A stretch of 58,005 nucleotides of DNA. Origin: Gammaproteobacteria bacterium (lineage in GTDB: Bacteria; Pseudomonadota; Gammaproteobacteria; JAJPIJ01). The stretch covers positions 1 through 58,005 of the forward strand of contig JAJPIJ010000007.1 of the NCBI GenBank assembly GCA_021324815.1, given 5' to 3'. The translations under genes and the position numbers were made by a program. Positions 1 through 58,005 of the stretch are shown piece after piece (position 1 is the first letter of the stretch; every line of letters begins with the position of its first letter). The notes under the pieces were generated by a model that worked only from the letters and a program-made list of their open reading frames with translations, was not told the DNA's origin and did not search any database.

Positions 1-39
1 CAAGGGGGGGGGCCGGAACATTGCGCTTCAGCTTTATTT

Positions 40-129
40 CCCTCTCCCCTTGAGGGAGAGGGCCAGGGAGAGGGGAGCGAAAACATCTTCACCCTCTCCC
101 CAACCCTGCCCCCCTCAAGGGGGAGGGGA
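40..129. repeat. GC-rich palindromic dispersed-type repeat
   Basis: Two imperfect palindromes stand side by side. In the first, 40-48 pairs with 54-62 (CCCTCTCCC against GGGAGAGGG) around a CTTGA loop. In the second, a C-rich arm near 109-117 faces GGGGGAGGGG near 119-128. A related sequence lies at 3927-3962 after the tRNA-Val gene. Two copies in non-coding DNA of one window suggest a dispersed intergenic repeat of REP or MITE-remnant type. It shows no coding capacity. Confidence 0.55.
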
Positions 130-134
130 CAAAG

Positions 135-160
135 AAAAGCCCGGCTTGGCCGGGCTTTTT
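135..160 (+). terminator. Rho-independent terminator
   Basis: An 11-bp perfect stem (AAAAGCCCGGC against GCCGGGCTTTT) closes a TTG loop and runs into a T-run. It most likely ends a plus-strand gene lying left of the window. Confidence 0.75.
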
Positions 161-325
161 GCTTTTGAGATCCCGGTTGGGTTTCGGCAATCGTGGGAAA
201 GTGGTGAATACCAGCCCGAAGGGCGAGTCTCAGGGATGAGACGAGCAACCGTGGTGAGAGTCCCGGTATCGAAGAGAGGATACAGAGCTGGTTGCAGGAA
301 TGTTCGTAGTGACTGACATGGAGAG
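161..325. other. Non-coding stretch with tandem small hairpins
   Basis: No convincing gene is seen between the terminator and the tRNA-Asn gene. Two hairpins lie almost head to tail: GCCC-GAA-GGGC at 214-224 and GTCTCA-GGGA-TGAGAC at 227-242. The stretch could be the end of a structured RNA or degenerate intergenic DNA. I do not recognise a known RNA family. Confidence 0.3.
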
Positions 326-401
326 TGGCTCCCGGGGAGGGACTCGAACCCCCGACCCAGCGGTTAACAGCCGCTTGCTCTACCGGCTGAGCTACCCGGG
401 A
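326..401 (-). tRNA. tRNA-Asn (GUU)
   Basis: Read on the minus strand the gene folds as a full cloverleaf. A 7-bp acceptor stem (TCCCGGG against CCCGGGA) is followed by the D-arm TAGCTCAG. The anticodon loop has GTT in the context CTGTTAACC, and the T-arm contains GGTTCGAGTCC. The 3' end carries discriminator G and an encoded CCA. It is a single tRNA gene with no neighbour in the same transcript. Confidence 0.96.
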
Positions 402-459
402 ACGTTTTTCGGAAGGCGCGTATGGTACTGACCGGTCTTGATACGGTCAATTTTGACGG

Positions 460-1650
460 CTATTTCTGTTTTTTTCCCAGGGCCCGTTCCAGGCGGTTCA
501 TGGCGTCTTCGAGGACCTTCATGGAGGTCGCAAACGAGATCCGCATGCAGCCCGGCGCGCCGAAGGCCGAGCCGGGAACCATGGCGCAGCCGGTCTGCTC
601 CAGGAACCATTCCGCCATGGTGATGTCGTCCTTGAGTTTTTTGCTCTTCATGACGCCCGACATGTCGGGGAAGATGTAAAACGTTCCCTGCGCGGGGAGG
701 CATTTCACGCCGGCCATTTCATTGAGGCGCCGGTGCACGAAATCATGGCGCTGCTTGAAAACACGGCATTGTTCGCGCACGAAGCCCTGGTCGCCCTCCA
801 GCGCCGCCTGCGCCGCGGCCTGAGCGATGGAGGTCGGGTTGGAGGTGCTTTGCGACTGGATCTTGCCCATCGCCGCGATCACCGACTTGGGGCCCGCGGC
901 GTAGCCAATGCGCCAGCCGGTCATGGAGTAGGATTTGGAGACGCCGTTGAGCACGATGGCGCGCTCCTTGAGCGCAGGGCAGGCATTGACGATGTTTTTG
1001 AATTCGCCATCCCAGAGGATGTGCTCGTAAATATCATCCGTGGCGATCAACACCTGCGGGTGTTCCAGCAGAACCTCGCCCAGCGCGGCCAGCTCCTTGG
1101 GCGTGTAATGCACGCCGGTGGGGTTGGACGGGCTGTTCATCATGAACAGCCGGGTTTTGGGCGTGATGCCGGCCTTGAGCTTGGCCGGCGTGATCTTGAA
1201 CCCCTCGCGGATGCCGGCGTGGATGAACGCCGGCTGCGCGCCGGAGAGCAGCGCCATGTCGGGATAGGAAACCCAGTAGGGCGCCGGGATCAGCACTTCG
1301 TCGCCGTGATTCAGCACGGCTTGGAACAGGTTGTAGATGCTGTGCTTGCAGCCGCAGGACACCAGAATCTGGTCGGGCGCGTAGTCGAGGTTGTTCTCGC
1401 GCTTGAATTTGGCGGCGATGGCCTTTTTGAGCCCCGGCGTGCCCTCCACGGCGGTGTACTTGGTGAAGCCGTCCTTCAACGCCTTGATGGCGGCCTCCTT
1501 GATGAAATCGGGCGTGTCGAAATCCGGCTCCCCCGCGGCCAAACTCAGGATATCCTTGCCGGCGGCCTTGAGTGCCGCCGCATGGGCGCTGACGCTCAAG
1601 GTGGGGGAGGGTTTGATGCTCTGCGCGCGCAGTGATGGCTGAATGTTCAA
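460..1650 (-). CDS. Aspartate-type aminotransferase (PLP, class I)
   Basis: This is a cytosolic fold-type I aminotransferase of 396 residues, the usual length for the family. It should interconvert aspartate/oxaloacetate and glutamate/2-oxoglutarate. The N-terminal motif AAGEPDFDTP and the central PYWVSYPDM are typical of this group. The PLP-binding lysine is about residue 239 in SKSYSMTGWRIGY. I chose the TTG start at 1650 because GAGGTG lies five bases upstream and the protein then begins LNIQPSLRAQSIKPSPT, the usual N-terminus; no ATG fits. It is divergent from uvrB, with about 90 bp between them. The sequence resembles the Bacillus/Thermus-type enzymes more than E. coli AspC. Activity on other amino acids or prephenate cannot be excluded. 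Confidence 0.93.
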   Translation of the reverse strand: MNIQPSLRAQSIKPSPTLSVSAHAAALKAAGKDILSLAAGEPDFDTPDFIKEAAIKALKDGFTKYTAVEGTPGLKKAIAAKFKRENNLDYAPDQILVSCGCKHSIYNLFQAVLNHGDEVLIPAPYWVSYPDMALLSGAQPAFIHAGIREGFKITPAKLKAGITPKTRLFMMNSPSNPTGVHYTPKELAALGEVLLEHPQVLIATDDIYEHILWDGEFKNIVNACPALKERAIVLNGVSKSYSMTGWRIGYAAGPKSVIAAMGKIQSQSTSNPTSIAQAAAQAALEGDQGFVREQCRVFKQRHDFVHRRLNEMAGVKCLPAQGTFYIFPDMSGVMKSKKLKDDITMAEWFLEQTGCAMVPGSAFGAPGCMRISFATSMKVLEDAMNRLERALGKKQK

Positions 1651-1740
1651 AAAGGCACCTCGTTTCAACGGCTGGTTTCTGAAGCGATGGTTCAAAAGGC
1701 GGTGTAATATACTAAAAATTTGTGCGTTGCAGAACTCCGC

Positions 1741-3759
<2,019 letters not shown>

Positions 3760-3839
3760 GGGCTATGCGGCCGGTATTTTATCATTGATGCTGGCGATTC
3801 ACGGCGCATTTATGTATTCTCTGCCGCCGGATTCGCAAC

Positions 3840-3916
3840 AGGCGCGTAGCTCAGCTGGTTAGAGCACCACCTTGACATGGTGGGGGTCGGAGGTTCGAGT
3901 CCTCTCGCGCCTACCA
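3840..3916 (+). tRNA. tRNA-Val (GAC)
   Basis: A complete cloverleaf of 77 nt. The acceptor stem is AGGCGCG against CGCGCCT, the D-arm is TAGCTCAGCTGGTTAGAGC, and the anticodon loop CTTGACATG gives GAC. The T-loop is TTCGAGT and CCA is encoded. It lies between uvrB and thrS. Confidence 0.96.
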
Positions 3917-3926
3917 TCCTGAATTT

Positions 3927-3962
3927 CCCCCTTCTCCCCTTGAGGGATAGGGTGGGGGGGTG
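3927..3962. repeat. Copy of the GC-rich intergenic repeat
   Basis: The stretch carries the core TCTCCCCTTGAGGGA, also seen at 43-56, followed by a G-run. It lies just after tRNA-Val, in the thrS leader. It is shorter and less symmetric than the copy at the left end of the window. Confidence 0.45.
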
Positions 3963-4029
3963 CCGTAAATTTTTGATGAAGCCGTGCCTTGAACGATGGC
4001 CGTTTGTGGAGGCCACGGAGGAGAAAGTC

Positions 4030-5955
4030 ATGATTACCATCACGCTGCCGGACGGCAGTCAGCGTCAATTCCCGAAAGCCGTCACCGCCGCGGAAGTGGC
4101 GGCCGCCATCGGCCCCGGCCTCGCCAAGGCCGCGCTGGCGGCAAAGGTGAACGGCAAGCTGGTCGACACCGCGTATCTCATCGACAAGGACGCGCAATTG
4201 TCCATCGTCACCGGCAGGGACGCCGAAGGCGTCGAAGTCATCCGCCACAGTTGCGCGCACCTGCTGGCGCAGGCGGTGAAGCAGCTGTTCCCCGACGCGC
4301 AGGTGACCATCGGCCCGGTCATCGAGAATGGTTTCTACTATGATTTTTCCTACAAGCGCCCCTTCACGCCGGAGGATCTGGAGAAGATCGAGGCGCGGAT
4401 GAAGGAGCTGGCCGCCGCCGATCACCAGGTCCGGCGTTCGGTGATGGCGCGCGACGAGGCTGTCGAGTTTTTCCGCAAGATGGGAGAAAAATACAAGGCC
4501 GAGATCATCGCCTCCATCCCGGCCGGTGAGGAAATCTCGCTCTACGGGCAGGGGGACTTCATCGACCTCTGTCGCGGTCCGCATGTGCCCAGCACCGGCA
4601 AACTGCGCGCCTTCAAGCTGACCAAGATCGCCGGCGCCTACTGGCGCGGCGATTCCCGCAACGAGATGTTGCAGCGGATCTATGGCACCGCATGGGCCGA
4701 CGAGAAGTCGTTGAAGGATTACCTGCATCGCCTGGAGGAGGCGGAAAAACGCGATCATCGCAGGATTGGGAAGGCGCTGGACTTGTTTCACATGCAGGAG
4801 GAGGCGCCGGGCATGGTGTTCTGGCACCCGCGCGGCTGGGTGATCTGGCAGCAGATCGAGCAATACCTGCGCCAGGTGCTGTGGGAGCACGGTTACGAGG
4901 AGGTGCGCACGCCGGCGATCATGGATCGCGTGCTGTGGGAGAAGTCCGGCCATTGGGAGAATTATCACGAGCTCATGTACACCACCGAGTCGGAGAAGCG
5001 CGACTACGCGGTGAAGCCCATGAACTGCCCGGGGCACATCCAGGTTTACAACCAGGGCATCAAGAGTTATCGCGACCTGCCGCTGCGGCTGTCGGAATTC
5101 GGCTCCTGCCACCGCAACGAGCCCTCCGGCGCGCTGCACGGCCTGCTGCGGGTGCGCGGCTTCGTGCAGGACGACGCGCACATCTTCTGCACCGCGGATC
5201 AAATCCTGGGCGAGGCGGTCGGCTTCATCGATCTGCTGCTCAAGGTGTACGCCGATTTTGGCTTCAATGAGGTGTTGATCAAACTCTCCACCCGCCCGCC
5301 GAAGCGCATCGGCACCGATCTTCAATGGGACAAGGCCGAGCAGGCGCTGGCCGAGGCGCTCAAGGCCAGGGGCCTCCCGTATGACGTGCAGCCGGGCGAG
5401 GGCGCGTTTTACGGCCCCAAGATCGAGTTTTCGCTCAAGGACTGCATCGGCCGCATCTGGCAATGCGGGACCGTCCAGCTCGATTTCGCCCTGCCGGAGC
5501 GCCTGGGGGCGGAATACGTGGGCGAGGATGGCCAGCGGCACGCCCCGGTGATGCTGCACCGGGCCATCCTCGGTTCGTTGGAGCGGTTCATCGGCATCCT
5601 CATCGAGGAGTACGCCGGCGCCTTCCCGCCGTGGCTGGCGCCGGTGCAGGCGGCGGTCTTCAACATCACCGACGCCCAGGCCGATTACGCCGCGAGGGTG
5701 GCGGAAACCTTGCGAAATCAAGGTCTCCGTGCCATTTCTGACTTGAGAAATGAGAAGATCGGCCTTAAAATCCGAGAACATACCTTGCAGCGGGTCCCGT
5801 ACATGCTGGTCACCGGCGGTCGGGAGGTCGAAAACCAGACCGTGGCCGTGCGCACTCGTGCCGGTGAGGATTTGGGCAGCATGCCCCTTGACGCCTTCAT
5901 CGAGCGCCTCAAGAGCGAGATTGCCAAGCGCGGCCGCGCGGGAGAGAGGAGTTAG
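4030..5955 (+). CDS. thrS: Threonyl-tRNA synthetase
   Basis: A class II synthetase of 641 residues that charges tRNA-Thr and edits serine. The domains run TGS (residues 1-60, [11 protein letters not shown]), the editing/second additional domain with [13 protein letters not shown], the catalytic core (motif 2 in [22 protein letters not shown], quoted here in part) with zinc-binding Cys in [13 protein letters not shown], and a C-terminal anticodon-binding domain. The start at 4030 follows GGAGGAGAAAGTC and gives the normal N-terminus. The longer frame reaching back into tRNA-Val is not used. It heads the conserved thrS-infC-rpmI-rplT cluster, and infC begins three bases after its stop. Confidence 0.98.
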
Positions 5956-5958
5956 GTT

Positions 5959-6522
5959 ATCAGCGCGGAAAAGAAGAACCGTATCAACGAAATGATTACG
6001 GCGCCGAGGGTGCGCCTGATTGGACCGGCCGGTGAAAACATCGGCGTCGTCCCGATTGATGAAGCCCGGCGCATCGCCGACGACAACGACCAGGACCTGG
6101 TGGAGATAGTGCCCAATGCCGATCCGCCGGTCTGCCGGGTGATGGACATCGGCAAGTTCATTTTCGAACAGAACAAGAAGCGACATGCCGCCCGGCGCAA
6201 GCAGAAGCAGATCCAGATCAAGGAGATTAAGATCCGCCCCACCACCGAGGAGGGCGATTACCAGGTCAAGCTGCGATCGATGACGAGGTTTCTGGAGGAC
6301 GGGGACAAGGTCAAGGTGACGCTGCGGTTCCGCGGCCGCGAATTGATGCACCAGGAGTTCGGGGTGCAGATGTTGAAGCGCATCGAAACCGATCTGGCGT
6401 CGCTCAGCATGGTCGAGCAGCATCCGCGTCTGGAGGGCAAGCAAATGGTGATGTTGCTTGCGCCGCGGCGGGGCGGCGGCCACGGCGGCGCTGAGCGCGA
6501 GGAGAAGCGCGTGGAGAATTGA
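5959..6522 (+). CDS. infC: Translation initiation factor IF-3 with AUC start
   Basis: IF-3 binds the 30S subunit and checks the start codon-anticodon pair. The first ATG (5992) would remove the conserved N-terminus. Reading upstream in frame gives ATC-AGC-GCG-GAA-AAG, that is (M)[20 protein letters not shown], which matches the usual IF-3 beginning. AGGAG lies seven bases before this ATC. IF-3 genes often use AUU or similar rare starts, which IF-3 itself discriminates against, giving autoregulation; that regulation is inferred here. The product is 187 residues, and IF-3 is typically about 180. The N-domain and the C-domain ([20 protein letters not shown]) are both present. Confidence 0.93.
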
Positions 6523-6541
6523 AGAGGAAAGTGACTGAAAC

Positions 6542-6739
6542 ATGCCAAAACTGAAAAGCAACAGCGGCGCCAAGAAGCGCCTCAAGGTCGCGCCTTCGGG
6601 CACGGTCAAGCATCGCAAAACCTTCAAGCGGCACTTGCTGACCGGCAAGCGCGCCAAGCGCAAGCGGCGCCTGAGCGCGGTGGTCGTGATCCATGAATCG
6701 GATCGGGGCCGCGTACGGCCCCTGCTGCCCTATTCCTGA
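6542..6739 (+). CDS. rpmI: 50S ribosomal protein L35
   Basis: A 65-residue basic protein beginning MPKLKSNSGAKKRLKV, with the family's lysine/arginine-rich centre (HRKTFKRHLLTGKRAKRKRR). It sits between infC and rplT as in most bacteria. Length and sequence match the family throughout. The start follows GAGGAAAGTGACTGAAAC. Confidence 0.97.
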   Translation: MPKLKSNSGAKKRLKVAPSGTVKHRKTFKRHLLTGKRAKRKRRLSAVVVIHESDRGRVRPLLPYS

Positions 6740-6765
6740 TTTTCCAATTGTTGAGCTGAGAGACC

Positions 6766-7125
6766 ATGGCAAGAGTGAAACGGGGCGTGACCGCCCGCGC
6801 CAGGCATAAAAAGATTCTGGCGCAGTCCAAGGGTTACCGCGGCTTCCGCCGCAACGTCGTGCGCGTGGCCAAGCAGGCCGTCACCCGCGCCGGCCAGTTT
6901 GCCTACCGCGATCGCAAGCAGCGCAAGCGCCAGTTCCGCGCCCTGTGGATCGTGCGCATCAACGCGGCCGCGCGGCTGTTCGGGCTGTCCTACAGCCGCT
7001 TGATCAGCGGCCTGGAGAAGGCCGCCGTGGCGGTGGATCGCAAGGTCCTGGCTGATCTGGCCGTGCACGATCGCGCCGCGTTCGGCCAGCTGGCGGAAAA
7101 GGCCAGGGCGGCGCTGGCGCAATAA
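6766..7125 (+). CDS. rplT: 50S ribosomal protein L20
   Basis: A 119-residue 23S rRNA-binding protein needed early in large-subunit assembly. The start [18 protein letters not shown] and the central [20 protein letters not shown] are hallmark sequences. In E. coli L20 also represses translation of its own operon; whether that applies here was not tested. It lies 26 bp after rpmI and is followed by a strong hairpin before pheS. Confidence 0.98.
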
Positions 7126-8214
<1,089 letters not shown>

Positions 8215-8225
8215 TTGCCGCGGCC

Positions 8226-10604
8226 ATGAAATTCAGCGAACGCTGGCTTCGTGAATGGGTCAACCCGCCGGTCGACGGCGCCGCGCTGTGCGACAAGCTC
8301 ACGATGTCGGGGCTGGAAGTTGAGCAAATCAGTCCGGCCGGTGCCGATGTGAGCGGTGTGGTGGTGGCCGAGGTCGGCGAGGTGGGCGGGCATCCCGACG
8401 CCGGCAAGCTCCGGGTTTGTCGGCTCTCCACCGGTTCCGGCACGCCGCTGACGGTGGTCACCGGGGCCGCCGATGTCCGCAAAGGTCAGCGCGTGCCGCT
8501 GGCGATCGCGGGGGCCGTCCTCGGCGACGGCCGGCGCGTTGAGAAGGCCGTCATCCGCGGCGTCGAGTCCCACGGCATGCTGTGTTCGGCGGCGGACCTC
8601 GGCATGGCCGACGGCGGCGCCGCGGATACGCCGCTTGCGCTTCCATCCGACGCGCCGCTGGGTGCCGGCGTGCGCGATTACCTGCAATTGGACGACGCCT
8701 GCATCGAAATCAACCTCACCCCCAACCGCGGCGATTGCCTCAGCATCGCCGGCCTGGCGCGGGAGGTGGGCGCCGAGCACGGATGCAGCGTCCGCAAGCC
8801 TGAAATCAAGCCACAGCCGCCGGTGCATGATGGTCGATTGTCGATCACCCTCGCCGCATCCGCAGCCTGCCCGCGATATGCGGGGCGCATCATCCGCGGC
8901 GTCAACGCGAGGGCCGCCCCGCCGTTGTGGCTGCGCGAGCGGTTGAGGCGCAGCGGCCTGCGCAGCGTCAACGCCGTGGTGGACATCACCAACTACGTCA
9001 TGCTGGAGCTGGGCCAGCCCATGCACGCCTTCGATCTGGCGCGGCTGAAGGGCGGGGTCACGGTGCGATTCGCGCGCGCCGGCGAGCAGCTTGAGCTGCT
9101 GGACGGCCGGCGCGTCACGCTGGACGCGGAAACACTGGTCATCGCCGACGATGAGAAGCCGCTGGCGATGGCGGGCATCATGGGCGGGCGCGCGGCCGCC
9201 GTGGTGGACGCCACCGGCGACTTGTTCCTGGAAAGCGCGTTTTTCACCCCCGCCGCCATTGCCGGGCGGCCGTGGCGCTACAAGCTGCATACGGATTCCG
9301 CCCATCGTTTTGAGCGCGGCGTGGATTTCGAACTGCCCGTGCAGGCCATGGAGCGGGCGACGGAACTCATCCTGCAAATTTGCGGCGGCCGGCCCGGGCC
9401 GGTCAGTGATGTTGCCGACAGGCGCCATCTGCCGCTGCGCGCGCCCGTTCGTCTGCGCCGGAAACGCATCGAGGCGGTGCTGGGATACGATTGCGCCCCG
9501 GAGGAGGTCACGCGCGTGCTCAAGGCGCTGGGCATGATCGTCGAACCCGCCGCTGACGGCTGGCGGGTATCGCCGCCTTCCTATCGCTTCGACATCGGCA
9601 TTGAAGAAGACCTGATGGAAGAGGTGGCGCGCATCCTGGGTTACGACCGCGTGCCCAGCCGGGCCCCCGGCGGCCGCCTGAACATGGGACTGATGCCGGA
9701 GGGCGGCGGGGACCCGCTGCTGCGTCTGCGGCAGACATTGATCGACCGCGGCTATCACGAAGCCATCACTTACAGCTTTGTGGACGCCGGCGACAACGCC
9801 AGGCTCGGCGATCCCGGCGCAACTGTCGCCCTGACCAATCCCATATCGCAGGACATGGCGGTGATGCGGACGAGCCTGTGGCCGGGATTGCTGAAGGCCC
9901 TGCATTACAATCAAAACCGGCAGCAATCGCGCATTCGCCTTTTCGAGATCGGTAGAATTTTTCGAGCTTCCGGAAAAGAAACAAATCAAATAATGAAGAT
10001 AGCGGGCGTTGTTGCAGGAGATTCTGCTCCGGAACAATGGGGCTTACAGTCACGACCGGTGGATTTTCACGACCTTAAATCCGACTGCGAGGCCTTGCTG
10101 GCCGCCATCCCGGGCGTCACCGCCGTGCCGGCCCATCATCCCGCGCTGCACCCCGGCCAGTCTGCCGACTGGATGGCTGGCGGCGACAAAATCGGCTGCA
10201 TAGGCACGTTGCATCCTGATTTGTATAAGGATTTGGACGTGAAGGGGCCAATCTGCCTGTTTGAGCTGGATTTGGCGCCCCTGCTCGTTCCCCCCCTGCC
10301 TCGTTATCGGCCGTTGTCTAAATTTCCCTTTGTAAGACGGGACCTTAGCTTCACCCTGGCCGCTGATATTCCAGTCCAAAAGGTGATGGAATGTGTCTGG
10401 ACAGGGGCGCCGGAGGCCTTGCGCGACTTGCAGTTATTTGACGTATATCAGGGCGAAGGCATTGATTCAGGGAAGAAAAGTATCGCTTTGGGCTTGATTT
10501 TTCAGCAATCTTCAAGCACTCTAATAGATAAAGAAGTGGAGCTGATGGTGGCCGGTATCGCCCAAAGGCTGGCCGGCGAGCTTGGGGCCTCACTGCGAGA
10601 ATAA
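8226..10604 (+). CDS. pheT: Phenylalanyl-tRNA synthetase beta subunit
   Basis: A protein of 792 residues, the usual bacterial length. The order is: N-terminal [17 protein letters not shown]; an OB-fold tRNA-binding domain (about 40-150); the B3/B4 editing domain ([20 protein letters not shown] near 255); B5 (about 400-475); a catalytic-like core; and a C-terminal anticodon-binding FDX-ACB domain ([20 protein letters not shown]). The last 600 bases are visibly richer in A and T than the rest, though the protein stays collinear with the family. It forms the synthetase with PheS and is followed four bases later by ihfA. Confidence 0.97.
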
Positions 10605-10608
10605 CGAA

Positions 10609-10911
10609 ATGGCACTCACCAAGGCCGAAATGGCGGAGAAGCTTTTTGAAGAGCTGGGTCTCAACAAGCGGGAGGCCAAGGAACTCGTGGAGATGTTTTT
10701 TGAAGAAATCCGCGCCGCCTTGGAGTCCGGGCAGCAGGTGAAGCTGTCCGGGTTCGGCAATTTTGACCTGCGCAAAAAGAACCAGCGTCCGGGACGCAAC
10801 CCCAAGACGGGAGAGGAGATTCCCATCACCGCCCGCCGGGTGGTGACCTTCCGTCCCGGCCAGAAATTAAAAGCGAGAGTGGAAGCCTATGCTGGAAGCA
10901 TCGAACAATAA
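10609..10911 (+). CDS. ihfA: Integration host factor alpha subunit
   Basis: A 100-residue DNA-bending protein of the HU/IHF family, working as a heterodimer with IhfB. It begins [18 protein letters not shown]. The DNA-contacting beta-arm ([18 protein letters not shown]) holds the conserved Arg-Pro-Gly-Arg-Asn-Pro. The position after pheT is the standard one in gammaproteobacteria. Its end overlaps the start of the MerR-like gene by 23 bases. Confidence 0.97.
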
Positions 10912-11245
10912 CGAATTGCCAGCGATACCGGGCAAACGCTATTTCACCATCGGTGAAGTCAGCGATCTGTGCGCGGTGAAGCCGCATGTATTGCGTTACT
11001 GGGAGCAGGAATTTCCGCAGCTCAAGCCCATCAAGCGCCGCGGCAACCGGCGCTATTATCAGCGCCAGGACGTCATCCTCATCCGCCAAATCCGTGGCCT
11101 CCTGTATGAGCATGGATTCACCATCGGCGGCGCCCGCCAGCGCCTGTCCGGCGAGGACGCCAGGGCCGACAACAATTTGAGCCAGCAGATCATCCGCCAG
11201 TTGCGCACCGAGCTGGAAGAGGTTCTCAATATCCTGCGCCGTTGA
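10889..11245 (+). CDS. MerR-family regulator of the pheST-ihfA cluster
   Basis: A 118-residue protein with the MerR winged helix-turn-helix ([20 protein letters not shown], then WEQEF) and a short C-terminal helix instead of an effector-binding domain. Homologues sit in this same place, between ihfA and tRNA-Pro, in many gammaproteobacteria. Their regulon is poorly defined. The overlap with ihfA suggests translational coupling. No metal-binding cysteines follow the helix-turn-helix, so it is not a metal-sensing MerR. Confidence 0.92.
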
Positions 11246-11334
11246 TTTCGCCGGGGCGGTTCCGCCGCTTGCCGCGAGGTTGCATTCTCGAGTAGGCTTC
11301 ATCGACAGTTTACCCTGCTTTTTGTGCAACGGAT

Positions 11335-11413
<79 letters not shown>

Positions 11414-11480
11414 GATTTTTTCGCCGCTGGATCGGAGAAATCTGATTCGGGCGCTGTTCCAGGGGTCACAATGAACGCCC

Positions 11481-11816
11481 ATGCGTAAGTCATGTCTCAC
11501 TGCCGCGATCCTGCTGGGTTGGGCCGCTTCAGACGGCACCGCCCAGCCGATCATGACCGCGCCATCCGCCGGCCTGCAGGGACAGGTTCCCCACGTGCCG
11601 ACGCCGCCTCCGCCGGACTTGTCCAGTTCCGGGCCGGTACGCGTGGATGTCACCGGCAAGCTGTACCGGTACGTGGACGGCGCGGGCAACGTCGTCATGG
11701 GACCGGTGGAGGTCGATGGTTACGGTCATGACATCCATCGGGATCAATATGGACGCGCGGTCCGCGCCGTGCCACTCGACGGCAGGGCTGGCACAATAAT
11801 ATTGCCGCCGCGATGA
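11481..11816 (+). CDS. Small secreted proline-rich protein, unknown
   Basis: A 111-residue reading frame with a probable signal peptide ([22 protein letters not shown]). A proline-rich linker ([12 protein letters not shown]) and a C-terminal part with several aspartates and glycines follow. I do not recognise the family. The start has no clear ribosome-binding site (AGGGG is 15 bases upstream), so the gene call is only moderately secure. It lies between tRNA-Pro and a Sel1-repeat protein on the same strand and could share a transcript with it. Confidence 0.6.
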
Positions 11817-11871
11817 GTCGCGCATCGCGCCCGCTTTACATCGGCAGGGGAATGCAGAGGAGATCAGTGGA

Positions 11872-12534
11872 ATGACTTTGCCCCGCGTTTTGCGGAACAG
11901 ACCCGCGGCTCGCGCCGGGATGTGGGGACGGGCGCCGGGCCTGCTGCTCGGCTTGTATCTGGCCGGGTGCAGCGCTTCCGCTGATCCGGTGGCGGCGTTC
12001 AACCGCGGGGATTACGCCACGGCGATGAAATTATGGCAGCCCAAGGCGGAGGCGGGCGACAAGATTGCGCAAAATTACATGGGGGTCATGTATCAACTCG
12101 GACTCGGCGTGGAGCGGGATTATTCGCAGGCGGTGCAGTGGTACGTGAAGGCCGCGGAGAACGGCAATGCCGATGCCCAGCGCATCCTGGGCGCCATGTA
12201 CTATAACGGCACCGGCGTGCCGCAGAACACCAATTGCGCCTATGCGTGGTACTACGTCGCTTCGCAAAACGGCCACGCGCTTGCCGAGGAGGCGCGCCTG
12301 TCGATGGCCAGTGAATTGACGCCCAACAAGACGCGCATCATGGAAAATCGCATCCGCGCCTTTCTCAAGGGCAAGCCCGGGGAACTCAAGGTGGCGGGCG
12401 AGGGCAGTTCCGAATACGAACGGGTGGTGAATGATCTGGCGCCGGAGGACATGAAGTGTGACGGTACCATGCCGGGTCAGCCCCGGCCGGCGGCCGCCAC
12501 CGCCACGGCCCCGAATCGCAACGCCCAGGGTTGA
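11872..12534 (+). CDS. Sel1-repeat (TPR-like) lipoprotein or exported protein
   Basis: A 220-residue protein. The N-terminus is basic, then hydrophobic, ending [16 protein letters not shown], where LAGC looks like a lipobox. At least two Sel1-type repeats follow: [20 protein letters not shown] with [11 protein letters not shown], and [18 protein letters not shown]. Such repeats mediate protein-protein contacts in the envelope; the partner is unknown. The gene ends just before glmS (stop to ATG, 2 bp), so the two are probably co-transcribed. Confidence 0.85.
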
Positions 12535-12536
12535 TC

Positions 12537-14366
12537 ATGTGCGGCATCGTCGGCGCGGTGGCCCAGCGTGATGTCACCCCCCTGCTGCTGGAGGGGCTGA
12601 AGCGTCTCGAATACCGCGGCTATGACTCGGCCGGCATCGTCGTGCTTAACGAGCATGGGCTGGATCGCCGCCGGGTGGTCGGCAAGGTCGCCGGCCTGGA
12701 ACGGGCCGTCCGCGACGAGCCGCTGCATGGCACCACCGGCATCGCCCACACCCGCTGGGCCACCCATGGCGCCCCCAGCGTGAAAAACGCCCATCCCCAT
12801 GTCAGCAATGACCGGGTGGCGCTGGTCCACAACGGCATCATCGAAAACCACGAGGAGCTGCGCGCCCGGCAAAAGGCGGCCGGACACGCGTTCGATTCAC
12901 AGACGGATACCGAGGTCATCGTTCACCAGGTTCACGATCGTCTGCAGGCGGAGGGCGACCTGCTGCGGGCGGTGCAGGATTCCGTGCGGGATTTGCGCGG
13001 CGCCTACGCGATAGGCGTGGTCAGCGCGACGGAGCCCGGGCGGCTGGTGGCGGCGCGGCGCGGCAGCCCGCTGGTCGTCGGCATCGGTGTTGGCGAATAT
13101 TTCATCGCCTCGGACGTCTTTGCGTTGCTGCCGGTGACGCAACGCTTCATTTTCCTGCAGGAAGGCGACGTGGCCGACGTGCGCGCCGATGGCGTGTCAA
13201 TCTACGACGCCGACGGCAGGGCGGTCGCAAGACCGGAAAGTGTTTCACGACTGACCGCCGAGGCGGCGGAAAAATCCGGCTACCGCCATTTCATGCTCAA
13301 GGAAATTTTCACGCAGCCGCAGGCAATCGCCGAAACGCTGGAGGGACGCGTGGTGGATGGGCGGCTTGCGGCAGGCCTATTCGGCGAAAACACGGAGGCC
13401 ATCTTTCCGCAGGTGCAGTCCGTGCAGATTGTCGCCTGCGGCACCAGTTATCATGCCGGCGCCATCGCCCGCTACTGGTTTGAGTCCCTCGCCGGCGTGC
13501 CATGCAGCGTGGAGGTGGCGAGCGAGTTCCGCTATCGCGAAACGGTGGTGCGGCCGGGGACGCTGTTCGTCGCCATTTCCCAGTCCGGCGAAACGGCGGA
13601 TACGCTGGCCGCGCTGCGCGAAGCCAGGCGGCGGGGCTATACGCATACGCTGGCGATTTGCAACGTGCCGGAAAGTTCGCTGACGCGCGAGGCCGGGATG
13701 GTGTTCCTCACCCGCGCCGGTCCGGAAATAGGCGTCGCCTCCACCAAGGCCTTCACCACCCAGCTGGCGGCATTGCTGCTGCTGGTCATCGCCCTGGGCA
13801 GACATCACGGCATGAAGGAAAAGGAGGCCGCGCGCCTGCCGGGCCTGCTGGAAACCCTGCCGGGACAGGTCAACGCCGCGCTGGAATTGAATGAACGGAT
13901 ACAACGCTGGAGCGAACGCTTTTCCGACAAGCATCACGCCTTGTATCTCGGCCGCGGCACCATGTATCCCGTGGCAATGGAGGGCGCGCTCAAGTTGAAG
14001 GAAATCTCCTACATCCACGCCGAGGCCTATCCGGCGGGCGAGCTCAAACACGGGCCGCTGGCGCTGGTGGACGCGGGCATGCCGGTGGTCGCGGTGGCGC
14101 CGAACAACGATTTGCTGGAGAAGCTCAAGTCCAACCTGGAGGAGGTCCGGGCCCGCGGCGGGCAGCTTTTCGTCTTCGCCGATTCGCGTGTGACGGTCCC
14201 GGATGCGCCGGGCATCGAGATCATGCGGCTCAACGCGGTCGACGATCTCATCGCGCCCATCGTCTACACCATCCCGCTGCAATTGCTCGCCTACCATGTC
14301 GCCGTGCTGAAGGGCGCGGACGTCGATCAGCCGCGCAACCTCGCCAAGTCCGTCACCGTTGAATAA
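12537..14366 (+). CDS. glmS: Glutamine-fructose-6-phosphate aminotransferase
   Basis: This enzyme makes glucosamine-6-phosphate, the first committed step to UDP-GlcNAc. At 609 residues it equals the E. coli enzyme in length. The catalytic Cys2 of the glutaminase domain is in [12 protein letters not shown]. Two SIS isomerase domains follow ([10 protein letters not shown], and [20 protein letters not shown]). The protein ends [13 protein letters not shown], the conserved C-terminus that closes the active site. The ATG at 12537 is required because Cys2 must become N-terminal. No glmS ribozyme is seen upstream, as expected outside Firmicutes. Confidence 0.98.
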
Positions 14367-14506
14367 TCCCGCCGCGCCGGCCGCCACGAAAACCACACGC
14401 GTCCTCCCGGGACGATGCCGGGGTCGTCGGCTGGCGGCGGCCGCTCCGGCGATTTACTATGATGAAAAGCGATCGCAGCGGCCGGGAGGCTGAAGAGGGA
14501 ATGGCC

Positions 14507-15976
14507 ATGACGGATGCCAAAGACACGTCCGGCGCGATCCCGGCGACGCACCGGGTGCTGGTTGTCGATGACGACGCCGACATGCTGGCGTTGTTGTCCG
14601 TGTGGCTCCGTCATGCCGGACTGGCGGTCAGCACCGCGTCGTCGGGCGCCGAGGCGCTCGCGCGGCTGGCCACGGCCCGCCCGCATTGCGTGCTGACCGA
14701 TCTGTACATGGAGGGGATGGACGGCATGACGTTGCTGGCCGAGATCCACCAGCGCAACCCGCTGCTGCCCGTGCTCATGCTGAGCGGCCAGGCGACCGTG
14801 CCGGAGGCGGTCCGGGCCATGCATCTCGGCATTTCCGACTTCCTGACCAAGCCCGTGGAGCGCGAGGTGTTGATTGAGCGCGTCAGAAAGGCGCTGCGGT
14901 TGTCGCCCGCGCCGCCACCGGGCGATGCGCCGCGTTTCGGCGCGGACATCATCTACCGCAGTGCGCGCATGGCCGAATTGCTCGAGCAGGCGGAACTGGT
15001 GGCGGACAGCGATGTGACCGTGTTCATCAGCGGGCCGACCGGCACCGGGAAGGAGATCCTGGCCAAGGCCATCCACCGCGCCAGCCCGCGCCGCGACAAA
15101 CCCTTCGTCGGCGTCAACTGCGGCGCCATCCCGGAGCAACTGCTGGAGTCGGAATTATTCGGACATGAAAAGGGCGCGTTCACCGGCGCCAACACCCGTC
15201 ACGAGGGACTGTTCCAGGCCGCCGACGGCGGCACGCTGTTTCTGGACGAAATCGGCGACATGCCCCTCGGACTGCAGGTCAAATTGCTGCGCGTCTTGCA
15301 GGATTTCGAAGTCCGCCCGGTCGGCTCCACGCGCAGCGTCCCGATCAACGTGCGCGTCATTTCCGCCACCCACCAGGACCTGGCGGCCTGCGTCGCCCGC
15401 GGTGAATTCCGCGAGGACTTGTACTACCGTCTGAACGTCGTTCCGCTGCACATGCCGGTGCTGGCGGAAAGACGCGAGGACATCCCCGCGCTCATCGATC
15501 ATTTCCTGGAGCAGCAGGCCAGGAGGCGCGGCGTCAAGAAGAAGCGCTTTGCCCCCGAGGCGCTGGAGTATTTGCTCGCCGCGTCCTGGCCGGGCAACGT
15601 CCGTCAGCTTCACAATGTGGTCGAACTGTGCACGACGCTGAGCAAGTCTGACATCATTCCCCTGTCGCTGGCGCGCATCGCCTTGCGGGAGGAGCCGCGC
15701 GGCGTCAAGACATTCAAGGACGCCAGGGCCGATTTCGAGAAAAGCTATCTCACCGACGTTTTACGCGCCGCCCAGGGCCGTGTTTCAAAGGCCGCGCGCA
15801 TGGCGGGCCGCAACCGCACCGAATTTTACAAACTGCTGAGCCAGCACGGCCTGAACCCCGCCGATTTTCGGGGCGGGGGAGGACAGGGGGGCGCTGATGA
15901 TGCGGAGAACGACGTCTCTGACGGCGACGCGCCGCCGGACGCCGGCGTGGCGGCGGACGACCCCCCGGAGCAGTAG
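14507..15976 (+). CDS. Sigma-54-dependent response regulator (GlrR/QseF-like)
   Basis: An NtrC-type activator of about 489 residues. The order is: receiver domain (VLVVDDDADMLALL; phospho-acceptor Asp in LTDLYMEGMDG); AAA+ sigma-54 domain with Walker A (GPTGTGKE), GAFTGA and the region DGGTLFLDEIGDMPLGLQVK; and a Fis-type helix-turn-helix (AARMAGRNRTEFYKLLSQHG). The C-terminal segment is nearly word for word that of enterobacterial GlrR. The ATG at 14507 has AGAGGGA six bases upstream; an ATG at 14459 would extend the protein by 16 residues without a ribosome-binding site. It follows glmS by 140 bp and precedes an Hpt protein and a hybrid kinase, its likely phosphate source. Confidence 0.93.
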   Translation: MTDAKDTSGAIPATHRVLVVDDDADMLALLSVWLRHAGLAVSTASSGAEALARLATARPHCVLTDLYMEGMDGMTLLAEIHQRNPLLPVLMLSGQATVPEAVRAMHLGISDFLTKPVEREVLIERVRKALRLSPAPPPGDAPRFGADIIYRSARMAELLEQAELVADSDVTVFISGPTGTGKEILAKAIHRASPRRDKPFVGVNCGAIPEQLLESELFGHEKGAFTGANTRHEGLFQAADGGTLFLDEIGDMPLGLQVKLLRVLQDFEVRPVGSTRSVPINVRVISATHQDLAACVARGEFREDLYYRLNVVPLHMPVLAERREDIPALIDHFLEQQARRRGVKKKRFAPEALEYLLAASWPGNVRQLHNVVELCTTLSKSDIIPLSLARIALREEPRGVKTFKDARADFEKSYLTDVLRAAQGRVSKAARMAGRNRTEFYKLLSQHGLNPADFRGGGGQGGADDAENDVSDGDAPPDAGVAADDPPEQ

Positions 15977-15979
15977 GCC

Positions 15980-16279
15980 GTGGACAGGATACTCGTCACC
16001 GTCGATCCGGATTTGCGTGAATTGATCCCCGGCTTCCTGGAAAACCGCGCCAGGGACGCCGTCAGAATGGGGGAGGCGCTGGCGCGGAGGGATTACGAGT
16101 CGATCAAGCGGCTCGGCCACAGCATGAAGGGCGTGGGCGGCGGCTATGGATTTGACGAGATCACCCGGCTGGGCGCCGAAATCGAGCGGGCCGCGGCGGC
16201 CGGCGATGAAGCCGCGCTGAGAGGTTTGCAGACGCAATTGGATGAATATATGCGGCGGGTGACGGTGGTCTATGGCTGA
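15980..16279 (+). CDS. Hpt phosphotransfer protein
   Basis: A 99-residue helical protein with the Hpt signature RLGHSMKGVGGGYGF, in which the histidine near residue 50 would carry the phosphate. It starts with GTG three bases after the sigma-54 regulator and lies just before a hybrid kinase ending in a receiver. A relay from kinase His to receiver Asp, Hpt His and regulator Asp is the natural reading, inferred from gene order. Confidence 0.9.
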   Translation: MDRILVTVDPDLRELIPGFLENRARDAVRMGEALARRDYESIKRLGHSMKGVGGGYGFDEITRLGAEIERAAAAGDEAALRGLQTQLDEYMRRVTVVYG

Positions 16280-16294
16280 GCGTTTATTCCGCCG

Positions 16295-18445
16295 GTGCCG
16301 CGATTGACGGACCCTCCTGTCCCGACCGCCTTGGGCCGGTTGCAGTCGCCGGCGTTCGCCTATGCAATCGTGGTGCTCTTCGGCCTGTCGTTCTCGCTGA
16401 CCCTGTTGTTGTACACCTGGGACAGCGGCATGGAACAACTGCGCGCCGCCTTCGACTACGAGGCGGCCTCGGTTCGCGAGGCGGTTTCCCGCGGCACGAC
16501 GGGCACCGATGATGCCGCGCGCAGCCTGGCGGCATTGATCGGCGGGACCGATGGATTATCCCCCCTTGAATTTCAGCGCTATGCGCAATCCATTTTGCAA
16601 CAGCAGCCCCACGTGGAGACGGTGCTCTGGCAGGTCCCCGGCGACGATCGCGGGCACTGGTCGATACGACAACAGGTCTCCGGTTTCGGCGCGGCGACGC
16701 ATCAGGACCCCTCCTCCCTCCCGGGCGCGGGCGAAGCGATCAACGCCGCATTGGCCAGTGGAGATCCCATGCCGAGCGCCGCCTCCTGGTCCGGGGGGTT
16801 GCGCAATCGTTATCTGCTGTTCGCGCCCGTCCCCGCGTCATCACGTTCGTCGCCGGAGGCGCGCGCGCCTCAATTGGTGACGCTCATCATCAATCCTCAC
16901 CGCATGGTCGGGCCCCTGGCCCGCGCCCCCAACGAGCGCATCATCCTCTCCGTCGAGGCGCCCGGGCTCATCGGCCGCCGGACGCTTTATGACAGCCGGC
17001 CGGCGGCTCCGGCGGCGCATGCCGGCTGGTGGGACGCCGGGCCGCTGGAAAAAACGGCGCTGATCGCCCTGCCGTCCTACTCCATGCGTCTGCGTATGCA
17101 AAGGGAGATCACCTGGCGTGACCTGGATTTCGGCCCGTTGTTCGCGGCCGGCGTGCTGGGGCTGGGCGTCACCCTGTTGCTGTTCGCGCTGGCACGATCG
17201 CGTGAATTGCAAACGCGGGAATTGCGCCATCGCAATCGCGAAATCGAGCGGCAGGTCCGGCAACAAACCCTCGAGCTTGCACAGGCGCGTGATCAGGCGC
17301 TCGAGGCCTCGCGCGTCAAGTCTGATTTTCTGGCCCGCATGAGTCATGAAATCCGCACGCCATTGAACGCCATCATCGGCATGGGCGAACTGCTCGGCGG
17401 CACCCCGCTGAGCGGCGAACAGAACAGGTACGTGGAGATATCCCGGAAGGCCGGCGAGGCGCTGCTCGATTTGATCAACGACATTCTGGATCTGGCCAAG
17501 ATTGAGGCGCGCCAATTGACGCTCGAACAGATCGATTTTGACGTTTTCAAGTTGTTGCAGGACGCCGTGGACATCCATGTCATCAAGGCCGGCGAAAAAA
17601 ACGTTGAATTGATCCTGCAAATCGATCCTGAATTACCGCGCCAGCGGCGCGGCGATCCCACCCGCCTGCGGCAAATCATGCTCAACCTCATCGGCAACGC
17701 ATTGAAGTTCACCGAGCGGGGCAGGGTGGTGGTGGCGGCGTCGCCGTCGGCTGATCTGCGCGAGGGGGTGCGGTTCAGCGTGACCGACACGGGCATCGGC
17801 ATCCCCGCGGACAAACAGCAGGCGATTTTTGACAGTTTCAGCCAGGTCGATTCCTCCACCACGCGCAAGTATGGAGGCACGGGGCTGGGACTGGCCATTT
17901 GCAAGACACTGGTCGGCATGATGGGGGGCGCCATCGGGGTGAAGAGTGAACCAGGCCGGGGAAGCTGTTTCTTCTTTGAAGTGCCGCTTCCGTTCGCCGC
18001 CGCCAAGCCGGCGGCCGATGCTTCAGGCGTTGAACCGTCCGCGCCGCCGGCTGCGCGCCGCCAACGTCTGCTGCTGGTGGATGACAACGCCGACAACCGC
18101 CTTTTGGTACGCACCCATCTCAAGGCGGAACCCTACGACATCGACGAGGCCGAGGACGGCGCGATCGCGGTCGATAAATTCAAAAAGTCCCGTTATGATT
18201 TGATATTGATGGACATGCAGATGCCGGTGCTGGACGGCTATTCCGCGACACGGGCGATCCGCGAGTTGGAACGCGCGCAAGGCCGCCCGCCGGTGCCGAT
18301 CGTCGCGCTGACCGCCTATGCCGTGCGCGAAGACGTGGACAAAAGCATGGCCGCCGGCTGCACGGCCCATATCACCAAGCCCCTGCGCAAGCAGATGCTG
18401 TTGGAAAATCTGCGGCGATTGCTGGCGCCGGCGAAAGGACGCTGA
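16295..18445 (+). CDS. Hybrid sensor histidine kinase, CHASE-type sensor
   Basis: A membrane kinase of 716 residues. Segments are: TM1 (about 20-40); a periplasmic region of about 240 residues with CHASE-like features ([24 protein letters not shown]); TM2 (about 285-305); a coiled coil; HisKA with the phospho-histidine in [16 protein letters not shown]; HATPase_c ([23 protein letters not shown]); and a C-terminal receiver with Asp in [15 protein letters not shown]. It begins with GTG at 16295, 15 bp after the Hpt gene. CHASE domains often sense small extracellular molecules; the ligand is unknown here. With the regulator and Hpt it forms a three-gene relay. Confidence 0.92.
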
Positions 18446-18484
18446 GCCCCCGGCATTGGGCCGCGCCCGCGAAATGCGAGGACC

Positions 18485-19123
18485 ATGAAAAAACCCGCCT
18501 CACCGGACGTGGGAAAGAGCAGCAATGTAGTCTGGCACGCCGGCCACGTCAGCCGTGCCGACCGCGAACGGCTGAACGGCCACCGCGGCGTCGTGCTGTG
18601 GTTTACCGGGCTTTCCGGCTCCGGCAAGTCCACCATCGCCAACGCGGTTGAATTGCGCCTGCATCAGCAGGGCTGTCACACCTATGTCTGCGATGGCGAC
18701 AACATTCGTCACGGTCTGAACGGCGATCTGGGATTTTCTCCCACCGATCGCGTGGAAAACATCCGGCGCATCGCCGAGGTGGCGAAACTGTTCATGGACG
18801 CCGGTATGATAATCCTGACGGCCTTTATTTCCCCCTATCGCGCCGACCGGGCCAGGGCCCGGGAGCGCGTGCCGCCGGGGGATTTCATCGAGGTGTATTG
18901 CCGTTGCCCTTTGGAGGTGTGTGAGCAGCGCGATGTGAAGGGCATGTACCGCCGCGCCCGTGCCGGGGAGATCAAGGAGTTCACCGGCATCTCCGCTCCT
19001 TATGAGGAACCGGAGGCCGCCGAGGTCGTGCTGAACACCCATCAGCAATCGCAGGAGGAATGTGTGGAAGCCGTCGTTGGCTATTTGCGTCGAGCAGGCG
19101 TGCTGGCCGCCAAACCTGCGTGA
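18485..19123 (+). CDS. cysC: Adenylylsulfate (APS) kinase
   Basis: It phosphorylates APS to PAPS in sulfate assimilation, in the cytosol. The 212-residue protein has the P-loop [11 protein letters not shown] near residue 45, [17 protein letters not shown], and the substrate loop [13 protein letters not shown]. It is a stand-alone CysC, not fused to CysN, and no cysDN genes lie nearby. Genes downstream belong to methanol oxidation, so its place next to them may be coincidental. Confidence 0.95.
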
Positions 19124-19272
19124 TGGGGATGCGGAATGCGAACCGCGGGATCGAGGCGATGTCCAACCGTCAGCGCTCGTGAATGACCATCGCCAGGGTC
19201 ACTGACGCCCGTCCCGGGATTTGTTACCATCAAATACAACGCAGTTGGAGAGACGAGAATGGAGAAATCAAC

Positions 19273-19689
19273 GTGAAGAAAATCTCAAGTGTCGTGTTAC
19301 TGGTGTTGTTGCAACCCGTGGTCGCGCATGCCGGCAATGACTTCCCGACCGTGGACCGGGTGAACTACGTCCTGGATTGCATGGACCGGCATGGGGAGCA
19401 AAGCATCGAAAACCTGCTGGGCTGTTCATGCACCATTGATGCCATCGCCGGCAAGATGAAGTACGAAAAGTATTCCGACGCCAAAACCTATGAGGAATAC
19501 AAGGACACCCCCGGAGACAAGGGGGACACCTTCCGCACCAACGAAAAGGTCAAGGCCGTTTATAACAAACTCAAGGAACTGGAGGCCGAGGCTGAAAGTC
19601 ATTGTTTTGTAAAGCGCATTACGCCGAAGGCCAAAACCGATGCGGCGGCAGCGCCGGAGAGCAATAAGGCCGCCCAGCCCACCAAATAA
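19273..19689 (+). CDS. Small periplasmic protein next to xoxF, unknown
   Basis: About 138 residues, starting at GTG 19273, which follows GGAGAAATCAAC. A signal peptide (VKKISSVVLLVLLQPVVAHA) precedes the mature start GNDFPTVDRV. The mature part holds YVLDCMDRHG and LGCSCTIDAIAGKM, so three closely spaced cysteines plus a fourth near the end (ESHCFVKR). The pattern suggests disulfides or metal/redox binding. As far as I recall, similar small exported proteins occur beside PQQ-alcohol dehydrogenase genes, but I cannot name the family. It precedes xoxF on the same strand with 553 bp between. Confidence 0.8.
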   Translation: MKKISSVVLLVLLQPVVAHAGNDFPTVDRVNYVLDCMDRHGEQSIENLLGCSCTIDAIAGKMKYEKYSDAKTYEEYKDTPGDKGDTFRTNEKVKAVYNKLKELEAEAESHCFVKRITPKAKTDAAAAPESNKAAQPTK

Positions 19690-19820
19690 GCCGGCCCGAA
19701 GCTTTTCAATTCTTCCGCCGGCCTTGCCTATGGGGGGAGGTTAAGGGCAGCACATGTTTTGTGCGCCGCAATATGAATACCTGACGTGCCCATCCGCTCA
19801 AAAATAACCCCGCGCCGCTA

Positions 19821-19848
19821 TTGATGCCCCTTTGAAATCCGTTATAAT
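19821..19848 (+). promoter_or_regulatory. Candidate sigma-70 promoter of xoxF
   Basis: TTGATG (19821-19826) and TATAAT (19843-19848) are separated by 16 bp. The expected start of transcription is near 19855, which would leave a leader of almost 390 nt before the xoxF ATG. It is the best promoter match in the 553-bp gap, but the assignment rests on the hexamers alone. Confidence 0.55.
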
Positions 19849-20242
19849 TCTGGCGCCGTCAATAGGGGACGGCGAGTTGGGAAAATGTCCCGGTCAGAAG
19901 GATGAATTCCTGGTGCAGTATCAGCAACGAGGCGGCGTTCAAAAAATAATTACGATGAGAATAAAGAAATAATGGTTATTTTTCATTGCCCGTATTCCAA
20001 GATTTTTCCCCACCGGCGGCCCGCGCCGGGCAGTGCATATTTTGCTTCACGGATTTTTCACTTGACGATCAGCGCCGCGCCGTGGACTCGGGCGGCGCCG
20101 TTGCATGCAATCTTGACCGGTTCCGAATAGTGGATTCAATTTCCCGCGCCGTTCTTTCTGATCTCGGGGCGGCCGGGGGTGTAAAAGCAAAAATAGAGAT
20201 CAACTTTGGAAACTGTTAACAGTGAAAGTGAAGGAGGAGGTC
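19849..20242 (+). other. Long untranslated leader of xoxF
   Basis: About 390 bases with no convincing gene. An in-frame stretch at 19986-20219 lacks a ribosome-binding site and any recognisable protein features. Early in the leader GGGAC (19866-19870) can pair with GTCCC near 19888. Just before the gene a perfect 12-bp palindrome, ACTGTTAACAGT (20212-20223), is followed by the strong site GGAGGAGG. I do not recognise a known riboswitch. Confidence 0.4.
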
Positions 20243-22102
20243 ATGCTAAAAACATCGTATAAACGATGGTTGGTAGCGGCTCTTTCTTTGGCGGTACCTG
20301 GTGCGGTATTCGCTAATGACAGCGTCGAAAAGCTGACGAATAATCCCAATTACTGGGCTTATCCGGGCGGCAATTACTGGAACTGGCGTTATTCCAAGCT
20401 GGACCAGATCAACACCTCAAACGTAGGCAAGGTCACCATGGCCTGGTCGTTTTCCACCGGCCGCCTGCAGGGTCACGAGGGTGGCCCGCTGGTACTGCCG
20501 GGCGAGGCCACCGGCCGCAAGGGTGACACCCTGTACATCCACTCCGCGTTCCCGAACGACGTGTTCGCCATCGACCTCGACAGCCTCGAGATCGTGTGGG
20601 AATACGATCCGGTGCAGGAGGAGAGCGTGCAGGGCGTGCTCTGCTGCGACAACGTCAACCGTGGCCTGGGCTATGGCAACGGGATGATCTTCCTGCAGCA
20701 GAACGACACCATGCTGGTTGCCCTCAAGGCCGACAACGGCCAAAAGGTGTGGGAAACCAAGAATGGCGAGCCCAAGATGGGCCAGACCAACACCAATGCC
20801 CCGCATGTGATGAAGGACAAGGTGTTCACCGGCATGTCCGGCGCGGAGTTTGGCGTGCGTTGCTCCATGAGCGCGTATGACATCAACAGCGGCAAGCTGG
20901 TATGGCGTGCCTACAGCATGGGCCCGGACAGCGACATCCTGTTCGACCCGGCCAAGACCACGTCCATGCTGCAACCCGTGGGTCCCAATTCTTCGCTGAA
21001 GACCTGGAAGGGTGACCAGTGGAAGATTGGCGGCGGCTCGGTGTGGGGCTGGTGGCCGTATGACAAGGCGCAGAACCTGATGTTCTACGGCTCCGGCAAT
21101 CCGTCCACCTGGAACCCGGTGGTGCGTCCCGGCGACAACAAGTGGTCGATGACCATTTTTGCGCGTGACGTTGACACCGGCATGGCCAAGTGGGCCTATC
21201 AGATGACGCCGCACGATGAGTGGGACTATGACGGCGTCAATGAAATGGTCCTGTGGGACGGCAAGGTCAAGGGCAAGGAGCGCAAGGCCCTGAGTCACTT
21301 CGACCGCAACGGCTTCGGCTACACGCTGGACCGCACCACCGGCGAACTGCTGGTGGCCGAGAAGTATGACCCGGCCGTCAACTGGGCGACCCATGTCGAC
21401 ATGAAGACCGGCCGTCCACAGGTGGTTGCCTCCAAGTCGACCCATAGCGGCGGTGAGGATGTCGTCTCCAAGGACATCTGCCCGGCCGCTCTGGGTACCA
21501 AGGACCAGCAGCCGTCCTCGTATGATCCGGACACGGGTCTGTTCTATGTGCCGACCAATCACGTTTGCATGACGTACGAGCCTGTTTCCAACCCGCTGTA
21601 TGAGGCTGGCAAGCCCTACGTGTTTGCGAACCTGACGATGTACCCCGCCGGCAAGGCGTGCCCCGGCAAGGAGTGCGGCAACAACGACACCAACGACAAC
21701 ATGGGCAACTTCATCGCCTGGGATCCGGGCCAGGGCAAGATCGTCTGGTCCATCCCCGAGAAGTGGTCGGTGTGGAGTGGCGTGTTGACCACCAAGGGTG
21801 GTCTGGCGTTCTACGGCACGTTGGAAGGCTGGGAGAAGGCGGTTGACGTCAAGTCCGGCAAGCTGCTGTGGAAGTTCAAGACGGCGTCCGGCATCATCGG
21901 CAACACCAACACCTGGATGCACAACGGCAAGCAGTATCTCGGCGTGCTGTCCGGCATCGGTGGCTGGGCCGGCGCGGTGGTGGCCTTCCGCAAGGAGAAC
22001 ACGGCGCCTGACGAATGGGCGCTGGGTGCCGCGGGTGGCTATCGCGCCCTCAAGAGCGTCACCAAGAACGGTGGCGTGCTGAACGTCTTCTCACTGCCGT
22101 AA
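20243..22102 (+). CDS. xoxF: Lanthanide-dependent methanol dehydrogenase XoxF
   Basis: A periplasmic PQQ enzyme that oxidises methanol (and often formaldehyde), passing electrons to a soluble carrier. Of 619 residues, the first 24 or so are a signal peptide ending VPGAVFA. The eight-bladed propeller carries vicinal cysteines Cys134-Cys135 (GVLCCDNVN), which cover PQQ. The motif [11 protein letters not shown] gives catalytic Asp328 and the extra Asp330 that coordinates a lanthanide. Calcium-type MxaF has Ala at that second place, so this is XoxF. The ATG at 20243 has GGAGGAGG three bases upstream. It does not read like a typical XoxF5, and I leave the clade open. A strong terminator follows, so it is transcribed alone. 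Confidence 0.96.
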
Positions 22103-22163
22103 TCTTGAACAACAACAGGCAGGTTAGTGGCGTTTAAATAACAATAACTATCGTTAAATCTGC

Positions 22164-22199
22164 AACCCCTCGAAGCGGAGGCTTCGAGGGGTTTTTTTT
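22164..22199 (+). terminator. Rho-independent terminator of xoxF
   Basis: A 13-bp perfect stem, AACCCCTCGAAGC with GCTTCGAGGGGTT, around loop GGAG, followed by a run of Ts. It lies 61 bp after the xoxF stop. Confidence 0.95.
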
Positions 22200-22235
22200 A
22201 GCAGCGTGCACTTTGCGGCCTGTAGCGCCACCACT

Positions 22236-22254
22236 GGTTAAGCAACCGTTAACC
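22236..22254 (+). promoter_or_regulatory. GTTAAC-type inverted repeat upstream of the cupredoxin gene
   Basis: GGTTAA (22236-22241) and TTAACC (22249-22254) form an inverted repeat about 120 bp before the cupredoxin start. The core GTTAAC also forms the palindrome at 20212-20223 before xoxF. A shared operator is possible but rests on two short matches. Confidence 0.25.
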
Positions 22255-22371
22255 TATGGAATCAAAAGGAACTTTTGCATCGTATTGACGCCTAACGGGC
22301 CGTCTGTGCAACGGGAAGTTTACTGCCCCGCTTGTGGGGGATGATTAACAATTTTATTTCTGGAGAGAGTC

Positions 22372-22803
22372 ATGAAAAAATTTTTAGTGGGCCTGATGTC
22401 GTTGGGTGCGTTGCTGTCGGTGAGCGCCGCCGGGGCGGCGGAGGTGGTTGTCAATGCGACGGTGCGCTCCTTTGACCCGGATATCGTTCAGATTCAACCG
22501 GGTGACAAGGTGGTATGGCGCAACATGAATTCCCACAGCACCACGTCGATAGCCGGCATGATCCCGGACGGAGCCACGGCCTGGAACTCCAAGCTGGGCG
22601 AGGATTTTGCGATAACCCTCGACAAGCCGGGTGCGTATGTCTATACCTGCACGCCGCACGCCTCCTTCGGCATGGGCGGTGTGATCATCGTCGGCAGCGG
22701 CAAGCCAGCCAATCTGGACGCCCTGAAGGCGGCGACCGACAACAACGGCAAGCGCTGGGTCAAAAAGCTCGAACGTTATCTGGACGAGAAGGGCATCAAG
22801 TAA
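22372..22803 (+). CDS. Pseudoazurin-like blue copper protein
   Basis: A 143-residue periplasmic cupredoxin with a signal peptide (residues 1-23). Type 1 copper ligands can be assigned to His55 (NMNSHSTTS), Cys93, His96 and Met101 (CTPHASFGMGG). The Cys-x2-His-x4-Met spacing and the motif GMIPDGATAWNSK match pseudoazurin rather than amicyanin. A helical C-terminal tail of about 30 residues follows. It should carry single electrons in the periplasm. It sits between xoxF and xoxJ, where methylotrophs usually have the cytochrome c gene xoxG; no CxxCH protein is encoded in this region. It may therefore be the electron acceptor of XoxF (inferred). The ATG follows GGAGAGAG, and the gene has its own terminator. 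Confidence 0.93.
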   Translation: MKKFLVGLMSLGALLSVSAAGAAEVVVNATVRSFDPDIVQIQPGDKVVWRNMNSHSTTSIAGMIPDGATAWNSKLGEDFAITLDKPGAYVYTCTPHASFGMGGVIIVGSGKPANLDALKAATDNNGKRWVKKLERYLDEKGIK

Positions 22804-22835
22804 GCGGCGGCCGGGCTTAAGTGTCAGGAACTGCG

Positions 22836-22876
22836 ACGGCTTTGCCGGGTCTCTACCGGCAAGGCCGTTTGTTTTT
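22836..22876 (+). terminator. Rho-independent terminator of the cupredoxin gene
   Basis: A 13-bp stem (ACGGCTTTGCCGG with CCGGCAAGGCCGT, one G-U pair), a seven-base loop, then TTGTTTTT. It lies 32 bp after the stop codon. Confidence 0.9.
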
Positions 22877-22968
22877 GACGCTGATCAACGCCTGCTGAAG
22901 GTACAATGGGTCCCCGCCGCCGGATCTGATGGCGAGCGGGCGATTTAAACGCTGGGAGGATTGTGCCC

Positions 22969-23925
22969 ATGAATGGTAGCAGCGAGAAGAAATCCAAGGT
23001 ATGGCCGTGGATCCTGTCCCTGGGCTTGGGGGTGATGGCCTGCGTCACGGCGAATGGCCTGCGCGCCGAGGAGGAAAGCACGCCGCCGCGCACGGCGCTC
23101 AAGGTATGCGGCGATCCCAACGCCATGCCGGCGTCCAATGACAAGATGGAGGGCTTCGAGAACAAGATCGCCAAATTATTCGCCGACAGCCTCGGATTGC
23201 CGCTTCAGTATTACTGGTTCCCGCAGCGATTCAAATTCATCCGCAACACCCTCAAAAACAACAAGACGCCGGATGGGTCGTATCAGTGTGATCTGGTCAT
23301 CAGCGTTCCCGAGCATTTCGACATGGCCGCGACCACGCAACCGTATTATCACTCCACCTGGGCGATGGTGTACGTCAAGGGCCGGGGGCTGGATGACGTC
23401 AAATCCCAGGAGGACCTCATCAATCTGCCGCCGGAGCGCAAGAAGAATCTGCGGATTGGATTGTACGATGTCGGGCCGGCCACCGAATGGGCGTACCGAC
23501 ACGGCCTGCTTGATTACATGGTGCCCTATCAGCACATGACGGCCGATGTGCAGGATTATCCGGGCCGCATCATCGAGCAGGATCTGGTGCAGGACAAGAT
23601 CAATGTCACCTTTGAATGGGGGCCCATCGCCGGATACTACGCCAAGAAAATCAAAAATCCGGAACTGGTGGTGATCCCCATGAAATCGGAACCCGGCATC
23701 AAGTTCGATTTCCGGTTTACCATGGCCACGCGTTTTGGCGAGAAGGCCTGGAAGCAGCAGGTCAACGATTTCATCACCCGGCATCGCGATGACATCCGCG
23801 CGATACTGGCTGAGTACGGTGTCCCGCTGGTGGAGGATGGCGGCGACAAGGCCGGTGATGAGGGCGGGGACAAGCAAAAGCCGGGCGGAGATCACAAGGG
23901 CAAAGGCAGGAAAGGTCGGAGGTGA
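22969..23925 (+). CDS. xoxJ: XoxJ/MxaJ-like periplasmic binding protein
   Basis: A 318-residue protein with a signal peptide (WPWILSLGLGVMACVTANG) and the fold of solute-binding protein family 3. Characteristic is the beginning of the mature part, LKVCGDPNAMPASNDKMEGF, and then QCDLVISVPEHFD. XoxJ and MxaJ are thought to help methanol dehydrogenase mature or become activated. The ATG at 22969 is eight bases from GGGAGGA; a GTG at 22963 is less well spaced. The C-terminus ends in a Gly/Lys/Asp-rich tail after about residue 290, unusual for the family. Its stop overlaps the ribosome-binding site of the next gene, so the two form an operon. Confidence 0.9.
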   Translation: MNGSSEKKSKVWPWILSLGLGVMACVTANGLRAEEESTPPRTALKVCGDPNAMPASNDKMEGFENKIAKLFADSLGLPLQYYWFPQRFKFIRNTLKNNKTPDGSYQCDLVISVPEHFDMAATTQPYYHSTWAMVYVKGRGLDDVKSQEDLINLPPERKKNLRIGLYDVGPATEWAYRHGLLDYMVPYQHMTADVQDYPGRIIEQDLVQDKINVTFEWGPIAGYYAKKIKNPELVVIPMKSEPGIKFDFRFTMATRFGEKAWKQQVNDFITRHRDDIRAILAEYGVPLVEDGGDKAGDEGGDKQKPGGDHKGKGRKGRR

Positions 23926-23933
23926 TGAAAACC

Positions 23934-24812
23934 ATGATGCCCAACGTCAAATATGAATTTCATGCTTTTCTTGTCCGGCTCAAGAGTACGGTGGCCGGCT
24001 GCCTCGTGAGCATCCTCATGCTTGGAGGGGCGGTCGTGGCGGCGGAGGATTCCTCACCCCCCCCGGCCGCGGCGCCGGGCGGTGATTCGGTGGAGAAAAT
24101 GCCGAACGTCGACAAGGAGGGCAGGATGGATCCGGACGCTCTCGCGCACATCGGGCGCGTGGGCGATTCCATGGAAAGCGAAAACGTGAAGCTCTCCGAC
24201 GCCGAGACGCTGCTGTGGATGACCGACCATCTCAAGAACATCAAAACGCCGACGGTGCTCAGGTATCACTTCAAAAAGCAGGGGACCTTCGAGGAGGGTT
24301 TCGAGGATAACGTGGAATTTCGCATCAAGGAAATCAAGCCCGACGGCATGAAGGCGGGCGAGGTCAGCTGGTTCAGCGGCGAACGCAATCATTACGTGCC
24401 GCCCTATGACGGGATCAGCGGCAATCCGGTGCTGGGCATATACCTGCAGGGCGACGTGCTGGAGATGAACCGGATTACGGAAGGGTACTGGCGCTATTTC
24501 CACCGTTTGATCAAGCAAGCCTTCGCGAACAGCGCCGAAATCAAGCCGGTGTCGATTTCATTCAACGGCAAGACGGTGCAGGGCAAGCAGGTGCGGATCA
24601 CGCCGTACCTGAAGGATCCCCATACCTTCGGCAACGAGACCTTCAAAAAACTGGAAAACAAGGAATACCTCATCACCGTCTGTGACGAAATTCCCGGCTA
24701 TCTATACGAAATCCATACGGTAGTGCCGGCCCCGGAGGACGCCAGCGACAAGTCCAAGCCGTTGATTGACGAGTCCCTGGTGCTGGTGTCCGCGGAGCAG
24801 GCTGCCCGTTGA
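23934..24812 (+). CDS. Unknown periplasmic protein in operon with xoxJ
   Basis: About 292 residues. The start is uncertain: GGAGGTGAT, a perfect anti-Shine-Dalgarno match, overlaps the xoxJ stop and favours the ATG at 23934; ATG at 23925 is also possible. A signal-peptide-like segment (AGCLVSILMLGGAVVAA) is followed by a Pro/Gly-rich linker and then a globular region of about 230 residues with SDAETLLWMTDHLKNI, RYHFKKQGTFEEGF and YLITVCDEIPGYLYEIH. It has no heme motif, no membrane helix beyond the leader and a single mature cysteine. I do not recognise the family. Its operon position makes it a candidate accessory factor for XoxF, for example in assembly or lanthanide handling; that is inference only. 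Confidence 0.85.
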   Translation: MMPNVKYEFHAFLVRLKSTVAGCLVSILMLGGAVVAAEDSSPPPAAAPGGDSVEKMPNVDKEGRMDPDALAHIGRVGDSMESENVKLSDAETLLWMTDHLKNIKTPTVLRYHFKKQGTFEEGFEDNVEFRIKEIKPDGMKAGEVSWFSGERNHYVPPYDGISGNPVLGIYLQGDVLEMNRITEGYWRYFHRLIKQAFANSAEIKPVSISFNGKTVQGKQVRITPYLKDPHTFGNETFKKLENKEYLITVCDEIPGYLYEIHTVVPAPEDASDKSKPLIDESLVLVSAEQAAR

Positions 24813-24831
24813 AACGCCGCCCGCGCCGCGC

Positions 24832-24863
24832 ATGAAAAACCCGGCGGACGCCGGGTTTTTCAT
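24832..24863. terminator. Bidirectional terminator between convergent operons
   Basis: A perfect 15-bp inverted repeat, ATGAAAAACCCGGCG with CGCCGGGTTTTTCAT, around GA. The T-run on either strand lets it end both the xoxJ operon (plus) and the formate dehydrogenase operon (minus). Confidence 0.9.
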
Positions 24864-24885
24864 GCCGCAGGCAGGATGGGATTCG

Positions 24886-25128
24886 TCAGCCTGCGAGCGG
24901 GATGCCGGTCTGGTGCGCCTGTCCGTACCACACCTTCTGGTTGTGTATCTTCCCCAGCACCTGATGCAATTGCTTGATGCGGTTCTCCCGTTCAACGTCA
25001 GAACCGGGCGCGGAGTCCGGGTGCAGGTGGACGCGACGGGTGAGCGCGCCGATCTCATTGCGCAGCGCCTGTTCGATCAATTCGACATCCTTGGTGGTGA
25101 GTTTGAATGAATCATTGTAGGTAGCCAT
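24886..25128 (-). CDS. Small helical protein ending the formate dehydrogenase operon
   Basis: An 80-residue charged protein starting MATYNDSFKLTTKDVELIEQ and containing GKIHNQKVWYGQ. The ATG at 25128 has GGGAGG seven bases upstream. It is the last gene of the fhc-formate dehydrogenase operon, 98 bp after the alpha subunit. Some NAD-type formate dehydrogenase operons carry a small delta subunit, FdsD, in this area, but this sequence does not resemble FdsD. It reads as one long helical hairpin with no cysteines. The function is unknown. Confidence 0.8.
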   Translation of the reverse strand: MATYNDSFKLTTKDVELIEQALRNEIGALTRRVHLHPDSAPGSDVERENRIKQLHQVLGKIHNQKVWYGQAHQTGIPLAG

Positions 25129-25226
25129 CGCCCGCCCTCCCATGATTTGAATGGTGGAATTGAAGAAGTGATTCCGTGTTATCGCCCCGAAGTTTCCGGG
25201 AAAACTAATACTTTACCTTGGGGAAT

Positions 25227-27989
25227 TCAAGCAGCCGCGCGCGTGACGCGCACGGCACAGTACTTGAATTCCGGAATTTTCCCGTAGGGATCAAGCGCTT
25301 CATTGGTCAGAATATTGGCGGCCGCCTCGTGGAAGGCGAAGGCCATGAATACGCACCCCGGCTGGACGGTGTCGCTCACACGGACCGGCGCGGTGATGCG
25401 CCCGCGCCGCGATTCCACCGTGATTTCATCACCGTCACCCACCCCGATCTTCAGGGTGTCATGGGGATGCATGCCGATGCTGGGACGGGGCTCGATGGCA
25501 TCGAGCACGCTGGCGTGACGCGTCATGCTGCCGGTGTGCCAGTGTTCCAGCAGCCGGCCGGTGATGAAAATATAGGGGTAATCCTGATCCGGCAGTTCCG
25601 CGGCCGTCGTGTAATCCACCGGCACGAATCTCGCCCTGCCATCCTCCGTCGGGAAGCCGTTTTTGAAAATCACCGGCTCACCCGGATCCCCCTCTTTCAA
25701 ACAGGGATAGGTGACGGAATCCTCCCGCTCCAGCCGCTCCCAGGTGATTCCGGCCACGCTGGGAACCGCCACGCGGATTTCGTTCCACACATCAGCCGGC
25801 CCGCCATAGTTCCAGTTCAGGCCCAGCCGGCGGGCGATCTCCTGGATGATCCAGAGATCCTGCCGCGCCTCCCCCGGCGGATCGATGGCCTGGCGGCCGA
25901 GCTGCACGCGGCGATCGGTGTTGGTGAAGGTGCCGGTCTTCTCGGGAAACGCCGAGGCGGGCAGGATCACGTCGGCATAGCCCGCCGTTTCCGTGAAGAA
26001 GATATCCTGCACCACCAGGTGATGAAGGTGGGCGAGCGCCTCGCGGGCGTGATTGAGATTGGGATCCGACATGGCGGGATTCTCGCCCATGATATACATG
26101 CCGCGGATCTTTCCCGCGTGGACGGCGTGCATGATTTCAACGACGGTGAGTCCGGCGTTGGGGTCCAGTTTCGCCTGCCACAGCCGCTCGAATCTTTCGC
26201 GCACCTGCGGCGAGCGGACGGGCTGGTAGTCCGGGTAGACCATGGGGATCAGGCCGACATCCGACGCGCCCTGGACGTTGTTCTGGCCGCGCAAGGGATG
26301 CAATCCCGTGCCGGGACGCCCGATCTGGCCGGTCATCAATGCCAGCGCGATCAGGCAGCGGGCGTTGTCGGTGCCGTGGATGTGCTGGGAGATGCCCATG
26401 CCCCAGAAGATGATCGAATTTTTCGCCGTCGCGTAGAGGCGGGCGACTTCGCGGATGACCTCCGGAGCAATGCCGCAAATGGGCGCCATTTTCTCCGGCA
26501 GGTACTGTATGACCCGGTTGCGCAGCGCCTGATAGCCCTCGGTGTACCTGGAGATGTAGGCGTCGTTTTGCAGACCTTCAGTGATGATGACGTTCATCAT
26601 CGCGTTGAGCAGCGCGACGTCGCCGCCGGGGCGAATTTGCAGGAAGTAAGCGGCGTGGCGGGCGAGCTCCGGCACCTGCGGACTGATGACAATGAGTTTC
26701 TTGCCGGCCTTGGCGGCATTTTTCATGAAGGTGGCCGCCACCGGGTGATTGACCGTGGGGTTGGCGCCGATGACGATGATGACATCCGCCTGTGCCGTGC
26801 CGTCGGCGACCTGGTTGGAGACGGCGCCGGAGCCTATGCCCTCGAGCAGCGCGGCCACGGAGGAGGCGTGGCACAGGCGCGTGCAGTGGTCGACGTTGTT
26901 GGTGCCGAAGCCGGCGCGCACCAGTTTCTGGAACAGATAGGCCTCCTCGTTGCTGCCCTTGGCGCTGCCGAAACCGGCCAGCGCACCCGGTCCGTACGCA
27001 TCGCGGATGGCCTTCAGTCCGGCGGCGGCGACATCAAGCGCCTCCTCCCAGCCGGCTTCACGGAAGTATTCCATCATTTTCGCGGGTGGGATCAACGCCG
27101 CGGTCCTGGGTCTGTCCGGACGGCGGATGAGGGGACGGGTCAGCCGTTGCGGGTGGTGAATGTAATCGAAGCCGTAACGCCCCTTGACGCACAGGCGGCT
27201 GTGATTGGCCGGACCGTCACGACCGTCCACGTGCATGATGCGATTGCCGCTGACGTTGAAGGCCAGCAGGCAACCCACGCCGCAGTAGGGGCAGGTGGAA
27301 TCAACCCGCCTGTCGATTCTGGCAAGGCCGGCGTTGTTGGCCGGCATCAGGGCGCCGGTGGGACAGGCCTGCACGCATTCTCCGCAGCTGACACAGCTGC
27401 TCTCCCCCATCGGGTCCCGGATGTCGAAGACGATCTCGGCGTGCCGGCCCCGGAAGGCATAGCCGATCACGTCGTTGACCTGTTCCTCGCGGCAGGCGCG
27501 CACGCAGCGCGTGCACTGGATGCAGGCGTCGAGGTTCACGGCGATGGCCGGGTTGCTGAGGTCCGGAGCGGGCTGGTGGCGTCCCTCGAAGCGGGGACGC
27601 CGCACGCCCATTTTCTCCGCCCAGACGTCGAGTTCAGATCGCAAACTGTACGGTGATTTGCCCTGGCCGGGCATGTCGGACAGCAGCAATTCCAGCACCA
27701 TTTTTTGCGAATGCACCGCGCGCTCTGAGTTGGCGCGCACTTCCATGTTCGTACTGGGCTGGCGGCAGCAAGACGGCGCCAGCACCCGCTCGCCCTTGAT
27801 CTCCACCATGCAGGCGCGGCAGTTGCCGTCCGGCCGGTAGCCCTCCTTGTAACACAGACGCGGGATGTACACCCCGGCCCGTTCGGCGGCCTGGAGGATG
27901 GTCTCGCCGGGCAGGGCCTCGATGTTTCTGCCGTCCAGCGTAAAGGGCACGGTCCGGGGACTGCCCAGATATTGCGGATTCGCCGCCAT
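25227..27989 (-). CDS. fdsA: NAD-type formate dehydrogenase, alpha (catalytic) subunit
   Basis: A 920-residue cytosolic molybdo- or tungstopterin enzyme oxidising formate to CO2. Domains in order are: N-terminal [2Fe-2S] (RLCYKEGYRPDGNCRACMVE, residues about 45-65); a NuoG-type Cys region; two [4Fe-4S] sites (CIQCTRCVRAC and SCVSCGECVQACPTGA); a further [4Fe-4S] (CPYCGVGC); and then the bis-MGD catalytic part. There the metal ligand is Cys in HCTRLCHASSV, so it is not a selenoenzyme. The C-terminal domain is the molybdopterin dinucleotide-binding fold (FITGRLLEHWHTGSMTRH). It starts one base after the stop of the fused gamma-beta subunit. Whether Mo or W is used cannot be told from sequence. 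Confidence 0.95.
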   Translation of the reverse strand: MAANPQYLGSPRTVPFTLDGRNIEALPGETILQAAERAGVYIPRLCYKEGYRPDGNCRACMVEIKGERVLAPSCCRQPSTNMEVRANSERAVHSQKMVLELLLSDMPGQGKSPYSLRSELDVWAEKMGVRRPRFEGRHQPAPDLSNPAIAVNLDACIQCTRCVRACREEQVNDVIGYAFRGRHAEIVFDIRDPMGESSCVSCGECVQACPTGALMPANNAGLARIDRRVDSTCPYCGVGCLLAFNVSGNRIMHVDGRDGPANHSRLCVKGRYGFDYIHHPQRLTRPLIRRPDRPRTAALIPPAKMMEYFREAGWEEALDVAAAGLKAIRDAYGPGALAGFGSAKGSNEEAYLFQKLVRAGFGTNNVDHCTRLCHASSVAALLEGIGSGAVSNQVADGTAQADVIIVIGANPTVNHPVAATFMKNAAKAGKKLIVISPQVPELARHAAYFLQIRPGGDVALLNAMMNVIITEGLQNDAYISRYTEGYQALRNRVIQYLPEKMAPICGIAPEVIREVARLYATAKNSIIFWGMGISQHIHGTDNARCLIALALMTGQIGRPGTGLHPLRGQNNVQGASDVGLIPMVYPDYQPVRSPQVRERFERLWQAKLDPNAGLTVVEIMHAVHAGKIRGMYIMGENPAMSDPNLNHAREALAHLHHLVVQDIFFTETAGYADVILPASAFPEKTGTFTNTDRRVQLGRQAIDPPGEARQDLWIIQEIARRLGLNWNYGGPADVWNEIRVAVPSVAGITWERLEREDSVTYPCLKEGDPGEPVIFKNGFPTEDGRARFVPVDYTTAAELPDQDYPYIFITGRLLEHWHTGSMTRHASVLDAIEPRPSIGMHPHDTLKIGVGDGDEITVESRRGRITAPVRVSDTVQPGCVFMAFAFHEAAANILTNEALDPYGKIPEFKYCAVRVTRAAA

Positions 27990-27990
27990 G

Positions 27991-29673
27991 CTACTTTCCG
28001 CCTCGCTTGAATTCCTGAGGAAAATATTTTACCGCACATCGCAGGGGGTTGGGCGCCGCCTGGCCCAGACCGCAGATGGAGGCGTCGATCATCACCTGCG
28101 AGAGCTCCTCCAGCAGATTGAAGTCCCAGTCCTGCCTTTGCATCAGTTTCACCGCCTTGGCGGTGCCCACCCGGCAGGGCGTGCACTGGCCACAGGACTC
28201 GTCCTCGAAGAAGCGCATGGCGTTCAGGGCGGCGGCGCGGGCGCTGTCCTTGTCCGAGAGGATGATGATCGCCGCGGAGCCGATGAAGCAGCCGTAGGAG
28301 TTCAGCGTGTCAAAATCCAGTGGAACGTCGCCGAGACTTGCGGGCAGGATGCCGCCGGAGGCCCCGCCGGGAAAGTAGCCGTAAAATTCGTGACCGGGCA
28401 GCATGCCGCCGCAGTATTCGTCGATCAACTCGCGGACGGTGATGCCCGCGGGTGCCAGGTGCACGCCGGGCTTGTTGACGCGGCCGCTGACTGAAAACGA
28501 TCGCAGCCCCCTGCGGCCATGGCGACCGTGCGAGGTGAACCAGGCCGCGCCCTTCTCAAGAATGTCGCGCACCCAGTACAGCGTTTCCATGTTGTGTTCG
28601 AGCGTCGGCCTTCCGAACAGGCCGACCTGGGCGACGTAGGGCGGGCGCAGGCGCGGCATGCCGCGCTTGCCCTCGATGGATTCGATCATCGCCGATTCCT
28701 CGCCGCAGATGTAGGCGCCGGCGCCCCGCCGCAGCTCGATGGTTTTTGGCAGCGGGCAGGGCGGCGCGGCCTTGAGCAGCCGGAGTTCACGCGTCAGGGC
28801 CTGGCGCACGCCGGCGTATTCATCGCGCAGGTAGAGGTAGACGTCGTCGCATTCGATGGCCCAGGCGGCGATCAACATGCCCTCCAGAAAGCGGTGCGGA
28901 TCGCGCTCGAGGTAAAAGCGATCCTTGAAGGTGCCCGGTTCGCCTTCGTCGATGTTGACGGCGATCAGGCGCGGTTTGGGCTGCTCGCGCAAAATGCGCC
29001 ACTTGCGGCCGGCGGGAAAACCGGCGCCGCCCAGGCCGCGCAGGTTGGAGTCCTCGAGGGCCTTGATGACGTCCTCCACCTTCCGGCGGCCCCCGACGCA
29101 GTCGCGCAGCGTTTGATAGCCGCCCGTGGACTGGTATTGCGCATAAGTGATGCAGTCAGGCGCCGACGCCGCATGCGCGCCGTCCTTCACGGCTTTCACC
29201 ACATCGTCGGTGGAGGCGCGATCTATGGGATTGGTTCCGACGACCGCCACCGGCGCCGCCTCACAGCGGCCCACGCAGGGCGCGGATTTGACCCGCACGC
29301 CGGGCCCAAATGCCTTTTTCAGGCTCTGCAGGAGGGCGCCCGCGCCGGCGATGTCGCAGGAGATGGAATCGCAGACGCGCACCGTCAGTTTCGGCGGCGG
29401 CTGATCATTTTCTTTGATTACATCAAAATGATGATAGAAGGTCGCCACCTCGTAGACCTCGGCGGTGGACAGCTTCATCTCCCCGGCCAGCGCGGTGATG
29501 TGCGCCGCCGAGATGTGCTTGAAGTGATCCTGGATTTTGTGCAAATGCTCGATGAGCAGGTCGCGCCGCCGCGGCGCGTCGCCCAGCAACTCGCGGATCT
29601 CCGCCAGCACCTGCGGATCCACAGTCCGCCCCCGTGCCCGTCTTCCCGAAGTGCCGTTCGCGCCTCTGCCCAT
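27991..29673 (-). CDS. fdsB: Formate dehydrogenase, fused gamma-beta (NuoE-NuoF) subunit
   Basis: A 560-residue electron-transfer subunit joining two Complex I-like parts. Residues about 20-170 are NuoE-like and bind [2Fe-2S] through RVCDSISC and CVGRCEAAP. Residues about 185-555 are NuoF-like, with FMN/NAD motifs (GLGGAGFPAGRKW, GAGAYICGEESAMIES) and [4Fe-4S] cysteines in ESCGQCTPCRVG. It passes electrons from the alpha subunit to NAD+. The same fusion is known in Methylobacterium formate dehydrogenase 1. It starts 10 bp after the fhcC stop, so formyl hydrolysis and formate oxidation are encoded on one transcript. Confidence 0.94.
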   Translation of the reverse strand: MGRGANGTSGRRARGRTVDPQVLAEIRELLGDAPRRRDLLIEHLHKIQDHFKHISAAHITALAGEMKLSTAEVYEVATFYHHFDVIKENDQPPPKLTVRVCDSISCDIAGAGALLQSLKKAFGPGVRVKSAPCVGRCEAAPVAVVGTNPIDRASTDDVVKAVKDGAHAASAPDCITYAQYQSTGGYQTLRDCVGGRRKVEDVIKALEDSNLRGLGGAGFPAGRKWRILREQPKPRLIAVNIDEGEPGTFKDRFYLERDPHRFLEGMLIAAWAIECDDVYLYLRDEYAGVRQALTRELRLLKAAPPCPLPKTIELRRGAGAYICGEESAMIESIEGKRGMPRLRPPYVAQVGLFGRPTLEHNMETLYWVRDILEKGAAWFTSHGRHGRRGLRSFSVSGRVNKPGVHLAPAGITVRELIDEYCGGMLPGHEFYGYFPGGASGGILPASLGDVPLDFDTLNSYGCFIGSAAIIILSDKDSARAAALNAMRFFEDESCGQCTPCRVGTAKAVKLMQRQDWDFNLLEELSQVMIDASICGLGQAAPNPLRCAVKYFPQEFKRGGK

Positions 29674-29683
29674 GGCTGTCCGC

Positions 29684-30514
29684 TCAGTAGGGGTAGGAGG
29701 CGCGGAGGATCATGAGCTCGCCCTTGCCGCCGGTGGCCAGATCGCCGCAATACCTGTCGCATAGCGGCCCGCGTCCCCTGAGTTCCGGAAGATTGGGATA
29801 CTCGCGCGTCAAATGATGAAACAGGATGCGCAAAAACTGCATCTTCAGTATTCCACAGTAGTTGAACGAGGCCGGCAGCCGCTCCGGTTTGCGGATCAGG
29901 ATCACGGTGCCGCGTCTCATCCCGGCGCCGGCAAAATCCCCGGCATTTCCGAACACCACGATGGTGCCGGCCAGCATCCGCGCGCCGCAGTAATCGCCGG
30001 TGTCGCCCTTGACGACGACAATGCCGCGTCGCATGCGGTCGCCGACGCGCATTCCGGCATTTCCGGCAATCAGTATGGTGCCGCCGTCCATGCCGTGGGC
30101 GTCGCCCGGCAGCCCGCCGCCGACTTGATTGCCGGCGCAGCCGCGGACTTCAATCCGGCCGCCGTGCATGTTCGCGCCGAGCCAGTCGCCCGCGTCGCCG
30201 TGGACCATGATTCGTCCGCCGCGCATGGCCGCGCCCAGTTGATGACCGACGCGGCCGCGCACGGTGATGACACCGGCAGCCATTGCCGCGCCGATGCCGT
30301 CGAACTTTCCAAGATCGCCGCGCAATTGCAACTGGCTCGCATCCCCGCCGCTCAACGAGAAAAGATCGCCCACCTTCACCTTGCGATTGCCGCACTGCAA
30401 TCTGATTGCCGCGATGGCGCTGCGGCGCATCCCTGATAGTCGGTCCGGAATCAACGCGGAAAGTTCCACGCGCTGTGACGGCGGTTCCTTCAGGGTGAGT
30501 GTGAGTGGCTTCAT
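29684..30514 (-). CDS. fhcC: Formyltransferase/hydrolase complex subunit C
   Basis: A 276-residue protein with the right-handed beta-helix of glutamate synthase alpha/FwdC type, seen as repeated Gly-x-x-Gly steps: GGRIMVHGDAGDWLGANMHG, GGTILIAGNAGMRVGDRM, RGIVVVKGDTGDYCGARM. In the Fhc complex it is a structural scaffold. Its start overlaps the fhcD stop (ATGA), which implies translational coupling. It is the paralogue of the gene at 36376-37197. Confidence 0.93.
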   Translation of the reverse strand: MKPLTLTLKEPPSQRVELSALIPDRLSGMRRSAIAAIRLQCGNRKVKVGDLFSLSGGDASQLQLRGDLGKFDGIGAAMAAGVITVRGRVGHQLGAAMRGGRIMVHGDAGDWLGANMHGGRIEVRGCAGNQVGGGLPGDAHGMDGGTILIAGNAGMRVGDRMRRGIVVVKGDTGDYCGARMLAGTIVVFGNAGDFAGAGMRRGTVILIRKPERLPASFNYCGILKMQFLRILFHHLTREYPNLPELRGRGPLCDRYCGDLATGGKGELMILRASYPY

Positions 30515-31410
30515 TTGAGAATTTTGTGCAGGTGAAAGTGGTGGGGACCGAGCTTGCCGCCGTAATGACCGGCGCTGATCCGGTAGATGCCCCGCCGGGG
30601 TCCGAACGAGCACGTCACCTCGATGCCGGTGCGCATGGCCTCCGTAATCGCGTCCTTGTCCAGCCCGTCGATCACGATCTCCAGCACCGATCCGACTTTT
30701 TCGGAAAGCGCGGAATCCGGAACCCTGCCCTTGAGCGTGGGGCAATAGAGATGGTTGGTCGAGGTGTTCATGAACTTGTATTTGGAGCCCACCTTCGAGC
30801 CGGAGCCCACCACGCCCCCCGGGAACGGCGTCACCGCGCCGCGCACCTTTTTCATCGCCTTGACGGCCTTCTCGCAGGCGGCGAGTCCGTGGCGCGAACT
30901 CTTGGCGAATACCAGAAAATTGCCGCCGCCGATGGCGTCGGTGACGCCGGTGCTTTCCTCGCACATGAATTCGCCGTGCATCACCGGCACGCGCCAGTAG
31001 CGCGTGCCGTCCACCAGCTTGGAAATCTGGTAGCCGTCGCCGAAGAAACGCAGGCTTTTGCCGAGCGGGATGCGATCGGCGGTGTGCAGCCCGGAGTAAC
31101 AGGCGGCGGTGGCGGTGGTCATGACGGACTGGCCGACGCGCTTCAGCACCTGTTCCGCGAGCTGCCTGGTGGAGGTGGCGAAGATGAGCACGGAAATGCC
31201 GGGCCGGCCGTCGGGGGTATGGCGCTCGTTGATCTCGTACTCTATGCCCGCCTCGCAGCCGCAGCCGATGATGGAGGAGGCGAATCCCGTCAGGGAGTTC
31301 GCCGCCCGGTAGGCCCATTTGTACGACATGGCGGTGATGATGAGGCGCGTCGCCTTCATGGGAAACGCCTCGGCGAAGGTGTTGTCTATTTCCACGCCGT
31401 TGATCTTCAT
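30511..31410 (-). CDS. fhcD: Formyl-methanofuran:H4MPT formyltransferase (Fhc subunit D)
   Basis: A 299-residue Ftr-family protein. It transfers the formyl group from N5-formyl-H4MPT to methanofuran or methylofuran. Family motifs include INGVEIDNTFAEAFPMKATR, TGFASSIIGCGCEAGIE and GDGYQISKLVDGTRYWRVPV. It overlaps fhcA upstream and fhcC downstream by four bases each. The second Ftr at 37194-38102 keeps all of these blocks but differs in many residues, so the two copies are old paralogues or have separate origins. Confidence 0.95.
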   Translation of the reverse strand: MKINGVEIDNTFAEAFPMKATRLIITAMSYKWAYRAANSLTGFASSIIGCGCEAGIEYEINERHTPDGRPGISVLIFATSTRQLAEQVLKRVGQSVMTTATAACYSGLHTADRIPLGKSLRFFGDGYQISKLVDGTRYWRVPVMHGEFMCEESTGVTDAIGGGNFLVFAKSSRHGLAACEKAVKAMKKVRGAVTPFPGGVVGSGSKVGSKYKFMNTSTNHLYCPTLKGRVPDSALSEKVGSVLEIVIDGLDKDAITEAMRTGIEVTCSFGPRRGIYRISAGHYGGKLGPHHFHLHKILK

Positions 31411-33068
31411 GCCGCGCGCCCCCGATGCACGATGAGACGCCCGCGGCCGTCGTTTTCGATCTCGGCGTCACTGAGGCGGAAGTTGTCCAGTCGCATCGTC
31501 ATGTAACGATCAAAGTATTCACGCAGGGATTTCTCGATGCCCCTGTCATAAGCGGGGCGCAGCGTGTGGGTGGCGCCGTCGACGACCCTGGTGATGCGGC
31601 CGTTTTTCACCACGAGCTCGCCATCCTTGAAGACATAGTCCGGTTTTTCGAACATGCGCTGCCGGTCGGCATGCGGCGTGTACACGGTAATGTCGGCCGC
31701 GGCGCCCGCGCCCAGGTGGCCGCGATCGGTCAACCCCAGGCTTTTCGCGGGGGCGGCGCGCGTCATGATGGCGATTTCATACAGTGAGTATTCACGGGTG
31801 AGACTTCCCAGCGTCGACATTTTCTGCGCGTCGGGGTGCAGCGTCGCAAAACATTCGTTGCGGAAGCTTCTGTCCATCAACAGCCGGATCAGATGCGGGT
31901 AGCTCGTAAACGGCGCGCCATTGGGATGATCCGTGGTCAGGAAGACGCGCCAGGGATCATCGACAAGCAGGAAGATCTCCAGACCGATGGCCCATTGCAG
32001 GGCATTGACGAATTTCTGATGGCGGTAGCGGAACGGCACCACGCCGCAGCCCGCGTCGCACTCGATGTCCATGCACACCCATTTTTTGGGATGGGCGTGG
32101 GCATGGTTCCGGTACTGCGCCATGCTGTCGCCGGAGGCGGTGACGGTCTGGCCGAACATGATCTGGCCCACGTCCACGGAGATGTTGGGGTTGCGGTTCA
32201 CCGCCCCGGCGATGCGGGCGGCCCCGGAGGAGAATTTCCGGTCGCCCTCGGTGCCGTAGCTGTGGAACTGGATGTGGGTCAGATGCAGCGGCAGACCTTC
32301 GACGCCGGCGATGGTTTTCAGCGTTGTCTCGACGTTGCCCGGGACGCCCAGGTTGCAGCCGTGCACATGCAGTGGGTGCGGCACGCCAAGTTCATGGACA
32401 GCGCGCGCCAGTGTGTGCAGGATCTGTCGCGGCGTCACGCCGTAATGGGCGTGCTTCTCATCCAGATCGAGGCTGCGCTGGTTGAACTTGAAGGCGCTGA
32501 TGCCGCCGGGGTTGACCACTTTGACGGCCAGCGCCTGCGCCGCGGTGATGGTGAAGGCGACGTAGTCGTTGATTTCGCGCTGGCTTTTCCCGGCGGCCAG
32601 CATGCGCAGCAGAAAATCATCCGAGCCCAGCATCACGTAGGCGCCCTTGTCGATGATGGGGATATCGGCCATTTCCATGTGCGCCTGGCGGGCGTTGGCC
32701 GGCAGCATGGCCGGCTCGAAACAGGCCGTGTAGCCCATCTCCGCGTAGCGATAGCCGGTGGCCTGCGTCGAGGGCGCCGCATGTCCCACGCCGGAACGAG
32801 TAATCGTGGTGCGCGGCACGGGGTCCGGCCGGTGGTCCTCGGGCAGGAGGGCGCGGGCGATATTGACCTTGCCGCCGCCGATATGGGTGTGCGGATCGAT
32901 GGCCCCCGCCATCACCACCTTGCCGCGCAAATCAAGATTGACGGCCGCGGTTTCCGGATCCGCGGGCGGCGGCGCGATGCGGCCGTCGCGAATGTAGATG
33001 TCGCGTTGCTCGCCATTCACGCCGTTCATGGGGTCGTAAACGGTGCCGCCTGACAATCTGGTGAGCAT
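31407..33068 (-). CDS. fhcA: Formyltransferase/hydrolase complex subunit A
   Basis: A 553-residue amidohydrolase of the FwdA/FmdA family that splits formyl-methanofuran to formate. The dinuclear metal site can be read: His60 and His62 (AIDPHTHIGGG), the candidate carboxylated Lys in AVKVVNPGG, His in HPLHVHGCNLG and LTHIQFHSYG, and Asp in FLTTDHPNG. It starts 13 bp after fhcB. This copy belongs to the hydrolytic cluster that continues into formate dehydrogenase. Confidence 0.95.
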   Translation of the reverse strand: MLTRLSGGTVYDPMNGVNGEQRDIYIRDGRIAPPPADPETAAVNLDLRGKVVMAGAIDPHTHIGGGKVNIARALLPEDHRPDPVPRTTITRSGVGHAAPSTQATGYRYAEMGYTACFEPAMLPANARQAHMEMADIPIIDKGAYVMLGSDDFLLRMLAAGKSQREINDYVAFTITAAQALAVKVVNPGGISAFKFNQRSLDLDEKHAHYGVTPRQILHTLARAVHELGVPHPLHVHGCNLGVPGNVETTLKTIAGVEGLPLHLTHIQFHSYGTEGDRKFSSGAARIAGAVNRNPNISVDVGQIMFGQTVTASGDSMAQYRNHAHAHPKKWVCMDIECDAGCGVVPFRYRHQKFVNALQWAIGLEIFLLVDDPWRVFLTTDHPNGAPFTSYPHLIRLLMDRSFRNECFATLHPDAQKMSTLGSLTREYSLYEIAIMTRAAPAKSLGLTDRGHLGAGAAADITVYTPHADRQRMFEKPDYVFKDGELVVKNGRITRVVDGATHTLRPAYDRGIEKSLREYFDRYMTMRLDNFRLSDAEIENDGRGRLIVHRGRAA

Positions 33069-33081
33069 GCGCGGGCGGACC

Positions 33082-34383
33082 TCAGAGAAGTTTCAGCAGC
33101 ATTTGCATGACCATGGCCGCGCTGGGCAGCGTGGTGTCCCGGAGCTTGCGCAGCGGCAGCGACACCACGGTGTCCACCCGGCACATCTGGCCCGCGTGAT
33201 CGACGCCCGGCACCCCCACCGGAATGTACACGGAATAAACGCGATCGAATTCCTCCGGGGGAGGCGTCAGGAGAATCGTGGGGATGGCGGATTGCGGCGG
33301 GCGGATGGCGGGATCGAAACTGGAAATCCACAGCAGGGCGTCCACCTCGCCGTTTGCCAGCAGTCGGCCGGTGGCGTTGCGGACGGGATCGAACTCCGGA
33401 TGGCCCGGGCCGAAATTCACGCGCAACTGGTAGCCGCTCTGCCATGTGCAAACCGCGCCGGCGGTGGCCGCGGCTTCATTGCCGCCCAGCGCCAGGCCCG
33501 AGCAGCGGGTGAATTGGTTCAGCTCCTTGATGAATTCACAAAGACCGGCGATGGTGATGTCCGCCGCGGGAAAATCGAGCCGCGGCGGCGACCAGACGAT
33601 GACGGGGTATTTTGCGGCCTTGAGCCTGCTGACCAGCCTGTTCACCTCGCGGGTCCTGACGCCGGCCACGGTTTTTGCCTGCAGGGGATTGCCGGCGAGC
33701 GCCGCCCGGGCGGCGGAAATGATCTCCCCCAGGCGTTGCGGATCATTTTTGAGATGCCATGGCTGGCGCCCCTGCGGACTCACGCCGGCGCCGGCGTCGA
33801 GGCCGCGGCCGAGATAGATGATCTCGCGCCCGCCGGTGTCCAGATCGAACATCGACTCCTTGTTCCAGACGAAGCGTTCGAAGAAGCGCGGATGGTCCGA
33901 GATCACGTCCGTGCCGGCGAAAACGATGAGATCGGCGCGATTGCGCAGCTCGGAGAGCGTCGTCATCATCCAGCCCCGATCCTGCATGGCGAGGACATTG
34001 CGATAGATGCCGTCGCCCAGCATGTGATCGACGATGCCCCCGGTGCGATCGGCCAGCGCCAGCGCGGCGCGCATGCCGTCGACATCGGTCGCCAGGCCGC
34101 CGAACAGCGGCTGGCGGGAGGACTTCAGCAGCTTCGCGGCGGTCGTGATCGCCTCGTGCAGATCGACCTCCACGCCGTCCACGCGCGCAGACGCCGGCGG
34201 CGAGGGGCGCTCAAAACCGGTCACGGCGCGCGGACAACGCACCGATTCGACGCGCAACCTGCCGTGCCTGCTTTCGATGTTCATGTCATCGCACAGCAGG
34301 CTGCAAAACGGGCAGGTGACGGACTTGAAAGACCGCCGCGCGGCGGATGGAGACCGCGAATCTTGAACAGTTTCGGTCATCAT
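33082..34383 (-). CDS. fhcB: Formyltransferase/hydrolase complex subunit B (no metal-ligand Cys)
   Basis: About 433 residues, FwdB/FmdB-like. The start is one of two adjacent ATGs (34383 or 34380), neither with a good ribosome-binding site. It keeps an N-terminal iron-sulfur pattern, Cys24-Cys27-Cys31-Cys50 (CPFCSLLCDDM). At the position where archaeal FwdB has the Mo/W-ligand Cys, this protein reads VDHMLGDGIYRNV, with Gly at about 125. It therefore should not bind an active pterin metal centre, as known for the hydrolytic Fhc complex of methylotrophs. The paralogue at 39803-41143 does keep the ligand. A 280-bp gap separates it from the reductase gene upstream and may hold its promoter. Confidence 0.92.
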   Translation of the reverse strand: MMTETVQDSRSPSAARRSFKSVTCPFCSLLCDDMNIESRHGRLRVESVRCPRAVTGFERPSPPASARVDGVEVDLHEAITTAAKLLKSSRQPLFGGLATDVDGMRAALALADRTGGIVDHMLGDGIYRNVLAMQDRGWMMTTLSELRNRADLIVFAGTDVISDHPRFFERFVWNKESMFDLDTGGREIIYLGRGLDAGAGVSPQGRQPWHLKNDPQRLGEIISAARAALAGNPLQAKTVAGVRTREVNRLVSRLKAAKYPVIVWSPPRLDFPAADITIAGLCEFIKELNQFTRCSGLALGGNEAAATAGAVCTWQSGYQLRVNFGPGHPEFDPVRNATGRLLANGEVDALLWISSFDPAIRPPQSAIPTILLTPPPEEFDRVYSVYIPVGVPGVDHAGQMCRVDTVVSLPLRKLRDTTLPSAAMVMQMLLKLL

Positions 34384-34663
34384 CTGTGTGAATGTGAATG
34401 GATAGAAGGGCTGGCCGCGGACAACGGTATGGCTTGGTTTCAAGCCTGCACACTTATCCTGCGGCGCAAAAATTAACATGGAACGGCCACTCCCGCCAAA
34501 CTTTTCATGAATTGCGGGGACCCGATTTGCAATCAAGCCCTTGACAGGCTTGAAGCGCCGTGATTGGCGTGAATTTCATCCCCGGCCTGCACGGCTTCGT
34601 GCCGGCGGAGGCTGCGGGGGTTGTCAAGTGATGCCTGAACAGCGGCGGCCCCACGCCGTTGAT

Positions 34664-36043
34664 TTACGACTGCAGGGCTTCCAGCATCTCCGCAATGCGG
34701 GTGAATTTTTCGCGGGGTTTGCCCTTGGGCCGGCCGCGATTGATTTCCGCGGCGTCGATTTTCAACCAGTCCTGGAAGCCGATGTATTTGACGCCGCGTT
34801 TTTCCAGCAACGGGTAAAGCGCGTCCGCGCCCTGCTTGTCTCCCGTGTCGTCAAGTTGCTCCAGATCGGCGAGCAGTGAATTCACGGTGGCCACGCTGTC
34901 GGCCCGGTTGGTGCCGATGATCCCCGTCGGTCCGCGCTTGATCCAGCCGGCGCAGTACAGCCCGGGTATCACGCCGTTGCCGTCTCGCAGCCGGCCGTTG
35001 TCGTTCGGCAGAATGCCCTTGCGCTCGTCAAATACGAGGCCAGGAATGGGCCTGCCCTTGTACCCTATGCTGCGGAACAGAAGCCCGCATTGGAGCTCCA
35101 TCTTTTCCCCGGTGCCGCGCGCGGACTGGTTGAACGGCGGCCCTTCCAGCCGGTTTTTTTCGAGCACGATCGATGCAAGCCTCTCCCGGCCGCGAAGTTC
35201 GACCGGGCTTTTGAAAAAATGGAAATGAACGCGGCGACGTTTTGTCGATCCGGACGGGACGGCAAAGCCCCGGAAAATTTCCACGTTCTTGGCGCTGACG
35301 TCGTTGTTCTTGTCCGCCAGTTCCGCCTCGCTCTCCGGGTTGAGGACGAGGTCGGCGGGATCGATGACGGCGGCCGCATCGGCCAGCTCGCCCAGTTCGC
35401 GCAGTTCCTTGTTGGTGAATTTGGCCTGGGCGGGACCGCGGCGGCCGATGACGTGGATTTCACGAATGCGGCTTCGCGACAGCGCCTCCAGCGCGTGCTC
35501 GGCGATGTCGGTGTGCTTCAGTTCGTCGACGGTCTTGGCGAGGATGCGGCAGACATCCGCGGCGACGTTGCCCTGGCCGATGATCACCGCGACTTCCTGC
35601 GACAGGTCGAAGGAGAGATCGCGGTAATCGGGATGACCGTTGTACCAGCCGACGAACTCGGTGGCCGTGTGGCTGCCCGGCAGGTCCTCGCCGGGTATGC
35701 CCAGGCGGCGATCGGCCTCCGCCCCGCAGGTGAACATGACGGCGTGGTAGGCGCCGCGCAGTTCCTCGACCGTGAGGTCGCGGCCGATGGTGACGTTGCC
35801 GATGAGACGGAAGGCGGGCGAGCGGGCGATCTTGTCATAGACCAGGATGGCCTGCTTCAACTTGGGATGATCGGGCGCCACGCCGCTGCGCACCAGTCCG
35901 TAGGGGACGGGCAGCCGTTCGTACATGTCAATCTGCACGGTCCTGCCGGACTTGAGCAGGGCCTCGGTGGCATAAAAGCCGCTCGGGCCGCTGCCCACGA
36001 CCGCAACCCGCAGGGGGCGTTCGGCGGAACCTAGCATGGACAT
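34664..36043 (-). CDS. Ferredoxin-NADP+ reductase, adrenodoxin-reductase/FprA type
   Basis: A 459-residue FAD enzyme. The FAD-binding dinucleotide fold is near residues 12-30 (VAVVGSGPSGFYATEALL), with the family block PVPYGLVRSGVAPDH. The NADP part has IIGQGNVAADVCRIL and then VIGRRGPAQAKFTNKEL, with two arginines that would hold the NADP phosphate. The C-terminal FAD motif is AGWIKRGPTGIIGTNRADS. It starts 10 bp after the ferredoxin gene, so ferredoxin is its probable partner. Ending the fwd operon, it would link formylmethanofuran oxidation to NADP(H), in either direction. It is longer and of another family than the plant/bacterial Fpr enzymes. Confidence 0.93.
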   Translation of the reverse strand: MSMLGSAERPLRVAVVGSGPSGFYATEALLKSGRTVQIDMYERLPVPYGLVRSGVAPDHPKLKQAILVYDKIARSPAFRLIGNVTIGRDLTVEELRGAYHAVMFTCGAEADRRLGIPGEDLPGSHTATEFVGWYNGHPDYRDLSFDLSQEVAVIIGQGNVAADVCRILAKTVDELKHTDIAEHALEALSRSRIREIHVIGRRGPAQAKFTNKELRELGELADAAAVIDPADLVLNPESEAELADKNNDVSAKNVEIFRGFAVPSGSTKRRRVHFHFFKSPVELRGRERLASIVLEKNRLEGPPFNQSARGTGEKMELQCGLLFRSIGYKGRPIPGLVFDERKGILPNDNGRLRDGNGVIPGLYCAGWIKRGPTGIIGTNRADSVATVNSLLADLEQLDDTGDKQGADALYPLLEKRGVKYIGFQDWLKIDAAEINRGRPKGKPREKFTRIAEMLEALQS

Positions 36044-36053
36044 ATCGTCAGTT

Positions 36054-36359
36054 CTAGTAACCGAGTTCCTTCTTGCGGGCCTCGGCGGTGGGCAGGGGCT
36101 CCTGTTTTTCTTCGACCACGGGCAGATTGGGCGCCCGCTCGGCGTTGATGGCGATCCAGTGCCGCTTGTCGTCGGGAAGATCCTTCTCCTCATAGATGGC
36201 GTGGACCGGGCATTCCGGCACGCAGGCGCCGCAGTCGATGCAGACGTTCGGGTCGATATACAGCATTTCCGCGTCGCCGTGGAAGCAGGCGACGGGGCAG
36301 ACCGTCACGCAATCCGTGAAGCGGCATCTCTGGCAGTTGTCTGTGACCAAGGTTGTCAT
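36054..36359 (-). CDS. fdxA: 7Fe/8Fe ferredoxin (FdxA / ferredoxin I type)
   Basis: A 101-residue ferredoxin. The N-terminal half has NCQRCRFTDCVTVCPVACF and then CIDCGACVPECPVHA, the pattern of Azotobacter-type ferredoxin I with one [3Fe-4S] and one [4Fe-4S] cluster. A charged C-terminal extension of about 40 residues follows. It lies 16 bp after fwdC and 10 bp before the reductase. In archaeal Fwd/Fmd operons this role is filled by polyferredoxins (FwdF/FwdG). Here a single small ferredoxin could carry the low-potential electrons. Confidence 0.94.
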   Translation of the reverse strand: MTTLVTDNCQRCRFTDCVTVCPVACFHGDAEMLYIDPNVCIDCGACVPECPVHAIYEEKDLPDDKRHWIAINAERAPNLPVVEEKQEPLPTAEARKKELGY

Positions 36360-36375
36360 CGGAGTCCCCCTGTGG

Positions 36376-37197
36376 TTATGAAAGCTTCTGGCGGTTGAGC
36401 AGCAGTATCTCGCCGCGGTTCAATTCCACCGAGTCACCGCTGTAGCGCCGGTATTCCCCCTCGATCCAGGCGTCCTCGACGGCCATGCCGAGTTCGCGCA
36501 GGTACAACAGGTACAATCGCAGGTACACCGGCCGGTAGTCGCAGTCGTAGCTGAAGGTGGGCAGCAGTTCCGCCGGCTGCATGGAAACGATGGAGCCGCG
36601 CACCATGCCCGCGCCGCTGCGCCAGCCGAGACCGCCCAGCGCCATGATCGTGCCGGCGCGCATGTTGACGCCGGTGAAATCGCCGCTGTTGCCCCCGATC
36701 GCGATGAGGCCGTTGCGCATGCCGTTGCCGGTTTCGTTGCCGGCGTTGCCGTGAATGATGATCTCGCCGCCGCGCATGCCGATGGTGCCGCCGCGGTGCG
36801 CGCTGCCCACCATGTGGCCCGCATTGCCGGTGATGATGATCCTGCCGCCCAACATCTCCGGACCGACCCAGTCGCCGGCGTTGCCCTTGACAAGGATCTC
36901 GCCGCCGATCATCGCCGATCCCAGGTGCATGCCGGCGTTGCCGTGAATGACGAGCCGCCCGCGGCTCATGCCGGCGCCGAGATATTTCACCCTGCCGAGA
37001 TCGCCTTCCAGATGGACCTCCCCATTGGCCCTGCCCGACACCTTGAAAAAATCCCCGACGGCCGCCTTTTCATTGCCGTGGAGGAGGGGCAATGCCGCGA
37101 TGTCGGATTCACTCAAATCCGCGACGCGGTCGAACGTCAGCGCCTCGGCCTCCATCGGCACCTGCGGCGCGACGCGCAATGCCAGGGTCAGGCTCAT
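36376..37197 (-). CDS. fwdC: Formylmethanofuran dehydrogenase subunit C
   Basis: A 273-residue FwdC-type beta-helix protein with regular Gly-rich turns: RGRLVIHGNAGMHLGSAMIG, GGEILVKGNAGDWVGPEM, GGEIIIHGNAGNETGNGM. Its start overlaps the ftr stop (ATGA). It is the counterpart of fhcC at 29684-30514 but belongs to the operon with fwdB and fwdD. The scaffold fits either a hydrolase or a dehydrogenase complex, so the label follows the operon partners. Confidence 0.88.
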   Translation of the reverse strand: MSLTLALRVAPQVPMEAEALTFDRVADLSESDIAALPLLHGNEKAAVGDFFKVSGRANGEVHLEGDLGRVKYLGAGMSRGRLVIHGNAGMHLGSAMIGGEILVKGNAGDWVGPEMLGGRIIITGNAGHMVGSAHRGGTIGMRGGEIIIHGNAGNETGNGMRNGLIAIGGNSGDFTGVNMRAGTIMALGGLGWRSGAGMVRGSIVSMQPAELLPTFSYDCDYRPVYLRLYLLYLRELGMAVEDAWIEGEYRRYSGDSVELNRGEILLLNRQKLS

Positions 37198-38102
37198 GCC
37201 ACGGCCGCCGGCGCCGCCGCGATCAGATCGCGCAGCGCAATCTTGTACTGCCCCAGGTTGCCGCCGTAGTTGCCGGCGGAGATCTGCACCAGGTTCTGCC
37301 GCGCGGCGGCCTCCAACCCCGCGCGCATGGCGTTTTCGACGGCGGCAAGATCGAGTCCGTCGATGACGATCTCCAGGACGCAACGAACGCCGGCGGGCAG
37401 TTGTGTCCCGTTGGCGAAACCGCGCAATGTGGGGCAGTAGGCGTCGTTCGTGGACGCCATGAGCGATTTGTATCTGGAACCCGGCTTGCTGCCGCTGCGC
37501 ACCACGCCATCGGGAAACGGCAGAATGGCGCCGGGCACCTTCCGCATCGCCGCCACCGCGGCCTCCGCCGCCTTCAGCGTGGCGGCGGCGTCCGGGCCGC
37601 ACAACAGCAGGTTGCCGCCGCCAACGGCGGGCTGGATGCCGAAGCGCTCGTCGATGACGAATTCGCCGTCCATCACCGGAATGCGCCACAGCCGGCGGCC
37701 GTTGAGCACCTTGGAGATTTGATAACCGTCGCCGAAGTATCGCAGCAGGCCGCCAACCACGACCGTCTGTTCCGCAGGCAGGCCGTTGTAGCAGGCGGTG
37801 GTGGGGCAGGTGAGCACGCACTGGCCGATGCGCTCCACCAGCCGCTTGCCGACGCTTTCGGCGCTGGTGGAGAACAGCAGCACGCTGATGCCCGGGCGTC
37901 GATCGGGCGTCTCCTCCGCCGGGACCTCGCGCTCGATGCCCGCCTCGCATTTGCAGCCGATCACCGAGGTGGCGAAGCCCGTCACCGACCGCGCCGCGGC
38001 CAGCGCCCATGCCGGCGTCTCGGCGGTGATGACGATCCGCGTCCCCCACATCGCAAAGGCCTCGGCGAAGGTGTCAATGATGTCGGTGGATCCCAAACGC
38101 AT
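37194..38102 (-). CDS. ftr: Second formyl-methanofuran:H4MPT formyltransferase
   Basis: A 302-residue Ftr-family protein with IIDTFAEAFAMWGTRIVITA, TGFATSVIGCKCEAGIE and FGDGYQISKVLNGRRLWR. It would move the formyl group between H4MPT and methanofuran for the FwdABCD complex. It lies between fwdA and fwdC, the same order as in the fhc cluster (A-D-C), which implies that one cluster arose by duplication or that both came from a common source. In archaea ftr is usually not inside the fwd operon, so the arrangement is of bacterial style. Confidence 0.93.
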   Translation of the reverse strand: MRLGSTDIIDTFAEAFAMWGTRIVITAETPAWALAAARSVTGFATSVIGCKCEAGIEREVPAEETPDRRPGISVLLFSTSAESVGKRLVERIGQCVLTCPTTACYNGLPAEQTVVVGGLLRYFGDGYQISKVLNGRRLWRIPVMDGEFVIDERFGIQPAVGGGNLLLCGPDAAATLKAAEAAVAAMRKVPGAILPFPDGVVRSGSKPGSRYKSLMASTNDAYCPTLRGFANGTQLPAGVRCVLEIVIDGLDLAAVENAMRAGLEAAARQNLVQISAGNYGGNLGQYKIALRDLIAAAPAAVA

Positions 38103-38105
38103 GAC

Positions 38106-39758
38106 TTACACCGCCGCCTTGACCGGCGGGACGATCTCGTGGTGGTGCAGGTAGCTGTCCGCCACCGGATAGTTGGCGAATTCGATGGAGTAATAATCGT
38201 CGAAGAAGGGGTGCAGCTTTTGCTCAATCGCCGCATCGTAGGCCGGCGCCACGTGCAGCAGGCGGCCCTCGTGATCGGTCCGGAATTCATAATCCGCGAT
38301 GATCATGCGGCCATCCTTGATGACGTAGCGCGGGGCGTTGAACATGCGCTCCTTGTCGGCGTTCTCCTCGTAGATGGTGATGTCGGCGTCGGCGCCGGCG
38401 CCCAGGTGGCCCTTGTGCTTCAAGCCCAGCGCCCGCGCGGGGGCGGCGCGCGTGATGATGGCGATCTCGTTCAGCGTATACTGCCGGTCGAGGTTGTCGA
38501 GCAGCACCGTCTTCTTGATCGCCCGCGGGTTGACCTTTTGGATCTCCTCGTTGCGGAAATCGCGGTCCATGAGCAGCCGGATGAGGCGCGGGTACTTCAG
38601 GAAGGAGCCGCCATTCGGGTGATCGGTCGACAGCATGATGCGCCAGGGATCCTTCGACAGCAGGAACAACTCCAGCCCGATGGCCCATTGCAGGGCATGC
38701 ACGTACACCTTCTCCTGGTAGGTGAACGGCACGATGCCGCAGCCGCTCTCGCATTCGACATCGGCGTTGATCCACTTGTTGTGACTGATGTTGCGCAGCA
38801 TGTAGCCGAGCGGGGCGTCGGCGGTCATGGCGGTGGCCTTGCCGAACATCACCTGCCCCACGTCGGTGGTGATGTTGGGATGCGTGTTGATGTACTCGGC
38901 AATCTCGGGGCCTTTCGACGTCGGGTTTTTCCCCGGCTCGCCGCCGTAGCTGTGGAACTGGATGTGGGCCATGTGCAGGCGGCTTTCGCCCGCCGTGCGC
39001 ATCGTCTCCAGGGTCGTCTGCCAGTTGCCGCTGTGACCGAGGTTGTTGCAATGGATGTGCACGGGGTGCGGCAGGCCGAGCTCCTCGACGACGTCGATGA
39101 AACTGCGGATGATCTGGCGCGGGGTGAGATCGATGCCCGTGCCGGTCTGATCGATGCTGGAGATGTTGGTGTTGCGCTGCCCCTTCCACAGCTCGTCCGC
39201 GCCGGGGTTGACCAGCTTGACGGCATAGGCCTTGGCGGCGTTGATCCACCAGGCCACCGCGTTGCGGAATTCCTCCCTGCGGCCCTCCCGCAGCAGGCGG
39301 TGCAGGAACACGTTGTTGGCCAGCAGGACGTAGAAACCCTTGTCGATGACGGGCGTATCGTGCAGCTCCTCCAGCACGTGGCGGGCGGCCAATGGTGGAA
39401 CGGCGGCCTCCATGGCCGTGGTGTAACCGAGCGCCGCGTAACGATAGCCCGTCGCGAAGGTCGACGGCACGATGCCGCCGGTGCCGGATCGCGTCACCGC
39501 CGTGCTCGGGTGCGGATCGCGGCGGTGGTCCTCGGGCTGCAGTTTGCGCGCGAGATTCACCTTGGCGCCGGCGATGTGGCAGTGGATGTCGACGCCGCCA
39601 GGCAGGATCGCCATGCCATTGACGTCCAGGCGGGGCGCGTCCTGCGGCAGGCTGGCGACGATCCTGCCGTCGCTGATGCAGATGTCCCGCACCTCGCCGT
39701 CAATGCCGTTGGCGGGGTCGTAAACCCTGCCGTTGACGATGCGAAGTGTGTCTGGCAT
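38106..39758 (-). CDS. fwdA: Formylmethanofuran dehydrogenase subunit A
   Basis: A 550-residue amidohydrolase-type subunit. It has His59 and His61 (GVDIHCHIAGAK), a Lys in AVKLVNPGADE, His in HPVHIHCNNLG and MAHIQFHSYGG, and Asp in MLSTDHPNGG. These give a complete dinuclear metal site. In archaeal Fwd, FwdA hydrolyses formylmethanofuran to formate, which tunnels to the FwdBD active site. It starts 44 bp after fwdB and ends three bases before ftr. It is clearly divergent from fhcA at 31407-33068 over the whole length. Confidence 0.93.
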   Translation of the reverse strand: MPDTLRIVNGRVYDPANGIDGEVRDICISDGRIVASLPQDAPRLDVNGMAILPGGVDIHCHIAGAKVNLARKLQPEDHRRDPHPSTAVTRSGTGGIVPSTFATGYRYAALGYTTAMEAAVPPLAARHVLEELHDTPVIDKGFYVLLANNVFLHRLLREGRREEFRNAVAWWINAAKAYAVKLVNPGADELWKGQRNTNISSIDQTGTGIDLTPRQIIRSFIDVVEELGLPHPVHIHCNNLGHSGNWQTTLETMRTAGESRLHMAHIQFHSYGGEPGKNPTSKGPEIAEYINTHPNITTDVGQVMFGKATAMTADAPLGYMLRNISHNKWINADVECESGCGIVPFTYQEKVYVHALQWAIGLELFLLSKDPWRIMLSTDHPNGGSFLKYPRLIRLLMDRDFRNEEIQKVNPRAIKKTVLLDNLDRQYTLNEIAIITRAAPARALGLKHKGHLGAGADADITIYEENADKERMFNAPRYVIKDGRMIIADYEFRTDHEGRLLHVAPAYDAAIEQKLHPFFDDYYSIEFANYPVADSYLHHHEIVPPVKAAV

Positions 39759-39802
39759 GACGATGGACGGATTTTATTGTTGTTATGGGAACGGCGGCGT
39801 GT

Positions 39803-41143
39803 TCAGGCTGCTTTGCGGGCTTCCTTCGGCTTGGCCTTTTTGTTCAGCAACTCACGCACGCGGTTTTTGATGGCCGTCAATACTTCCTGATCGCTCGGGT
39901 AAGGCGATTCGAAGGCGGGGCGCAGGGTGATCGGCACGTCGTCCATACGGTAGACGGTGCCGCCGACGTTGATGCCGTAAGTGGCGGTGCAAAAGGCCAC
40001 GCGCGCCAGTTTGCCGGTCTCCGTGGCCTTGGGGTCCAGGGCGATCACGGGGATGCGGTGCAGGTGCTCGATCGCCGCCTTCGGGAAATTGGCGGCGGGA
40101 TCGCTGGCGATGATGAGCGCGGCGTCGGCGTCGCCGCGGGACAGCGTGTCCACGGTGGTGAATTCGCCGGGATTGAAGCGCGGATAGCCGCGGCTTAAGT
40201 TCACGCCGAACGGATACCCCGTGGTCCAGGACACGACGTTGTCGGCGCCGGTGACGTTGCCGTGCCCGCGCACGGGCTTGGCCACGAAGTGGGTGAACTC
40301 GTTCAGGTCGGTGGCGAGCGCGAGCAGGGCGCCGGAGTTGAAATGCCGCCCGCGGGTCATGGTCAGTCCCATGCCGAAGAACAGCACGCCATAGCGGCAG
40401 GTCTTCATGCGCTCCACGAGCTGCTTCATCGTATCCAGCTTGACGCCGGTGCGCTCCTCCACCGACGGATCCAGCCGCCGGCCCCTGACCAGCGCCCGCA
40501 GCGCCCACAGCAGTTCGAAATCCGCGCCCGGCTTCACCTGGATGAACAAGTTGGCGACGGGGGTGCTCTGCGTGCGGCGCACGTCCACGGACACGATGTA
40601 GCGATCCTTCTTGCCGTTGGGGATATACATGCCCTTGGTGGTGACGGCATAGCGGCTGAACAGGCGCGGGTGCGCCTCGCCCGGATTGCCGCCCCAGAAG
40701 ATCACGAGATCAGCGCGGTTCTTGACCTCGCCCAGCGTCATCGTGCTTTCGCCGACGCCCTGAAAGGCGATGCCGGAGGGGCCGTGGCAGACGGAGGTGG
40801 TGGTGTCGATGGTGCCGTGGATCAGGTCGCCGATGGCCAGCGCCTCGCGCTGCGCCTCGCAGGTCGTGTCACTCAGGCCGTAGATGATCGGGAAACGCGC
40901 GTTGACCAGGATGCGGGCGGCCTCCTCGACCGCTTCATCCACGCCGACCTCCCTGCCGTCGATGGTCGCCGCCGGGCGGTTTTCAATCGTGTGCTCCGCG
41001 AACCAGGCCTTGCCCAGCACGCAGGCGTTCTCGGCCTTGGTGATGCAATGCTTGTCCAGGTCCACCGTCAGATTCATGTCGTCGCACACGCAGCCGCAGA
41101 AGGTGCAGGTGGCGTGTTCGACGGTGCGGATGTTTTCTGCCAT
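39803..41143 (-). CDS. fwdB: Formylmethanofuran dehydrogenase subunit B with intact Mo/W ligand
   Basis: A 446-residue protein, about the length of archaeal FwdB/FmdB. The N-terminal [4Fe-4S] site is Cys13-Cys16-Cys20-Cys41 (CTFCGCVCDDM). Residues 113-123 read DTTTSVCHGPS, so Cys119 falls where Methanothermobacter FwdB has its tungsten-ligand Cys. Further molybdopterin-fold blocks (VIFWGGNPGEAHPRLFSRY, VISVDVRRTQSTPVA) are present. The fhcB protein in this window lacks the Cys and the CHGP motif. Together with fwdD this indicates a redox-active enzyme oxidising formate (from formylmethanofuran) to CO2, or the reverse. The ATG at 41143 follows GAGG by seven bases. Confidence 0.93.
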   Translation of the reverse strand: MAENIRTVEHATCTFCGCVCDDMNLTVDLDKHCITKAENACVLGKAWFAEHTIENRPAATIDGREVGVDEAVEEAARILVNARFPIIYGLSDTTCEAQREALAIGDLIHGTIDTTTSVCHGPSGIAFQGVGESTMTLGEVKNRADLVIFWGGNPGEAHPRLFSRYAVTTKGMYIPNGKKDRYIVSVDVRRTQSTPVANLFIQVKPGADFELLWALRALVRGRRLDPSVEERTGVKLDTMKQLVERMKTCRYGVLFFGMGLTMTRGRHFNSGALLALATDLNEFTHFVAKPVRGHGNVTGADNVVSWTTGYPFGVNLSRGYPRFNPGEFTTVDTLSRGDADAALIIASDPAANFPKAAIEHLHRIPVIALDPKATETGKLARVAFCTATYGINVGGTVYRMDDVPITLRPAFESPYPSDQEVLTAIKNRVRELLNKKAKPKEARKAA

Positions 41144-41193
41144 GTCGGGACCTCGCTATATCTTGTCCGGCGGCGGGATTTCCTTGAGGAATC

Positions 41194-41538
41194 TCAGGCC
41201 GCCCTTTCGACCTGTACCGTGAAGTTCTTGGACAGCGGCATGCCGCTGCCGGCGGTGTCGCTGCCCATGAGCTGGGAGGAGGGCGGACCATAGGCGATGA
41301 ACAGCATGCCGGCCGGCAGGTCGGTGGCCTTGCGGCCCTTGCATTGCACCACGGTTTCGCCCACCGAGGTGCGCAGCCGCACGGCATCGCCATCCTTGAG
41401 GCCCATTCGCGTCATGTCGTCGGCGTTCATCTCGACCGTGGAGGTCACGCCGAGATATTCCTCCTTGAGCTTGCCGGCGCTTAAGGACGTCCCTTGTTTG
41501 CTGGTTCTGCCAGCAACCAGCAGCATGGTTTCAGCCAT
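41194..41538 (-). CDS. fwdD: Formylmethanofuran dehydrogenase subunit D (molybdopterin-binding)
   Basis: A 114-residue stand-alone molybdopterin dinucleotide-binding domain of the FwdD/FmdD type. It begins LLVAGRTSKQGTSLSAGKL; KLKEEYLGV matches the archaeal pattern. The middle has MGLKDGDAVRLRTSVGETVV, and the end LFIAYGPPSSQL with GSGMPLSKNFTVQVE. The hydrolytic Fhc complex has no such subunit, so its presence strongly supports a true dehydrogenase. It is the first gene of the operon and lies 50 bp before fwdB. Confidence 0.92.
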   Translation of the reverse strand: MAETMLLVAGRTSKQGTSLSAGKLKEEYLGVTSTVEMNADDMTRMGLKDGDAVRLRTSVGETVVQCKGRKATDLPAGMLFIAYGPPSSQLMGSDTAGSGMPLSKNFTVQVERAA

Positions 41539-41639
41539 GTGTCGTCAAACCCTGCGTTTGGGGATACCAGGACGGCCGGATGTCTCCAGCCATCACCCAC
41601 GTGTTGACAGGCATCTATGCCGGGATATTGCCCTCGGGT

Positions 41640-41668
41640 TCCGCCTGTTTCGCCTCATTCGAGGCGGA
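41640..41668 (-). promoter_or_regulatory. Alternative hairpins in the fwd operon leader
   Basis: Read on the minus strand, CGCCTC-GAAT-GAGGCG can form a 6-bp hairpin. The overlapping arms TCCGCCT and AGGCGGA can instead form a 7-bp stem with a 15-base loop. The two structures exclude each other. No T-run follows, so this is not a simple terminator. It may be a leader switch or chance in GC-rich DNA. Confidence 0.3.
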
Positions 41669-41715
41669 GTGGGATGGGAAAGTGCCAGCGCCACCTTTTC
41701 CGCGCCACAAACTCT

Positions 41716-41744
41716 CTTCTAGCACGCTCTTGCATATACGTCAA
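41716..41744 (-). promoter_or_regulatory. Candidate sigma-70 promoter of the fwd operon
   Basis: On the minus strand TTGACG (41744-41739) and TAGAAG (41721-41716) are spaced 17 bp. Transcription would begin near 41709, giving a leader of about 170 nt before fwdD. The hexamers match 5/6 and 4/6. Confidence 0.5.
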
Positions 41745-41807
41745 TTCACCCCCGGATTCGTCCCCAGCTTTTTGATATTTCACCGGAAAAACGGCCACAA
41801 TAGCCCC

Positions 41808-43124
41808 GTGGAAGACTTGAGCAAGCTGAGAATAGAGCGCGGCGGCAGGCACGGCGCCATCTCATCGCGCCGCAGCAATGGCATCCGGCGCCTGATGTTA
41901 CTGCTCGTCCTGGTGGCGATCGGCGTGGGCGGATATGTTGCCGCTGTCCGGCTCAATCTGTTGCAGCCGCGGCCGGACGTGGAAGTCGGCGGCGTGGTGA
42001 CGGCCTATCCCTCGCAGGCGCTCTCGCTGTTCAACGCCACCGGCTACGTCGTGCCGCAGACCAAGGCCGACGTCGCCTCCAAGGCCACCGGCCGGCTGCA
42101 GGCGCTTGACGTGGAGGCGGGCAGTGTGGTCAAGAAGGATCAAGTCATCGCCCGGCTGGAGAATCAGGACGTGGTGGCGGTCATGGAGCGCAACCGCGCC
42201 AACGTCGAGGCCGCCAAGGCGGTCGTGATCGAAAGCGAAGCGCGGCAGCGCGAAAGCCGGGCGCGGGTGGCGGAGGCGCGCGCGGAGTTGCAGGACGCGG
42301 AGAACGCGCTGAAGCGCGCCCGCGCCATGGTCGAAAGAAAATTCGTCACGCCGGAATTTTACGACGCTGCGCTGGCGCGCAGGGACAAGGCCGTGGCCAA
42401 CGTCGCGAGCAGCGAGGCGGCCGTCGCCGCCGCCGCCGCGACCCTGACGTCCGCGCAGGCGCAGGTGGCGGCGGCGGAGGCAGCCTATGAGGAGGCCAGG
42501 GTGGCGGTGGAGTACACCCTGATCCGGGCGCCGTTCGACGGCGTCATCCTCTCCAAGCACGCCGACGTCGGCGACGTGGTGGCGCCGTTCGCCTCGGCGA
42601 ACCAATCCAAGGGCGCCGTGGTGTCGATGGCGGACATGAGCACGCTGCAGGTGGAGGCCGATGTCTCCGAATCCAACCTGAGCAAGGTCCGCGTCGGGCA
42701 ACCCTGCGAGATCCAGCTCGATGCGCTGCCCGAGCGGCGCCTGCGCGGCGAGGTGCACGCCATCGTGCCGACGGTGGATCGCGCCAAGGCCACGGTGCTG
42801 GTCAAGGTGAAATTTGTCGATCCCGATCCACGCATCCTCCCCGACATGAGCGCGCGGGTGGCCTTCCTGAGCCGCGCGCTGACGGCGGAGGATCAGAAGC
42901 CGCGCACGGCGGTGCCGGCGGACGCCGTCGTGACGCGCGACGGTCGCAGCCTCGCGTACCGCCTGGACGGAGACGTGGCTCGTGAAGTGCCGGTAATGGC
43001 CGGCGGCGAGCGCATCGGCGACATGGTGGTGATCGAACAGGGCCTCAACCCCGGCGACAAGGTGGTGCTGAAGCCGCCCGCCAAACTGCACGACGGCATG
43101 CGCGTGAAACTGCCGCAATCATGA
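41808..43124 (+). CDS. Membrane-fusion protein of an ABC exporter (MacA/HlyD type)
   Basis: About 438 residues: an N-terminal anchor (LMLLLVLVAIGVGGYVAAV, residues about 30-50), a lipoyl-like half (GRLQALDVEAGSVVKKDQVI), a long Ala/Arg/Glu-rich coiled coil (about 120-250), the second half-motif YTLIRAPFDGVILSKHADVG, and a beta-barrel. It would bridge the inner-membrane permease to an outer-membrane channel. The GTG start at 41808 has no ribosome-binding site. TTGATA and CACAAT (41796-41801) spaced 18 bp would start the transcript right at the GTG, so the mRNA may be leaderless. It overlaps the ATPase gene by four bases and diverges from the fwd operon. Confidence 0.9.
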   Translation: MEDLSKLRIERGGRHGAISSRRSNGIRRLMLLLVLVAIGVGGYVAAVRLNLLQPRPDVEVGGVVTAYPSQALSLFNATGYVVPQTKADVASKATGRLQALDVEAGSVVKKDQVIARLENQDVVAVMERNRANVEAAKAVVIESEARQRESRARVAEARAELQDAENALKRARAMVERKFVTPEFYDAALARRDKAVANVASSEAAVAAAAATLTSAQAQVAAAEAAYEEARVAVEYTLIRAPFDGVILSKHADVGDVVAPFASANQSKGAVVSMADMSTLQVEADVSESNLSKVRVGQPCEIQLDALPERRLRGEVHAIVPTVDRAKATVLVKVKFVDPDPRILPDMSARVAFLSRALTAEDQKPRTAVPADAVVTRDGRSLAYRLDGDVAREVPVMAGGERIGDMVVIEQGLNPGDKVVLKPPAKLHDGMRVKLPQS

Positions 43125-43822
43125 CCCCGGTCGTCGAGATTCGCGGCTTGTGCAAGTCCTACCGGCGGGGCGATCAGGAGGTGCACGTATTGATGAATCT
43201 CGACCTCACGATCTACGAGGGCAGTTTCGTCGCCCTCATGGGGCCTTCGGGATCGGGCAAGTCGACGCTGCTCAACATCATCGCCGGCATCGACCGGCCC
43301 GACAGCGGCGAGCTGCGCATCGCCGGCGTGGACATCACCACGCTCTCCGAGTCGGCGCTGGCGCAATGGCGGGCGGAAAACATCGGCTTTGTGTTCCAGT
43401 TCTACAATCTCATGCCGGTGCTAACGGCGTTCGAGAACGTCGAGCTGCCGCTGCTGCTGACCAGCCTGTCGCGGCGGCAGCGCCGCGAGCACGTCGAAAT
43501 GGTGCTGGACCTGGTCGGGCTCACCGATCGCAGCGAGCACTATCCCTCGCAACTCTCCGGCGGGCAGCAGCAGCGGGTGGCCATCGCCCGCGCGCTGGTC
43601 ACTGATCCGACGCTCATCATCGCCGATGAGCCGACCGGCGACCTCGATCGCGTCTCGGCCCACGAGATCCTCGATCTGCTCGCCTCGCTCAACGGCAGCC
43701 TGGGCAAGACCATCGTCATGGTCACGCACGACCAGCTGGCCGCTGATCACGCCCATGTCATCCGTCATCTCGACAAGGGCGTGCTGAACGACGCGGATCA
43801 GCCCGCGCCCGCCGCGGTCTGA
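43121..43822 (+). CDS. ABC transporter ATPase (MacB/LolD family)
   Basis: A 233-residue ATPase with Walker [10 protein letters not shown], the MacB/LolD block [20 protein letters not shown], signature [15 protein letters not shown], Walker [13 protein letters not shown] and H-loop MVTHD. It powers the mechanotransmission-type exporter with the two FtsX-like permeases downstream. It is translationally coupled to the membrane-fusion gene (ATGA) and followed three bases later by the first permease. Confidence 0.95.
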
Positions 43823-43825
43823 GGC

Positions 43826-44986
43826 ATGACCTACCTGCTGCGCCTGATTTTTCGCAACCTCTTCCGCCATCCGCTGCGGAGCCTGCTGACGGCCGTCGGC
43901 ATCGTCGTCGCCATCACCGCCTTCGGCCTCTTGCGCACGACCGTCGACGCCTGGTACGCGGGTGTGGAGGCGTCCTCCAGCTCGCGGCTGGTGACGCGCA
44001 ACAAGAACTCTCTGGTCTTTCCGCTGCCGCTGCATTACCTGAACAAGATTCGCCAGCTCGACGGCGTTTCCAAGGTCAGCTACGCCGAGTGGTTCGGCGG
44101 CATCTACATCGACAAGAAGAATTTCTTCCCGCAGTTCGCCGTGGACGGGCGCACCTATTTCGAACTGTATCCGGAATTCGTCGTGCCGCCGGAGGAGTTG
44201 AAGTCATTCCTGCTCGACCGGCGCGGCGTCATCGTGGGCCGCAAGACCGCCGCCCAGTACGGCTGGAAGATCGGCGATCTCATCCCGCTTCAGGGCACCA
44301 TCTATCCCGGCACCTGGGACTTCGTCATCGAGGGCATCTATCGCGGCATCGACAGCAAGACCGACGAGACGCAGTTCTTTTTCCACTGGGAGTACCTGAA
44401 CGAAATCACCAAAAAAACCAATCCGGACAACGCCGACAAGATCGGCATTTTTCTGGTGGGGCTGAAGCACGCGCAGGATGCGCCGTTGATCGCGCAGCGT
44501 ATCGACGCCCTGTTCGCCAACTCGCTGGCCGAGACGCTGACCGAAACCGAGAAGGCCTTCCAGCTCGGTTTCGTGGCCATGACCGAGGCCATCCTGCTGG
44601 TCATCCAGGCGGTGTCGTTCCTGATCATCCTCATCATCATGGCGGTGATGGCCAACACCATGGCCATGGCGGCGCGCGAGCGCAGGGCCGAATATGCCAT
44701 CCTGAAGGCCATGGGTTTCACGGCGCGCTTCATCGTCGGCCTCATCCTGGGTGAATCGCTGCTGTTGAGCTTGAGCGCCGGCGCCGCCGGCATCGTGCTC
44801 ATCTTCCCCACCGCGCGCGACGTGGGCGCGCGTTTCGGCACGCTGTTCCCAATTTTCAACGTCTCAACGCAGACGCTATGGATGGCGGCGGGCGCGGCGC
44901 TGCTGGTCGGCGTGGTCGCCGGCGTGGTGCCTGCCTGGCGCGCCGTGCGCACCCCCGTCGCCGAAGGCATGCGGGGGATGGTCTGA
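43826..44986 (+). CDS. ABC transporter permease, FtsX/MacB type (first)
   Basis: A 386-residue permease. One N-terminal membrane helix (SLLTAVGIVVAITAFGLLRT) is followed by a periplasmic MacB-PCD domain of about 200 residues. Three C-terminal helices follow, with the FtsX core AARERRAEYAILKAMGFTA. It works with the second permease as a pair of half-permeases rather than a homodimer. The substrate is unknown. It ends in TGATG, sharing one base with the next gene. Confidence 0.9.
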   Translation: MTYLLRLIFRNLFRHPLRSLLTAVGIVVAITAFGLLRTTVDAWYAGVEASSSSRLVTRNKNSLVFPLPLHYLNKIRQLDGVSKVSYAEWFGGIYIDKKNFFPQFAVDGRTYFELYPEFVVPPEELKSFLLDRRGVIVGRKTAAQYGWKIGDLIPLQGTIYPGTWDFVIEGIYRGIDSKTDETQFFFHWEYLNEITKKTNPDNADKIGIFLVGLKHAQDAPLIAQRIDALFANSLAETLTETEKAFQLGFVAMTEAILLVIQAVSFLIILIIMAVMANTMAMAARERRAEYAILKAMGFTARFIVGLILGESLLLSLSAGAAGIVLIFPTARDVGARFGTLFPIFNVSTQTLWMAAGAALLVGVVAGVVPAWRAVRTPVAEGMRGMV

Positions 44987-46152
44987 TGGGAATTCCGCTG
45001 TCCTACATCATCCGCAACCTGTGGGTGCGCAAACTGACCACGGCGTTGACGGCGCTGGGCATGGCGCTGGTGGTGTACGTGTTCGCCGCGGTGCTCATGC
45101 TGTCCGAGGGATTGGAGAAGACGCTGGTGCAGACCGGCAGCAACGACAATGTCGTCGTCATCCGCCGTTCCGCCGAGACGGAGATCCAGAGCGCGGTGTA
45201 CCGCGATCAAGCCACGCTGGTGGCGAGCCTGCCGGAGATCGGCAACGACGCCAATGGTGATCGGCTGGTCTCGAAGGAAGTCGTGGTACTGGTGGTGCTG
45301 CCCAAGCGCGGCACCAACAAACCCTCGAACGTCACCATCCGCGGCCTGTCGCCGGCTGGCGTCAACATGCGCCCGCAGGTTCACATCGTGCAGGGGCGCA
45401 TGTTCCGGCCCGGCTCCGCCGAGATCGTCGCCGGCAACAAGATCGCCAGGGGCTTCACCGGCGCGGGACTGGGCGAGCATATCCGGCTGGGCCAGCAGGA
45501 ATGGACCGTAGTCGGCATTTTTGACGCCGGCAACAGCGGCTTCGCCTCGGAGCTGTGGGGCGACGCCGATCAGATGATGCAGATCTTCCGCCGCGAGTCG
45601 TATTCCTCCGTCGTATTCCGGCTGGCCGATCCCGGCAATTTCGCCGCCGTCAAAAGGAAACTGGAATCCGATCAGCGGCTGACGGTGGAGGCGGAACGCG
45701 AGCCCCGCTTTTACGCCCGGCAGTCGGAGCTGATGTCCAATTTCCTGAAGATACTGGGAACGATCCTGAGCGCGATCTTCTCCATCGGCGCCATCATCGG
45801 CGCGATGATCACCATGTACGCCTCGGTCGCCAACCGCACCGCCGAGATCGGCACGTTGCGGGCCATCGGCTTCCGGCGCTGGAATATCCTGAGCGCGTTC
45901 ATGCTGGAATCGCTGCTGCTGAGTCTGGTCGGTGGAGTGATCGGGCTCACGATGGCCTCGTTCCTGCAATTCTTCACCGTTTCAACAATGAACTGGCAGA
46001 CCTTCGCCGAGCTGGCCTTTTCCTTCACCATGACCCACCGCGTGATCATCGAAGGGTTGCTGTTCGCGCTGTTGATGGGTTTCGCCGGCGGCGTCCTGCC
46101 GGCGCTGCGCGCCGCGCGCATGAACATCATCGACGCCCTCCGCGCCGTTTAA
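44986..46152 (+). CDS. ABC transporter permease, FtsX/MacB type (second)
   Basis: A 388-residue paralogue of the preceding permease with the same layout: helix 1 (LTTALTALGMALVVYVFAAV), periplasmic domain, and three C-terminal helices with SVANRTAEIGTLRAIGFRR. It closes the four-gene exporter operon. No outer-membrane TolC-like gene lies next to it. Because the operon diverges from fwdD inside a C1 gene block, a role linked to C1 metabolism is possible, but nothing in the sequence shows it. Confidence 0.9.
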   Translation: MGIPLSYIIRNLWVRKLTTALTALGMALVVYVFAAVLMLSEGLEKTLVQTGSNDNVVVIRRSAETEIQSAVYRDQATLVASLPEIGNDANGDRLVSKEVVVLVVLPKRGTNKPSNVTIRGLSPAGVNMRPQVHIVQGRMFRPGSAEIVAGNKIARGFTGAGLGEHIRLGQQEWTVVGIFDAGNSGFASELWGDADQMMQIFRRESYSSVVFRLADPGNFAAVKRKLESDQRLTVEAEREPRFYARQSELMSNFLKILGTILSAIFSIGAIIGAMITMYASVANRTAEIGTLRAIGFRRWNILSAFMLESLLLSLVGGVIGLTMASFLQFFTVSTMNWQTFAELAFSFTMTHRVIIEGLLFALLMGFAGGVLPALRAARMNIIDALRAV

Positions 46153-46221
46153 CGCTGCGGATAAGCTGCGGGCGCCGGACGGCGGCGCACCACACCGGCC
46201 GCTGCGAGGCGCCCGTCAGCT

Positions 46222-46749
46222 TCATCCGCTTGTTGGGCGACGTCGTGGCACCTCCGTGGTCCCGTCCGCGTCGGCCGACTTCGGGGCGTCACCGGTCGCG
46301 GACCGCGGGGCGGTGATGTTGCGGTTCCTGGACAGGAGAAGCCTCTCGTTTGCCCGCCCCAAGATGGCGGCAGTGAGTGCCTTTCTCGACGGCTTGCTTG
46401 GCAACGGCGCCCCGAGCTCTTGAACGATGAGCTTCAGGTCCGGGATATCAAGGCCCTCCAGACGTCGCTCGACACCTTCACGCCAGTGGCTCTCCAGGAG
46501 GGGCGGCAGCTCATCGAAGAGTTTCAGAGCGTCCGACGAACTCAAGGTAGGAGGCGGCAGAGCGGGGCGTGGTTGGCGCGGGCTAGTTGGACCGCGCGGC
46601 GGGCTCTTCGGCAGGCGAAAGGCCCGCTTGACGTGTTGTTCGATCCGGGAGAGCCTGCCGGCAATTTCGCGGAGAGCGGCCTTCACATCACCAATCTGGC
46701 CAAGCAGGTGCTGAAGTTCCTCAGATGGTGTACGGAAGTCTTCGCTCAT
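46222..46749 (-). CDS. Small partner of the ParA ATPase, SAP-like C-terminal motif
   Basis: A 175-residue protein. Residues about 1-45 form a probable coiled coil (LLGQIGDVKAALREIAGRLS). A Pro/Ser-rich linker follows, and then a helix-loop-helix stretch, GLDIPDLKLIVQELGAP with SRKALTAAILGRANE, that resembles a SAP-type DNA-binding motif. It overlaps the ParA stop by four bases (ATGA), so it is co-translated. It is not a ParB with the usual nuclease or helix-turn-helix domains. A role as DNA- or cargo-binding adaptor of the ParA is inferred. Confidence 0.8.
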   Translation of the reverse strand: MSEDFRTPSEELQHLLGQIGDVKAALREIAGRLSRIEQHVKRAFRLPKSPPRGPTSPRQPRPALPPPTLSSSDALKLFDELPPLLESHWREGVERRLEGLDIPDLKLIVQELGAPLPSKPSRKALTAAILGRANERLLLSRNRNITAPRSATGDAPKSADADGTTEVPRRRPTSG

Positions 46750-47630
46750 GGAGCGTAGCCCATCATTTCACTCCACAGGTCCTTGAACGGCTGTACCAAC
46801 TCGCCTGGCACCCCACCGCCCGTGATAGCCCTCTTGACGCCGACGCGTTCGGGAATCCAGGAGTCGAAGAAGCGGGCCTGAACGCGTTGAGACTGAGCCG
46901 CCTGTCCGCAGACTCGCGCGACCTCGCGCATGTAGAACTCACTCTCCTTGGTCGGCGCGCCAGCATATGTCTTGGTTTTGTTCATGAAGACGCCGATCTT
47001 CGGCACGGGGAACGGCTCGATCCTCATCTTCAGGCTGTTGAGGATCAAGTTGGTCCCCTTGGAAGCGAAGAAGTCCGGGTTCACGGGAATCAGCACCAGG
47101 TCGCAGCAGGATAGCACGCTGTACGAGAGCAGCGTGAAGGATGGCGGGCAGTCGAAGAGGACGACGTCATACTTCGGGAGCTTCACGGAGTTCTGGATCT
47201 TGCCGAGGAGACGACGGATGAAGTCCTTCACGCCGTCGCGATCGAACACCTCCAGCTCCATCCAGTAGAGGTCCTCAACGGAAGGTACGAAGTGGAGGTC
47301 CTCGGTTACCTGGTAGATGAAGTCGAAACCCACCGCGAAGTCGAAGTGCGGAGCTGCCGGCTTCGTGAACTCGTCGAGAGCGTGAAACATGGTCTTCTGC
47401 CGGGCGATGGCGATGTCGTACCACTTCTGAAACTTATCGTGGAGGGCTCCAGTGGCCTCGTTCAGCGCGATGGCCTGGGTGAGAGACATCTGTGCATCCA
47501 GGTCGAAGACCAGGACCTTCGCGCCAGAAAACGATGACACGACATCTCCAAGGCACCAGGTCACCGTGGTCTTGCCGACGCCTCCCTTGAAGTTGATCGT
47601 GGCTATGGTCTTAGGGCCTCGCTCACTCAT
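46746..47630 (-). CDS. ParA/Soj-family ATPase
   Basis: A 294-residue deviant-Walker ATPase: FKGGVGKTTVTWCLGDVVS at residues about 14-32 with the signature lysine, Walker A' FDLDAQMSLT, Walker B VVLFDCPPS, and the end LVLIPVNPDFFASKG. It has no N-terminal helix-turn-helix. The ATG follows GGAGGAG by two bases. It lies with a small partner on the strand opposite to the neighbouring exporter and H4MPT genes. The base composition is a little less GC-rich, as in an acquired cassette. Plasmid-type partition, positioning of a cell component, or a defence-linked role are all possible. Confidence 0.92.
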   Translation of the reverse strand: MSERGPKTIATINFKGGVGKTTVTWCLGDVVSSFSGAKVLVFDLDAQMSLTQAIALNEATGALHDKFQKWYDIAIARQKTMFHALDEFTKPAAPHFDFAVGFDFIYQVTEDLHFVPSVEDLYWMELEVFDRDGVKDFIRRLLGKIQNSVKLPKYDVVLFDCPPSFTLLSYSVLSCCDLVLIPVNPDFFASKGTNLILNSLKMRIEPFPVPKIGVFMNKTKTYAGAPTKESEFYMREVARVCGQAAQSQRVQARFFDSWIPERVGVKRAITGGGVPGELVQPFKDLWSEMMGYAP

Positions 47631-47667
47631 GGCTCCTCCGGCTCAAGTTCGTTCGCCCAACTATAAG

Positions 47668-47691
47668 TTAGATTTCACTTTTGCGATCTAA
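47668..47691 (-). promoter_or_regulatory. Inverted repeat in the parA promoter region
   Basis: TTAGAT (47668-47673) and ATCTAA (47686-47691) form a 24-bp interrupted palindrome. It lies 37 bp before the parA start and just upstream of a TATAGT hexamer on the minus strand. It could be an operator or centromere-like site for the ParA pair. No iterated repeats are seen. Confidence 0.35.
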
Positions 47692-47901
47692 TTTGGGGAC
47701 CAACGCCGTATAAACTGGCGTGCATGTTTTAACCTTATGATTTCATCCAGCCAAATATTAGAAACGTGGCGATGATTTTATCAAAAGACCAACAGGACTG
47801 GGCGGGAGAACATAAGAGAGGTGAAGCTGGCTATCTGTCCGGTAGTTGGTGTGCGGTATACTGTTTATATTGCATGGCAGCATAAGGGTAAAGATTAAGC
47901 C

Positions 47902-48915
47902 ATGAGTCAGGGAATAAGCGCGATTCCGGGGTTCAAAGAAGAGCGGTTGGCGGCGGTGACGGCGCCGGCGCGGCTGCATTTCGGCTTCGTCGATCTCAAC
48001 GGCGAGCTGGGGCGGCAATTCGGCAGCCTCGGACTCGCCATCGCCGATCTCGCCACCAAGCTCGTCATCCGCCCGTCCGCGCAGAACGTGACGCATGGGC
48101 CGGATGGGTCAAGGGCGAGGCATTTCGCCGATGTGCTGTTGCGGGAGTGGGACATACCAAGCGCCGTGTCGATCACCGTGGAGCACGCGATCCCTTCGCA
48201 TTGCGGCCTCGGTTCCGGCACGCAGATGGCGCTGGCGGTGGGCGCCGGACTCGCGCGGCTGTTCAATATCGACATCAGCACCGCGGAGTTGGTGCGCATC
48301 ACCAATCGCGGCACGCGCTCCGGCGTCGGCCTCGGCGCTTTTGATCACGGCGGCTTCATCATCGACGGCGGACGCGGGCCGGATACCATCGCGCCGCCGC
48401 TGATCAGCCGCCTGCCGTTCCCGGAACAGTGGCGCGTATTGCTCATCTTCGATGACGAGCGCGAAGGCCTGCATGGACAAAGCGAGCGCGACGCCTTCAA
48501 GCAACTGCCGCCGATGCCCTTTGAGACCTCCGCCGAATTGTGCCGCCGCGTGTTGATGCAATTGCTGCCGGCGCTGGCGGAGGAGGATTTCAAGAACTTC
48601 AGCGATGCGATCACGCGGTTGCAGGAGGCGACGGGCGATCAGTTCGCCAGCGTCCAGGGCGGGCGTTACACCAGTCCCCGCGTGGCCGAAGTATTGGAAT
48701 GGCTGCGCGGGCAGGGCGGGGCCGGCCTGGGACAAAGTTCCTGGGGGCCGACGGGGTTCGCCTTTTTCGCCGACGCCGCCGACGCGGAGAACATGGCCGC
48801 ACTGGCGCGCCGGCGCTGGCAGTCCGTGGCGACGCTGCGATTCATGGTCTGCCGCGCGCGCAACGAAGGCGCGCGCGTGCACGTGCATGCGGCACGTCAT
48901 CTCATCGCCGCCTGA
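47902..48915 (+). CDS. mptG: Beta-ribofuranosylaminobenzene 5'-phosphate synthase
   Basis: It joins p-aminobenzoate and PRPP with loss of CO2, the first committed step of methanopterin-type cofactor synthesis. The 337-residue protein has a GHMP-kinase-like fold: APARLHFGFVDLNGELGRQF, the glycine-rich HCGLGSGTQMALAVGAGLAR, and the family motif RGTRSGVGLGAFDHGGFI. It begins the H4MPT island on the plus strand; mtdB follows after 27 bp. The start has only a weak purine-rich site (AAGGGTAAAG). Confidence 0.93.
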   Translation: MSQGISAIPGFKEERLAAVTAPARLHFGFVDLNGELGRQFGSLGLAIADLATKLVIRPSAQNVTHGPDGSRARHFADVLLREWDIPSAVSITVEHAIPSHCGLGSGTQMALAVGAGLARLFNIDISTAELVRITNRGTRSGVGLGAFDHGGFIIDGGRGPDTIAPPLISRLPFPEQWRVLLIFDDEREGLHGQSERDAFKQLPPMPFETSAELCRRVLMQLLPALAEEDFKNFSDAITRLQEATGDQFASVQGGRYTSPRVAEVLEWLRGQGGAGLGQSSWGPTGFAFFADAADAENMAALARRRWQSVATLRFMVCRARNEGARVHVHAARHLIAA

Positions 48916-48942
48916 TGCATAAAACTACTGCGAGATATCAAA

Positions 48943-49857
48943 ATGAAGAATCCGTACCTGCTGCATATTTTCTGTCCGACGAAAAACGTCAGCCCCTTCG
49001 ACATCAACATGGCCTACGAGGCGCAGTACGACGCCGTGATCCCCTACAGCGACGTGACGCTCGATGACGTCAGGCACCTGACGCAGGACACGATCTTCTC
49101 GCGCGGGCCCACGGGCGTGAAGCGCACCGGCATCTTCATCGGCGGCCGCGATTTCGGCCTCGCGCTGGACATGCTCGATGAGGCGCGCAAATCCATGGTG
49201 CCGCCGTTCGAGGTGTCCGTATTCGTCGATCCCTCCGGCGCCATCACCACCGCGGCGGCGCTGATGGCAGGCGTGGAGAGGTGGGTGCGCAAGCTCAAGA
49301 AGGGTGATCTGGCCGGCAAGGAAGTGCAGATCTTCGGCGGCACCGGGCCGGTTGGCGTCTGCGCCGGCCTGCTGGCGTCGCAGTGTGGCGCGAAGGTGAC
49401 GCTGGTCAGCCATCAAGGGAGGGCGGTGGCGCAGGCGCTGGCGGATCGCTACAACGCGCGCTTCAAGACCGACATGCGGGGCGGGGACGGCAGTTCGGAA
49501 GCCGCGTCGAGGGTATTGATTGCCAACGCTGAAATTGTCATCGGCGCCGCCAGGGCGGGCGTGTGCGTGCTGCCCTCGACGCTGCTGAAGCAGGCCAAAA
49601 GACTGATAGTGGCCGCGGACGTGAACGCCGTGCCGCCGCTCGGCATCGAGGGCGTGGGCGTGCACGACATGGGCAAGCCCATCGCCGCCACGCCCGGCGG
49701 GGCGGCGGGCATCGGCGCGCTGGCGGTCGGCAACATCAAGTACAAGGTGCACACGCGGCTATTCAAAAAAATGTTCGAGGCGAAGAAACCGCTTTATCTC
49801 AGTTTCCCCGAGGCCTTCCAGGTGGCCCGCGAGATAGTCGCTTCGAGCCTGAAGTAA
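48943..49857 (+). CDS. mtdB: NAD(P)-dependent methylene-H4MPT dehydrogenase
   Basis: It oxidises methylene-H4MPT to methenyl-H4MPT. The 304-residue protein has the N-terminal block PYLLHIFCPTKNVSPFDINM, RTGIFIGGRDFGLALDMLD, the dinucleotide-binding motif IFGGTGPVGVCAGLLASQ near residue 125, and GVHDMGKPI. Sequence and context, between beta-RFAP synthase and mch, favour MtdB over MtdA, which also acts on tetrahydrofolate. No ribosome-binding site stands out (GAGATATCAAA). A repeat-bearing gap of 161 bp follows. Confidence 0.95.
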   Translation: MKNPYLLHIFCPTKNVSPFDINMAYEAQYDAVIPYSDVTLDDVRHLTQDTIFSRGPTGVKRTGIFIGGRDFGLALDMLDEARKSMVPPFEVSVFVDPSGAITTAAALMAGVERWVRKLKKGDLAGKEVQIFGGTGPVGVCAGLLASQCGAKVTLVSHQGRAVAQALADRYNARFKTDMRGGDGSSEAASRVLIANAEIVIGAARAGVCVLPSTLLKQAKRLIVAADVNAVPPLGIEGVGVHDMGKPIAATPGGAAGIGALAVGNIKYKVHTRLFKKMFEAKKPLYLSFPEAFQVAREIVASSLK

Positions 49858-49898
49858 TATGATTTGACCCACCTCAAAATGCTGCCAAAACATGCAAA

Positions 49899-50000
49899 TC
49901 GTTCGGGCTGAGGCATCGAAGCACGAACGACTCAAATACCTGGATAATTTCCGCCCCTCGATACCCCTCGATACCTCGGGACAGGCCTCAGGGCGAACGG
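49899..50000. repeat. REP-like pair of dispersed repeats
   Basis: The first unit, 49899-49930, is TCGTTCG...CGAACGA around GGCTGAGGCATCGAAG. The second, 49952-50000, contains a short tandem of CCCCTCGATA and ends in CCTCAGGGCGAACGG. The second is an inverted, degenerate relative of the first. Their form matches the CCTTCGA...CTCAGGGCGAACGG intergenic repeats common in proteobacteria. They fill most of the gap between mtdB and the ATP-grasp gene. Confidence 0.6.
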
Positions 50001-50018
50001 TATTTTTGAGATAGGTTC

Positions 50019-51128
50019 TTGACGTCGGTTCTGATCATTGCGCAATCGGCGCGTGCGCTGGCCCAGTCGGCGGTCAAGGCGGGCTGGCAGGTGTGCGCGA
50101 TCGATCAATTCGGCGATCAGGACACCCGCGCGGCGGCGGAATGCGCCGTCGTCGCTGATTTCGCCGACACCGCCGGCGTGCTTGCCGCCGGGGAGCGGTT
50201 GCTGGAAAAGCACCGGTCCGATGCCTGCATCGTCGGCGGTGGATTGGAGTGCTCGCCGGCATTGATCGAGGCGTTCGGCCGGCGCCTGCCATTGATGGGC
50301 AATTCAGCGGGGATTTACCGGCAAATGTGCCACCCCGCAAGCCTTTGCGCCTTGCTGGAACGCCTCGGTATTGCACATCCGGAGACGGTGCTGGAGGGCC
50401 CGGCCCCGTCGGCCGGCTGGCTGGCGAAGCGCGCGGGTGGCAGTGGAGGAGGGCATATACGCATCCTGGGGGCGGGTGAATCACCCGGCGCGGGGTATTA
50501 CCGTCAGCGAAGGGTGGATGGCATCTCCGCCTCCGCTTTGTTTCTCGCCAATGGCAGGGACGCGCGGATCCTGGGTTACACGCGGCACTGGCAGGCGAAA
50601 CCGCAGGCGGATGCAGGCCAGCCCTACCTCCGCAGCGGCCTGACTCGGTGGCGGGAAGTGCCGTCCTCCGTAGCCCTGCAAGTGGCGAATATGGTTGGTG
50701 AACTGACCGAGGCCGCCGGTTTGCGGGGTTTGTGCGGCATGGATTTCGTGCTGGATCAGGGCGGGCAGGTGGTGGTGCTGGAGGTCAATCCGCGCCCGCC
50801 CGCCAGTTTTGAGCTGCATGAAGGCGATCACAGCCTGCTGGAGGCGCATCGGAAAGCCAGCGCAGGCCAGTTGGAACCGCCCCCGCCGGCGCCGGCCCGG
50901 ATGGTTCGGTCCGCGGCGGTCATGTACACTTCCGACCCTTTGACGATAGCGGCGGGATTTACCTGGCCGGATTGGTGCACGGACATCCCCGCCGTCGGAA
51001 CCCTCATTGGCAGCAACAGACCGGTATGCAGCGTAACGGCGACGTCCACGGACTTGGAGACCGCGCAGGCCATGGTCCAGGAACGGTTGTTGACTTTGCG
51101 GTCTGAACTCTGGAAACCCACCCATTAG
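50019..51128 (+). CDS. ATP-grasp ligase of the H4MPT/methylofuran island
   Basis: A 369-residue protein of the carboligase-like ATP-grasp group. An N-terminal Rossmann-like part ([20 protein letters not shown]) precedes the ATP-grasp core: [16 protein letters not shown] is the nucleotide-binding loop, and [20 protein letters not shown] holds the metal-binding Glu and Asn. Related ligases occur in methylotroph C1 clusters and are thought to build cofactor side chains. The archaeal tyramine-glutamate ligase MfnD is also an ATP-grasp enzyme, so a methylofuran role is a candidate. The TTG start at 50019 follows GAGATAGGTTC. mch begins 20 bp downstream. Confidence 0.85.
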
Positions 51129-51148
51129 CACCAGGCAAGGAGACATTT

Positions 51149-52186
51149 GTGACTGAGGTCGTGAATAAAGTTGTTTTTCTGCAAACCGGCAAGAAGGCGG
51201 CCGCTCGCAAGGGCAAATCCGCCGTCAGCGTGAATGCCATGGCGGCGCCGCTGGTGAAATCGCTCATCAAAAACGCCGCCGCGCTGGGACTGGGCGTGAG
51301 CCGGCTCAAGAACGGCGTGACCGTCGTTGACGCCGGCATCGACGTGCCGGGAGGCTTGGAAGCGGGGCGGTTGATCACGGAAATCTGCATGGGCGGATTG
51401 GGCCGCGTCAACATCCGCTCGGCGAAGGTGTTCGCGCGCTGGAGCTGGCATGTCGATGTCTGGTCCGGCAGCCCGGTGCTGGCCTGTCTCGGCAGCCAGT
51501 ATGCCGGCTGGAGTCTGAGCCACGGCAGCGGCAGGGAGGCCTTCAACGCGCTGGGTTCCGGGCCGGCGCGCGCGCTGGGCAGCAAGGAGACGCTGTTTCA
51601 CGAATTGAAATACCGCGATCGCGCAAGCCAGACCGTGATGATCATCGAGGTGGACAAGGCGCCGCCCGCCGAGCTGGCGCGGAAAATCGCCGACATGTGC
51701 GGCGTGCGCCCGAACGCGCTCACCTTGATCCTGACGCCGACCAGCAGCCTCGCCGGCAGCGTGCAGGTGGTGGGCCGCGTGCTGGAGGTGGCCTTGCACA
51801 AGCTTCACGCCGTCGGTTTCCCGTTGACGGACGTCGTCGACGGCGCCGCCAGCGCGCCCCTGTGTCCGCCGGCGGGGGATTCCCTGACCGCGATGGGCCG
51901 CACCAACGACGCCGTCATCTTCGGCGGCCATGCGCATCTCTACGTGCGCGGCTCGGACGAGGACGCGGCGGCGCTGGCGCAGAAGCTGCCGAGCAACAGC
52001 TCGCGCGACTTCGGCCGGCCGTTCGCGCAGGTGTTCAAGGAAGTGAACTACGATTTCTACAAGATCGATCCGATGCTGTTCAGCCCGGCCCGGGTGGCGG
52101 TGACGGCGTTGGACTCCGGCCGCACCTTCCACGCCGGGCGGTTGCACGAGGAACTGCTGGACCGTTCCTTCGGTGCCGGAAAATAA
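51149..52186 (+). CDS. mch: Methenyl-H4MPT cyclohydrolase
   Basis: It converts methenyl-H4MPT to N5-formyl-H4MPT. The 345-residue protein shows [54 protein letters not shown], and the C-terminal block [20 protein letters not shown], all diagnostic of Mch. The GTG start at 51149 is preceded by AAGGAG at a good distance. Its product is the substrate for the formyltransferases encoded at 30.5 and 37.2 kb. The RimK-like gene follows after 12 bp. Confidence 0.96.
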
Positions 52187-52198
52187 TCGTTTTGCCGC

Positions 52199-53116
52199 GT
52201 GGTGATCGATCCAAAGATTGCGATTATCACGGATGAGCCGGGCTGGCACGGCCGGCGGTTGAAGCGGGCCTTCGCCGCCCACGGCCGCCGGGGCGTATAT
52301 GTCTCCTCGACGGAATGCCGGCTGGATTTGAGCGGCGCGCAGCCGCAGGTAATCCTGCCGGGGTTCAAAGGCCGGCCCGCCGGCGTGTTCGTGCGCGGCA
52401 TCCCCGGCGGCACGCTGGAGCAGGTGATCCTGCGCCTGGACTGCCTGCATGCCTTGAGTGAGATGGGCGTGCTGATCTACAACCATCCGCGCGCCATCGA
52501 GCGCACGGTCGACAAGGCCATGACCAGCTTCCTGCTCAAGCGCGCCCAACTGCCCACGCCGCCGACCTGGGTGTGCGAATCGGAATCACAGGCGCGCGCC
52601 ATCGTGCTGCGGGAATGCGCGCGCGGGCGCAGGCTGGTGGCCAAGCCGCTGTTCGGCTCCCAGGGCACCGGCGTGCGGTTGATCGAAAAGGTGGCCGACC
52701 TCGAAAATCGCGAAGGCCTGCAGGGTGTATATTACCTTCAGGCCTTCCAGGAGAAACTGGCCGGGCAGTGGTGCGATCTGCGGGTGTTTGTCATCGCCGG
52801 CCGGGCGGTGGCGGCGATGAGGCGCACAAGCGAAAGCCATTGGATTACCAACCGCGCGCGTGGCGGCCGTTGCGAGGCGCTGGCGCTGGACGGCAATCTG
52901 GCACGGCTGGCCGAGGCGGCGGTGCGCGCGATTGACATCGATTACGCCGGCGTCGATCTGATGCCGCTGACGGGCGGCGGCTACACCATCACCGAGGTCA
53001 ACAGCATACCCGCGTGGCAGGGATTGCAGTCAGTGACCGAGATCGACATCGCCGCGCGGCTGGCGGATCACTTCTTCACCCTGACGGCAGCCGCCGGCCT
53101 GCAGGCGGTGACGTGA
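52199..53116 (+). CDS. RimK-like ATP-grasp ligase (MptN-like)
   Basis: A 305-residue ligase of the RimK/glutamate-ligase branch of ATP-grasp. The motifs are KIAIITDEPGWHGRRLKRAF at the start, VDKAMTSFLLKRAQLPTP, RLVAKPLFGSQGTGVRLI for ATP, and YAGVDLMPLTGGGYTITEVN for metal binding. Archaeal MptN adds glutamate to tetrahydromethanopterin, and RimK adds glutamates to a protein end. Between mch and a CitG-like gene it most likely trims or extends the cofactor side chain (inferred). The start is one of two adjacent GTGs. Its end overlaps the next gene by four bases (GTGA). Confidence 0.85.
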   Translation: MVIDPKIAIITDEPGWHGRRLKRAFAAHGRRGVYVSSTECRLDLSGAQPQVILPGFKGRPAGVFVRGIPGGTLEQVILRLDCLHALSEMGVLIYNHPRAIERTVDKAMTSFLLKRAQLPTPPTWVCESESQARAIVLRECARGRRLVAKPLFGSQGTGVRLIEKVADLENREGLQGVYYLQAFQEKLAGQWCDLRVFVIAGRAVAAMRRTSESHWITNRARGGRCEALALDGNLARLAEAAVRAIDIDYAGVDLMPLTGGGYTITEVNSIPAWQGLQSVTEIDIAARLADHFFTLTAAAGLQAVT

Positions 53117-53964
53117 GGTCGCTGCCGCCGGATCAGATAGAAACCGTCGTCCGGGAGGCCTGCCGCGTCGATGTGGAGGCGCTCAAGCCCGGCAACGTCA
53201 GCATCCATTCCGAAGGGCACCGCATGCGGGCGGAGGATTTTCTCCGCAGCGCCGATCTGATCGCGCCGGTGATGGCCCAACCTGGTCTGAGCGTCGGCGC
53301 GCGCATCGAGCGGGCGGTGGACCTGACCATGACGCAGGTGGGCTGCAATACCAACCTTGGCATTATTCTGTTGCTGGCGCCCCTCGCCCAGGCGGCGTTG
53401 CCGCCATTATCCACGGGCGGGCTTCGGGAGCGGTTGCGGCGGGTGCTGCGCACGTTGACCGTGGCGGATGCCGCCGCCGCCTACCGGGCCATCCGGCAGG
53501 CCGGTCCCGCCGGCCTGGGGCGCTTCCAGACGCAGGATGTGGGAGAGGAGCCGTCAGTGACGCTGCTGGAAGCCATGCGGCTGGCCGCGGATCGGGATCG
53601 GATAGCCCGCCAATATGCCCAAGATTATGAAGATATTTTCACCTTGGGCGTGCCGGCCTTGAAGCAAGGGTGGGCGAGGGGGTGGGGGCTGGCGTGGGGG
53701 GCGGTGGGCTGTTATCTGGCCTTTCTGGCCAGATTGCCGGATACCCACATTTGCCGCAAACACGGGCCCGGAGCCGCGGAAAAGGTGCGATTGGAGGCCG
53801 TTGGGGTGGAAACTGACTTCAAAGCGTGCGAGAATCCCGCCACAGCCTATAACAAGCTGTTGAGTTTCGATAATAAGTTGAAGCAGGGAGGGTACAACCC
53901 AGGCACCAGCGCCGACCTTACCGTTGCAAGTTGGACAGCCTGCCGATTGCAAACTCTCCTGTAA
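53113..53964 (+). CDS. CitG-like protein of the C1 island
   Basis: A 283-residue protein of the triphosphoribosyl-dephospho-CoA synthase family. The motif CRVDVEALKPGNVSIHSEGH is its hallmark, followed by TMTQVGCNTNLGIILLLAPL. True CitG/MdcB serve citrate lyase or malonate decarboxylase, and no such genes are nearby. Relatives recur in H4MPT gene clusters of methylotrophs, where an ATP- or phosphoribosyl-dependent step in cofactor synthesis is suspected but, as far as I know, not proven. The GTG at 53113 overlaps the previous stop. Confidence 0.85.
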   Translation: MRSLPPDQIETVVREACRVDVEALKPGNVSIHSEGHRMRAEDFLRSADLIAPVMAQPGLSVGARIERAVDLTMTQVGCNTNLGIILLLAPLAQAALPPLSTGGLRERLRRVLRTLTVADAAAAYRAIRQAGPAGLGRFQTQDVGEEPSVTLLEAMRLAADRDRIARQYAQDYEDIFTLGVPALKQGWARGWGLAWGAVGCYLAFLARLPDTHICRKHGPGAAEKVRLEAVGVETDFKACENPATAYNKLLSFDNKLKQGGYNPGTSADLTVASWTACRLQTLL

Positions 53965-53968
53965 GGAA

Positions 53969-53988
53969 CCGCCGTCGCTCGACGGCGG
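53969..53988 (+). terminator. Hairpin after the CitG-like gene
   Basis: A perfect 9-bp stem, CCGCCGTCG with CGACGGCGG, starting five bases after the stop codon. No T-run follows, so it may be an mRNA end-protecting stem or weak terminator ahead of fae. Confidence 0.45.
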
Positions 53989-54121
53989 CAGAACTAAAGT
54001 AAAAAACGATTGGGTCACTCCCATCGGAAAAAGTTTGTAATAAACAAGGTGACAAGCGATGTCTATATTCAAGGCACTTGTCGGGCAACCATCTACTGGA
54101 CACTCAAGAGGAGGTAGAACC

Positions 54122-54631
54122 ATGGCAGTGGTAGATCGTGTGTTAGTCGGTGAATCACTGGTCGGCGACGGCAATGAGATTGCCCACATCGACCTGATAA
54201 TGGGACCTCGCGGCAGTGCGGCGGAGGCGGCTTTCTGCAACGCCCTGGTCAATAACAAGGACGGTTTCACCTCCCTGCTCGCGGTCGTGTCCCCCAACCT
54301 CGCCGCCAAACCCAGCACCGTGATGTTTAACAAGGTGACCATCAAGGGCGCCAAGCAGGCCACCCAGATGTTCGGGCCCGCACAGCGCGCCGTGGCGATG
54401 GCCGTCACCGAGTGCGTGGAGGACGGCACCATCCCGGCCAACGAGGCGGACGACATCTTCATCTGTGTCGGCGTGTTCATCCACTGGATGGCCTCCGACG
54501 ACAAGAAGATTCAGGACTTCAATCATCAGGCCGTCAAGGAATCCATCAAGCGCGCCATCAAGCGCGAACCGAAGGCTTCCGAGGTCATCGCCAAGAAGAA
54601 GACCGCGCATCCGTTTGCCGCGCATGTCTGA
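54122..54631 (+). CDS. fae: Formaldehyde-activating enzyme
   Basis: Fae condenses formaldehyde with H4MPT to methylene-H4MPT, the entry to the pathway, and is usually very abundant. The 169-residue protein has [20 protein letters not shown], the catalytic-region His in that block, [20 protein letters not shown], and the C-terminal HPFAAHV. The ATG at 54122 is seven bases from GAGGAGGT. A 157-bp upstream region and a strong downstream terminator suggest separate, strong transcription. A TATATT at 54062-54067 is the only fair -10 candidate. Confidence 0.97.
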
Positions 54632-54675
54632 TTTGATATAACAACAATAAAGGGTTCTGGTTGAACCCATGCCTG

Positions 54676-54707
54676 ATCGCCCCGGCCCGTCCGGGGTGAT
54701 TTTTTTT
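54676..54707 (+). terminator. Rho-independent terminator of fae
   Basis: ATCGCCCCGG (54676-54685) pairs with CCGGGGTGAT (54691-54700) around CCCGT, with one G-U pair, and runs into seven Ts. It lies 45 bp after the fae stop. Confidence 0.92.
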
Positions 54708-54995
54708 CAGCCCCGTGCAAGGCGCGAAGGCCGTTCAACGCCGTGCCCTTCCGTTCCACGGCCGGGTGTAAATCTCCTCTTCCCGCGGTCTAACGCACCG
54801 GCATGGGTCAAAGCATGGGGGGCTGTGTTCAAATTCAGATCAAGTTAAGCCGCCATGAGTAATATCCGGCGGCGATATTCAGACGCCGATGGTGGTCTAG
54901 TCGACAATATTCAACGGCTTATATAAAATCGCGCACATTTTTTGCATTGCATTACAGTGGATTGGGGTATTGATTCAGGAGAATCTGTTTTAACC

Positions 54996-57707
54996 ATGGA
55001 AGCACAATCGCAATCCTACCCACACACGACGCCATTTCCCGCCCGTCTCCCCGTCGCTTTCCCGCAGGCCGGCGAGCTACGCCGAAGGGCGGTGCGCCTG
55101 CCATTCAACTGGCTTTTCGCGCTTCTGGTCGCGCTGCTCATGGCGGCCGCCACCTTCACGGTGTGGGGCGGCTTCAATCGCCCGGTGAGCGCCGTCGACT
55201 GGAACGGCAAAATCCATGGCGTGTCTTTCAGCGCGTATCAGAAGGACGAGGATCCGTACGCCCAGACCTATCCCACCGAGCGGGAGCTGGAGGCCGACAT
55301 TGCCAGGCTCCGGGATAGGGTCACCAGCGTCCGCACCTATTCCTCCACCCACGGCTTCGAGGCCGTGCCGTCCCTGGCGCAAAAGTACGGGCTCACGGTC
55401 ACGGCGGGCGCCTGGTTCAACCGCAGCCGCGAGAACAATGCGCTGGAATACAGAAATCTCATCCGCAACGCCGAGACCTATCCCAACATCACGCGTGTGA
55501 TCATCGGCAACGAGACGCTGCTGCGCGGCGACATGACGGTGAGGGAGTTGTCGGCCTATCTGCGCTACGCGCGCCAGCGCCTGCGCCAGCCGGTGAGCAC
55601 GGCGGAGACCTGGGATCAGTGGCTGAAACATCCGGAGCTCGCAAAATCGGTGGACTATATCGCCATCCACATCCTGCCCTACTGGGAAAAGATACCCGAG
55701 GATCAGGCGGTGGACTGGGTCATGGACCGCTATGACGCCGTCAAGAGGAGGTTCCCCGGCAAGACGGTGGTCATCGACGAGACCGGCTGGCCGAGCGCCG
55801 GGCCGCGTCTCGGCCCGGCCCGGCCCTCGCTGGTGAACGCGGCAAGCTTCACGCGCGATTTCATCAAGCGGGCGCAGCAGCGGCGCATCGAGTATTTCAT
55901 CATGGAAGCCTTCGATCAGCCCTGGAAAAAAACCGATGAAGGCGCGGTCGGACCGCACTGGGGAATGTTCAACGCCGATCGCGAGGCCAAGTATCCGTTG
56001 TCCGGTGTGCTCGTTCCTGATGCGGATTGGCGCGCGAAGGCCGTCACGGCGGTGCTGCTGGCTCTGCCGCCGATCCTGTGGTTCGCGGCGCGGCGCATCG
56101 ATCTGAAACCTCGCGGCCGCCTCTTTTTTGCGCTGTTGCTGCAGGCAGCGGCCGCGGCGGTCGTGTGGACGTCGCTCCTGCCGCATACGAAAGAGCTGTC
56201 CGGCCCCAGTCAGTGGGCGTGGTATGTGTTGTTCCCGGCGCAGCTGTTGCTGCTTGTGGTGATGCTCATCAACGGCCTGGAGATGGCGGAGATGATCTGG
56301 CACCGGCGGCTGCGCCGCCACTTCCCACCCCGGGCGCCGGCGGGGAGCGCGCTGCCCATGGTTTCGCTGCACCTGCCCATCCACAACGAGCCGCCGGCGG
56401 TGGTGTTCGAGACCCTGAACAGCCTCGCGCGGCTGGAATATCCCAACTATGAAGTGCTGGTGCTCGACAACAACACCACGGACCCGGAAATCTGGCAGCC
56501 GGTGCGGGAACATTGCGAGCGGCTGGGGGCACGTTTCCGCTTTTTCCATCTGGAGAACTGGCCGGGATACAAGGCCGGGGCGCTGAACTTCGGGCTGAGA
56601 AACACCCATCCGGCGGCCGCCATCATCGGCGTCGTGGACAGCGACTACGTTGTCTCGCCGGACTGGCTGAAGTCGCTGGTGCCTTATTTTGAACGTGACG
56701 AAGTCGCCATCGTGCAGGCGCCGCAGGATCACCGCGGCTGGCGGGACGACGCCTTCAAGACCATGTGCAACTGGGAGTACAACGGCTTTTTTGAAATCGG
56801 CATGGTCCAGCGCAACGAGCGCAACGCCATCATCCAGCACGGCACGATGACGCTGATCCGCAAGCAGACCCTGTGGCGGGCCGGCGCCTGGGGCGAGTGG
56901 TGCATTTGCGAGGACGCCGAGCTCGGGTTGCGTTTGCTTGCGCAGGGGCATGAGGCGGTGTACGTCAATCACGTCTTCGGCCGCGGGCTGGTGCCGGAGA
57001 CGTTCAGCGCCTACAAGAACCAGCGTTTCCGCTGGGTGTACGGCGCGGTGCAGATCCTGAAGCGTCACTGGCGGGAGTTGCTCCTCCCCGGCGTGGGGCG
57101 CCTCACGCCGGCGCAGCGTTTCCACTTCGTGAGCGGATGGATGCCGTGGTTCGCCGACGCCCTGCATTTCGTGTTCACGCTGGCGGGCTTGTTCTGGAGC
57201 ATCGGCATGGTGGTCGCGCCGCGTCAGGTCGAACTCCCCCTGGAGGATTTTCTGATCCCGACGGTGGGGATGTTCCTCTTCAAGTTGTTGCACAGCCTCA
57301 TGCTCTACGACGCGCGGGTGAAATGCGGCTGGCGCGAGCGGCTGGGCGCCGCCCTGGCCGGCATGTCGCTGACCCACAGCATCGCGCGCGCGGTTTTCAG
57401 CGGGCTCTTCACCCGCAGCCGCCCGTTTTTGCGCACGCCCAAGGCGGAAGGCCGCGCGGCCTGGGTGCAGGGGCTGGCCATGGCCCGCGAGGAAGGCATG
57501 ATGGCGCTGGCGCTGGTGCTGGCGGCGGTGACGGTCGTCCGCGTGTTCGGCGCCGATGGATTGGACGTCCTGTGCTGGGTGGCCGTGCTGCTGGTGCAGG
57601 CGGTGCCCCACGTTGCCGCCGTCCTGATGGGCGTGCTCAGCGTCCTGCGTCCCGCGGCGCAATCCGCGCCGGCGTCGCAACTCGTACTCGCGCCGCAGCG
57701 CGCCTGA
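54996..57707 (+). CDS. GH17-GT2 fusion, beta-glucan synthase-like
   Basis: A 903-residue inner-membrane protein. After TM1 (LFALLVALLMAAATFTVWGG) comes a GH17-like domain facing the periplasm (about residues 65-350), with VIIGNETLLRG and VVIDETGWPSAGP, where the glutamates fit the GH17 catalytic pair. Three membrane helices follow and then a GT2 domain (about 460-700): VLDNNTTDPEIW, DSDY, CEDAELGL and QRFRW (Q-x-x-R-W). Several helices close the protein. The layout resembles NdvB of Pseudomonas, which makes cyclic beta-1,3-glucans, so polymer synthesis with built-in transglycosylation is likely. The ATG at 54996 lies 14 bases after AGGAG, a poor spacing; no better start is seen. Confidence 0.9.
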   Translation: MEAQSQSYPHTTPFPARLPVAFPQAGELRRRAVRLPFNWLFALLVALLMAAATFTVWGGFNRPVSAVDWNGKIHGVSFSAYQKDEDPYAQTYPTERELEADIARLRDRVTSVRTYSSTHGFEAVPSLAQKYGLTVTAGAWFNRSRENNALEYRNLIRNAETYPNITRVIIGNETLLRGDMTVRELSAYLRYARQRLRQPVSTAETWDQWLKHPELAKSVDYIAIHILPYWEKIPEDQAVDWVMDRYDAVKRRFPGKTVVIDETGWPSAGPRLGPARPSLVNAASFTRDFIKRAQQRRIEYFIMEAFDQPWKKTDEGAVGPHWGMFNADREAKYPLSGVLVPDADWRAKAVTAVLLALPPILWFAARRIDLKPRGRLFFALLLQAAAAAVVWTSLLPHTKELSGPSQWAWYVLFPAQLLLLVVMLINGLEMAEMIWHRRLRRHFPPRAPAGSALPMVSLHLPIHNEPPAVVFETLNSLARLEYPNYEVLVLDNNTTDPEIWQPVREHCERLGARFRFFHLENWPGYKAGALNFGLRNTHPAAAIIGVVDSDYVVSPDWLKSLVPYFERDEVAIVQAPQDHRGWRDDAFKTMCNWEYNGFFEIGMVQRNERNAIIQHGTMTLIRKQTLWRAGAWGEWCICEDAELGLRLLAQGHEAVYVNHVFGRGLVPETFSAYKNQRFRWVYGAVQILKRHWRELLLPGVGRLTPAQRFHFVSGWMPWFADALHFVFTLAGLFWSIGMVVAPRQVELPLEDFLIPTVGMFLFKLLHSLMLYDARVKCGWRERLGAALAGMSLTHSIARAVFSGLFTRSRPFLRTPKAEGRAAWVQGLAMAREEGMMALALVLAAVTVVRVFGADGLDVLCWVAVLLVQAVPHVAAVLMGVLSVLRPAAQSAPASQLVLAPQRA

Positions 57708-57748
57708 CCTCGTAAAAATTTTCCCATTACCGCCGGCGGCGAAAGTGT

Positions 57749-57773
57749 CGCACGGTTTTTTCCGTGCGTTTTT
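57749..57773 (+). terminator. Rho-independent terminator of the glucan synthase gene
   Basis: A 7-bp stem, CGCACGG with CCGTGCG, around a T6 loop and followed by TTTTT, 42 bp after the stop codon. Confidence 0.88.
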
Positions 57774-57940
57774 CGTTCATCGTCACACGCATGTCACCCG
57801 CGCGCGCCAGACTGACCGCATTCGTGTCCGAAGGATCTGGTATGTAATTTGCTCCATCCATGATGGGATGTTTCATTGGGAGGGAATCTGATTGAATAAG
57901 GTGATTGTAAAAGATTTGGCACCAGATTTAGGCTGGTGTC

Positions 57941-58005
57941 ATGGATCTCAAGACCTTTGAAAAGCTTGTTACCAGGGCCTCTGCGGCGGAGCGGCTGGTG
58001 CGTTA
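57941..58005 (+). CDS. Possible gene start, cut by the window end
   Basis: An ATG at 57941 opens a frame (MDLKTFEKLVTRASAAERLV) that runs off the window. A stem (TGGCACCAG with CTGGTGTCA, one G-U pair) lies just before it and would hold the weak AGG ribosome site. Too little is present to identify the product. The call is tentative. Confidence 0.35.
   Translation, partial: MDLKTFEKLVTRASAAERLVR

Follow-up and report, generated by a model that had tools for sequence, protein, structure and literature searches.

The window (the whole stretch of DNA analysed here, 58,005 nucleotides) carries the gene under study behind a set of xox genes. The features are listed below; the names Orf6 and Orf7 are explained further on.

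19273-19689, forward strand: Orf6-family gene, small exported protein with four invariant cysteines (a longer ORF is listed from 19183)
20222-22102, forward strand: xoxF, PQQ methanol dehydrogenase, WDYDG motif present
22372-22803, forward strand: cupredoxin of the plastocyanin/pseudoazurin type, in the slot occupied by the xoxG cytochrome in other clusters
22963-23925, forward strand: xoxJ (TIGR03871, 263 bits versus a cut-off of 212)
23918-23926, forward strand: ribosome-binding site GGAGGTGAT, overlapping the xoxJ stop codon
23934-24812, forward strand: gene of the Orf7-family protein, predicted to be periplasmic, 292 aa (ATG 23934, TGA 24810-24812)
Parts of the Orf7-family protein (residues): N-terminal helix/signal, about 1-35; variable linker, 36-85; conserved core, predicted to be LolA-like, 86-290

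The order upstream of the Orf7-family gene is thus Orf6-family gene, xoxF, cupredoxin, xoxJ, and the WDYDG motif of XoxF is what we take to be the lanthanide signature. No XoxG-type gene was found in the window; the cupredoxin in the xoxG slot, together with cupredoxins at 20 of the 32 loci from the class, suggests that the electron acceptor of XoxF is a copper protein. On the 3' side, formate dehydrogenase-type genes (named by eye) lie on the opposite strand, with relatives in the same place at other loci. Two apparent fhc sets (formyltransferase/hydrolase, H4MPT pathway), also recognized by eye, occupy 29684-34536 and 36376-41143 of the reverse strand, one adjoining the formate dehydrogenase-type genes and the other separate, an apparent duplication.

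The 292-residue open reading frame with an export-type N-terminus is present as originally predicted, and so is the perfect GGAGGTGAT site, which spans the xoxJ stop codon (TGA 23923-23925), lies 7 nt 5' of the ATG, and is the only copy in the whole window (chance expectation, 0.43). The gene had also been said to start inside the xoxJ stop region; this is true of the ribosome-binding site, which lies over the stop, but not of the start codon, which is 8 nt downstream of it. Among the in-frame candidates, 23934 is the best-spaced start, GTG 23922 and ATG 23925 (the latter overlapping the xoxJ stop) being too near the GGAGG. Comparison with a relative from the same genus gives a dN/dS of 0.133 for the entire Orf7-family gene and 0.067 for its core, versus 0.107 for xoxJ; the gene is under purifying selection, with constraint similar to that on xoxJ. 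Since dN/dS is low and homologues are found in other classes, 23934-24812 is a real gene.

The protein has no match in Pfam, NCBIfam (0 families), or the PDB sequences, and the same three collections yielded nothing significant when searched with 28 homologues or with relatives from the alpha and beta groups; weak single matches (Phage_Coat_A, 0.22; DUF5105, 0.017) were taken as chance. Hence, the statement that it belongs to no recognized family holds for Pfam, NCBIfam, and, by sequence, PDB. Of the HMM and structure-based searches suggested at the time, the former thus gave no curated family; the latter gives a fold of the LolA/RseB/LprG type, with matches of middling strength. The AlphaFold2 model, built from 26 sequences, has a pLDDT of 86 overall and of 91-98 in ten-residue blocks across residues 91-290. 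The best PDB matches by Foldseek are LprG, LolA3, and a LolA-superfamily protein (E from 5e-5 to 4e-4, TM about 0.28), and a second aligner retrieves MucB/RseB and LolA-type proteins (Z up to 9.2, rmsd 4.1 A over 138 residues); that other fold families are missing from these lists carries no evidential weight. The core is therefore predicted to be a LolA/RseB-like half-barrel with helices, and only the fold class is claimed because of the low TM-scores. In the model, the strongly conserved stretch N164 ... Q172-D174 ... Y188-F189 falls within the pair of helices after the first sheet and immediately ahead of them. The LolA, RseB, and LolB profiles of Pfam and NCBIfam match none of 28 Orf7-family members, and thus we call the family LolA-like by fold and not a member of LolA.

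The distribution of the family was studied in draws of 369 genomes from the class and 398 from the phylum, which overlap (G000 is in both). A first search found the family in six out of 56 relatives, the window's own genome counted, the other five proteins being 43-81% identical. A profile built from these six sequences detects it in 32 out of 369 class genomes, and a profile of 28 sequences in 17 out of 398 phylum genomes, 12 of these in another class. A scan of named genomes gave 26 Orf7-family loci, all in MAGs except for one isolate, Methylohalomonas lacus. Copies are also present in plasmid records, including those of Azoarcus sp. KH32C, Roseomonas marmotae, Paroceanicella profunda, Candidatus Thiodictyon syntrophicum, Caballeronia sp., and Sinorhizobium, where they are labelled "hypothetical protein" wherever annotated. 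Two public MAG records titled Klebsiella pneumoniae (loci L082 and L088) carry this xox gene, and their gene content suggests mislabelled environmental MAGs.

The family is closely tied to XoxJ, whose presence was scored as a TIGR03871 match above its cut-off. XoxJ is present in 36 out of 369 class genomes and 40 out of 398 phylum genomes, and the Orf7 family shares a genome with it in 31 out of 32 cases in the class and in all 17 in the phylum sample (Fisher p of 9e-39 and 3e-19, respectively, with relatedness ignored). The lone exception, G202, is a contig-edge fragment from a genome that is 64% complete. In each of three taxonomic families (f3, f75, f92), one genome has both XoxJ and the Orf7 family, and another has neither. 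The reverse dependence is looser: XoxJ is found without the Orf7 family in five out of 36 class genomes and 23 out of 40 phylum genomes, and a relaxed profile search of about 14 kb around xoxJ revealed no diverged copy in these five class genomes. The rule that the Orf7 family is lost only with XoxJ was accordingly rejected; the family is a frequent, not an obligatory, companion of XoxJ. At one locus (L139, genome G031), an ordinary-looking lolA-type gene, recognized by eye, lies past an ftsK-type gene after xoxJ; we take this as coincidence.

The tie extends to gene order. At all 28 class loci with xoxJ on the stretch read (out of 32 loci in total), xoxJ is immediately upstream on the same strand, within 200 nt at 26 of them and at 317 and 602 nt at the other two, the distances being measured to where the profile match begins and not to a verified start codon. 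Three of the remaining four loci are at or near contig ends, and the fourth, L065, has xoxJ about 6 kb off. In Azoarcus sp. KH32C, the order is xoxF, cytochrome c, xoxJ, Orf7 family, Orf6-like, quinoprotein relay zinc hydrolase 2, SoxYZ-like carrier; Roseomonas marmotae is a second named case of linkage between the Orf7 family and xox. We also observed that the Azoarcus Orf7-Orf6 pair (L128, 9962-12699) runs directly into the quinoprotein relay genes (zinc metallohydrolase 2, SoxYZ-like carrier), and that the family has similar neighbours in Paroceanicella.

By acceptor, the class loci comprise 20 out of 32 with a cupredoxin, seven with an XoxG-type cytochrome, and five with neither on the stretch read. 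Thus, the family is not limited to cupredoxin-type xox clusters, co-occurrence with which had been proposed as a check, and its specificity to such clusters was rejected. The shared task with XoxJ and XoxF that had been suggested is, on the other hand, supported by co-occurrence, by conserved adjacency, and by the deletion phenotypes published for orf7, the putative AM1 orthologue (PMC7391723). Homologues that are common among non-methylotrophs and serve a different role, which the original prediction had named as the observation that would speak against it, were not seen, as the G202 fragment is the only occurrence among the sampled genomes without XoxJ. As a separate observation, clusters C8, C20, C19, C22, C29, and C32 are found repeatedly in the vicinity of xox loci of the cytochrome type (L111, L117, L059, L062, L063, and others).

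Clustering of neighbours revealed a recurring partner, the small exported protein with four invariant cysteines referred to here as the Orf6 family. Of the 369 class genomes, 33 encode it, and every one of these also has XoxJ. It is present in 29 out of the 32 class genomes bearing the Orf7 family, the exceptions (G011, G073, G202) being 64-78% complete. In the second class, it directly follows the Orf7-family gene at all 13 loci (L115-L126 and L135), with anything from a 20 nt overlap to a 176 nt gap between the two genes. The model of Orf6 is helical (pLDDT 82) and matched none of the solved folds searched (best E 3.0), nor is there a significant match in Pfam or NCBIfam; a match of BRANT (0.0022) to the N-terminus of one Orf6 was taken as chance.

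The second class also provides the link to a known gene. There the Orf7-family gene follows pqqE at six out of 12 loci and, additionally, at L135; at L121 (genome G495), there is a 4 nt overlap with the pqqE stop, and the PqqE encoded there aligns with PDB 6c8v over 375 residues (807 bits). A search of 40 genomes of one genus with the XoxJ of PDB 6onp, which we take to be from Methylorubrum extorquens AM1, found a 98% identical XoxJ in G772, the genome of L135. The order at this locus is xoxF, xoxG, xoxJ, followed on the opposite strand by folK, folB, folP, an Orf6-type gene, the Orf7 family, pqqE, pqqCD, and pqqB, the fol genes being recognized by eye. In the AM1 study, META1p1740-1742 are xoxF1-G-J, 1746 is orf6, 1747 is orf7, and 1748-1750 are pqqE-CD-B (PMC7391723); L135 has the same gene count and order as META1p1740-1750, with exactly three places left for the fol genes. 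From this match in gene order, we infer that the family of the window protein is Orf7 and the small protein Orf6. The class alignment matches the L135 copy with an hhalign probability of 99.8% over 192 columns, and a profile of class sequences matches genomes of genus g358 at 1e-36 to 1e-42. Synteny and the 24% profile identity to the L135 copy, compared in place of the AM1 protein sequence itself, point to orthology with AM1 Orf7, although the window has the xoxJ-linked order, unlike the pqqE-linked order of L135. The orf7 of the H4MPT pathway (mch-orf5-orf7-fae; PMC3615186) is a different gene under the same name.

In AM1, orf6 and orf7 emerged when transposon mutants were selected for having lost XoxF1 function (Roszczenko-Jasinska et al., 2020; PMC7391723). 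On methanol with La3+, the orf7 deletion mutant shows a 9 h lag and grows at 0.08/h, the orf6 mutant, with its harsher phenotype, at 0.03/h, and the wild type at 0.16/h, compared with a 6-9 h lag and 0.07/h for xoxF1 and a 6 h lag and 0.04/h for xoxF1 xoxF2 (PMC7391723). These figures for orf7 therefore resemble loss of XoxF1. The requirement for orf6 and orf7 is reported there only with La3+, with no function named by the authors, whereas the PQQ genes are required with and without La3+ (PMC7391723). Since the need for orf7 is limited to La3+, the phenotype argues for a step concerning XoxF rather than general PQQ supply.

Taking all this into account, the link of the Orf7 family to XoxF is strong, while the exact step is one that we infer: the protein is probably a XoxF-specific periplasmic maturation chaperone or carrier acting with XoxJ and Orf6. 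It would be made in step with XoxJ and would act in the periplasm beside XoxJ and the small Orf6, presumably in a complex, holding a client during XoxF maturation; the putative client is apo-XoxF, kept competent for insertion while XoxJ presents the open enzyme. XoxJ has been proposed to bind the apo-dehydrogenase in a partly folded state while PQQ and metal are inserted (PMC12997753). Deletion of orf7 slows growth without abolishing it (PMC7391723), which counts against this reading, as does the occurrence of XoxJ in genomes lacking the family, and the shared LolA-like fold alone indicates no function. More tentatively, Orf7 (LolA-like) and Orf6 (four-cysteine, helical) might be a hitherto unrecognized, widely conserved two-protein module that, with XoxJ, forms a dedicated machine inserting PQQ and the lanthanide into XoxF; if so, a half-barrel chaperone has been repurposed for metallo-quinoprotein assembly.

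Other roles are conceivable, with lower probability. The overlap with the pqqE stop at L121 and the position after pqqE at other loci, as well as the ability of LolA-type proteins to hold ligands in a pocket, would suit a carrier that takes exported PQQ and delivers it to apo-XoxF while XoxJ keeps the enzyme open. We consider this unlikely. PQQ is polar. A carrier for general supply is also disfavoured by the La3+-only effect of orf7 loss, given that the PQQ genes are needed under both conditions (PMC7391723). A periplasmic protein handling lanthanide or metal and helping to load XoxF would agree with the La3+-specific phenotype (PMC7391723) and with the restriction of the family to XoxJ genomes, one fragment aside. 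Yet the invariant columns contain neither a Cys/His cluster nor an acidic run. Nor is the LolA-like fold known for harbouring metal sites, and we find such a role quite unlikely. A helper acting where XoxF meets its electron acceptor, be it a cupredoxin or an XoxG cytochrome, much as has been suggested for MxaD with MxaFI, seems very unlikely: the gene does sit in a dehydrogenase/acceptor cluster at most class loci, and an MxaD homologue, META1p1771, shows a phenotype only with La3+ in the screen that also yielded orf7 (PMC7391723), but the family tracks no single acceptor. Finally, a stress or envelope protein of the RseB/LolA type, linked to xox by operon history with no direct role for XoxF, is hardly probable at all, since, despite its fold neighbours RseB, LolA, and LprG, the presence of the family tracks XoxJ inside f3, f75, and f92. 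We retain the XoxF-specific maturation chaperone or carrier as the preferred reading.

An accessory factor of a PQQ methanol dehydrogenase is, as a kind, already in print, and so is AM1 orf7 as one member. Literature searches for META1p1746/1747, or for orf6/orf7 in the xox setting, found PMC7391723 alone; among the papers listed for xoxF with LolA, or for xoxJ with pqqE, operon, or conserved hypothetical, none concerned the Orf7-family protein, and the available portions of PMC12997753, PMC10875860, and PMC13108547 give no account of it. As far as these searches show, what is new is that the family spans three proteobacterial classes (NCBI lineage) and is tied almost exclusively to XoxJ, that orf6 and orf7 pair up as a module, that the gene can be coupled to xoxJ, and that its product is predicted to have a LolA-like fold. 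An orphan gene behind xoxJ is thereby tied to a genetic hit of 2020 that previously had no family, fold, or phylogenetic context, and orf7 and its partner orf6 are shown to be part of the xox system in Gamma-, Beta-, and Alphaproteobacteria alike. This bears on how lanthanide methanol dehydrogenases acquire PQQ and metal, would justify naming two families now annotated "hypothetical protein," and, through the predicted fold, points to direct binding tests.

Compared with known systems, the window protein shares with M. extorquens AM1 Orf7 (META1p1747) the profile family, as seen in close AM1 relatives, the Orf6 partner, the xox/pqq surroundings, and export; it differs in its place, after xoxJ and not after pqqE as in AM1-like genomes, in its identity of about 24% to the AM1-like L135 copy, and in its longer linker. 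With the LolA/RseB/LprG half-barrel superfamily it has in common the predicted fold of residues 87-292 and, presumably, the periplasmic location, but it has an extra N-terminal linker, is linked to xox and not to lol or rse, and matches no Pfam LolA or RseB profile. XoxJ/MxaJ share its operon and presumably its task in dehydrogenase maturation; however, XoxJ is of the periplasmic solute-binding-protein type (SBP_bac_3, TIGR03871), whereas the Orf7-family protein matches neither TIGR03871 nor TIGR03870. Similarly, MxaD and its homologue META1p1771 resemble Orf7 as an accessory protein with a La3+-only phenotype (PMC7391723), but the Orf7-family protein has no match to the Pfam SRPBCC/MxaD profile.
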